Assembly: GCA_021108435.1 (NCBI GenBank)
Contig: JAIOQY010000023.1
Coordinates: 1-37,595, forward strand
Length of the DNA stretch: 37,595 nt
Reading direction: 5' to 3'
Source of the DNA: Candidatus Aegiribacteria sp.
Lineage (GTDB): Bacteria; Fermentibacterota; Fermentibacteria; Fermentibacterales; JCC-6
The notes beneath the pieces are model-generated. The model searched no databases, was not told the DNA's origin, and worked only from the letters and a program-made list of their open reading frames with translations. Of the stretch, positions 1-37,595 are shown in pieces. Each line of letters starts with the position of its first letter. The first letter of the stretch is position 1. The translations under genes were made by a program, and so were the position numbers.

Positions 1-22
1 AAGCTGATCCGGGGGGATTATT

Positions 23-1090
23 ATGCATGAGAATATTTATCGAAAACTGGCAGATCATCTTGATAAGCTTCCAGGCGGTTTTGCTCCAAGTCACACCGGC
101 GCGGAACTGCGCCTGCTCCGAAGGCTGTTTACTCCGGAGGAAGCGGAACTGGCAGTACATCTTACCCTTAACCGGGAGGAAGCCCGGATTATCGCTGACA
201 GAGCTGTTCTTCCTTATGTCGAAACGGAGAAGAGACTTGCGGAGATGGCCTTAAAAGGGCTGATCTTTTCCATCCATCCCGAGGATGGTTCTCCTCTCTA
301 TCTTGCCGCTCCGTTCGTAATAGGGATCTATGAATTCCAGGTTAACAAGCTCAGTCAAGATCTGATAAGGGATCTTGATGACTACTGGAGTACACAGAAG
401 CGAAGAAGACCCGTCAGGACCATTCCGCAAATGCGAATCATCCCCATCAATCAGAGTATCGAACCTCATCTCGAAGCGTTTCCCTATGACATGGTCAGAG
501 AATTGATCAAGTCTCAGGACCGGTATGCCGTTGCTCCCTGTATCTGCCGTCTTTCCGCGAAAATGGAGGGAAACGGCTGCGATGCAATTGAGGAGGCATG
601 CCTGATGTTCGGTGACTGGGCTGACTTCTACGTTCGCGGCGGTATGGGACGCTATATTGACAGAGCTGAGGTTCTGGAGATTCTGGCCAGAGCTGACGCG
701 GACAATCTGGTTCTCCAGCCGACCAATTCCAGAGATGTTGCTGCTATATGCTGCTGCTGCAGCTGCTGCTGCGGTATTCTGCAAAGTATACAACGTCATC
801 CCAGACCAGCTGAGATCGTAGCCAGTTCATTCATTGTCACACTTGAGCCAGAAACCTGCGTTGCCTGCGGGGTCTGTATGGATCGATGCCGGATGCAGGC
901 TTTCACCATGGGAGATGGTGCTGTTATTCTGAATAGCGATCGGTGCATCGGTTGTGGTTTGTGTGTTACAACCTGTCCGGTCGGCGCATTGACACTGCTT
1001 CGTAAACCGGGCAGCAGCGAGATTGAAATCCCTGCTGATATGGATTCCACATGGCGTAAAATAAGCAGGGATCAGGCAGAAGCTCTATGA
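23..1090 (+). CDS. Cysteine-rich 2x[4Fe-4S] ferredoxin-domain protein
   Basis: Probable cytoplasmic electron-transfer or redox-sensing protein of 355 residues; the partner is unknown. The N-terminal 1-100 region looks like a winged-helix-type domain. The middle carries C173-I-C175, C186 and C193, then an exceptional run at residues 243-250 (four Cys, Ser, three Cys). The C-terminus holds two classical 4Fe-4S motifs, C279/C282/C285/C289 and C308/C311/C314/C318, the second closing with CPVGA. The layout matches a family I know from anaerobes in which the middle motif is usually ICNCCxCCC, so extra clusters beyond the two ferredoxin ones are plausible (inference). The ATG start follows a G-rich SD at 11-16. 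Upstream context is cut off by the window edge. It converges on the flavin-reductase-like gene with only 3 bases between the stops. The function of the whole protein is unassigned. Confidence 0.85.
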   Translation: MHENIYRKLADHLDKLPGGFAPSHTGAELRLLRRLFTPEEAELAVHLTLNREEARIIADRAVLPYVETEKRLAEMALKGLIFSIHPEDGSPLYLAAPFVIGIYEFQVNKLSQDLIRDLDDYWSTQKRRRPVRTIPQMRIIPINQSIEPHLEAFPYDMVRELIKSQDRYAVAPCICRLSAKMEGNGCDAIEEACLMFGDWADFYVRGGMGRYIDRAEVLEILARADADNLVLQPTNSRDVAAICCCCSCCCGILQSIQRHPRPAEIVASSFIVTLEPETCVACGVCMDRCRMQAFTMGDGAVILNSDRCIGCGLCVTTCPVGALTLLRKPGSSEIEIPADMDSTWRKISRDQAEAL

Positions 1091-1093
1091 TGT

Positions 1094-1621
1094 TCAGACT
1101 TTGCTGAGTACTCTCTGTATCTCTCCGATATACATCCGGTGATAGCCTTTTTCCGGATAAAGAGAACCAATCTTCTTTTCGAGGATTCGTTCTGGGTCAA
1201 TATCATGGTGGTAGATTTTTCTGCAAACCAGTATCAGGTTTGACTGTTTGAAAGCTGTTACACCGGGAGAAGGCTCAAATGGAAGCAGCCCGGTTTCCTG
1301 AGCCTTATCAACATTCTCACCGGTATGAGTCCCGCAGTATCTCAGTGTTTCTCTGTATTCCTCTTTAAAGAAGCAGATGCTGAAGAGGGAATTTTCCTCC
1401 ATGAATTTTCGTGTGTAACGTTGCGGTCTGACGAAAACAAAGGCTACCCTTCGATGCCATAACTGGCCCAGGGAGCCCCAGCTTGCTGTCATGGTGTTGT
1501 ATCCATCTGAGAGATCACCTGATGTGAGAAGGAACCAGTCCTCCGCGATCAGTTTAAAAACGTTGTCGCGTATGTCATCAGGGGCAATTTCGCGATAGCC
1601 GGAAGAGTCAGAGGTAATCAT
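1094..1621 (-). CDS. Flavin reductase-like (FMN-binding split barrel) protein
   Basis: A 175-residue protein resembling the flavin reductase-like domain family (split-barrel FMN binders). The pattern seen is FLLTSGDLSDGYNTMTASWG near residues 30-50, followed by a strand carrying VFVRPQRYT and then the ENSLFSICFF segment, which is the typical FMN-phosphate and isoalloxazine-binding order of this family. Such proteins bind FMN and reduce it or use it for small redox reactions; the substrate cannot be told. The gene starts 9 bases after the stop of the DOMON lipoprotein gene on the same strand, so the two are probably co-transcribed. No convincing SD is seen before the ATG, which suggests translational coupling. 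Length is normal for the family. Confidence 0.8.
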   Translation of the reverse strand: MITSDSSGYREIAPDDIRDNVFKLIAEDWFLLTSGDLSDGYNTMTASWGSLGQLWHRRVAFVFVRPQRYTRKFMEENSLFSICFFKEEYRETLRYCGTHTGENVDKAQETGLLPFEPSPGVTAFKQSNLILVCRKIYHHDIDPERILEKKIGSLYPEKGYHRMYIGEIQRVLSKV

Positions 1622-1630
1622 TTCACTAAT

Positions 1631-2164
1631 CTAAAGAGTAATTGATGTGCTTGTGATATCCTTGTAGTCTGAAGTGAAGTCGTCCGCTCCATCCTCTCCG
1701 CATATGAATATTATGTTGTAACTTTGGCCTTCATAAAGAGCAACGTCCCAGAGATCGCCTGAATTCAGAGGGATAGTGAAGCTGATTTCAGTATTTCCTG
1801 AGCTTTCACTTCCTGATTTATCTGAAACGTTCTGCTGTCCGCCCTGCAGGTTGGAATCGGATTCATGAGTATTACTGTCAATACCGAAATCGTCCCGGAT
1901 ATTGACCGATGAACCATTCACATATCCTATAATTATGTTTGCGTCATGCATGAGGTAGGATCCGCCGAATCCGACTGCTACCCATCCTGAGGAGGGACCT
2001 TCAAGTTGCACTTCAAGGTTGCTGCCGCTGACACGCCATTTCAGTTCAAAGCCATCCTTTGAGGTTGTTTTCCAGCTGTTTGGATCAAACGGGTTTTCAT
2101 CACATCCGGTAACAAGAATCAGGATTATTAAAACAGAAAACAGCACATACTTCAAATTGAACAT
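1631..2164 (-). CDS. DOMON-domain lipoprotein
   Basis: A 177-residue predicted lipoprotein. The hydrophobic leader ends in the lipobox LVTGC with lipidated Cys21. Residues about 30-170 look like a DOMON domain: GWVAVGFGG, then M72-H-D-A-N and IIIGYVNG, and an acidic D-DFG turn. DOMON domains bind haem or sugars in cytochrome-type redox proteins; Met72 sits where a haem ligand occurs in cellobiose dehydrogenase-type domains, but the second ligand is not evident. A longer frame begins at 2182, but the SD GGGAGG (2171-2176) lies inside it and is six bases before the ATG at 2164, so I chose 2164. The following gene is a flavin-reductase-like protein, hinting at a small redox pair. The exact role is unknown. 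Confidence 0.75.
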   Translation of the reverse strand: MFNLKYVLFSVLIILILVTGCDENPFDPNSWKTTSKDGFELKWRVSGSNLEVQLEGPSSGWVAVGFGGSYLMHDANIIIGYVNGSSVNIRDDFGIDSNTHESDSNLQGGQQNVSDKSGSESSGNTEISFTIPLNSGDLWDVALYEGQSYNIIFICGEDGADDFTSDYKDITSTSITL

Positions 2165-2308
2165 ATTCATCCTCCCGTTCATTATACTTACACAACTAAA
2201 ATACTACACCATGTAACCGCTGGAAACAACCATAAGACATTGGAGTTTCCAGCGATTATTGTACACCTTGAGCCTTGTAATAGAAAAGAACTGAACCGGA
2301 GGATATTA

Positions 2309-3613
2309 ATGGCACTGAGCAGAAAGCCTCTCAAGGGGATGCGTGAGCTGTTTCCGGAGGAGAAGAGGGTAGAGGATTATATTATCGATCAGCTGGCAAA
2401 AGCCGGATCAGCTTACGGGTTCGAGGCCTATGAAGCACCGATTCTGGAACCGCTTGACCTGTTCCTCGCCAAATCAGGGCGTGAACTGGCGATGGATCAA
2501 AGCTACAATTTTACAGACAAAGGCGGCAGGAACCTTATTATGAGACCGGAACTGACTCCCTCCACCGCCAGAATGGTGGCTGCTGCTGGAGAACTTATCT
2601 TTCCGGTCAAGTGGATGTCTTTTCCGCTATGCTATCGTTATGAGAATACTCAGCGGGGGAGAGCCCGCGAGTTCCTGCAGTTCAATCTCGATATTCTTGG
2701 TGTTGATGGTCTGGAAGCTGAACTGGAGATATTCCTTGTCCTGCAGAGAATCATGGATGGGTTTTCTGCTGTTCCAGGGCAGTATTCGATAAGGTATTCC
2801 AGCAGAAAACTTGCATCAGGAGTTCTTATGAAATCCGGTTTTACTCCGCTTGAAATGCAGAAAGCCTTCGCGGTTATTGATAAGAAGGACAAAATGCCGC
2901 TCGAAAAGTGGCAGAAGTGGCTTCAGGAGGAAATTGCAGACAGTTCAAAGGCTGAAATAATTATGAAGTTTGCATCATGCGAAGGATTGAATTCAGCATG
3001 GCTGAGTGAGCTTATGGCTGAAGATCCTGCTTATACAGAACTTTTGAAGTTCAGTAACATGCTTGATAGAGCCGGAGTTGCTTCAGCATCTTTCGAAGCG
3101 GGAGTTGTAAGAGGGCTTGATTACTATACCGGCATTGTTTTCGAGGTTATGGATAAAGGCGGTAAGAACAGAAGATCCATCTGCGGCGGAGGCAGATATG
3201 ACAATCTTGTAGGAATGTTCAGCAGTCAGAATGTATCCGGAGTGGGATTCGGTCTGGGTATTCTTACACTTAAACTGTTTCTTCAGACATACGGCCTGAT
3301 TCCTGATGACCCGGCTCTCTCACATCCCGCGGATATTTTTCTTGCTGTCTGTACCGATGAACAGAGAGAATTCGCTATGAATCTTGCCGAGAGCCTGCGT
3401 GATACTGATATATCAGTAGAGATGGATATAAGCCGCAAGAATCTGTCAAAGCAGTATAAAATTGCTGACAGAAAGGCAATCAGATATGTTGTTGCGATCG
3501 GTCCGGATGAGGTTGATTCGGGACATGTTACAATTCGGGATATGAATACCGGAGAGAATGTGGAAGTCGATATTCCTGATATCCGGGAGACTCTTTCTAT
3601 GATGGGAAACTGA
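2309..3613 (+). CDS. hisS: Histidine--tRNA ligase
   Basis: Charges tRNA-His with histidine in the cytoplasm. The 434-residue product shows the class II order: N-terminal KGMRELFPEE, motif-1 region with LAKSGRELAMDQ, RPELTP, motif 2 CYRYENTQRGRAREFLQF, the histidine-specific RGLDYYTGIVFE, motif 3 CGGGRYDNLV with GVGFGLGI, and a C-terminal anticodon-binding domain beginning near PADIFLAV. The last two features argue against the HisZ regulatory paralogue. The DKGGRNLIMRPELTP stretch resembles the archaeal/eukaryotic-type branch, an impression that needs a tree. The frame is open from 2240, but an SD (CCGGAGGA at 2296-2303) precedes the ATG at 2309 by 5 bases and family homology begins there. Confidence 0.95.
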   Translation: MALSRKPLKGMRELFPEEKRVEDYIIDQLAKAGSAYGFEAYEAPILEPLDLFLAKSGRELAMDQSYNFTDKGGRNLIMRPELTPSTARMVAAAGELIFPVKWMSFPLCYRYENTQRGRAREFLQFNLDILGVDGLEAELEIFLVLQRIMDGFSAVPGQYSIRYSSRKLASGVLMKSGFTPLEMQKAFAVIDKKDKMPLEKWQKWLQEEIADSSKAEIIMKFASCEGLNSAWLSELMAEDPAYTELLKFSNMLDRAGVASASFEAGVVRGLDYYTGIVFEVMDKGGKNRRSICGGGRYDNLVGMFSSQNVSGVGFGLGILTLKLFLQTYGLIPDDPALSHPADIFLAVCTDEQREFAMNLAESLRDTDISVEMDISRKNLSKQYKIADRKAIRYVVAIGPDEVDSGHVTIRDMNTGENVEVDIPDIRETLSMMGN

Positions 3614-3633
3614 GAAAGAAACGTATATGCGAG

Positions 3634-6015
3634 ATGTTATTGATGCGATTTAAAGGAATACCGGGGAAACTGCTGCTTGTGGTTCTGGCTCTGCTTCTGT
3701 TTCTTCCTCTGTTCTTTCTAAGGTCATCACCAGACAGCCTCAGCCTGTCCGAAGCCGCTGCCTGTCTTGGTGCGCTTCTTCTTTATATCCTTCTTGAGCG
3801 CTTCATATCAAGGCTTCAGATAACCAATGTGCTCGCACTGACGATTCTACTTGCTGCTTCCGTATTTGCTCTTGCGATATACGTTGCACCTTCTCTTAAT
3901 GAGGATTCAGTCCATGTTCAGGATACTGAGGAGTCCTTTCCGGTAAAGACAGCCGGTCAGCACTCGCAACTCTCCGACAGTTCTGTCTTCTCTTCAAATC
4001 CGGAGATACAGAACTCTATTAACAAGCTGGCCATAAACGGTGGTGAGGCTATCAGAAACGCCGGGCTGTTCAGTGGTACGGGAGCAGTTGGCAGAACTCT
4101 TGGAGCTGTCGGGAATGTAACTTCTGCTACCGCTGAGGTTCTTATCAGAACACTGTACTCCGGATCAAACGTTGCTCGTGAGGATTCCATATTTCTAAGC
4201 GAGGGAGTAGTAGATGAATCCGGAGCTTTCCTGCGGCTCATAGCGTTAATAGCAGCGGTCACAGCTTCAATCGCGCTGCTGATATGTCTGAAATATCTTG
4301 TTCTTGTTGAAAGACGTAAGGGAACCCTTTTCTGGTTCCGCGTTCTATTGATAACATTGCTTCTTCGCATACTGTATGTTTCATTCGGTCTTGAACAGCT
4401 GGTGCAACGGGCTGTTTCTGGATTTGGCAATGCGGACATTCTCCTGTCGATCAGTCCATTTTACGTATTTCTCATGATATTTTCCATTCTTAACGGATTC
4501 AGAACAAAGTGGATACACTACCTGAACAGGTGGCGGAAATATCTTGCTCTTTCAGGTTCAATCGTTGTGCTTGTGCTTTCGCAGTCCGTACTGCAGATGT
4601 ATTTCTCGGGCAGACTGACCTTTTCATCACTTGCTCTGGGTACTCTCGTTGGAAGTGTATTTACAATCCTGCTGATTTTCAGTGCTTTAGCGGCCCTGTC
4701 GATTCTGTTTTTCCTCCCTTCCGCAAGGCTTGTTGACAGAAAGCTTGATCAGCTTAGAACACTGGATGGATTGGGACAATCCATCTATTCAACTTTTGAT
4801 GAAGAAAAAATCGTATCATCTTCAACAACACTTGGCAGAAGACTTTCAGGAGCCGATACATGCTGGGCTGTTAAACTGGATGACGGTACATTCAGCCGCT
4901 GGAAAACGCCAAATTCCCGGAAAGAAAAATACATATTTCCGGATGAATGGCATTCAGAAGTACGCAATCAGCTCGAGGAGTCTGGAGGTTCACTTTTACT
5001 GAACAGATATCCGTCAAGTTCACTCTCCAGGATTGCCGGAAAAAAATCATCTTCTCCAGGCTCGCTTCTTGCAGCTCCTCTAAAAGTCAGGAAGCACACT
5101 GTAGGTATCCTATATGCATCCACAAACCGTCAGTTCGGTTTCATGAACGAATCTACGGGTCTTTTTGAGACATTTGCCCGTCAAATTGCTGCAGCAATAG
5201 AGAATGCAAGACTCATGGAAACAGAACTCGAACGACAGAGATATCATGAAGAACTGGCAATTGCCAGATCAATCCAGGAGGAACTCCTTCCAGGAGCTCT
5301 TCCCTCGGTTCCGGGTTTTGATATTGCCGGTATCAGCGTTCAGAGCCGGCAGGTTGGCGGTGATTATTACGATGTAATCGAACTTCCAGGCAGCCTGTGT
5401 GGAATTGCCATAGCTGACGTGTCCGGGAAGGGTACTGCCGCTGCTCTTCTCATGGCTGCGCTTCAGTCCGCTCTTCATGCGGTTGCTCCGGGAATGGGCG
5501 CCAACGCGGGAGGTGTTGTTGAGAGATTGAACCGATTGATGAGCAACAGAATTCCTGATGACAAATTCATAACGTTTTTCTACGGTGTTCTGGATCCTTT
5601 AAAGGGAACACTGAACTACTGCTGTGCCGGACACGACCCTCCTTTGCTCATCAATGGCGAAGGAACGGTTGAGAAACTTGCGGAAGGCGGGCTTGTTCTT
5701 GGTATCATGGAAGATGCCGAGTATATAACAGCAACAACACATCTATCTGATAATAAAAGGCTTCTTCTTTATACAGATGGCATCACTGAGAGTATGAGTG
5801 TGGATGATGAAGAGGAGTTTGGTGTTGTAAGACTTGCCGATTTCGTGGCTGAACATGAAACCTCCAGATCATCAGTTATCCTCGAGAAACTTCTTGACAC
5901 GCTTGAAACATACCGTGATCAGGTTCCGGCGAATGATGACATGACCCTTCTTATGATATCATGTTCAGATCATACCGAAAGAGCTGTAACCAATGGATCA
6001 TCAATTGAGGATTGA
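3634..6015 (+). CDS. Membrane GAF-PP2C (SpoIIE/RsbU-type) serine phosphatase
   Basis: A 793-residue inner-membrane signalling phosphatase. The first ~370 residues contain roughly eight hydrophobic segments with a larger soluble loop between about residues 85 and 200. Residues ~389-528 form a GAF-like sensor domain, and ~535-785 a SpoIIE/RsbU-type PP2C phosphatase introduced by the linker IARSIQEELLPG. Metal-binding acidic motifs are present: GGDYYD near 575, DVSGKG near 594, YTDGITES near 712 and NDDMTLL near 767. By family knowledge such enzymes dephosphorylate STAS-type anti-anti-sigma proteins, but no RsbV/RsbW homologue lies in this window, so its partner is elsewhere. It begins 20 bases after hisS. 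The SD is weak, and an in-frame ATG at 3643 is an alternative start. Confidence 0.9.
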   Translation: MLLMRFKGIPGKLLLVVLALLLFLPLFFLRSSPDSLSLSEAAACLGALLLYILLERFISRLQITNVLALTILLAASVFALAIYVAPSLNEDSVHVQDTEESFPVKTAGQHSQLSDSSVFSSNPEIQNSINKLAINGGEAIRNAGLFSGTGAVGRTLGAVGNVTSATAEVLIRTLYSGSNVAREDSIFLSEGVVDESGAFLRLIALIAAVTASIALLICLKYLVLVERRKGTLFWFRVLLITLLLRILYVSFGLEQLVQRAVSGFGNADILLSISPFYVFLMIFSILNGFRTKWIHYLNRWRKYLALSGSIVVLVLSQSVLQMYFSGRLTFSSLALGTLVGSVFTILLIFSALAALSILFFLPSARLVDRKLDQLRTLDGLGQSIYSTFDEEKIVSSSTTLGRRLSGADTCWAVKLDDGTFSRWKTPNSRKEKYIFPDEWHSEVRNQLEESGGSLLLNRYPSSSLSRIAGKKSSSPGSLLAAPLKVRKHTVGILYASTNRQFGFMNESTGLFETFARQIAAAIENARLMETELERQRYHEELAIARSIQEELLPGALPSVPGFDIAGISVQSRQVGGDYYDVIELPGSLCGIAIADVSGKGTAAALLMAALQSALHAVAPGMGANAGGVVERLNRLMSNRIPDDKFITFFYGVLDPLKGTLNYCCAGHDPPLLINGEGTVEKLAEGGLVLGIMEDAEYITATTHLSDNKRLLLYTDGITESMSVDDEEEFGVVRLADFVAEHETSRSSVILEKLLDTLETYRDQVPANDDMTLLMISCSDHTERAVTNGSSIED

Positions 6016-6076
6016 TAATTCCGATAAGAGATGCGCAGGTGGTAGTTAATGCGGTGCGGAAACAGGAGATAGTGAA

Positions 6077-7528
6077 TTGAATATCCCCGGATCCATGGAA
6101 CTGTCAGGAGCAGATACGCAGAAATTGACTTCCCGAATAACTGTTCTGGGATTGATCATCATTGGTTCTGTTATGATCACTTCGATGATTTGCGGCAAGT
6201 CTCTTATTGGAATTGCGATACTCGTTGTTCCCGGTATCCTGTTTCTCCTTGCGGGGTCACCAATCAGAGTTCTCTCAATCACTGTAGGACTTCAGATCAT
6301 TTTAACGATCACGCAGCTCAGCACCGCTCAGCTGTACCTTGGATTTATATCCTTCAGGATAGATGATCTTCTTTCTATCTGGCTCCTATGGCTATGGGTC
6401 ATTTCTCTTCCTGACAGATCCATGAGGGGAATAAAGATCGGGACACAGGGCTACCTTATCTCCATATTCGTATTTCTTGTTGCAGTTGCCGTATTCAGAG
6501 GGTTTTCTGCCGGTAACACACCTGAATTCATAGGTATTCAGATTAAATCCTTTGGAGCATATTTCCTCTACTTTCCATTATTGTGGGTATTATCTGATGA
6601 TAAATCCAGGGAATTAACCTGGCGGGTGGTTCTGACATCAGCTACTATTGGCGGGCTTATCTTTGTGATCAAAGGAATTTTCGGTTCAGGTGAGGGAGTA
6701 TACTTTCGAGACGAAACGGGTCTCAGAATCGGAACAAGACAACCGAATGCATTTGGAGCGGTACTGTTGCTTTTCGCGGGTAAACTCTGGAAAACATGGA
6801 AGACCCGTCCTCCGATTATTCTAATTCTGCCTTCGATGTTTTTCATGGGTGGAGCTCTTATTCTTTCTCAGACAAGAGGACTATGGGGTGGAGTGCTTCT
6901 CGCTCTTGCTTCGGCATGGATTCTCAATCTGTTCAGAAAGAGAGATAATGTTACTCTAGGCAGGCGGATGATAGTCTCACTCACGGTACTGGCCGGTTTC
7001 GTAATTCTTGTCGTGTTTTCTGTGTCCGCGATGGGGATTCTGTCAGCAGCTGATATAGCCCAGCGAACCGGTAATGAATCCGGTAATTATCTGACTGACG
7101 TTTCAGTCCTTTCAAGACTGATTTCCTGGGGTGCTGTAATAGAAAGAATCAGCGGATCGTACATGTTGATGGGTAGAGGTTTCGGCTCGACGATTACCTA
7201 TTTCAAACCTGAACTAGGAGGTGTAAGGACTCTGTTCTCTGTAGACAGTTCTTACTTTCAAACAGCGCTTGATATGGGTATTACCGGTTTGATTGTACTT
7301 CTTTCATTATTCCTGAATGCGGTTATCAGAGCAGCAAAGCTATTTATCAGAACAGCTGACAGTAGAAGAGCGGGAACAGCTCTGGGGATTTTCTGCGCGC
7401 TGATCATGCTTCTGTTCGCATCGGGATTTGCCTCACCAATGACCAGTTACCGCTACACAATACTCTGGATGTACCTGCTTGCGTATCTTCAGGTGGAGAT
7501 AAACAGAGAGGAAGTTGAAAGCGCTTGA
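6077..7528 (+). CDS. O-antigen ligase/polymerase-like membrane protein
   Basis: A 483-residue polytopic inner-membrane protein with about ten to twelve hydrophobic helices and a larger periplasmic loop around residues 320-400, the architecture of the O-antigen ligase / Wzy family (PF04932-like). The TRG-LWGGVLLAL segment near residue 266 and the GRGFGS motif in the loop are typical. Such proteins join or polymerise lipid-linked glycans on the periplasmic face. No glycosyltransferases are nearby, so the substrate cannot be inferred. The start is a TTG at 6077: AGGAG at 6064-6068 lies 8 bases before it and the protein then reads into the first helix. It follows the phosphatase gene by 61 bases and is probably co-transcribed. 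Confidence 0.75.
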   Translation: MNIPGSMELSGADTQKLTSRITVLGLIIIGSVMITSMICGKSLIGIAILVVPGILFLLAGSPIRVLSITVGLQIILTITQLSTAQLYLGFISFRIDDLLSIWLLWLWVISLPDRSMRGIKIGTQGYLISIFVFLVAVAVFRGFSAGNTPEFIGIQIKSFGAYFLYFPLLWVLSDDKSRELTWRVVLTSATIGGLIFVIKGIFGSGEGVYFRDETGLRIGTRQPNAFGAVLLLFAGKLWKTWKTRPPIILILPSMFFMGGALILSQTRGLWGGVLLALASAWILNLFRKRDNVTLGRRMIVSLTVLAGFVILVVFSVSAMGILSAADIAQRTGNESGNYLTDVSVLSRLISWGAVIERISGSYMLMGRGFGSTITYFKPELGGVRTLFSVDSSYFQTALDMGITGLIVLLSLFLNAVIRAAKLFIRTADSRRAGTALGIFCALIMLLFASGFASPMTSYRYTILWMYLLAYLQVEINREEVESA

Positions 7529-7637
7529 TTTAGACCTGCGAAATCGTTATTTTCCGGCTTACAATTTCCCAGGGCGTTATTTACTTTGTACCTGATTACA
7601 TTAACCTTATTCATGTAAGAAATATGTGGAGGTCTGC

Positions 7638-8828
7638 GTGAAGATACTTGTAGTCAACAGTGGAAGCTCATCCATTAAATTCAAACTTCTGGAGATGGAA
7701 ACGGAATCTCTGCTGGCAGAGGGACTTATAGAGAGGATAGGGCTTGCTGAGGGGCGAATCAAGTACAAGACGAATGATAAGAAGATTGTCATCGAGGAAC
7801 CCGTTCCGGACCACAGAACAGGTCTTGCATTCGTTCTTGATGCCCTTACACATGAGGATTACGGTGCAATCAAATCTCTCGAAGAGATCGGTGCTATCGG
7901 CCACAGAGTAGTGCATGGCGGAGAGCGGTTCACCTCCTCTGTACTGATAAACGATGAGGTTGTCAGGGGTATTGAGGAGTGCAGTATAATGGCGCCTCTT
8001 CATAATCCTCCAAACCTTCAGGGAATCAGAGCTGCCATGGAAACTCTTCCGGATATACCGAATGTTGCTGTATTTGATACTGCATTTCATCAGACTATGC
8101 CTCCTGTCTCGTACATATATCCTCTTCCATACAGTGTATTCGAAGAGAATCGTATGAGAAGGTTCGGTTTTCACGGTCCGAGTCACCAGTATGTTGCCAA
8201 TAGAGCCGCGAAGATGATCGGAAGACCGATTGAAGATCTCTGTATCGTGACCTGTCACCTCGGCAATGGCAGCAGTCTCACCGCTGTGAAGCATGGCAAA
8301 AGCCTGGATACAAGCCTTGGTTACGGAACCGCGTGCGGTGTAATGATGGGAACCAGATCAGGAGATGTTGATTCCGCAGTTTTAATCGATCTTGTTCAGA
8401 ATCACGATGTTTCCATATCTGAACTGAAGGATATGGTTTATAAGAAGAGTGGAGTTCTGGGGATATCAGGTATATCGAGCGACCAGCGTGATGTAGAGGA
8501 CGCAGCAGAGAATGGAAATGAAAGAGCAGAACTTGCACTTGAACTCTTTGCTTCCAGCGTAAGGAAGTACATCGGAGCTTACGCGGTTACTATGGGCGCA
8601 CTGGATGCTATCGTGTTTACTGCTGGAGTAGGGGAGAATGGTCCCCATATGCGTGAGAGAATCTGCATGAATCTTGAGGTTCTCGGTGCTCGAATGGATC
8701 CTGAAAAGAACGATTTCAAGGGTGAGCAGCGTGATATCACCGCGAACGGAAGCAGAGTGAAGATCCTGGTCATTCCCACAAACGAAGAACTCATGATCGC
8801 CAGAGAAACACTCTGGCTTACCGACTGA
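7638..8828 (+). CDS. ackA: Acetate kinase
   Basis: Cytoplasmic enzyme converting acetyl phosphate and ADP to acetate and ATP (or the reverse), the energy-yielding last step of acetate fermentation. The 396-residue length matches the family (about 400). Motifs seen in order: VNSGSSSIKF at the N-terminus, GHRVVHGGERF, FDTAFHQTMP, FGFHGPSHQYV, CHLGNGSSLTA, TRSGDVDSAV, GISGISSDQRDVE, FTAGVGENGPHMRERI and the C-terminal TNEELMIARET with the conserved Glu. The frame is open from a GTG at 7626, but GGAGG at 7628-7632 lies inside that extension and 5 bases before the GTG at 7638, which also gives the canonical MKILVVNSGSSS start. No phosphotransacetylase gene is present in the window. Confidence 0.96.
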   Translation: MKILVVNSGSSSIKFKLLEMETESLLAEGLIERIGLAEGRIKYKTNDKKIVIEEPVPDHRTGLAFVLDALTHEDYGAIKSLEEIGAIGHRVVHGGERFTSSVLINDEVVRGIEECSIMAPLHNPPNLQGIRAAMETLPDIPNVAVFDTAFHQTMPPVSYIYPLPYSVFEENRMRRFGFHGPSHQYVANRAAKMIGRPIEDLCIVTCHLGNGSSLTAVKHGKSLDTSLGYGTACGVMMGTRSGDVDSAVLIDLVQNHDVSISELKDMVYKKSGVLGISGISSDQRDVEDAAENGNERAELALELFASSVRKYIGAYAVTMGALDAIVFTAGVGENGPHMRERICMNLEVLGARMDPEKNDFKGEQRDITANGSRVKILVIPTNEELMIARETLWLTD

Positions 8829-8845
8829 AATTAACGGAGGATACT

Positions 8846-9616
8846 ATGAGAAAAGGAATGCTGCTATACCCGTTCATAATAATTATGATGCTGACCGCTT
8901 CGTGCGGCGAAACTTCAGATGAAACAGCTGCTGAGATGACAGAACCAGTAGAAACGGTAGAAGAAATACCAGCAGAACAGCCTGAAATGATCTATGCAAG
9001 CCACATACTCATTCCTTTCCAGGGCGCGCAGAATGCACCTGCAGACGCCATGGACAGGGAAGAAGCCAGAGCTGAACTTGAGACTATATCTGACAGCATT
9101 TCTGGAGGGCTTATTACTTTTGGGGATGCTGCTGCAAATAATTCCTCCTGTCCGTCTTCACAGCGAGGTGGTTCACTTGGAGCATTCCCAAGGGGAGCCA
9201 TGGTTCCGGAATTCGAAGAAGTGGCATTCGCTCTTGAACCCGGCGAGGTCTCTCAGGTTTTTGAAACACCGTACGGATTCCATATCGTACTCAGGGAGGA
9301 GACAGTTCAGGCAAGCCATATACTGATAGCTTATGAAGGTGCGATAAGAAGCAGTGCCACCAGAACCCAGGAAGAAGCTCTTGAACTGATAGGGAACATC
9401 AGGGACGATCTATCTGAGAATGAAATTACATTCGAAGAAGCTGCCGGAGAGTATTCCGACTGCCCGTCTTCTCAGGTTGGCGGTGATCTCGGCCCCTTCA
9501 GCAGAAACGTAATGGATCCCGCATTCGAGGAAGCTGCATTCGGCATTGAACCCGGAGAAATGTCAGAAATAATCGAAACACCTTTCGGCTATCACCTGAT
9601 CCTAAGAACCGAGTAA
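8846..9616 (+). CDS. Lipoprotein with two parvulin-type peptidyl-prolyl isomerase domains
   Basis: A 256-residue envelope lipoprotein (lipobox LTASC, Cys20) with an acidic Glu/Thr-rich linker and two tandem parvulin (PpiC/rotamase) domains at about residues 50-152 and 155-256. Each repeat shows ASHIL near its start, an SxCPSSQxGG.LG segment, a F..AaFxxxPGE segment and a closing ETPFGYH or ETPYGFH signature. Parvulins catalyse cis/trans isomerisation of prolyl bonds and act as chaperones for exported proteins. Two domains without a long chaperone module is compact. It starts 17 bases after ackA with an SD (GGAGG) six bases before the ATG, so is probably in the same transcript. A single-domain relative lies at 13073-13552. 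Confidence 0.9.
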   Translation: MRKGMLLYPFIIIMMLTASCGETSDETAAEMTEPVETVEEIPAEQPEMIYASHILIPFQGAQNAPADAMDREEARAELETISDSISGGLITFGDAAANNSSCPSSQRGGSLGAFPRGAMVPEFEEVAFALEPGEVSQVFETPYGFHIVLREETVQASHILIAYEGAIRSSATRTQEEALELIGNIRDDLSENEITFEEAAGEYSDCPSSQVGGDLGPFSRNVMDPAFEEAAFGIEPGEMSEIIETPFGYHLILRTE

Positions 9617-9622
9617 TCCAAC

Positions 9623-9720
9623 GGGGACATACAGGCTCTGCTGTGTGTCCCCCAAAAACTAGCCTCTGGTGCGTGCTGTGTGTCCCCCAAAAAGCCTGAC
9701 TCTCTGGTGTCCCAAAAAAA
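9623..9720. repeat. REP-like GGGGACA hairpin and extra half-sites
   Basis: The 12-base arm GGGGACATACAG (9623-9634) pairs with CTGTGTGTCCCC (9641-9652) through a 6-base loop with one wobble pair, followed by CAAAAA. The right arm plus tail, CTGTGTGTCCCCCAAAAA, recurs exactly at 9676-9693, and a degraded copy (CTGGTGTCCC then eight A) lies at about 9704-9720. The motif resembles REP-type palindromes mobilised by RAYT/IS200-like transposases; no transposase is in the window. The first hairpin may also end the ackA-ppi transcript. Confidence 0.6.
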
Positions 9721-9834
9721 ATGTCTTTAGCGCGTTCCCGAATACATCCCTTTCAAAAAATCTATTATGATAATTCATCGTATTTGGTTAGATGAAAACT
9801 CCTGATTCAAACTGAGGGAAGGCAGGGTATCCGG

Positions 9835-10644
9835 ATGAAAGTAACGATATTTAACAGGAGTATTGAGAATCCATTTCTGCAGATTCTGACAGGTGTATTC
9901 GCGATTGTTTTTGCAGTTGGATTGACTGCGCTGATACTTCTTGTTGTTCTTCCACTTGCAGGCATTGTACTGACTGCTGTGCTTCTTATTATCGCATTCA
10001 TTGTGATAGCTCTTATTATCTTCTTTCCTTTTCTAATTCTTTTTGGCATTACTTCAGGTTCATCGAAGAAAGGCAGCGGGGTTGAGGGAATCCGGGAAAA
10101 AGATATTTCACCATTCAACAAAATTAAAGCATCAGGAGCTCTCAGGGTCAATATTGTCTGCGGTCAGGCTGAGAGTGTTACTGTTATCGGTGATGACAAT
10201 CTGCTTGAATACGTGGAAATCAAAGTACTGAATGAAGTCCTTTCCATTCGAACAACAAGACAGGTCAAACCCAAAACCGGGCTTGAGGTCAGAGTATCCG
10301 CAAGGACTCTGGATCTCCTGAAAATAACCGGCGCGGTAAAAGCTGCTGTGACCCTTATTGATAATGAAAAATTTGTACTTAAAGCCTCCGGAGCTTCCGA
10401 AATCAGTCTGTCAGGTAACTCTGTTAAAGCGGTAATGAAGCTGGCGGGTGCTGTTATATTGAGCGCGAAGGATTTTCCATGTGAGGTTATCAACTTGATA
10501 TTGAGCGGTGCCGCAAAGAGTACAGTATACGCTTCAGAAGAAATTTCGGTCACGATCACTGGTGTCGGCAATGTAATCTGTTACGGTAACCCGGAAACAG
10601 TAAATAAAACTGTTTCAGGTGCGGGGAATATTGAACTGAAGTAG
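9835..10644 (+). CDS. Membrane-anchored DUF2807 (head GIN) protein
   Basis: A 269-residue protein with a long hydrophobic region at about residues 15-72 (two or three membrane segments) followed by a repetitive beta-rich domain. Residues ~90-269 match the DUF2807 pattern known from Bacteroidetes-type cell-surface proteins: FNKIKASGALRVNI, then repeated short strands with S/T-G-A turns such as ITGAVKA, KASGASEI, KLAGAV, LSGAAKS, ending VSGAGNIEL. This domain folds as a parallel beta-helix-like structure; its function is unknown. The ATG at 9835 has an AGGG seven bases upstream. The gene stands alone between the REP-like repeats and the next promoter. Confidence 0.75.
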   Translation: MKVTIFNRSIENPFLQILTGVFAIVFAVGLTALILLVVLPLAGIVLTAVLLIIAFIVIALIIFFPFLILFGITSGSSKKGSGVEGIREKDISPFNKIKASGALRVNIVCGQAESVTVIGDDNLLEYVEIKVLNEVLSIRTTRQVKPKTGLEVRVSARTLDLLKITGAVKAAVTLIDNEKFVLKASGASEISLSGNSVKAVMKLAGAVILSAKDFPCEVINLILSGAAKSTVYASEEISVTITGVGNVICYGNPETVNKTVSGAGNIELK

Positions 10645-10713
10645 AAGACAGCAATTCCATGCAGGAAACGATCTTACGGTGCATCAGGAACAGTAATTCC
10701 AGCCGAATGTAAT

Positions 10714-10742
10714 TTGACAAAACTTCTGTAGTAGAATATATC
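10714..10742 (+). promoter_or_regulatory. Sigma-70-type promoter for the secreted orphan
   Basis: A perfect -35 TTGACA (10714-10719), a 17-base spacer and the -10-like TATATC (10737-10742) lie about 44 bases before the ATG of the next gene. It is one of the three best promoter matches I found in the window. Confidence 0.6.
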
Positions 10743-10785
10743 TAGATTGGTTAGTGGGTACTTAACGAAAAAAAAGGAGGAAAAA

Positions 10786-11616
10786 ATGAAGAAAGTAGCA
10801 TTCCTGTTGCTTTGTCTTGCCTTTGCTGTCTCTGCCAATGTAAGAACAAATGACGGACCAAGCTCTAGTGAATCCGCCTTGGTTAAAGGAACTTATACAC
10901 TTCTTGAATCCTATCAGGTTGATCTCGTTGGTTTTGGCGTTGCTGTTAAGGATGATGTGGCCAACAGCATCTGGATCGACGACTACGGTGTTGCATTCAC
11001 CTACGAGTTCGACATGACAAACGGCGATCCCACAGGTGACGGTTGGGAAATAACAAACGGTATTGACTGCGATGACATGGCCTACTGTGAATATACTGGC
11101 GGTAACCAGTTCCTCATCGGCGATTGGATTGAAAGCAAGGTCGGTGTCTTCAGTGCTGATGGGATCTATGTTAAGGATATTGAAGGTCCTGGTGCCTGGG
11201 ATAATGTATTTGGAATGGGTGCCGGGCATGATATGCTTTACTGTTCGAAGTCAGGCGAGATTGCCTGGGGTTCCTACACTGGCTCTGAAACCGAAGTAAC
11301 CTGGACAATAGAAGCAATGCCTTACAGCATTTATGGACTTGCTGTACATGGCGATTACCTTTTCGTCTGCTCCAATATTGAAGATGCTGACAATATCTTC
11401 ATCTACTATATAAATGCAGATGGCAGTGTTAACCTGACTCCTTTATGGTCATGTTACTTCACTGAAAATGGCGGCAGCACTAACGGTGGATTAGACTGGG
11501 ATGGAACATATCTCTGGGTCTATCCTCAGCAGGACATGCTGTACAAGCTGGATATTGACTGGGTTCCGGGAAGTCTCGAGAATTCAACCTGGGGCGAGAT
11601 CAAAGCTGACTTCTAA
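10786..11616 (+). CDS. Secreted protein of unknown function, possibly beta-propeller
   Basis: A 276-residue exported protein. The signal peptide is clear (MKK, hydrophobic core VAFLLLCLAFA, cleavage near VSA-NV). The mature part is acidic and aromatic, with repeated blocks of roughly 40-50 residues containing VANSIWIDDYG, NQFLIGDWIESKVGVFSADG, AGHDMLYCSKSGEIAWGS, GDYLFVCSNIED and GGLDWDGTYLWVYPQQ. These look like propeller blades, but I do not recognise a family. The frame extends upstream to 10747, yet a strong SD (AAGGAGG, 10774-10780) five bases before the ATG at 10786 and the signal peptide fix the start. With its own promoter and a GC hairpin after it, it is probably a single-gene, well-expressed unit. 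Confidence 0.7.
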   Translation: MKKVAFLLLCLAFAVSANVRTNDGPSSSESALVKGTYTLLESYQVDLVGFGVAVKDDVANSIWIDDYGVAFTYEFDMTNGDPTGDGWEITNGIDCDDMAYCEYTGGNQFLIGDWIESKVGVFSADGIYVKDIEGPGAWDNVFGMGAGHDMLYCSKSGEIAWGSYTGSETEVTWTIEAMPYSIYGLAVHGDYLFVCSNIEDADNIFIYYINADGSVNLTPLWSCYFTENGGSTNGGLDWDGTYLWVYPQQDMLYKLDIDWVPGSLENSTWGEIKADF

Positions 11617-11642
11617 AATAGTTCAGTTTATCTAGTGCATAA

Positions 11643-11669
11643 AGGAGGCGGGGTTTATCCCCGCCTCCT
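11643..11669. terminator. Perfect 11-bp GC-rich hairpin between convergent genes
   Basis: AGGAGGCGGGG (11643-11653), loop TTTAT, CCCCGCCTCCT (11659-11669). The stem is perfect, but no T-run follows on the plus strand. It sits 27 bases after the secreted orphan stop and 30 bases from the convergent aminotransferase stop, so it may stop transcripts from both sides or protect mRNA 3' ends. Confidence 0.6.
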
Positions 11670-11698
11670 GCTATATCAGTGTATGTTACCTGCTTTTG

Positions 11699-12901
11699 TC
11701 AGATGTTCTCTCTTACCACCTGTGCAAGACGTCTAACACCTTCCACGATCTGTTCTTCATTCGCAAAGCTGAAATTGAGCCGCATGCTCTGATAATTATC
11801 ATTATCAGGGAAGAAAGCGCTGCCTGGAACGTATGCTATTTGCTCGTCAACAGCCTTCTGGAAGAGATCGTCCGCGTTCTTTCCATCCGGAAGAGTGAGC
11901 CAGAGGAACAATCCACCCTCGGGTTTTGTCCAGCTGACATCAGGCATGTCCGAGAATTCCTTTTCGAGACAATCAAGCATCAGCTTCCGGCGTCTGTCAT
12001 ACACCTTTATCGTATTCTTCAATCCTGTCTCGAGAACACCTGCCTGAAGCATTGCATGGGTAATAGCCTGATTGAAGGGGGGGGTACATAGATCAACAGC
12101 CTGTTTGGCCATAACCATTTTATCTACGACCCAGTGAGGGCCGCAGGCCCATCCAAGACGGAATCCCGGAAGAAGCAGCTTGGAGAACGTGTAAAGAGAG
12201 AGAACCATGTCCGGAGCAATGGACTGGAATGTAGCCTGATGTTCTCCGCTGTATCTGAGCTGCCTGTAGGGTGTATCTTCCACTATCAGGTATTCACCCT
12301 TCTTCGCAATTTCGATGATCCTTCTTCTTCTGTCTTCAGGGATTGTAACACCTGCAGGATTCTGAAAATCCGGAATTATATATATGAACCTTGGCCTGCG
12401 CCCTTCAGCTTCAAGCCTGGCAAGAGTTTCTTCGAGGAGCTCAGGGATCATACCATGCTCATCAAGTTCTACTCCGACCGGAACACCCTGATAACTCTTG
12501 AATGCCTGTAAGCCTCCAAGATACGTTGGAGAACCGGTGATACAGGTATCGCCGGGATTAAGGAAAATTTTGGCAACCAGATCAAGTCCCTGCTGGGAAG
12601 CTGTAGTAACCAGTATGTGATCCGGAGTTGTATTGATGCCTTCCCTTTTCATGATTTCTGTCAGATCCTCGCGAAGTCTTTTGTCACCTTCAGTAGGACC
12701 ATATTGCAATGCAGTGTGAGCTTCCTCTTCAATGACCTTGTCGATAGCGCTTCTGACATGGTCTACAGGGAAGGTCACAGGGGCTGGAAGTCCTCCGGCA
12801 AATGAAATTATGCCTGGTTTGGCAGTCAATTTCAGAAGCTCTCTGATAACCGATCTCTTCATACTCAATGCCCGATCTGAGAAGTATTTCTGTTTCTCCA
12901 T
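11699..12901 (-). CDS. PLP-dependent aminotransferase (2-aminoadipate/aromatic type)
   Basis: A 400-residue cytoplasmic fold-type I aminotransferase of the class I/II, LysN/kynurenine-aminotransferase-like group. Seen: IISFAGGLPAP at the N-terminus, LQYGPTEGDKRLRE, the cofactor-binding TTASQQGLDL, IPDFQNPAGVT, VEDTPYRQLRY and the Schiff-base lysine in SLYTFSKLLLPGFRLGW (Lys241), then the C-terminal EGGLFLWLTLP and SMRLNFSF with the substrate-carboxylate Arg. Such enzymes transfer amino groups between 2-aminoadipate, aromatic or branched amino acids and 2-oxoglutarate; specificity cannot be read from the sequence. There is no MocR-type DNA-binding N-terminus. The ATG has AAGGAG seven bases upstream. 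It is divergent from the downstream parvulin lipoprotein gene. Confidence 0.9.
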   Translation of the reverse strand: MEKQKYFSDRALSMKRSVIRELLKLTAKPGIISFAGGLPAPVTFPVDHVRSAIDKVIEEEAHTALQYGPTEGDKRLREDLTEIMKREGINTTPDHILVTTASQQGLDLVAKIFLNPGDTCITGSPTYLGGLQAFKSYQGVPVGVELDEHGMIPELLEETLARLEAEGRRPRFIYIIPDFQNPAGVTIPEDRRRRIIEIAKKGEYLIVEDTPYRQLRYSGEHQATFQSIAPDMVLSLYTFSKLLLPGFRLGWACGPHWVVDKMVMAKQAVDLCTPPFNQAITHAMLQAGVLETGLKNTIKVYDRRRKLMLDCLEKEFSDMPDVSWTKPEGGLFLWLTLPDGKNADDLFQKAVDEQIAYVPGSAFFPDNDNYQSMRLNFSFANEEQIVEGVRRLAQVVRENI

Positions 12902-13072
12902 GCATTGACTCCTTTCTGGAACCTGAATGATTCACAGTGAATACACCATGTTATATACATTGTATGGATATGACCAAATATTCCAATGTCAACAGGCATT
13001 ATTTATCGACGGGACGAAGCGACGACTCCTTATCATATTTACGCTGACTTATAACTTACCGGAGGTTGATTC

Positions 13073-13552
13073 ATGAAAAGAATTATTGCACTGATTATGG
13101 CTGTTTCAGGTTTTTGCATGTTGATGATTTCATGCGGTTCTTCAGAAGAATATCGTGAAGAGATTATCGCTGATTCAGAAGATATCGTTCTAACTGATTC
13201 CCTGTCCGGGATAGAATCAGATATCCATCAGCCTGACTTCATATGCGCAAGGCATATCCTGCTAAGCTGGGATAGTACAAGTACGAGCGGAGTTCTTCGT
13301 ACACGGGAAGGGGCACAGGTGCTGGCTGAACGGATTCAGGCTGATATACTCGCAGGAGATGTGACTTTTGAGGATATGGCATATCAGTATTCGGAATGCA
13401 CCACTGCGCAGGATAGCGGAATGCTTCCCGAATTTGCCCGGGGAGCGATGATAGAGGAATTTGAAAATGCTGCTTTTGTTCTTGAACCGGGAGAGATGTC
13501 CGGAATCGTGGAGACACGATTCGGGCTGCACCTGATCAAACGAATCAGATAA
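13073..13552 (+). CDS. Lipoprotein with a single parvulin-type PPIase domain
   Basis: A 159-residue lipoprotein (lipobox LMISC, Cys21) with one parvulin domain at about residues 55-159. Seen: ARHILLSWDS, a helix-rich insert, DMAYQYSECTTAQDSGMLPEFARG, FENAAFVLEPGEMS and the closing ETRFGLHLIKR. It is a smaller relative of the two-domain lipoprotein at 8846-9616 and probably helps fold exported proteins at the membrane surface. The ATG follows GGAGG by seven bases. The next gene starts 7 bases after its stop, so it may head the pseudouridine-synthase operon. The CPSSQ loop of the paralogue is changed to CTTAQDSG, so catalytic strength is uncertain. Confidence 0.85.
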   Translation: MKRIIALIMAVSGFCMLMISCGSSEEYREEIIADSEDIVLTDSLSGIESDIHQPDFICARHILLSWDSTSTSGVLRTREGAQVLAERIQADILAGDVTFEDMAYQYSECTTAQDSGMLPEFARGAMIEEFENAAFVLEPGEMSGIVETRFGLHLIKRIR

Positions 13553-13558
13553 TCGGCC

Positions 13559-14536
13559 TTGGAATATTTTCGCAGCGAAGTCGAGCATGGAGAGCACGGA
13601 CTAAGACTCGATTCGTATCTGGTCATTCAGGATGATATTGATCAGAGCAGAAGCTATATCAATACTCTGATCTCCAACGGGCATGTTTCTATTGATGATT
13701 CCCCTGTTACAAAACCTTCTTTCAGTGTAAAAACAGGGCAGGTGATCGTTCTTGAGGTTCCTGACCCGGTGCCAATAGATCTGTCTCCGGAGTCGATTGA
13801 TCTTGATATAGTCTTTGAAGATGAACATCTTCTGGTAATCAACAAACAGACCGGACTTGTGATTCATCCATCAGGCACCTGCAGGAGCGGTACTCTTGTT
13901 AATGCGCTGCTTTCGCATTGCGATAATCTCTCGGGTATTTCCGGGGAGTTGCGTCCGGGTATCGTGCACAGGCTGGATAAGGATACAACCGGTTTGATGA
14001 TGGTTGCCAAGGATAACATCACACACAGAGGGCTGTCACTCCAGCTCTCTTCAAGGACAGTCAAGCGACGTTACATAGCTCTTGCCTGGCATATTCCAGA
14101 ACCTGATGAAGGCAGAATCGATGCGCCTGTCGGTCGTGACCTGAATAATCGACAGAGAATGGGAGTTGTCCAAGCCGGAAAGAGAGCGGTAACCAATTAC
14201 AGGATTCTTCGAAAATTCAGATTCTCAAGTATGGTCGAATGCAGACTTGAAACCGGAAGAACGCACCAGATAAGAGTTCATATGTCTTCTGAAAAGGGAT
14301 GTCCTTTAATTGCAGATTCGAAGTATGGTGGAAGCAATCCGAAAGGAATAGCCTCAACAGCTCGCAATAGAGATCTGGTGGATGATGTTCTGCGGCTTGC
14401 CGGTCACCAGATGCTTCACGCTGAAACACTGGGTTTTATTCATCCGGTAACAGGTGCTGAGCTGGAGTTCAATGAGGCTCCTCCATTGGAATTCAGGCTG
14501 GTAATGAGAAGACTTGAGAGGGACATGGATGACTGA
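13559..14536 (+). CDS. rluD: RluA/RluD-family rRNA pseudouridine synthase
   Basis: Isomerises specific uridines in 23S rRNA (or tRNA) to pseudouridine. The 325-residue length, N-terminal S4 RNA-binding domain (about residues 10-75, RLDSYL to ISNGHVSIDD) and catalytic domain are standard. The active-site motif GIVHRLDKDTTGLMM places the catalytic Asp at residue 140, and the later ETGRTHQIRVHM motif is intact. RluD, C and A family members cannot be separated with certainty; RluD is the best guess because of the S4 domain. The start is a TTG at 13559 with no clear SD, six bases after the previous stop, so it likely depends on coupling. It overlaps the next gene by 8 bases. Confidence 0.9.
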   Translation: MEYFRSEVEHGEHGLRLDSYLVIQDDIDQSRSYINTLISNGHVSIDDSPVTKPSFSVKTGQVIVLEVPDPVPIDLSPESIDLDIVFEDEHLLVINKQTGLVIHPSGTCRSGTLVNALLSHCDNLSGISGELRPGIVHRLDKDTTGLMMVAKDNITHRGLSLQLSSRTVKRRYIALAWHIPEPDEGRIDAPVGRDLNNRQRMGVVQAGKRAVTNYRILRKFRFSSMVECRLETGRTHQIRVHMSSEKGCPLIADSKYGGSNPKGIASTARNRDLVDDVLRLAGHQMLHAETLGFIHPVTGAELEFNEAPPLEFRLVMRRLERDMDD

Positions 14537-15116
14537 TTCAGCGTATTCACTCCTGCTTTTTGCGGGTCTTATTGCAGGTCCTGCATCAGCATTCATGGTG
14601 AATATAGAGATTCTTCCGGTATATCTGATTTTCCCTGTTCTATGTCTTACCGGAAAAACCGGTAAGGGCAGAATAAAATTACTGTTTTTCATTACTGCTC
14701 CGGCTTTATCGATGATATGGGGATTGCTCTCCGATAACCCTTTGCTGGCTGAGAGGTCGCTTAGATGGACAATCGCGGTTGCAACAGGCGTATTCATGTC
14801 AGGTTCACTGGGCTCTTCGAGAGCCTCAAGGATGCTTCATTCAGCATCCCATCGTATGAAATTGGGTGGATTGCTGGAGACTCTTTCAATGGTGATTTCA
14901 CTTGCGGGGCCTTTTTCCCATAAGGTCAGAGATGTTTTCAGGATGAGCAGAAAAAAAGGAATCAGTATCAGCGAATCCTTTACGATTGCCCTGTCATCCG
15001 TATATGAAATTGAACCGATTGAGAATGTCTCAGTTGAGGAACCGCATCCAGTTCCGGTTATAACGGCCTGCTGTGCCTGGTCACTGTTTCTCGCCGGCAT
15101 CTCAGGGATACTGTAG
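14529..15116 (+). CDS. Small multi-pass membrane protein, function unknown
   Basis: A 195-residue protein with four hydrophobic segments in the N-terminal half (about residues 5-25, 28-45, 52-68 and 80-98), a cytoplasmic basic/helical part with RKKGISISESF, and a final hydrophobic stretch at the C-terminus. The helix AGPFSHKVRDVFRMSRKKG is vaguely like the coupling region of ECF-transporter T proteins, but I would not name it so: the usual Ala-Arg-Gly signatures are missing. The ATG at 14529 overlaps the last 8 bases of the RluD-type gene, and the product ends two bases before truA, so all three are one transcript. Confidence 0.7.
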   Translation: MTDSAYSLLLFAGLIAGPASAFMVNIEILPVYLIFPVLCLTGKTGKGRIKLLFFITAPALSMIWGLLSDNPLLAERSLRWTIAVATGVFMSGSLGSSRASRMLHSASHRMKLGGLLETLSMVISLAGPFSHKVRDVFRMSRKKGISISESFTIALSSVYEIEPIENVSVEEPHPVPVITACCAWSLFLAGISGIL

Positions 15117-15118
15117 GC

Positions 15119-15859
15119 ATGGCTATATTCAGAATCATGATGAAAATCGAGTATGATGGTACAAAATTCCACGGATGGCAATTACAACCAGGCGCAAGAA
15201 GCGTACAGGGTGAGATTGAATCTGTTCTTGAAAATCTTTGTGAAAGAAAGATCAGAATCACTGGGTCAGGAAGAACGGATGCCGGAGTACATGCGCTCGG
15301 TCAGATTGCTCATGCGGATATCAGAGCAGGTGAGCTTGATAGAATAGAAAATGGATTACCCTCAATGCTTGCTGCAGATGTGGCTGTAACTTCTCTTTCA
15401 AGAGTTGAAGGCTCGTTCCACGCCAGGTTCGATGCTGTTTCAAGACTTTACAGATATCGAATCTCGAAAGAGAAACATCCACTGACATCAAGATACAGCT
15501 ATATTCTTAGAGGATGCAATACACTTGATATTCATGTTATGAGGAAGGCGGCAACGCTGTCGATAGGAGAGAACAGCTGGAAAGCCATGGCAAAGGAAGG
15601 CAGCTCTAATTCGAACTGGATGGTGAAAGTTATCGATGCGCAGGTTACAGAAGACCAGTCAGGGTGGACTTTTCTTATAAAGGCTAACAGGTTTCTAAGA
15701 GGCGTGGTCAGAATCTGGGCTGGAACTCTTGTTCGAATTGGTTCCGGTTCAGACTCTCCTGAGCTTATTGCTGAACTTCTTGAAAGCGAAGATCGAAACA
15801 GAGCCGGAGAATCTCTTCCCGCTAAGGGACTTACACTGCTGGAGGTGAAGTACAGTTGA
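15119..15859 (+). CDS. truA: tRNA pseudouridine(38-40) synthase
   Basis: Modifies uridines 38, 39 and 40 in the anticodon arm of tRNAs. The 246 residues show the TruA order: MKIEYDGTKFHGWQ at the N-terminus, RSVQGEIESVLENL, the active site GSGRTDAGVHALGQ with catalytic Asp54, SFHARFDAVSRLYRYRI, and the closing FLRGVVRIWAGTLVRIG. No domain is missing. It begins two bases after the membrane-protein stop; an internal Met at residue 7 is an alternative start. The stop overlaps the TTG of the next gene (TTGA), showing coupled translation. Two pseudouridine synthases in one operon suggests an RNA-modification unit, with the membrane protein as a passenger of unknown role. Confidence 0.95.
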   Translation: MAIFRIMMKIEYDGTKFHGWQLQPGARSVQGEIESVLENLCERKIRITGSGRTDAGVHALGQIAHADIRAGELDRIENGLPSMLAADVAVTSLSRVEGSFHARFDAVSRLYRYRISKEKHPLTSRYSYILRGCNTLDIHVMRKAATLSIGENSWKAMAKEGSSNSNWMVKVIDAQVTEDQSGWTFLIKANRFLRGVVRIWAGTLVRIGSGSDSPELIAELLESEDRNRAGESLPAKGLTLLEVKYS

Positions 15860-16815
15860 GCGCTGAATTCAATAGAAAAAAACTCAGGATGAAATCCTTG
15901 AAGGAAAGAACAAGTAAAGTAAACACGGAACTCCTTATCGGCGAATTGACCGGTAGTCAGATGCGGGTGGGGGATTTCATAAAAGCACTTCCAGATGTTC
16001 TGGCGGTTCGCGAAATGAAGACGCTTGCTTCTGCGATACTGAAGGCAAGAGAGGCCGGGGCTGCAAGGATATTCATGTACGGCGGGCACGTAATTAAATG
16101 CGGTCTGGGTCCACTGCTGGTAGAATGGCTGCAGGAAGGCCGAATCAACTGTCTTGCTACAAATGGAGCTGGTACTATTCACGATATCGAAATGGCTCTC
16201 TTCGGAAAGACTTCAGAAGATGTTGAAGCGGGAATATCCGATGGCAGTTTCGGCATGTGGAAGGAAACTGCTGAGATATATTCTTCCGCGCTTGAACTTG
16301 CGGATAAACAATCAATTGGACTGGGAGAAGCTCTTGGAAGAGAAATCCTCAGGTTTGGCGGTGATGTAGCAGTGAGTCCTCTGGCCACTGCATGCAGAGC
16401 CGGAATTCCAGTTACGGTGCATCCTGCTCTTGGAGGAGACATCGTGCATCCATATTCATTACTCAGCTGGCAGAAACTCGGTGCTGCGGCAGAAAGGGAT
16501 TTTGATCTTCTCGGAGAGAGAATCACATCTCTTTCAGATGGTGTAGTTATCAATGCGGGTTCCGCGGTGATAATGCCTGAAGTATTTCTGAAGCTTCTTA
16601 CATCTGCAATCAACCTGGGGTACAGCATCAGTAATTTCACAGCGGCCAGTTTTGATATGATCAGCCAGTACAGACCGGTTAACAATGTTGTATTCAGACC
16701 GGTAAAAGCTCTGGGAGGAACGCCTATAGTACTGACAGGGCATCATGAGCTGATGCTTCCAATGCTGAATATCTTCATTGATACAGAGGAGGCTGAAGAT
16801 GATAAGAACAGCTGA
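15856..16815 (+). CDS. Deoxyhypusine-synthase-like family protein (uncertain)
   Basis: A 319-residue soluble protein. The segment FMYGGHVIKCGLGPLLVEWL followed by NGAGTIHDIEMALFGKTSEDV and the DGSFGMWKET segment recalls the NAD-binding core of deoxyhypusine-synthase-fold proteins (G-x-x-x-P..., TGAN-x-HD in the classical family). The second half (VTVHPALGGDIVHP, DGVVINAGSAVIMPEVFLK) fits a Rossmann-like repeat. Classical members move the butylamine group of spermidine; bacterial relatives may act on other polyamines or be of unknown function. I could not identify the catalytic lysine region. A TTG start at 15856 is supported by GGAGGTGA at 15841-15848 and by the 4-base overlap with truA. It overlaps the next gene by 17 bases. 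Confidence 0.55.
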   Translation: MSAEFNRKKLRMKSLKERTSKVNTELLIGELTGSQMRVGDFIKALPDVLAVREMKTLASAILKAREAGAARIFMYGGHVIKCGLGPLLVEWLQEGRINCLATNGAGTIHDIEMALFGKTSEDVEAGISDGSFGMWKETAEIYSSALELADKQSIGLGEALGREILRFGGDVAVSPLATACRAGIPVTVHPALGGDIVHPYSLLSWQKLGAAAERDFDLLGERITSLSDGVVINAGSAVIMPEVFLKLLTSAINLGYSISNFTAASFDMISQYRPVNNVVFRPVKALGGTPIVLTGHHELMLPMLNIFIDTEEAEDDKNS

Positions 16816-17257
16816 ATTATTCATTTTTCTGATTCTGCTGACCATGCTTGGCTGCGGTAGTACAACGATCTCTGCTGAAACGGATGAGATTGAGGAAACT
16901 GAAGATATTAATCCATATTCTGATCCTCCCGGATACACAGGAGATCCTTTCACGGATTTTCCAGGTGTTATAGGAGTGTCTGTTCCACAGGAAACGTACG
17001 ATGAGCGAGAATTTGAAATCCTGTCCGGTACGCATTTTACTGTGCAGGTCTCAGCTGCCGCAAGTCAGGAAACTGCTGAGCGACTTGCTGAATCAATTTC
17101 CGCAGATATTACACTTCCCGTATTTGTGGACCATTCGGGAAGATACTGGAAAGTCAGGGTTGGTGCTTTCCCTGCACGAGAGGATGCTATTGATTATTCG
17201 CGTGTTCTGGTGGATATGGGATTCACGGATGCCTGGGTAACAACAAGAGAGCCCTGA
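16799..17257 (+). CDS. SPOR-domain lipoprotein
   Basis: A 152-residue envelope lipoprotein (lipobox TMLGC, Cys19) with an acidic, proline-rich linker (about residues 25-75) and a C-terminal SPOR domain (about 80-150): HFTVQVSAAASQETAERLAE, then VDHSGRYWKVRVGAFPAREDAIDYSRVL and GFTDAWV. SPOR domains bind denuded peptidoglycan strands at division sites, so it may sit at the septum or bind cell-wall glycan generally. The frame opens earlier, but GAGGAGG (16786-16792) lies six bases before the ATG at 16799 and the signal peptide starts there. It overlaps the end of the deoxyhypusine-like gene by 17 bases and closes the operon that starts with the parvulin or RluD-type gene. Confidence 0.85.
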   Translation: MIRTAELFIFLILLTMLGCGSTTISAETDEIEETEDINPYSDPPGYTGDPFTDFPGVIGVSVPQETYDEREFEILSGTHFTVQVSAAASQETAERLAESISADITLPVFVDHSGRYWKVRVGAFPAREDAIDYSRVLVDMGFTDAWVTTREP

Positions 17258-17259
17258 CC

Positions 17260-17290
17260 TTGACAAAAAGCGGAATCAGGGTGATATATC
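17260..17290 (+). promoter_or_regulatory. Possible promoter ahead of the repeat-tRNA-Gly unit
   Basis: TTGACA at 17260-17265 directly follows the SPOR gene; GATATA at 17283-17288 gives a 17-base spacer (TATATC at 17285 gives 19). If used, the transcript would include the three 52-bp hairpin units before the tRNA. The -10 is poor. Confidence 0.35.
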
Positions 17291-17335
17291 CATCCGTTCT
17301 GTGAAAGAAAAACAGAGTTTTAGTACATCAGAAAT

Positions 17336-17494
17336 AAACATTGGGCGGGCTATCGACTGGTTCGATCCCCGCTCGAACATGAACTAAAAACATTGGGCGG
17401 GCTATCGACTAGTTCGATCCCCGCTCGAACATGAACTAAAAACATTGGGCGGGCTATCGACTAGTTCGATCCCCGCTCGAACATGAACTAAACA
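17336..17494 (+). repeat. Three tandem 52-bp hairpin units upstream of tRNA-Gly
   Basis: Exact period 52 (TTGGGCGGGC at 17341, 17393 and 17445). Copies 2 and 3 are identical; copy 1 differs by one base in the hairpin loop (CGACTGG versus CGACTAG). Each unit can fold as GCGGG-ATCGA / TCGAT-CCCGC, or alternatively as GTTCGA / TCGAAC around TCCCCGC; the two folds exclude each other. GTTCGATCCCCGCTC resembles a tRNA T-loop and 3' acceptor half. The array stops 7 bases before the tRNA gene. There are no spacers, so it is not a CRISPR array. Confidence 0.9.
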
Positions 17495-17501
17495 TTACCG
17501 A

Positions 17502-17577
17502 GCGGGAATAGCTCAGTTGGTAGAGCCCTACCTTGCCAAGGTAGCTGTCGCGGGTTCAAGTCCCGTTTCCCGCTCCA
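17502..17577 (+). tRNA. tRNA-Gly (anticodon GCC), CCA encoded
   Basis: A complete cloverleaf of 76 bases. The acceptor stem GCGGGAA pairs with TTCCCGC (17567-17573), followed by discriminator T and encoded CCA (17575-17577). The D arm contains AGCTCAGTTGG. The anticodon stem CTACC/GGTAG encloses loop TTGCCAA with anticodon GCC at 17535-17537. The T arm is CGGG-TTCAAGT-CCCG. It decodes GGC/GGU glycine codons. Confidence 0.97.
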
Positions 17578-17583
17578 TGTTTC

Positions 17584-17621
17584 AAAAAGAGCAGCTGGAA
17601 TAATATCTGGTTGCTCTTTTT
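17584..17621 (+). terminator. Rho-independent terminator after tRNA-Gly
   Basis: AAAAAGAGCAGC (17584-17595) pairs with GTTGCTCTTTTT (17610-17621) with one wobble, loop about 14 bases, ending in a T-run. It begins 7 bases after the tRNA CCA. Confidence 0.8.
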
Positions 17622-17630
17622 GGTTAGCCT

Positions 17631-17797
17631 TACGCGGGGATGGCGCTCCTTGCATGTTTCTGGCAGGGTGTCGGTGCTGATTTCCCGCTCCGCTAGCTTC
17701 ATTTAATTTAGGATAGCGAAATTCTCGTTGTTCGCCTTCTTTACTTGGAGCGGGGACTTCGGCATGTTCATTCACATGCATCTCGTAGCCCGCTCCA
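17631..17797. repeat. Two diverged GCGGG...CCCGCTCC structured elements
   Basis: The first element runs from TACGCGGGGA (17631-17640) to TTTCCCGCTCC (17681-17691). The second has perfect 8-base arms GGAGCGGG (17747-17754) and CCCGCTCC (17789-17796) with an inner GCATG/CATGC stem (17762-17779). The end CCCGCTCCA equals the 3' end of tRNA-Gly. The second element has a diverged partner at 18694-18745. No plausible gene overlaps: the antisense reading frame here is an artefact of the tRNA. Confidence 0.6.
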
Positions 17798-18015
17798 TTT
17801 CACTCCCCCTGTTAATTGCGATGGCTTGACGAAGTACTAATCTTATCAATAGTATTAATGATAATGAATCACATATCTAAGTAATGAGATATGTGACAGT
17901 TACTTGAATATTGTTAGGTTAGTGATTTCTTATTGCTATACTATAGTAAAATAGTAGTTATTAAGGATCCTAATTTAATGTGTCAGGAACACTAATCACA
18001 AACCGGGGAGGTATC
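17798..18015. other. Intergenic stretch with a 10-bp inverted repeat
   Basis: This stretch completes the ~760-base gap between the SPOR gene and the beta-barrel gene. It is AT-rich and contains TCACATATCT (17869-17878) and AGATATGTGA (17887-17896), perfect arms with an 8-base spacer, which could be an operator or a hairpin. A TATACT box lies at about 17938-17943 without a good -35. No coding sequence is seen. Confidence 0.5.
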
Positions 18016-18657
18016 ATGAAAAACATGAAAATAATTCTGGTGGTAATATTAGCAGTTATCGCTGTTTTGCCAGCCAGTGCTCAGATAAGTCTTGGTGTTT
18101 TGGGCGGTCTGAATATTGCAAACCTCGATATGGATGAAGGCGATATGGGTGATGCTGAATTTGCCAGTCGGACCGTTTTCGGTTTTGGTGGTATTCTGGA
18201 TTATAGCATAAGTGAGAACATTGCATTACGCCTGGAGCCGATGTATTTGCAAAAAGGTGCTGATATAGTGATAGATGGGTATGATGATCAATTTATTGTT
18301 AAGCTATCTTACTTCGAAGTTCCCATGATGTTCAAGTATTCTTTTAGTGGCGATAATATTAATCCTTATATCATGGCTGGTCCAAGCATTGGCTTCCTCC
18401 TGGAAGCGAAGACGGAAGTCATCGTTAGCGGAGTTTCGGAGGAGACAGATATAAAGGATGAGACCAGTAATATTGATTTCAGCCTGGGATTTGGTGCCGG
18501 TGTGAGTCTACCGATGGGTACTAACTCCATTTTCGTAGACGCTCGTTATGCTCTTGGTTTGACAAACATAGTTGATGATCCGGATGCACCGGACGATGAT
18601 GTTAAAAACAAAGGTATTCAGATATTTGCTGGAATTAGTTTTCCGGTTGGTGGTTAA
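18016..18657 (+). CDS. PorT-family outer-membrane beta-barrel protein
   Basis: A 213-residue exported protein with a signal peptide (MKNMKIILVVILAVIAVLPASA, cleavage before Gln-Ile-Ser) and alternating hydrophobic/polar strands typical of an eight-stranded outer-membrane barrel (PorT / OMP_b-brl_2 type). Visible strands include LGVLGGLNIANL, VFGFGGILDYSI, IALRLEPMYLQKG, LSYFEVPMMFKYSF, INPYIMAGPSIGFLL, SLGFGAGVSLPMG, FVDARYALGL and the C-terminal GIQIFAGISFPVG. The frame opens at 17980, but GGGGAGG at 18005-18011 is followed four bases later by the ATG at 18016, where the signal peptide starts. It stands alone, flanked by the diverged hairpin elements. Its function (transport, adhesion) is unknown. 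Confidence 0.8.
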   Translation: MKNMKIILVVILAVIAVLPASAQISLGVLGGLNIANLDMDEGDMGDAEFASRTVFGFGGILDYSISENIALRLEPMYLQKGADIVIDGYDDQFIVKLSYFEVPMMFKYSFSGDNINPYIMAGPSIGFLLEAKTEVIVSGVSEETDIKDETSNIDFSLGFGAGVSLPMGTNSIFVDARYALGLTNIVDDPDAPDDDVKNKGIQIFAGISFPVGG

Positions 18658-18693
18658 TATAATTTCTTAATGGGATTACAATTATTGGGATAC

Positions 18694-18745
18694 GCGGGAA
18701 CTTCGGACTGCTCATTCATATTTGTCTCGTAACCCGTTCCAATTT
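18694..18745. repeat. Second copy of the ~50-bp structured element
   Basis: It aligns with 17750-17800 over about 50 bases with roughly four fifths of positions equal: GCGGG(G/A)ACTTCGG, TTCATTCA/CTCATTCA, TCTCGTA(G/A)CCCG(C/T)TCCA. The terminal stem is weaker here. The two copies lie either side of the beta-barrel gene. Nothing else recognisable is present in the 325 bases between that gene and the hydrolase gene. Confidence 0.55.
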
Positions 18746-18982
18746 AGTAATGACAGGCACTATTTATTTTGTCAGATCCACAAATGGACTTTGGCATCGT
18801 CTTAGATTGCTGATGCTGGTGTTATATTTCCATAAGGATTTGAGGCTATTCTATGCATGATAATGAAATTATTTTTCATCAGATAAGAGCTGTTCATTCT
18901 CCTCATAAATTAATATTCAGGATACCAATTCAACGTGTCTCTTGCTGTGGCATCAAGGGTACAATCGTATCAGGGGGCATAT

Positions 18983-19825
18983 ATGCAGCATTGTGAGTTT
19001 GATTTTGAAGGGATGAATGGCATATCTCTTTACTCTCAGCGCTGGTTGCCAGAGGTTCAGCCTCGTGCTGTATTAGTAATTGTTCATGGAGTTGGAGAGC
19101 ATAGTGGTCGATACATGAACATTATCAGCCATATGGTCTCTAATCAGATCTGTGTATACGCGAATGACCTCAGAGGTCATGGGAATTCCCCTGGTCAGAG
19201 CGGTCACATAAACTCGTGGGTTGAATATCGCATTGACCTGCTGAATTTTCTCAATGAAGTTAAAGCACAACAGTCAGGGCATCCCATCTTACTGATGGGC
19301 CATAGTATGGGGGCATTAATAGTCCTGGATTTTATTCTTTCAGAAAACGAACAATTAGCAGGAGCGATTATCTCAGGAGCGCCCATCGAGCCGGAAGGTG
19401 TAGCTAAACCTTATAAGGTTACACTGGCTCGAATTCTATCCCGTATTCATCCGAGATTTACGATAGATCTTGGTCTGGACGAGGATGCGATTTCCCGGAT
19501 CCCATCTGTAGTAGAATCTTATCGAAATGACCCGCTTGTCCATGGCAAAGTAAGCGCTCGATGGGGAACAGAATTCCTGTCTACGGTGAAATCGGTAAAG
19601 ATGCATGGAGAGAATATCAGTATTCCCTTACTTATGATTCACGGTGAAGCTGATCGACTTAATTCTGCTGAAGGCGCAAAGAAGTTCTTTGATCGAATTC
19701 GAGGTTGCGATAAAGAGTTTATTAGTTATCCGTCCGGTTATCATGAGCTGCACAACGATCTGGATTATGAAATAGTGTTAAGTGATATTCTGGATTGGAT
19801 TAATCGGCATGTGGAAATCCAATAA
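18983..19825 (+). CDS. Monoacylglycerol lipase/lysophospholipase-like alpha/beta hydrolase
   Basis: A 280-residue soluble serine hydrolase of the Hydrolase_4 (S33-like) group. Seen: oxyanion strand LVIVHGVGEHSGRY, DLRGHGNSPGQSGHI, nucleophile elbow GHSMG with Ser108, SGAPIEP, the acid in IHGEADRLNSAEGAK and the catalytic His in GYHELHND. This set matches monoacylglycerol lipases and lysophospholipases, which release fatty acids from glycerides. The exact substrate is not proven. The frame opens at 18935 (GTG), but the G-rich CAGGGGG five bases before the ATG at 18983 and family alignment favour the later start. It seems monocistronic. Confidence 0.88.
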   Translation: MQHCEFDFEGMNGISLYSQRWLPEVQPRAVLVIVHGVGEHSGRYMNIISHMVSNQICVYANDLRGHGNSPGQSGHINSWVEYRIDLLNFLNEVKAQQSGHPILLMGHSMGALIVLDFILSENEQLAGAIISGAPIEPEGVAKPYKVTLARILSRIHPRFTIDLGLDEDAISRIPSVVESYRNDPLVHGKVSARWGTEFLSTVKSVKMHGENISIPLLMIHGEADRLNSAEGAKKFFDRIRGCDKEFISYPSGYHELHNDLDYEIVLSDILDWINRHVEIQ

Positions 19826-19940
19826 CTGCATTCCTAACCATTTACACTGTCGGATCTGGATTACAGCTCAAATCAATAGTGATGTATCTATGGCAAAATT
19901 CTGTGTTCGGGAATGTCCGACTGTTCAACTCCAGCATTTA

Positions 19941-19971
19941 ACAATTGTATAATAAAGACAATTGTATAATA
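19941..19971 (+). promoter_or_regulatory. Tandem 14-bp direct repeat upstream of mscS
   Basis: ACAATTGTATAATA occurs at 19941-19954 and again at 19958-19971, separated by AAG, and is followed by another ATTGT. Each copy contains a -10-like TATAAT and the palindrome CAATTG, so it could be a duplicated -10 or a regulator binding site. No clear -35 is seen. Confidence 0.4.
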
Positions 19972-20027
19972 ATTGTTAATTGATTTACAGGAACAGGTAG
20001 AAACACAGAGTGAAAGGAATCACAGGT

Positions 20028-20837
20028 ATGGAGAATATTCTCGCGAAACTCCAGGAATTCGGGACAACCTACGGTCTGAAGATTGTTGCCGCAGTGCTTA
20101 TAGTTATTGTGGGCCGTCTGGTCGCATTGGGGGTCAGGAAGCTTCTTCGGAAGATTATGCTGAAAAGCAAAGTTGACGAGACGCTTGTTTCATTTACGAC
20201 AAGCCTTGGATATGTAACGCTATTAGCGTTTGTCATCATTGCGGCACTTGGTCAACTGGGTATACAGACGACCTCTTTTGTAGCCATTATCGGTGCGGCA
20301 GGTTTAGCCATTGGTTTAGCGCTGCAGGGATCATTGGCGAATTTTGCGGCGGGTGTGCTGATGATCATCTTCAAGCCTTTCAAGGTTGGTGATTTTATCG
20401 AGGGCGGAGGTGTTTCCGGCTCGGTCGAGGAAATCGGAATCTTTACCACGGTAATGAAATCCCCCGACAACAAGATGATAATAGTACCGAATGCAAAAAT
20501 GACGAGCAATAATATCGTTAATTACACTGCTAATGATTGTCGGCGCGTGGATATTGTTGCAGGTGTGGGCTACGGTGACGATCTCGACAAGGTCAGAGGC
20601 GTTCTGGAAGACATCCTGTCAGCCGATGACAGAATTCTGAAGGATCCAGCCCCGACAATAGGAGTTCTGGAATTAGCTGACAGCAGCGTAAACTTTGCAG
20701 TGCGCCCCTGGGTCAAAACTGAGAATTACTGGGATGTATTCTTCGCCACGCAGGAAAGCATTAAGAAACGTTTTGATGCGGAAGGCATTTCCATACCTTT
20801 CCCTCAACAGGATGTGCATCTCTTCAAGATCGAGTAG
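20028..20837 (+). CDS. mscS: Small-conductance mechanosensitive channel
   Basis: A 269-residue inner-membrane channel that opens under hypo-osmotic stress. Three membrane helices (about 12-35, 50-75, 80-112) end in the pore helix GAAGLAIGLALQGSLANFAAG with its Gly/Ala packing pattern, followed by KPFKVGDFIE, a beta domain with GSVEEIGIFTTVMKSPDNKMIIVPNAKM and the C-terminal domain (RRVDIVAGVGYGDDLDK...GISIPFPQQDVHL). Length matches E. coli MscS. An upstream GTG (20010) is possible, but AAAGGA nine bases before the ATG at 20028 and homology favour that start. The next two genes also encode membrane proteins of ion or unknown function. Confidence 0.94.
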   Translation: MENILAKLQEFGTTYGLKIVAAVLIVIVGRLVALGVRKLLRKIMLKSKVDETLVSFTTSLGYVTLLAFVIIAALGQLGIQTTSFVAIIGAAGLAIGLALQGSLANFAAGVLMIIFKPFKVGDFIEGGGVSGSVEEIGIFTTVMKSPDNKMIIVPNAKMTSNNIVNYTANDCRRVDIVAGVGYGDDLDKVRGVLEDILSADDRILKDPAPTIGVLELADSSVNFAVRPWVKTENYWDVFFATQESIKKRFDAEGISIPFPQQDVHLFKIE

Positions 20838-20940
20838 AATGCGATTTGCTCGACCAAAGGATTGATTTGACGATGGAAAGGCGCGATTTTCATTGTGAGT
20901 TATCCTGATCGTTAGAAATTAACCAGGAAGAAGAAAGAAG

Positions 20941-21318
20941 ATGAATAAAGAAGATAAAGCATTACCTTCAATATATATTCAAGCTGCAATAGCAGTAATG
21001 CTGATACAGCTTGTTCATAAAATCGTCCGTGAGATACCAGGTGCGATAAAAATAGGAGGACCGGGAACGGTAGTAGTTCCGATATTCGCGGGGTTACTTG
21101 TTATTGGCATAATACTGCTCTTTCTAAGAAACAAATGGGGATTGATTCTGGGTATGCTGGATGGTGCATTCATGATTTTTCAACCTGTTTTTGTCCATAT
21201 CATTCTTGCTCATCCTGATCAGAATGGAATCTGGTGGTATCCTGTATTTCCATGGATTCAAGCGATTTTGATTTTCTATTTCTGCAGTATCGCATGGAAA
21301 AACTGGCAATCCGAATGA
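20941..21318 (+). CDS. Small integral membrane protein, unknown
   Basis: A 125-residue protein with four hydrophobic segments (about residues 10-28, 42-62, 66-88 and 100-118) joined by short loops, one with GAIKIGGPG and one with HPDQNGIWWYP. I do not recognise a family. A purine-rich AGGAAGAAG lies about ten bases upstream of the ATG. The gene lies between mscS and the antiporter gene with roughly 100-170 bases on each side, so an operon is not certain. Confidence 0.65.
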   Translation: MNKEDKALPSIYIQAAIAVMLIQLVHKIVREIPGAIKIGGPGTVVVPIFAGLLVIGIILLFLRNKWGLILGMLDGAFMIFQPVFVHIILAHPDQNGIWWYPVFPWIQAILIFYFCSIAWKNWQSE

Positions 21319-21485
21319 TGAATATCTACTGTTTGACAGGATGACGATGACTGCTGGTCACAATTGAAAAACAGGAATGTAATCATCGCGAGAGCATCTT
21401 ATTCGAGCGAGTTCCGGCCATAACGGTAAATGGACGATCTATTCATGAGAATTCTACTACGAAATAATTTTAATATGATAAGAAC

Positions 21486-22655
21486 ATGAATCTTGAAAGT
21501 ATTGTATTCGAATTAAGCGTAATAGCTGTTGGTGCAGCCATACTCGGAACGCTGTTTCTTTACGCAAAACAGCCGATTATCGTAGCCTATATCACACTCG
21601 GTATAATAGTAGGACCAAGCGGATTCGCTCTTATCAGCAGAACAGATCATATTGAACAGATTTCTCACATCGGTGTTATACTCCTGCTCTTTCTTATTGG
21701 CCTTAACCTGCAGCCGGTTAAGCTGATCAAACTATTCCGAAAGACTTCACTTCTTACGTTTGTTACGTCAGTGCTGTTCGCAGGCCTGTCCCTTCTTTTT
21801 GCATTGCTGCTCGGATTTGATATACAGAGTTCCATCATTTTCGGAGCAGCCATGATGTTCTCAAGTACGGTTATCGGGTTGAAACTGATCCCCCTGACTA
21901 CACTCCATCACAAACGGACAGGCGAGGTTATGACCAGTGTCCTTCTGCTTCAGGATATGTTGGCCATTCTTGTCATACTGTTTATTACAGGAGAAAAGAG
22001 TAATCATGTACTTGTAACCTTTGCTTTTCTTGCGGGAAAATTTGTAATCCTCGGCACATTTGCTTTCCTTGGTGTGCGGTTCGTAATGATACCTTTACTC
22101 AGGAAGTTCGATGTAATCCAGGAGTATACTTTCCTTGCAACACTGGCGTGGTGTCTCCTGTGGGCGGAAACTGCTCATATTCTTGGTCTCTCTTACGAGC
22201 TTGGAGCTTTCGTAGCAGGGCTCTCTATTGCATCCTGCAAGATTGCAATAGCAATTGCCGAACATCTGAAACCACTTCGAGAGTTCTTTTTAATCCTGTT
22301 TTTCTTTGCTGTGGGAGCTAAATTGGATTTGCGTCTCGACTCCTTCCTCCTTTTGTCCGCAATCGCCTTCGGTGTGATTCTGGTGCCGCTGAAGGTCGCT
22401 GTTTTCCGTCTGGCATTCCGAAGCACCGGTGAATCATCAGATCTACGCAAAGAACTGGGTGTTCGATTGGGACAATCAAGCGAGTTCTCTCTTTTAGTGG
22501 CGTTCTCAGCTTTATCAGCAGGCGTTCTTTCAGATAAAGGAGCCATGGCGATACAGGTCACCACGATTGTGACATTTATCATATCTACCTACTGGGTGGT
22601 CCTGCGGTATCCGACTCCGATCTCGAGAGGCCCTGCGTTTCACAAGACTGATTAA
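21486..22655 (+). CDS. CPA2-family cation:proton antiporter
   Basis: A 389-residue inner-membrane protein with about 12 hydrophobic helices. Seen: YAKQPIIVAYITLGIIVGPSGF near residue 27-48, LLFLIGLNLQP, AAMMFSSTVIGLKLI, VLLLQDMLAILVILF with the conserved Asp in the fifth to sixth helix region, the ELGAFVAGLSIA block and GQSSEFSLL. This is the Kef/NapA-type Na+(K+)/H+ exchanger pattern (PF00999). The regulatory TrkA-N domain found at the C-terminus of KefB/KefC is missing. It exchanges a monovalent cation for protons; which cation is not known. The ATG lacks a strong SD. Confidence 0.9.
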   Translation: MNLESIVFELSVIAVGAAILGTLFLYAKQPIIVAYITLGIIVGPSGFALISRTDHIEQISHIGVILLLFLIGLNLQPVKLIKLFRKTSLLTFVTSVLFAGLSLLFALLLGFDIQSSIIFGAAMMFSSTVIGLKLIPLTTLHHKRTGEVMTSVLLLQDMLAILVILFITGEKSNHVLVTFAFLAGKFVILGTFAFLGVRFVMIPLLRKFDVIQEYTFLATLAWCLLWAETAHILGLSYELGAFVAGLSIASCKIAIAIAEHLKPLREFFLILFFFAVGAKLDLRLDSFLLLSAIAFGVILVPLKVAVFRLAFRSTGESSDLRKELGVRLGQSSEFSLLVAFSALSAGVLSDKGAMAIQVTTIVTFIISTYWVVLRYPTPISRGPAFHKTD

Positions 22656-23025
22656 ATGCTATCTGACTGAATGGATTCCCGCCGTTGCAGGTAAATTATA
22701 TCAGAATGGTAGACAATGAGATATCTCATTCAAATAAGTGAGACATAACCATATCCTTGCAATAAGACTTAATTTGGTTATAACTTGACCATATTCCTAT
22801 GTTTTTCAGAAACTCATCTAATTTTGAATCAGGAACGAATAAGTCTGATAGAAATACTCATTGGCATCAGGCTCTTGATGAGTCAAAGAAATTAGATAGG
22901 CAGAACTGGAAAAAATCTGCAGGCTGCAACCACAGCCCTTGCCTTTCAGACTGAAGAGATTGATCAGAAAAGATCGATTAAGAACAGCGTGAGAAAGGCA
23001 AGCAGGAAAAAGAGGAGCAGAATAC
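22656..23025. other. 370-base intergenic region with a 16-bp palindrome
   Basis: AT-rich, no coding sequence recognised. AATGAGATATCTCATT at 22715-22730 is a perfect palindrome and a candidate regulator site for the downstream operon. Its left half, AATGAGATAT, also occurs at 17883-17892. An SD, GAGGAG (23012-23017), precedes the symporter ATG by 8 bases. I found no convincing -35/-10 pair. Confidence 0.5.
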
Positions 23026-24444
23026 ATGAGCACATATATCGCTGTAATTGTCGCGTATTTTGCTTTTGTCATACTGGTATCTCTGTTTACCAGACGATTT
23101 GCCAGCCGCTCTGCATCTGATTTCCTTATTGCCGGCAGGAATCTTGGGGTAGTTGTGTGTGCTGTTGTAGTGGCCGCGGAGTGGCTGGGCGGCATGAGCA
23201 CAATCGGGGTCAGTGAAAAAGCATTTACCACAGGCACTTTGCAGCCTGTACTGTACAATATGGCGACTGCGATTGGCATGGTTATCATCGGTTTTACAGT
23301 TGCTTCCCGATACAGAAAGGAAAATGTTCATACGGTCAGCGAGATGCTTGAAAATCTCTTTGGCCCGAAAGTGCGGACTGTCTCCGCCATCTCATTCCTT
23401 ATTGCCTATATAACCCTGGCTTATGTACAACTTCAAACCTGCTCAAGTGTGATTGCTCCTCTTTTCGGCATCAGCTGGCTTACCTCAATACTTATTTCAT
23501 CCGTTATCATAACATTGTATACGTATTTAGGTGGCATGCACGCCCTTGCGGTAACCGGGATCATTCATGTAGTGACCATGTTCGCAGGGATCGGCATTGC
23601 GTTGATAATCGGACTTGAAAAGGTTGGCGGATTCGCGACCCTGCAGAGCAGTCTAGTCGCATCAGGTTCCCCCGCTAATCTTTACAATCCTTTCAGCGCG
23701 AATATCAGTTATGCTTTCAGCCTGCTGCTTGGAGGTATACTTGGGGGAATGGCCGGACAGGCCAGCATTCAGCCTATCTTTGCCGCGCGGAATCCCCTTA
23801 CAGCCAGGCGGGCTGCCATTGCATCCAGCCTTATTATCGCTCCATTTGGTATTATGGTCGGGATCCTTGGGCTGATCGCCAGAACAGGTCTCTTTTTCGA
23901 TACCACTTCATGCGATCCTAAAATGGCTTTACCTGAGCTGCTTACATCATCTGTGTTCATTCCGCCAATCCTTGGGGGGCTGGCGCTTGCGGGTATTCTT
24001 GCAGCGATTCTTTCCACGGTCGGTCCTGTGAATTTCGCTGTAGTAACAATTGCAACAAAAGACATCTATCACGGATTGATCAATAAAACCGCGGATGACA
24101 GGAAAATACTTGTCACTGCCCGTAAACTGGTACTTCTGGTCAATATTATTACCATACCTCTGGCAGTTTATCTCAGAGGATCAATCCTTGACGCGGCTTA
24201 TGTGTCTTACGCCATCAGAGCTATCGGAGCGATAGTCATAGTTCTGGGCATTTACGCACGGGGCTGGATTACGCCACTGGGCGCCAAACTTGCATTCGTC
24301 GGCGGTACTCTTGCTGTATTCATCTGCATCATTGCCGGTAAATTGGGTTTTTTCAGTATTGACAAAACATATGGAGCTGTGGGGTCTGCTCTTCTATTCA
24401 TAGTTGTCGGCCATCTTTGGACTAAATTCAGGGAGAAAAAATGA
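23026..24444 (+). CDS. Sodium:solute symporter (SSS family)
   Basis: A 472-residue transporter with about 13 hydrophobic helices. N-terminal ASDFLIAGRNLGVVV and EWLGGMSTIGVSEKAF are typical of the SSS fold, as is YTYLGGMHALAVTGIIH in the middle. Family members take up organic acids, amino acids or sugars with Na+; the substrate is not readable from sequence. The gene heads the five-gene operon that contains a CoA-transferase, a 2-oxoacid:ferredoxin oxidoreductase and an OFA carrier, so a carboxylate substrate is likely (inference). Its stop overlaps the ATG of the next gene by 4 bases (ATGA). Confidence 0.92.
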   Translation: MSTYIAVIVAYFAFVILVSLFTRRFASRSASDFLIAGRNLGVVVCAVVVAAEWLGGMSTIGVSEKAFTTGTLQPVLYNMATAIGMVIIGFTVASRYRKENVHTVSEMLENLFGPKVRTVSAISFLIAYITLAYVQLQTCSSVIAPLFGISWLTSILISSVIITLYTYLGGMHALAVTGIIHVVTMFAGIGIALIIGLEKVGGFATLQSSLVASGSPANLYNPFSANISYAFSLLLGGILGGMAGQASIQPIFAARNPLTARRAAIASSLIIAPFGIMVGILGLIARTGLFFDTTSCDPKMALPELLTSSVFIPPILGGLALAGILAAILSTVGPVNFAVVTIATKDIYHGLINKTADDRKILVTARKLVLLVNIITIPLAVYLRGSILDAAYVSYAIRAIGAIVIVLGIYARGWITPLGAKLAFVGGTLAVFICIIAGKLGFFSIDKTYGAVGSALLFIVVGHLWTKFREKK

Positions 24445-25661
24445 CACTGGATAACATCTTTTCCGGATTGAAAGTTATTGAGCTTGCCAATGTTCTAGCC
24501 GGCCCAAGTGTCGGCGCTTTCTTCTCAGAGCTGGGCGCAACAGTTATCAAAATTGAGAACCGCTTAACAGGTGGTGATGTAACCCGCAGATGGAAACTTC
24601 CCGATGAATCCGCAGACAGCGATATCTCCTCCTATTTCTCCAGCGTTAACTGGGGCAAATTCTCAATCGGGGTGGATCTCCAAACAGAGAAGGGTCTGAA
24701 AATTGTTCACAGTCTGATAGCAAAGAGTGATATCGTTCTGGCCAGTTACAAACCAGGGGACGCGGAGAAACTCAGGGTTGACCATGATACACTCAATAGA
24801 CTTAACCCCGGATTGATCTACGCTTACATCACCGGGTACGGCAGTCGCAATAATCGGTCTGGTTACGATGCGATTATCCAGGCGGAAAGCGGTTTCACAT
24901 ACATGAACGGCGAATCCGACAGCGGACCGGTCAAGATGCCTGTAGCGTTAATGGATGTTCTGGCTGCCCATCAGGTTAAGGAAGGAATTCTTCTCGCGCT
25001 TCTCCATCGTGAGAGAACCGGGGAAGGACAGTATATAGAAGTTTCACTCATTCAATCCGGAGCGGCTTCCCTTGTAAACCAGGCCTCAAACTGGCTGGTG
25101 GGGAAAACGATTCCTCAGAGAATGGGGTCTGATCACCCGAATATAGCTCCCTACGGAACCATATTCAGTACCAGGGACGGCAGGGATATAGTTCTTGCTG
25201 TTGGAACGGACAAACAGTTTGCCGAGTTATGCAGGCTTCTTGGAATACCGGAAATTGCTTCAGATATAAGATTTGTTTCCAACGCGGAGAGGGTAAAGCA
25301 TCGGGAGGAATTGAAGAAGATTCTGCAGAAATCCATTATGAAGCTCCTCAGGGATGAATTCCTTGATCAACTGAACGAGAAGAATATCCCTGCTGGCAGT
25401 GTCTGCAATATGGAGGAGGTTTTCGAGAAACCTGAAGTAAAGGAACTTCTCATAGAAGCTACCAGCGTACGCGGTTTATCTCTAAAAGGCCTCCGAACTG
25501 CGGTTTTTTTATCTGAAGGGGGATCGGCAGGAAAGGAAATACTCCCTCCGCCTCATTATGGAGAGCATACGGAAATGATTCTGAAGAAATTCTTGAAATT
25601 AGAGGATGAATCGATTCAGGAATTGATTAAAGACGGTGTGATAGACGGAATGGGAGAATAG
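24441..25661 (+). CDS. Family III CoA-transferase (CaiB/BaiF)
   Basis: A 406-residue cytoplasmic enzyme that moves CoA between carboxylic acids through an aspartyl-thioester intermediate. Seen: FSGLKVIELANVLAGPSVGAFFSELGATVIKIEN, NWGKFSIGVDLQTEKG, YAYITGYGSRNNRSGYDAIIQAESG with the catalytic Asp143, and HHR-type ALLHRERTGEGQYIEVSL, then the smaller C-terminal part (DKQFAELCRLLGIPE...LNEKNIPAGSVCNMEEV). This is the CaiB/BaiF fold used by formyl-CoA:oxalate transferase and relatives, but specificity cannot be assigned here. It is translationally coupled to the symporter (4-base overlap) and lies 4 bases before the OFOR alpha gene. Confidence 0.93.
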   Translation: MTLDNIFSGLKVIELANVLAGPSVGAFFSELGATVIKIENRLTGGDVTRRWKLPDESADSDISSYFSSVNWGKFSIGVDLQTEKGLKIVHSLIAKSDIVLASYKPGDAEKLRVDHDTLNRLNPGLIYAYITGYGSRNNRSGYDAIIQAESGFTYMNGESDSGPVKMPVALMDVLAAHQVKEGILLALLHRERTGEGQYIEVSLIQSGAASLVNQASNWLVGKTIPQRMGSDHPNIAPYGTIFSTRDGRDIVLAVGTDKQFAELCRLLGIPEIASDIRFVSNAERVKHREELKKILQKSIMKLLRDEFLDQLNEKNIPAGSVCNMEEVFEKPEVKELLIEATSVRGLSLKGLRTAVFLSEGGSAGKEILPPPHYGEHTEMILKKFLKLEDESIQELIKDGVIDGMGE

Positions 25662-25665
25662 AAAA

Positions 25666-26769
25666 ATGATCCTTGCAAATGGCTCAATGCTTATCATTGA
25701 GGCACTGGCAAAAGCCGGAGGGGATATTTTCATCGGATATCCTATAACTCCCGCGAATTCATTGTATCAATACGGTATTCAGCGCTTTCCCATGTCACTG
25801 GCAGCACCGGATGAGATTACGACTCTCCAGTGGATGGCAGGATTTTCTGCGACAGGTAAACTTCCCGTCACCGCTACATCCTTTCCCGGTTTAGCGTTAA
25901 TGATCGAGTCCATCAATATGGCGTACATGATGGAATTGCCGATGGTAATCGCTCTGGTCCAGCGGTTCGGCCCTTCAACCGGCACTGCCACATGCGGTGC
26001 GCAGGGCGATCTTCTGCTGATTAACGGTCTCATTTCCGGAGGCTATCCGGTTCCGACTTTCTGCATTTCCAGCATGGATGATTGTTGGGATATATCAGCC
26101 TCTGCAGCCTCTGCAGCAGTTGAACTGCGTACACCTGTTTTCCTCCTCACTTCAAAGGAAATGGTCATGCCGCTGCGCGGTTATGACATTTCTTCTCTCT
26201 CTGAAATAGACCCTGTTTCTTATAGTTATCACGATGATGACAGGAAGTATGTGCCATACGAACCCGGAAACAATCTTGTTCCCGGCTTTCTGCCTGTTGG
26301 CAATGAAAAGCATCAGACAAGATTGACTGCCTCCACGCATGATCGTAATGGAATATTGCAGCACACCACAAAGGAAGCCCTGGCAAATACAACACGTCTT
26401 CAGGGGAAAATCCTTAAGAATCTGCCTGAATTCACCTTCCACGAACTCGATGAGGAAGATGCTGATACTGTAATTGTATCCTTCGGCATCACTTCTCCTG
26501 CTGCCCGGAGAGCGGTGAGGACGCTCAGGAAGAATGGAGTCAGTGTATCTCACTTGATTGCTAAAACACTGTTTCCAGTACCTTCGCTTTACATCGATAC
26601 GATCAGGAATTACAGGCGTGTTGTGGTCGCGGAGGAAAATCAAAATGGGCAATTCCGGCAGATACTGTTCGGGGTTTCCGGCAGGGAAGGAGTTACCGGC
26701 GTGAATACCATCGGCAGAATGATAACTCCTGAGGAAATTATCGAGGAGGTGACCGGAGATGGGAGATAA
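25666..26769 (+). CDS. 2-oxoacid:ferredoxin oxidoreductase, alpha subunit
   Basis: A 367-residue KorA-type alpha subunit. Together with the TPP-binding beta part it oxidises a 2-oxoacid plus CoA to acyl-CoA and CO2, reducing ferredoxin. Seen: the pyrimidine-binding domain with DIFIGYPITPANSLYQY, the GFSATGKLPVTATSFPGLALM block, ELPMVIALVQRFGPSTGTATCGAQGDLL, then a second domain with ADTVIVSFGITSPAARRAVRTLR. The typical TSGPG is TSFPG here, so the substrate pocket may differ. There is no N-terminal gamma domain, unlike KorA of Sulfolobus type. SD GGGAG lies nine bases before the ATG. It overlaps the next gene by 11 bases. Confidence 0.92.
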   Translation: MILANGSMLIIEALAKAGGDIFIGYPITPANSLYQYGIQRFPMSLAAPDEITTLQWMAGFSATGKLPVTATSFPGLALMIESINMAYMMELPMVIALVQRFGPSTGTATCGAQGDLLLINGLISGGYPVPTFCISSMDDCWDISASAASAAVELRTPVFLLTSKEMVMPLRGYDISSLSEIDPVSYSYHDDDRKYVPYEPGNNLVPGFLPVGNEKHQTRLTASTHDRNGILQHTTKEALANTTRLQGKILKNLPEFTFHELDEEDADTVIVSFGITSPAARRAVRTLRKNGVSVSHLIAKTLFPVPSLYIDTIRNYRRVVVAEENQNGQFRQILFGVSGREGVTGVNTIGRMITPEEIIEEVTGDGR

Positions 26770-28033
26770 ATACCTTTCAACATCAGAATTACCTTTCTGC
26801 AAAGGTTGCGGGCATCATCTCGTTGCGCGGAATACGGAAAAGGCTCTGGAGGCGATTGGCTTGAATCCTCTGGATGTTATTCTGGTTACGGATATCGGAT
26901 GTCACGGAATAATTGACAGGAAATTCCATACCCATACTGTTCATGGCCTGCATGGCAGATCGGTGGCGCTTGCAGCGGGTATTACTCTCGGGCTCAACAA
27001 TCCATCAAAAAAGGTGATCGTTTATATAGGAGATGGCGGCGCGACAATCGGACTTCAGCATCTTATCGAAGCCGCGCATAGAAACTTCGATATGACCGTT
27101 ATCATCCACAACAATATGCTTTACGGCATGACAGGAGGGCAGGCGAGCGGTTTGACTCCATGCGGATTCAAAACAACGACCTCTCCTGAAGGCAAACCTT
27201 ACTCCGGTTATGACCTTTGCAGAAAAGCCAACAATGTGGGCGCATCGTACGCCAGAAGAATCATCGGAACGGGAGATTATTCAGGCCATCTGGCTGAGGC
27301 ATTCGAAACAGAAGGATTTTCCCTTCTGGAGGTGATGGAGATCTGCCCGAGTTATGGAGTCAAATTCAATCCGGACAGGAAACTCACTGAAATAATCGAA
27401 CAGGCCGACTTGAAAGTAAAACTGTACAGTAATCAGATCAGGAAAAGATATCAGGTGCATCTCCGTGATAATCCGATATCCCTGTTTAAAGAAAAGAATG
27501 AAATAGAGATCGAATTCCATTCGGAACTGAAGGATACCTTTTCATTAATACTGAGCGGCTCCGCCGGAGGAGGTGTCCAGCTAGCGACTGAGCTTTTTGC
27601 TCAGGCAGCAATCGCATCCGGCCTTGATGTTTCAAAAAAGGGAAATTATCCTGTAACAGTGGGTACCGGGTTTTCCAGTTCCGATATAATTGTGTCTCCC
27701 GATCCTATCCTTTTCACAGGGGTCAAGGATCCGGATGTAGTGATAATTGTCTCGAAAGACGGCCTGGAACACTGTAGAGCTGTCATAGAGCGCATGAAAA
27801 ATGGATTGCTCATTATTGATGAGAATATCGATACACCAATAACCGGAGCTGAAGTCCTCAAGCATGATTTCCATGGAATAGCGGGAGCCAGGAGCGCAGC
27901 TCTATATGCGTTGTTTTTCTATCTTCATCGCAATCCGGTTATACCTGTTGATGCATTAGTCAGCGCTCTTGGAAAAAGTGGAATTTCAGATAAGGTTGAT
28001 CTGGACATGCTGTTAAACTTTAAGATTGAGTGA
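26759..28033 (+). CDS. 2-oxoacid:ferredoxin oxidoreductase, fused beta-gamma subunit
   Basis: A 424-residue fusion. Residues 1-~235 are the beta, TPP-binding subunit: cluster ligands Cys14, Cys17, Cys48 and Cys206, the TPP motif GDGG at 91-94 with the N118-N119 segment HNNMLYGMTGGQ. Residues ~250-424 form a gamma domain: LSGSAGGGVQLATELFAQAA, TGFSSSDIIVS, LLIIDENI, and the IAGARSAAL helix. The usual arrangement is gamma fused to alpha, to delta or as a separate subunit; gamma at the C-terminus of beta is uncommon. No delta [2x4Fe-4S] subunit is present in the operon, so electrons probably go from the single proximal cluster to an external ferredoxin. SD GAGGAGG is 9 bases before the ATG inside the alpha gene. 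Confidence 0.92.
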   Translation: MGDKYLSTSELPFCKGCGHHLVARNTEKALEAIGLNPLDVILVTDIGCHGIIDRKFHTHTVHGLHGRSVALAAGITLGLNNPSKKVIVYIGDGGATIGLQHLIEAAHRNFDMTVIIHNNMLYGMTGGQASGLTPCGFKTTTSPEGKPYSGYDLCRKANNVGASYARRIIGTGDYSGHLAEAFETEGFSLLEVMEICPSYGVKFNPDRKLTEIIEQADLKVKLYSNQIRKRYQVHLRDNPISLFKEKNEIEIEFHSELKDTFSLILSGSAGGGVQLATELFAQAAIASGLDVSKKGNYPVTVGTGFSSSDIIVSPDPILFTGVKDPDVVIIVSKDGLEHCRAVIERMKNGLLIIDENIDTPITGAEVLKHDFHGIAGARSAALYALFFYLHRNPVIPVDALVSALGKSGISDKVDLDMLLNFKIE

Positions 28034-28090
28034 ATAAGTAGTATTCGGAATCTCACGGCATCATCATGGATGCTCACGATAGGACGTTTT

Positions 28091-29275
28091 ATGAAAAAGG
28101 GTATTCAGGTAATAGTAAGTGCTGTAGTCATGCAGATATGCCTTGGCGGCGTGTATGCATGGAGCATTTACACTCCCGTATTAAGAAATGTTTACGGTAT
28201 GACCGGTGGACAGACGGGAAGCATCTTCGGAATCACGATAGCTGTATTTGCTGTTGCAATGATCTTTGCAGGACGATTCCAGGAAAAGTACGGACCTCGT
28301 GTTGTTTCTTTTATCGGAGCTCTCTTTTTCGCTGCTGGATACATTCTATCCTCGCAATCAAACGGATCATTCCTGATTCTTGCTGCCGGTATAGGCGTTC
28401 TGTCCGGTATTGGCATTGGCTGCGGTTATGTCTGCGCTCTTGCGACTGCCATCAAATGGTACCCGAAGAGGAGAGGTTTGATAACCGGTATAGCGGTTAT
28501 GGGATTTGGCGGTGGCGCGATTCTTCTGTCCAGGATCGCTAACGGGCTGATGAGTAACGGGACGGATGTGATGCAAGTATTTCTGGGAGTAGGATTGGTT
28601 GTGGGGGCGATACTTATCGTTTGCGCGCTGTTTCTCAAACTCCCGCCGGATATGATAAAAGGGAAGGACGACAGTGGATCAGTTATCGGGAAGTCGCTCA
28701 GGCAGCCGCGCTTCATATCCCTGGTAATAGGGATGTTCGCCGGTACGTTCGGAGGGTTGCTTGTTATAGGGAATCTGGCACCGATAGGGATTTCATGGAA
28801 TTTCACTTCTGCGCAGGCTGCGTCTGCCATCGGTCTGTTTTCAATCGGCAACATGGTGGGGCGTTTCGTCTGGGGAGTTGTTTACGACCGAATAAAGAAT
28901 ATTGCTATACCACTCTCTCTGGGGCTTCTGGGAATCGCGATGCTGGCGTTGCTGCTTCCGCTCCCGTATGCAGGTTTTCTGACGGCTTCGCTCTTCATCG
29001 GATTCAGCTTCGGCGCCTGTTTTGTTCTATATGCCGCACATGTGGCAACACTTTATGGCAGCTGGGCGGTGGGAAAAATTTATCCTCTGGTTTTCCTCGC
29101 GTACGGAGTTGCGGGTATTACCGGACCCTCCCTGGGTGGGTTTCTTTATGATGTATTCAGTTCCTATTCATATGCGACAATACTTGCGGTTTCAATTGCA
29201 TGGATCAGTGCCGGAGTAATAATTTATCTCCATTCGCGCGAAAAAAGTGAGAACAATCTTCCCGCTGATGAATGA
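28091..29275 (+). CDS. OFA-family MFS transporter (oxalate/formate antiporter type)
   Basis: A 394-residue, 12-helix major-facilitator carrier. N-terminal VVMQICLGGVYAWSIYTPVL, the RFQEKYGPR loop between helices 2 and 3, GIGIGCGYVCALATAIKWYPKRRGLITGIAVMGFGGGA, and GNMVGRFVWGVVYDRI are hallmarks of the oxalate/formate antiporter (OFA) family, whose known members exchange or take up oxalate, formate, pyruvate, lactate and similar acids. An ATG at 28070 is in frame, but AGGA six bases before the ATG at 28091 and the MKKGIQV start favour 28091. It closes the five-gene operon 58 bases after the beta-gamma gene. Possibly the product exporter or a second substrate importer. Confidence 0.9.
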   Translation: MKKGIQVIVSAVVMQICLGGVYAWSIYTPVLRNVYGMTGGQTGSIFGITIAVFAVAMIFAGRFQEKYGPRVVSFIGALFFAAGYILSSQSNGSFLILAAGIGVLSGIGIGCGYVCALATAIKWYPKRRGLITGIAVMGFGGGAILLSRIANGLMSNGTDVMQVFLGVGLVVGAILIVCALFLKLPPDMIKGKDDSGSVIGKSLRQPRFISLVIGMFAGTFGGLLVIGNLAPIGISWNFTSAQAASAIGLFSIGNMVGRFVWGVVYDRIKNIAIPLSLGLLGIAMLALLLPLPYAGFLTASLFIGFSFGACFVLYAAHVATLYGSWAVGKIYPLVFLAYGVAGITGPSLGGFLYDVFSSYSYATILAVSIAWISAGVIIYLHSREKSENNLPADE

Positions 29276-29293
29276 CGTTTTCTACCAGAACTA

Positions 29294-29962
29294 TTAAGGG
29301 TCATAAAGAACGTTGAACGACTCCAGATCAAAGATGATCTCCTGCAGCTCTCCATGCACAAGGCTGTCTCTTACAATCCCCAGATCCCGGTGGAAGTAAC
29401 GATCACAAAGGAAATCCGGCGTATTCAGATCGGTTTCCCTGATAATACCGCAATTTGCAAAGCTGCCGGCAGGGACAGTTACTGAACCGTTAAGGCTGAT
29501 GACTTCATAGATTGTACTGGAAACAGGTGATGCCGGCCAGGTTTCGTTCAGAGTCAGTGGAAACAGTGCTATTATCAAATAGTCGGTAGAAACTGTATCC
29601 TGATATTCTCTCATTTCATCACCGGTATTGCGAAGATAGATATACAGTGACTCCGCTACCGCATAGGACGTATCGGGATTGGTAAAGGTCATCTCCGTCA
29701 GCATCTCGAACTCGTAAACCTGAAATCCACCCTGATGATCCAGAAGGGCAGTGACAGTCCTTTCTACCGAGCCGCTGAGATCGAAGGTGTCCGGACCTGC
29801 CGGATCTATGCTGTACCCTTCAATGGTACTGTTCCAGGAGTTACCCACCGACAGGGGCATCCAGTTCTCAGATTGAGGCTCCGGACCTGTGGAATCACTT
29901 CCGCATGTTGCAAGCACTGATAGCATAAACACGGTTATTGAGAAGAGCATTATCTTTTTCAT
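29294..29962 (-). CDS. Lipoprotein of unknown function
   Basis: A 222-residue lipoprotein with lipobox SVLATC (Cys20). Just after the lipid anchor the mature region contains ENWMPLSVGNSWNSTI, a pattern common in secreted proteins of uncultured FCB-type bacteria (PL-x-VGNxW), followed by a beta-rich part with an AGSFANCGIIRETD segment. I do not know a function. The frame begins at a TTG (29977), but AAAGGA seven bases before the ATG at 29962 and the signal peptide fix the start there. It has its own promoter at 30017-30046, giving a leader of about 50 bases, and converges with the OFA carrier, leaving only 18 bases between. Confidence 0.75.
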   Translation of the reverse strand: MKKIMLFSITVFMLSVLATCGSDSTGPEPQSENWMPLSVGNSWNSTIEGYSIDPAGPDTFDLSGSVERTVTALLDHQGGFQVYEFEMLTEMTFTNPDTSYAVAESLYIYLRNTGDEMREYQDTVSTDYLIIALFPLTLNETWPASPVSSTIYEVISLNGSVTVPAGSFANCGIIRETDLNTPDFLCDRYFHRDLGIVRDSLVHGELQEIIFDLESFNVLYDP

Positions 29963-30016
29963 TATCAGTCCTTTCAAACAGGTTAATCCTGACCCGATAT
30001 TCTTTTCCTGAAATGA

Positions 30017-30046
30017 TATTACCGAGCGTAGCGCTGCTTTGTCAAG
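30017..30046 (-). promoter_or_regulatory. Sigma-70-type promoter of the 29.3-kb lipoprotein
   Basis: On the minus strand: perfect -35 TTGACA (30046-30041), 18-base spacer, -10 TAATAT (30022-30017). The -10 lies in an 18-base sequence (plus strand 30008-30025) that recurs exactly at 31339-31356. Confidence 0.65.
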
Positions 30047-30062
30047 GTTATTAACCGGTCTT

Positions 30063-31124
30063 CTATCTTGTTATGGCAATGCTTCCGGAGTAACTGCAGC
30101 AGCCATCATCCGATTCGATTATGAATAAATAGACTCCATTCGGGATGGAACTCACATTCCACTGGTGAACCGCCTCTGAAATACAGCCGAAATCATGGAT
30201 CAATCTTCCGGTGATATCGAAGATACCGATATTGTCGCCGTGATTCAGGTTGTTGAAAATTACAACGTTTCCATTTCTGCAGACAAAAGGATCAGTATCA
30301 GTGGCAGGTGGATTATCATGTTCGGATGGTATGCCTGTTTCCGGCAGGCCATCCCATATTTCCATATCATCGAGCCAGGTTCTTCCGTTTCCGATTGGAG
30401 TACCGCCACTGAGATTTGAAGGCCATCCCACAGTCCTGAGAGCCACACCGTTGTTCTGGTTTATTTCGTCTCTGAAGTGTACATTGGATGAATCAGCAAG
30501 GTAGATACCATCAACCCTGACAAAGAAGCTTCCGGTTGGACCGGTTGTCCCCAGATCAATATTAACTTCCATCGTGTGCCACTCCATATCATCCAGGTTT
30601 CCACCAGAGAATGTGAGCCAGCGGTTGTATGTGATCACATATCCAGGGTTGCTTCGTATGGTTATGTGAAAGTTGTCGTCACCGTTTTTAGCCAGTACGA
30701 ACACGAAGTCGCCACCCCACTCACCGTAACCGATATAGATATTCTTATTCTGTATAGTGCCGGTGTAGTTGATATCGGTCTGCCATCTCTGATTCCACTT
30801 GAAGTAGTATGTAGATGTCTGTACGTTGTCGAAGAGGAATCCACTTGTGTTCCCGTGAGTTACAGGAAAGCCTGCATTCGCGTGTGGATTGCCTGTTATC
30901 CACGGGTCGTATGTCATACAATAATTTCCGCTTACGGGATCTTCATCCGACCTGGTCAGTTCCGAGATAAGCTCTTCCCAGTAGTAGGAAGTACCCAGGC
31001 TTCGCTCAAGGAACCACTCGTCAAAGGCAGTATCTTCGCAGTCCTCGAATAGCAGGATTTCAGAACCGGGGGAAGCTGCTGTGATTATCAGCAGAAAGAC
31101 GATTACTCGTGATACTCCAGACAT
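30063..31124 (-). CDS. Secreted jelly-roll-like protein with C-terminal sorting tail
   Basis: A 353-residue exported protein. The signal peptide begins MSGVSRVIVFLLIITAAS. The mature part opens with EILLFEDCEDTAFDEWFLE and includes YYFKWNQRWQ, IYIGYGEWGGDFVFVL and WHTMEVNIDLG, which resembles a concanavalin-like/jelly-roll carbohydrate-binding or lyase fold. After the linker EHDNPPATDTDPF comes a tail of about 75 residues with IGIFDITGRLIHDF and IPNGVYLFIIES, a type-A sorting domain like that of type IX secretion cargo. The frame extends to 31325, but AAAGGA eight bases before the ATG at 31124 plus the signal peptide identify this start. Its glycan target and role are unknown. Confidence 0.75.
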   Translation of the reverse strand: MSGVSRVIVFLLIITAASPGSEILLFEDCEDTAFDEWFLERSLGTSYYWEELISELTRSDEDPVSGNYCMTYDPWITGNPHANAGFPVTHGNTSGFLFDNVQTSTYYFKWNQRWQTDINYTGTIQNKNIYIGYGEWGGDFVFVLAKNGDDNFHITIRSNPGYVITYNRWLTFSGGNLDDMEWHTMEVNIDLGTTGPTGSFFVRVDGIYLADSSNVHFRDEINQNNGVALRTVGWPSNLSGGTPIGNGRTWLDDMEIWDGLPETGIPSEHDNPPATDTDPFVCRNGNVVIFNNLNHGDNIGIFDITGRLIHDFGCISEAVHQWNVSSIPNGVYLFIIESDDGCCSYSGSIAITR

Positions 31125-31430
31125 GATGGTTGTCCTTTCATCAAAAGCTGATATCCAGCGGATTATCAGGAAATAATCTCTCTTTACTATCATTTTCTGA
31201 AAATCCCTGCTAGGGAAGCTTAACACATACAGTATACTATGTTCATCAATGAGAGGAAATGTATATTGTTTATCAGCGCATGAGCCGGAGAGATTACACC
31301 TGATTCTCCTCCGCTTGTCATCCATTCATTATTCATTGCCTGAAATGATATTACCGGGAGAAGCCTCTGTTCTTACTGGTAATGCAACAATCAAAATTAT
31401 CAGGGTCAATATGATTTAATCATTTAAGCA
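31125..31430. other. 306-base gap between two secreted-protein genes
   Basis: This region continues the open frame of the upstream extension but has no signs of coding use. It holds a second copy of the 18-base element CCTGAAATGATATTACCG (31339-31356), which on the minus strand reads as a -10 TAATAT (31353-31348), here without a good -35. A start there would give a ~220-base leader. No terminator or RNA gene is recognised. Confidence 0.4.
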
Positions 31431-33254
31431 TCAAATCAGAATCAGCTTGATCATTTCCACAAGTCCGAGACCGGTCACTGTGAATCTTACAAGGTAAATA
31501 CCGGCAGGAACTGTTATTCCATTACTGTCTCTTCGCTCCCAGACTACTGAATGAGAGTTCTCACCTGTAGAGTTAGAACACTCAAATGATTGTACCAGCC
31601 TGCCTGTGATATTGAATATCTCGATCCTTGTATCTGAAGGTTGCTGAAGCGAGTACCGGAGTTCAACAGCTCCCACGGAAGGATTTGGAGCAGCTTCTAG
31701 AAACCCATCGGGCTGCACGGAATTCTGTCCGGATACTCCCTGCGGATCCGGGTTTATCCAGATGCAGGTTATTGAGGCTTTGGGAAATGTATAGCTGAAA
31801 CTTCCGGAACTGCCGGTAATCTCCCCCTCGTACGATATTCCGGAAGTTCCATTCCAGGGGGCATTAATGGGCTGGTCATTTACGATCTGCCATACTTCAG
31901 CAGTTCCGTCAGACGTGTATCCTGAAAGCTCTATTGATGCTGTGTATGACGAATCGAGATTCTTATTAACGGCAATGAGTGAAAGTGTCCAGTCATCATA
32001 TAAAGAGGCGTAAACTTCAAGACCGTAACCTCCGCAGACCTGATTGCATGTAGCTTCCACCACTGTGCTGCCAAACCGCTCCCGATAAAGTTTCATTGCC
32101 CAGGCTGAGCTCCGCATTGAAAGAGTATCTGTGCGAATAGCACCGAACTGGGGGAACTTATCTTCATATGGATCACCCTCGGCGATAGAGTAAGAAGCCG
32201 CTACAGGTACGCCAGTCCTGGCCATGTGGCCAATACAATCAGCAATGAAAAGCCCATCAAGATAGTTCCACCAGACTGGATCATCCACAATAGCTATGAT
32301 GTTGTATTCCATGATCCATACAGGAATATCATAGCTGCCGCTGTGCTTTTCTACAGTGTCCACCACTATTGGATACCAGCTCTCAAGTGGAGGTTTGGAC
32401 TCTGAGCCTGCGGTTGGTGAGGCAAGCCAGTAGCGGTACAGTGTACTGTCTGAAGAAAATCCTCCTGTGGGATAGTAATGGATATCCATCCAGTTCATCT
32501 TTTCTTTGTTCAGCTCAAATACAGGATCTATCCAGGAGAGATCCCCGGCGAGAGAGAGACCTCCTATCTCAAGTGGAATCGGAGACCTCGGGCGCATGGA
32601 ATCGATGTACACACTGGCCAGCTCAGCGAAATCATCCGCTGTGGCGTAAACAGAATCGTTTACCGCCCAGTCCTCAAAGGGAATCTCGAAATGTCTATAA
32701 AAGGTCATGTCTCCCCATGGTGGAAACGGAAAAGTCTGTCCGGCAATATCGGGCTCATTCCCTATACACCAGTAAGTAACATTGTACGGTTCAGGATGTC
32801 CTCTCGATGCTCTAACCATGCCCATGGGAGTTGTGATATCACCGTTGCAGTACTCTACCATCCTGGCAGCCTTTCCCGGATCGTTGATCTGGTAATTCAC
32901 TGTCAATATGGGTGTTATATTTATCTGTTCACAGAACTGTAAAAGGTTGTCAAGACTGTTTTCCAGAGGGACAGGGATAAGAAGCTCACCAACATCGATG
33001 TAATGAATCCCGTTGTAGTTATCGGCCTCCCAGTCATAGTACTCAACAGCAATACCACCCATTCGAAGGAGCGGAACTCCTGTCGCTTCCACCAGGCTGT
33101 CAAGTCCAGGATAGCTCAGATCCTGAACTATTTCGTCCCCGGAACAGACCAGCATTGAGTCGAACGAACCCACTACCTGATCCGCTTCAACCAGTATCTC
33201 TGCGGGAATTGAATTAATTATTGCCAGAGCAATCGTGAATTCCAGTCCGATCAC
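31431..33254 (-). CDS. Secreted clan GH-A-like glycoside hydrolase with sorting tail
   Basis: A 607-residue exported enzyme. After a hydrophobic leader ending near IPAEI, residues ~25-430 look like a (beta/alpha)8 glycosidase: PLLRMGG, ITPILTVNYQ, YWCIGNEPDI with the proposed acid/base Glu167, MNWMDIHYYPTG, and VWIMEYNI with the proposed nucleophile Glu316. The order recalls GH51, GH44 or GH79-type members that act on plant polysaccharides or glucuronides; the family and substrate are unproven. Residues ~430-520 form a beta-sandwich. The last ~85 residues (APNPSVGAVELRYSL..., RIEIFNITGRLVQSF, GIYLVRFTV) are a FlgD/type-IX sorting tail. The GTG at 33254 is nine bases after GGAGG; a TTG at 33260 overlaps the upstream ORF stop and is the alternative. 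Confidence 0.8.
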   Translation of the reverse strand: MIGLEFTIALAIINSIPAEILVEADQVVGSFDSMLVCSGDEIVQDLSYPGLDSLVEATGVPLLRMGGIAVEYYDWEADNYNGIHYIDVGELLIPVPLENSLDNLLQFCEQINITPILTVNYQINDPGKAARMVEYCNGDITTPMGMVRASRGHPEPYNVTYWCIGNEPDIAGQTFPFPPWGDMTFYRHFEIPFEDWAVNDSVYATADDFAELASVYIDSMRPRSPIPLEIGGLSLAGDLSWIDPVFELNKEKMNWMDIHYYPTGGFSSDSTLYRYWLASPTAGSESKPPLESWYPIVVDTVEKHSGSYDIPVWIMEYNIIAIVDDPVWWNYLDGLFIADCIGHMARTGVPVAASYSIAEGDPYEDKFPQFGAIRTDTLSMRSSAWAMKLYRERFGSTVVEATCNQVCGGYGLEVYASLYDDWTLSLIAVNKNLDSSYTASIELSGYTSDGTAEVWQIVNDQPINAPWNGTSGISYEGEITGSSGSFSYTFPKASITCIWINPDPQGVSGQNSVQPDGFLEAAPNPSVGAVELRYSLQQPSDTRIEIFNITGRLVQSFECSNSTGENSHSVVWERRDSNGITVPAGIYLVRFTVTGLGLVEMIKLILI

Positions 33255-33256
33255 GC

Positions 33257-33364
33257 TCAATTACCTCCAGGAACCTGTGTTTCAGGATTAGACATTGTAA
33301 TGGTTACGATAGAAATCAACATTGCGGCTGTGGCAGGAAGAACAGCTCTCAGTGAAAACTTCAT
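33257..33364 (-). CDS. 35-residue leader-peptide-like ORF coupled to the glycosidase
   Basis: Starts ATG at 33364 with AAGGA ten bases upstream. The product, MKFSLRAVLPATAAMLISI then VTITMSNPETQVPGGN, looks like a signal peptide with a charged N-terminus, hydrophobic core and polar end. Its last codons (GGA GGT) form the SD of the glycosidase, and its stop TGA overlaps the alternative TTG start of that gene (TTGA). It could be a leader that controls translation, a small membrane peptide, or the real signal peptide separated by a frameshift. Expression is unproven. Confidence 0.4.
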   Translation of the reverse strand: MKFSLRAVLPATAAMLISIVTITMSNPETQVPGGN

Positions 33365-33466
33365 ATCATGAATTTCCTTAATTGAGCGATTCGAAGTATC
33401 TACTTTAAGAGACAAGATAAACCACTTCCGGATTTCCTGTCAACCTGATACTTTCTTAGGATGTGC

Positions 33467-33505
33467 TATGTCAAATTAGACATAATCATCATAAGGTGAT
33501 ATAAT
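33467..33505 (+). promoter_or_regulatory. hicBA promoter with overlapping inverted-repeat operator
   Basis: -35 TAGACA (33477-33482; one mismatch), 17-base spacer, perfect -10 TATAAT (33500-33505). The inverted repeat TATGTC-AAATTA-GACATA (33467-33484) covers the -35, which suits autoregulation by the antitoxin. The element GGTGATATAATG occurs twice, once as the -10 and again as the SD/start of hicB. A stray 8-codon ORF begins at the first ATG (33504). Confidence 0.6.
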
Positions 33506-33534
33506 GCGCATCGGAATGATGAAAGGGTGATATA

Positions 33535-33747
33535 ATGGCAAATACTTATACAGCAATAACAAAGCAGGATGGTGACTGTTGGATTGGTTGGGTTGAGGAA
33601 GTTCCGGGCGTAAATTGTCAGGAACGGACGAAAGAAGCTCTTCTTGAGAGCTTACGGGTTACTCTGAAAGAAGCCATAGAATTCAATAGAGAAGACGCCA
33701 TCAAAGATGCTGCCCATGATTATACCGAAGAAGTTCTTATCGTATGA
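33535..33747 (+). CDS. hicB: HicB-family antitoxin
   Basis: A 70-residue antitoxin of the type II HicAB system. The product has the HicB N-terminal fold pattern: YTAITKQDGDCWIGWVEEVPGVNCQERTKEALLESLRVTLKEAIEF, in which the WIGWVEEVPGV strand and the following helix form the RNase-H-like fold that blocks HicA. There is no C-terminal DNA-binding domain, so autoregulation would rely on other contacts. Length fits the short HicB branch. GGGTGA lies before the ATG, and its stop overlaps the ATG of hicA (ATGA). Confidence 0.9.
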   Translation: MANTYTAITKQDGDCWIGWVEEVPGVNCQERTKEALLESLRVTLKEAIEFNREDAIKDAAHDYTEEVLIV

Positions 33748-33932
33748 AAAAGAGAGCCCTGCTCAAACATCTTCGTGAGCATGGCTGCGAGTTCCTTCGC
33801 GAGGGTGGGAAGCACTCGTGGTGGCTCAATCCAGAGTAAAACAAGCGCTCATCTGTTCCAAGGCATACAGAGATCAAGGATCAGCTTGCTCGAAAGATCT
33901 GCAAAGACCTGGGAATACCTTTTCTGAAGTAG
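33744..33932 (+). pseudogene. hicA: HicA toxin gene with an in-frame stop at codon 32
   Basis: Translated from the ATG overlapping hicB, the frame gives KKRALLKHLREHGCEFLREG, then GKHSWWLNPE with the catalytic His, then TAA (33837-33839). It continues unbroken in the same frame as NKRSSVPRHTEIKDQLARKI and CKDLGIPFLK to TAG at 33930. Together the parts make a full HicA (about 62 codons), a dsRNA-binding-fold mRNA interferase. The single stop splits it after residue 31, so as written the toxin would be truncated and probably inactive. A one-base substitution (for example CAA to TAA) or a sequencing error would explain it. The gene ends with a 194-base gap in which I see nothing. Confidence 0.85.
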
Positions 33933-34126
33933 CATATAAAAATTCGCTATTGTGAAGTTGCAGTCACTTCACGACCTGTTGAACTTAAACGATATAGTAC
34001 ACAGGTGCCCTGGGATGAACCAGATCACCAGATAGATTTGATTTGCGAATCTAGAAATGACTCCAGATACGGAATTATCCTTAACCGGAGCCAATTTCTC
34101 AACTTACAGTGTGTAGAGCAATTCTG

Positions 34127-35356
34127 TTATTCCACCAGAACAGTATCATACCAGAGGCGGTATTCTTTTCCTCTGAAGGTTTTTCTCTCCTCTTCCTTAA
34201 GATTGGCATACTGATAATTCTGTGATTCTGGTGCTTCTGGACCGACATATCTCCGATGCAGAACCTGTCTGCCTTCTGAACTGTAGAAACTTTCAGCCGG
34301 TGTACCATCATTCTGCCATCCCCAGAATACCGCCAGGCAGTGTCCATACCGCATGTCACCGATTGTCAGATCCACCATTCGGGCAGAATATTCTTCATTT
34401 TCCCTGCATGAATAGGATAAAGGGAATAACTCTTCCCCTTTCTTCATGAACCTTGTCTGTGGATAGATTTCATCTGCCGTCACTCTCATAACCCATTCGA
34501 ACCCCTGATCGGTAATGTTGAAGTAATCAAGAATATTGGGTATGGGAGGTTCGCAATCGGAATGCTCGATAAGCACTTCATGACACTCTCTACCAAGGAC
34601 ATTCACCTTTCGAACCACCTGGGTCTGAACGGTTTGAGTCAGAATTCCACCGGGATAATCGAAAAACCGGCAAACCTCCAGGTGACCTTCTTTAAGAACC
34701 GTTCCGAAGTAAAGCCCAGGCCCTGTAGTGTTAATTTCCATTTCTTCATCAGGGAGTTCCTCTATCCTGATAGCCGGCACTAGTTTTACCGGCTCCGCAC
34801 TTCTTCCTGTTCTGGACATACTCAGCACCTCTTTCTTCATTTTAGCCCGACCTTCCCAGAGTCGACGTTTAACGGTACCCAGGGGAATGCGGAGTCGCCG
34901 GGCTACTTGCTTTTGAGAGTAACTGGAAAGGTAAGTCAGACGTGCTGTTTCCCGAAGCTTCGAGGAGAGCCTGGACAGGGCCAGCAGAGCCGGTTCCACC
35001 TGTGAATCGGTATCATAGCTGTTCGAATTCACAGCATCACTGTACTCATCAATGACACGCTGCTCATCCAGAACAACAAACCTGGGATCTCTGCTGAGCC
35101 GGTTACGGGCTATGTTCCTGGCGATCTGTCTCACCCAGCCTCCGAAATTGTACGGTGCCCTCAGAGTTGACAGCTTCAGAAAACTTCTCAGAAAGGCTTC
35201 CTGAGCGACATCCTCCGCGTCGTGGACGTTGCCCAGCAATCCGGTCAATTCCGACATTATCCCCGTCCGGCAGCGCCTTACCAGATCGTTGAAAGCGGAA
35301 ATGTCACCGGACTGAGCCGCTCTTGTCAGTTCTTCGTCTGATCTTTTCTCCATCAT
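34127..35356 (-). CDS. ECF-type sigma-70 factor with long C-terminal extension
   Basis: A 409-residue sigma factor, about twice the family length. Region 2 lies at ~8-95 (AFNDLVRRCRTGIMSEL, AEDVAQEAFLRSFLKLS, GGWVRQIARNIARNRLSRD) and region 4 at ~130-180 (TARLTYLSSYSQKQVARRL, IPLGTVKRRLWEGRAKMKK), so promoter recognition is intact. Residues ~200-409 form a domain I do not recognise, rich in Trp, Tyr and acidic residues and probably beta-structured. In some ECF groups such extensions replace the anti-sigma factor. No anti-sigma gene is next to it. GGAGG lies four bases before the ATG at 35356 and seven before that of residue 2. The nearest divergent neighbour is a possible small ORF. Confidence 0.85.
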   Translation of the reverse strand: MMEKRSDEELTRAAQSGDISAFNDLVRRCRTGIMSELTGLLGNVHDAEDVAQEAFLRSFLKLSTLRAPYNFGGWVRQIARNIARNRLSRDPRFVVLDEQRVIDEYSDAVNSNSYDTDSQVEPALLALSRLSSKLRETARLTYLSSYSQKQVARRLRIPLGTVKRRLWEGRAKMKKEVLSMSRTGRSAEPVKLVPAIRIEELPDEEMEINTTGPGLYFGTVLKEGHLEVCRFFDYPGGILTQTVQTQVVRKVNVLGRECHEVLIEHSDCEPPIPNILDYFNITDQGFEWVMRVTADEIYPQTRFMKKGEELFPLSYSCRENEEYSARMVDLTIGDMRYGHCLAVFWGWQNDGTPAESFYSSEGRQVLHRRYVGPEAPESQNYQYANLKEEERKTFRGKEYRLWYDTVLVE

Positions 35357-35515
35357 ATTTCCTCCGCGTTACACTCAATTAACCCACGAATGTTTCAAAG
35401 GTTCGGTTTGATTCAAAGGTAAGCAAAGAGGAAGATAACAGCGAACGAACTGGAACCGCCATCAGTCCTTCTTCCAGCCACTTTTTATACTTCATAGTGG
35501 GGAGGAGTATCGACA

Positions 35516-35641
35516 ATGGAGAATCCCATTCGCCAGGTCCTTTTCAGCAGCTATGGTCTGGATTTGATGCTGTTCCTGTTCCAGCGTATTCTCAGATGGA
35601 TGCTCTTTTCATATCAAGGTGCGCACCTGTTTCTTGGTTAA
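35516..35641 (+). CDS. Possible 41-residue small ORF
   Basis: GGGGAGGAG (35499-35507) precedes the ATG by 8 bases, an unusually good SD for otherwise empty DNA. The product, MENPIRQVLFSSYGLDLMLF followed by LFQRILRWMLFSYQGAHLFLG, is amphipathic or membrane-prone. I do not recognise a family; it could be a small membrane protein or the remnant of a larger gene, as the downstream bases do not continue it. It lies in the 315-base gap between the sigma factor and the DUF3887-like lipoprotein gene, which otherwise holds nothing I can identify. Confidence 0.3.
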   Translation: MENPIRQVLFSSYGLDLMLFLFQRILRWMLFSYQGAHLFLG

Positions 35642-35671
35642 ACTGCTGGTCTTGCCGTATGAATCGGGTTC

Positions 35672-36100
35672 TTACTCGGTGGAACTCGTGGAAGGGACAA
35701 AGAACAGGCCAGCTACTTGATTCTCGGCGCTGAATACCACCTTGATGTCTATCATTGCATACTCGAATTCGCAGGTAACGAAAATGATCACCCAACTATC
35801 GGTCTCCTCCATATGTGTCCCTGTCTGTTTCTGGAAAACGCCAACCTGTGAAATTAGAGAGTTCCAGGTATCTCTAAGCATTTCCGAAGGGAACACGTCC
35901 TTCATATCGCTGTCGAAGTCTTCCACCGCCGTTGAGAAATCCCCCGCCACTGTCGATTCCACGAGTTTCGTTGCTAATGCGGTAAGCTCTTCTGATCTCG
36001 ATTCCTCTTCAGTGCTCCCGCACCCGGCCAGGAAACCCGACAGAGAGACCAGTAACAAGAAGGATATTCCCCTGATTAAAGCGCTATTTGGAGATGCCAT
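35672..36100 (-). CDS. DUF3887-like lipoprotein
   Basis: A 142-residue lipoprotein with signal peptide and lipobox FLAGC (Cys27). The mature part has an acidic linker, then TALATKLVESTVAGDFSTAVEDF, DSDMKDVFPSEMLRDTWNSLISQVGVF and a C-terminal beta sheet ending VAGLFFVPS. This matches the DUF3887 pattern (an alpha/beta cone fold of the NTF2-like kind; F..F...M...P...L...W..L...G.F). It may bind a small hydrophobic ligand; nothing is proven. AAAGGGAG lies about 8 bases before the ATG. It reads toward the sigma-factor gene on the same strand, 315 bases upstream, so co-transcription is possible. Confidence 0.7.
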   Translation of the reverse strand: MASPNSALIRGISFLLLVSLSGFLAGCGSTEEESRSEELTALATKLVESTVAGDFSTAVEDFDSDMKDVFPSEMLRDTWNSLISQVGVFQKQTGTHMEETDSWVIIFVTCEFEYAMIDIKVVFSAENQVAGLFFVPSTSSTE

Positions 36101-36305
36101 AGGGTATACTCCCTTTGGTTGAATATTATCACACCCTGGAAAACGCCGCTTATCCAGTCAATACGATAAAGGGATAATAAAGACAATGATCGATGTCCAG
36201 CAAACACCTGAAGTCTGATTGTGATCCCCTTGCTCCGGATGATAGAATGATCCATCTTATTCTATCTGAAATAGAATTGTAGAATTGTTCTTTAAGGAGG
36301 AATAA

Positions 36306-37442
36306 GTGAGATACTGCATGAATACATCAGCCGGAATACTCATAGTAATATCCATAATAATGCTGATCGGTTGCGGAGCTGACGAAACAACCCCGGAACT
36401 CCCCGACATCGAATACAAACTGGTTATTACCGATTCGATAGGAGTCGAGATCGGTGACGACGAATACATTCTCGGGTGGCCTATCAGTCCGACACATTCA
36501 CCCGATGGTAATATCGTGTTTGCTGACAGAATGAAGCATGCGGTATTCATGTATACACCGGAGGGAGAATTCATAAGAACGATAGGCAGGGAAGGTGAAG
36601 GCCCCGGCGAGTTCCACAGACCTTTCAGACTGAAGTTCTATTCCGATGGAAGCATGCTTATTGAAGATTGGGATGGAATCTCTTTATTTGACAGCAATTA
36701 CTGTTTCGTGAACCGGATGACCTGGTCGCTTTTTACACCATCTTTAATCACTGCACTGGACGATGGCGGGTTCATAGGGGAAGAGAATACTCCAAGACCA
36801 GCAGAAAACAGGATTCTGTGGGTTTCGACTCTTGCTAGGTGGGAGGATGGTGATGAGGAACCATCTGTGGAGTACTTCAGTATTGAGTACGAATGGAATA
36901 TCGGATCTGAAGCAACCGATTTCTCCGAATCCAGAGAAGAAGACATTATCTGCTGTGCGACCCGCGATGGGCTGGTCTTCTACTCTCGATCATCAATTGA
37001 CGAGTTCGTGATCCATGGCTGTGAACCTGATGGTACACCATTCCTCCATATAGAGGATGAGGCTTTTCACAGAGTAAGAAAAAGCGATGAAGATATTCAG
37101 GCTGAAAGGGATACATGGATAAGTTTAATCCGCATGATGCGTGGAGATTCATCACCACCCATACCATTCACAGTTGATCCATATAGAAGGGTAATCAATG
37201 ATATGTTCCTGGATGGCGGCGAAAGGCTGTGGGTAAGACTCGGGTGCTACCCTGGGATTGTCTTTCGCGTGTATGACTTCAGTGGTGAAATTCTCTTTCA
37301 TGCGATGGTTGAGTACAGTGGAAATCCCGCTGATCTCAACAGTTGGGAAATTACCGGTGATGAACACGGATTTCTCGCAATTAATACATCACAAGAGTAT
37401 TCTCAGAAGGTTTATATGCTTACACTGGTTGAAGCTGAATAG
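36306..37442 (+). CDS. 6-bladed beta-propeller lipoprotein
   Basis: A 378-residue lipoprotein with lipobox LIGC (Cys23) and a propeller domain. The motif YTPEGEFIRTIGREGEGPGEFHRPFRLKFYSDGSMLIEDW is the signature blade of the '6-bladed beta-propeller' family (PF17170-like, NHL-related); further blades follow at about residues 140, 195, 225 and 320. Such proteins are surface or periplasmic binding proteins; ligands are mostly unknown. The start is GTG at 36306, five bases after a strong AAGGAGG (36294-36300); the ATG at 36318 would be too far from it. It converges with the carB fragment. Confidence 0.8.
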   Translation: MRYCMNTSAGILIVISIIMLIGCGADETTPELPDIEYKLVITDSIGVEIGDDEYILGWPISPTHSPDGNIVFADRMKHAVFMYTPEGEFIRTIGREGEGPGEFHRPFRLKFYSDGSMLIEDWDGISLFDSNYCFVNRMTWSLFTPSLITALDDGGFIGEENTPRPAENRILWVSTLARWEDGDEEPSVEYFSIEYEWNIGSEATDFSESREEDIICCATRDGLVFYSRSSIDEFVIHGCEPDGTPFLHIEDEAFHRVRKSDEDIQAERDTWISLIRMMRGDSSPPIPFTVDPYRRVINDMFLDGGERLWVRLGCYPGIVFRVYDFSGEILFHAMVEYSGNPADLNSWEITGDEHGFLAINTSQEYSQKVYMLTLVEAE

Positions 37443-37458
37443 AGCTTAAGTACCGTGA

Positions 37459-37595
37459 TCACCAGCTCCGTATGGGCAGGTCGTCAGGATCGTAGACTTC
37501 AAGGGCATCCATGTAACGCCTCGCCAGGTTGAGATTCGTAAACAGCGGAACACCGCAGTCGACCGCGGCCCTTCTGATGAGGTAGTCGTTCGAGA
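37459..37595 (-). CDS. carB: Carbamoyl-phosphate synthase large subunit, C-terminal end (partial)
   Basis: The last 44 codons of a gene that runs off the right edge. The frame gives SNDYLIRRAAVDCGVPLFTN and LNLARRYMDALEVYDPDDLP before the stop. This is the end of the methylglyoxal-synthase-like allosteric domain of CarB (D-Y-x-IRRAAVDxGVPLFTN). CarB makes carbamoyl phosphate for pyrimidines and arginine. Only the regulatory tail is seen, so catalytic residues cannot be judged. Confidence 0.75.
   Translation of the reverse strand, partial: SNDYLIRRAAVDCGVPLFTNLNLARRYMDALEVYDPDDLPIRSW

Follow-up and report, generated by a model that had tools for sequence, protein, structure and literature searches.

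Which acid is handled by a row of genes in Candidatus Aegiribacteria sp. that joins two transporters, a CoA-transferase and a 2-oxoacid:ferredoxin oxidoreductase (OFOR)? We analysed this row within a window of 37,595 nucleotides, the whole stretch of contig JAIOQY010000023.1 under study, and compared it with about 80 other genomes. All five open reading frames were confirmed as contiguous and on the plus strand (Table 1), and Pfam bore out the gene families that a sequence-only reading had assigned (SSF, CoA_transf_3, POR_N, TPP_enzyme_C, POR and MFS_1). Along the row the genes are spaced by a 4-bp overlap, a 4-bp gap, an 11-bp overlap and 36 bp. The first three values agree with those of the sequence-only reading, which had given 58 bp for the last; counted to a second ATG at 28091, an alternative start that shortens the carrier to 394 residues, this gap is 57 bp. 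The single transcription unit proposed from the spacing stands; a promoter and terminator scan was uninformative, finding fewer promoter-like sites than in shuffled sequence. A detail absent from that reading is the fusion of beta and gamma in one 424-residue protein (TPP_enzyme_C at residues 45–192, POR, the gamma domain, at 269–358), because of which the OFOR comprises two chains with one [4Fe-4S] set. The operon contains no delta or ferredoxin gene.

Table 1. Features of the locus and of the remainder of the window.
Feature	Position	Strand	Evidence
KAT-II/LysN-like aminotransferase, candidate 2-aminoadipate transaminase	11699..12901	-	PDB matches
SSS/SSF sodium:solute symporter, 472 aa, dedicated module transporter	23026..24444	+	PF00474, 132 bits
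CaiB/family III CoA-transferase, 406 aa, nearest characterised kind SUGCT	24441..25661	+	PF02515, 322 bits
OFOR alpha subunit, 367 aa	25666..26769	+	PF01855 (POR_N), 104 bits
Extent of the clean deletion in sister species G009 (L101), OFOR only	25721..27873	.	blastn/tblastn on L101, junction read
OFOR beta fused at C-terminus to gamma domain, 424 aa	26759..28033	+	TPP_enzyme_C, 96 bits; POR, 38 bits
OFA-type/monocarboxylate MFS carrier, 401 aa	28070..29275	+	MFS_1, 131 bits

The order SSS-CaiB-alpha-beta-gamma is kept in about 25–30 loci of Bacteroidales, Fermentibacterota and Planctomycetota. Since gene order is thus conserved across phyla, the absence of conserved co-occurrence, which the sequence-only reading had named as evidence against a module, does not apply. 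Of the five genes in the module that it described, the first four form the conserved unit; the fifth falls outside, the OFA gene having no match in any of the other compared loci and being absent downstream of the module in the congener G007. The OFA carrier is a local addition to the core and possibly the product exporter. Its best curated model is the L-lactate MFS carrier SfMCT (NF049980, 265 of 320 bits), and the cut-offs for OFA antiporters are not reached (TIGR00890, 188.6 of 374.9 bits; TIGR04259, 120.7 of 335 bits).

The OFOR relatives in the compared loci are 53–85% identical, and 53–65% throughout apart from close kin. Around this one backbone the acyl-CoA-handling partner is swapped, being the CoA-transferase, Ptb with butyrate kinase, as in L018 and L041, or glutaryl-CoA dehydrogenase (GCDH). 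On the tree the partner types intermingle, transferase lineages among GCDH lineages. The gene families, their conservation and this exchange of partners are established. The carriers include Bacteroidales, Ignavibacteria, WOR-3, Delongbacteria and Fermentibacterota of sediments and digesters. The symporter, whose PF00474 score compares with a gathering score of 22.8 bits, has copies of 60–92% identity lying immediately ahead of this OFOR at about 36 loci, mostly those with CaiB or Ptb-Buk. Of the 21 OFOR genomes in which the locus lacks the symporter, none yielded a copy elsewhere at E<1e-60, and just one more was seen in 13 Fermentibacterota in which no OFOR was detected. In the sister species G009 an in-frame deletion has fused the first part of alpha with the last part of beta-gamma, and SSS, CaiB and OFA are intact, with dN/dS of 0.05–0.17 and OFA at 95%.

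Alpha carries the YPITP motif at residues 25–29 and, on the 2-oxoacid side, R100 and T105, all in columns invariant in 79 relatives. Together with the TPP motif and the near-invariant beta [4Fe-4S] ligands C14, C17, C48 and C196, which were followed through 78–79 relatives, these residues place the enzyme in the OFOR superfamily. The beta signature of the family comprises H49, I51, D53, H59 and M124. Pocket residues are the same in all partner architectures, with one column in alpha and none in beta specific to a partner class, and the Lys/Arg linked to 2-oxoglutarate use is absent: Ile51, at the position of Lys49b in StOFOR, occupies the place of the expected basic residue in 77 of 78 relatives. 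In StOFOR itself, K49I abolishes 2-oxoglutarate activity and preserves pyruvate activity (PMC5020499), so that a non-dicarboxylate substrate is conceivable for the module enzyme. Apart from the module, the Aegiribacteria genome encodes a KorDABC-type enzyme and a VOR, the former with Arg at the specificity position where the module OFOR has Ile. The KorAB equivalog models are not reached (NF007206, 165 of 579 bits; NF007207, 136 of 364 bits), and no module enzyme attains the cut-off of any curated NCBIfam equivalog.

CaiB is a family III CoA-transferase by its Pfam match and by D172, which lies in the catalytic-Asp motif, is invariant in 13 members and aligns with the Asp of 10uh and 4ed9. Its best NCBIfam model is succinate--glutarate CoA-transferase (SUGCT; NF052585), at 310 bits as against 193 for the next and 750 for the equivalog cut-off, and all 13 members scanned likewise score best on it. 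An oxalate or glyoxylate pathway had been suggested from the sequence, given that oxalate enzymes are known from both the CaiB and the OFA family, and oxalate models do occur among the profile matches. We nevertheless regard this pathway as hardly credible: alpha has YPITP and not YPIRP, the hallmark of oxalate oxidoreductase (PMC5020499), the oxalate models fall far below cut-off (NF045792, 39.9 of 590 bits; TIGR03253, 166.6 of 504 bits) and below the SUGCT and lactate-type models, the OFA gene is not conserved, and the neighbours point to glutaryl-CoA and 2-oxoadipate. Nothing that we found points to the branched or aromatic acid pathway offered alongside it.

In 20 loci the OFOR has a genuine GCDH as its neighbour, mostly at no more than 0.3 kb; the scores of these proteins reach 443 bits against the best GCDH structure and about 210–260 against other acyl-CoA dehydrogenases, and 20 of 20 have the Arg-Ser for the distal carboxylate (RS..SVQ motif). 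Four further acyl-CoA dehydrogenase neighbours (L025, L044, L048 and L053), at first labelled GCDH, proved to be a different enzyme, 31–34% identical to GCDH. In locus L017, crotonase, 3-hydroxyacyl-CoA dehydrogenase, thiolase, GCDH, SSS, CaiB, alpha and beta-gamma form a single row. Homoaconitase and homoisocitrate dehydrogenase make 2-oxoadipate; in L022, from Ignavibacteria, a homoaconitase (TIGR00139, 867 bits vs a cut-off of 530) and a homoisocitrate-dehydrogenase-like gene adjoin the OFOR, and related genes occur in L020.

We counted LYS9-type saccharopine dehydrogenases after splitting the PF16653 matches into this type (about 450 residues, over 200 bits) and shorter proteins (about 390 residues, near 150 bits), which we take to be carboxynorspermidine-dehydrogenase-like. 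The LYS9 type is present in 35 of 50 OFOR genomes, and three homoaconitase genomes fall among the 15 without it, giving 38 of 50 with a route to 2-oxoadipate. One carrier with LYS9 in its genome is the cultivated Perlabentimonas gracilis (locus L088). In one Bacteroidales-level order, 10 of 10 OFOR genomes have LYS9 vs 79 of 148 overall (P=0.0014, shared ancestry ignored).

The Aegiribacteria genome (96% complete) has neither saccharopine dehydrogenase nor GCDH, nor LysX above cut-off, and consequently no visible source of 2-oxoadipate and no visible oxidative sink; no pathway making this acid was found in it. Neither LYS9 nor LysX was found in Fermentibacterota and most WOR-3 members, and AAA lysine synthesis through LysX in Fermentibacterota was discarded, the matches lying far below cut-off. 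The window does contain an acetate kinase gene (7626–8828) and an aminotransferase that matches PH0207 (381 bits), the Thermus 2-aminoadipate transaminase LysN (285 bits) and human KAT/AADAT (162 bits); as a putative 2-aminoadipate transaminase, it could possibly feed the module.

The conserved order, the GCDH, homoaconitase and LYS9 context, the SUGCT-type CaiB, the uniform pocket with Ile and not Lys, and the separate Kor and VOR enzymes suggest 2-oxoadipate. The weak points are the gaps in the Aegiribacteria genome itself, the equivalog cut-offs, the pyruvate activity of K49I, the four loci with a non-GCDH enzyme and a direction that is not readable from genes. From genomic context we infer substrate, direction, CoA acceptor and transport roles as follows, and give an even chance to a four-gene module for the Na+-driven uptake and ferredoxin-linked oxidative decarboxylation of a C6 2-oxo-dicarboxylate, with 2-oxoadipate as its most likely substrate. 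SSS would import 2-oxoadipate, or 2-aminoadipate for conversion by a transaminase; the OFOR would yield glutaryl-CoA, CO2 and reduced ferredoxin; CaiB would pass the CoA to another acid, such as acetate or succinate, and the thioester could therefore be cashed in as ATP, perhaps by the acetate kinase. Glutarate would leave the cell, perhaps through the adjacent MFS carrier. In other lineages the same acyl-CoA may be unloaded by Ptb and butyrate kinase or oxidised further by GCDH. The outline given by the sequence-only reading, ferredoxin-linked oxidation of a 2-oxoacid to an acyl-CoA followed by CoA transfer, is upheld. The wider proposal is more tentative and falls a little short of an even chance: a widespread 2-oxoadipate:ferredoxin oxidoreductase family with exchangeable partners, serving a branch of lysine/2-aminoadipate breakdown that runs anaerobically to glutarate or crotonyl-CoA and yields ATP and ferredoxin, with the dedicated Na+ symporter supplying it from outside in Fermentibacterota.

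Three other readings were weighed. Specificity might be divided, with 2-oxoadipate confined to the GCDH lineage and another 2-oxoacid, be it branched-chain, aryl or sulfur-containing, used where the partner is the transferase or Ptb-Buk. The usual substrates of butyrate kinases are short or branched acids, GCDH is missing from most genomes of the Ptb-Buk and transferase types, and the Aegiribacteria genome lacks the lysine routes; yet pocket and signature columns are alike in all architectures, identity stays uniform outside close kin, the transferase lineages intermingle with those of GCDH, and the genome already has a VOR, which leaves such a division of substrates unlikely.

OFORs are reversible in principle, and SSS might import glutarate or another acid that is activated by CaiB or Ptb-Buk and carboxylated by the OFOR to a 2-oxoacid for amino-acid synthesis. 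That the symporter sits mostly at CaiB or Ptb-Buk loci, and nowhere else in the 21 OFOR genomes whose locus lacks it, is as expected here, because an imported acid would need activation, and in G009 intact SSS, CaiB and OFA have outlived the OFOR. However, Fermentibacterota and most WOR-3 members have no LYS9 or LysX that could use the 2-oxoadipate, and in L017 the module adjoins what looks like a complete row for crotonyl-CoA degradation; we consider the reverse direction quite improbable. Less probable still is that the OFOR acts on 2-oxoglutarate and provides succinyl-CoA, the donor used by SUGCT, for glutarate activation by CaiB. CaiB does match the SUGCT family best, but the Arg of the genome's own KorDABC-type set is Ile in the module, GCDH-type loci carry the OFOR without any CaiB, and Ptb-Buk loci have no glutarate enzyme.

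If the 2-oxoadipate reading is true, a gap in anaerobic lysine catabolism would be filled by oxidation of 2-oxoadipate without the lipoamide 2-oxoadipate dehydrogenase, with gains of reduced ferredoxin (H2 or formate) and ATP and with glutarate as a predicted fermentation product. A substrate class would be added to the OFOR superfamily, and many generic '2-oxoacid:acceptor oxidoreductase' annotations could be sharpened through the signature residues. No description of a ferredoxin-linked 2-oxoadipate oxidoreductase was found in the open literature, subscription journals lying outside the scope of the search.

Among known systems, KorAB/OorABC and Sulfolobus StOFOR share YPITP, the carboxylate Arg and Thr, TPP, a beta subunit with a single [4Fe-4S] cluster and a gamma domain. 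The module enzyme differs from them in that its gamma domain continues the beta chain at the C-terminus and that it has no delta subunit; Lys49b, Leu123b and Lys125b of StOFOR are Ile, Met and Gly, and its alpha shares only 29% identity with the Kor of the same genome. SUGCT (PDB 9br6) has in common with CaiB the family III fold, the catalytic Asp and the best-scoring curated model; unlike SUGCT, CaiB stays far below the equivalog cut-off and shares an operon with an OFOR. Oxalate oxidoreductase and OFA antiporters belong to the same superfamilies as the module proteins, and differ in the YPIRP motif and in the OFA gene not being conserved with the module. The valine/2-oxoisovalerate OFOR with Ptb-Buk resembles the Ptb-Buk loci, in which an OFOR is followed by acyl-phosphate and a kinase for ATP, but it represents a different subfamily (the VorB type of L003, in the same genome), and sister module loci use GCDH or CaiB. 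Mitochondrial DHTKD1/OADH of lysine breakdown would catalyse the same conversion of 2-oxoadipate to glutaryl-CoA; it is an unrelated lipoamide- and NAD-dependent complex, whereas the module enzyme is ferredoxin-linked.

Five open reading frames were confirmed at the proposed positions, all on one strand of the window, in the order and with the family assignments listed in the table. Along the row they are spaced by a 4-bp overlap, a 4-bp gap, an 11-bp overlap and 36–57 bp, and this tight spacing supports the single transcript that had been proposed for the locus. The host genome, a Fermentibacterota MAG of 2.92 Mb and 96% completeness, has relatives named Fermentibacteraceae/Hyd24-12. The window also carries a tRNA-Gly (gcc) gene near the middle of the contig and two genes for large, secreted-looking proteins, which appear to end in a T9SS-like C-terminal sorting-domain pattern.

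Coordinates of the features discussed, in the window and at related loci
Sequence	Positions	Strand	Feature
Window	11699-12901		KAT-II/LysN-like transaminase
Window	17502-17577		tRNA-Gly (gcc)
Window	23026-24444	+	SSS, sodium:solute symporter (SSF)
Window	24441-25661	+	CaiB, family III CoA-transferase (CoA-transferase III)
Window	25666-26769	+	OFOR (2-oxoacid:ferredoxin oxidoreductase) alpha
Window	26759-28033	+	OFOR beta fused to gamma
Window	28070-29275	+	MFS/OFA carrier (MFS_1)
Window	25721-27873		Segment missing in sister species G009
Window	30063-31325	-	Large secreted-looking protein
Window	31431-33260	-	Large secreted-looking protein
L101 (G009:C92)	8878-9140		Site equivalent to the missing segment
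L003	2532-3524		VOR beta chain with gamma-like domain
L095	845-2287		VOR beta chain with gamma-like domain

Conservation was assessed by a scan with alpha as the query against one genome per species, followed by tblastn and ORF clustering of the loci, and this yielded 80 named loci with alpha relatives of 53–85% identity. The same gene order was found elsewhere, SSS-CaiB-alpha-betagamma occurring in Bacteroidales, Fermentibacterota and one Brocadiia MAG; a Bipolaricaulota locus (L011) has CaiB-alpha-betagamma without SSS. Neither tblastn nor ORF clustering revealed an MFS/OFA gene at the other loci of these two arrangements, and none follows the four-gene unit of the congener G007. The conserved core is therefore four genes: the five-gene module of the sequence-only reading holds for SSS, CaiB, alpha and beta-gamma, and the MFS/OFA carrier falls outside it.

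The enzymes that accompany OFOR are exchanged between loci. At one Fermentibacterota locus, adjoining a gene that we take from its sequence to be purC-like, G007 and G019 have SSS-CaiB-alpha-betagamma, and G033 and G034 have Buk-Ptb-SSS-alpha-betagamma, with Ptb and butyrate kinase (Ptb-Buk) as the partners. In an alpha tree of 79 sequences, with loci labelled as transferase, Ptb-Buk or glutaryl-CoA dehydrogenase (GCDH) and unlabelled loci counted as their own group, the three architectures were interleaved, with 6, 3 and 3 changes, respectively, and none formed a single clade; the changes were far fewer than with shuffled labels. An ADP-forming acyl-CoA synthetase-like gene occurs as well at one locus from Delongbacteria. 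Since all of these partners act on an acyl-CoA, the natural interpretation is that each offers a different outlet for the product of OFOR.

Genuine GCDH adjoins OFOR in 20 loci; that of L046 scored 443 bits against the best GCDH of known structure and about 210–260 bits against other acyl-CoA dehydrogenases. All 20 neighbours retain the Arg-Ser pair that binds the distal carboxylate, a role known for Arg94 of human GCDH. At L017, crotonase, 3-hydroxyacyl-CoA dehydrogenase, thiolase, acyl-CoA dehydrogenase and GCDH are followed by SSS, CaiB, alpha and beta-gamma. L022 combines GCDH and OFOR with adjoining genes for a homoaconitase (867 bits against a cut-off of 530) and a homoisocitrate-dehydrogenase-like protein, and L020 has aconitase/homoaconitase-family genes with a homoisocitrate-dehydrogenase-like gene. 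The best model for the window CaiB is succinate-glutarate CoA-transferase (310 bits; next model, 193), which each of the 13 relatives scanned also matched. These independent lines converge on 2-oxoadipate to glutaryl-CoA as the probable OFOR reaction. Taken together, the module is a conserved, partner-exchanging OFOR unit, probably for 2-oxoadipate; we infer which substrate is used, in which direction, with which CoA acceptor, and which solute is transported. In the Ignavibacteria (L022, L046 and L067), a fungal LYS4-type homoaconitase adjoins OFOR and GCDH or shares their genome, and the three enzymes could yield crotonyl-CoA from 2-oxoglutarate and acetyl-CoA via 2-oxoadipate. Loci L025, L044, L048 and L053 show a different row: 3-hydroxyacyl-CoA dehydrogenase, HyuA/HyuB-like (hydantoinase/acetone-carboxylase) genes, an acyl-CoA dehydrogenase other than GCDH, OFOR and thiolases.

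Saccharopine dehydrogenase of the LYS9 type, called from PF16653 matches split by score and length, was present in 35 of 50 OFOR genomes. TIGR00139 homoaconitase was found in three, every one without LYS9 (P=0.02), and LysX exceeded its cut-off in two of them. Among 148 genomes of the order around L036, 79 had a LYS9-type match and 10 had OFOR; all 10 OFOR genomes had LYS9 (hypergeometric P=0.0014, ignoring phylogeny). No saccharopine dehydrogenase, LysX or GCDH was found in the window's own genome, the GCDH search having no positive control within that genome and its query matching in many others. The KAT-II/LysN-like transaminase, of a broad enzyme type, could convert 2-aminoadipate. SSS was commoner at the loci of genomes without a recognised 2-oxoadipate source (10/12) than of those with one (19/38; P=0.04), and this suggests that it may import the OFOR substrate; 21 OFOR genomes lacking SSS at the locus yielded no other copy of it at E<1e-60.

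SSS might instead import glutarate or another acid, which CaiB or Ptb-Buk would activate and OFOR would carboxylate reductively. The sister species G009, about 94–95% identical to the window over the module region, bears on this point. A deletion there has removed both OFOR genes. The remaining ends meet in frame as a fusion of some 60 residues, with a short shared stretch at the junction. SSS, CaiB and OFA are free of stops, with dN/dS of 0.05, 0.12 and 0.17, respectively. G009 has either shed OFOR only recently or retains a role for SSS and CaiB that does not need it, and the observation keeps acid import viable as an alternative to 2-oxoadipate oxidation.

As to the enzyme itself, beta has cysteines C14, C17, C48 and C196, and alpha has YPITP, R100 and T105. 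GCDH and transferase loci are told apart by no beta column and by a single alpha column (44), which argues for one substrate. Besides this OFOR, the window's genome has a KorDABC-like set at L002 and a VOR at L003. In the genomes of L003 and L095 the VOR beta chain also continues into a gamma-like domain, so the beta-gamma fusion is not unique to the module OFOR. The position equivalent to Lys49b of the Sulfolobus enzyme StOFOR is Ile in 77 of 78 relatives; in StOFOR1, K49I abolished 2-oxoglutarate activity and retained pyruvate activity (PMC5020499).
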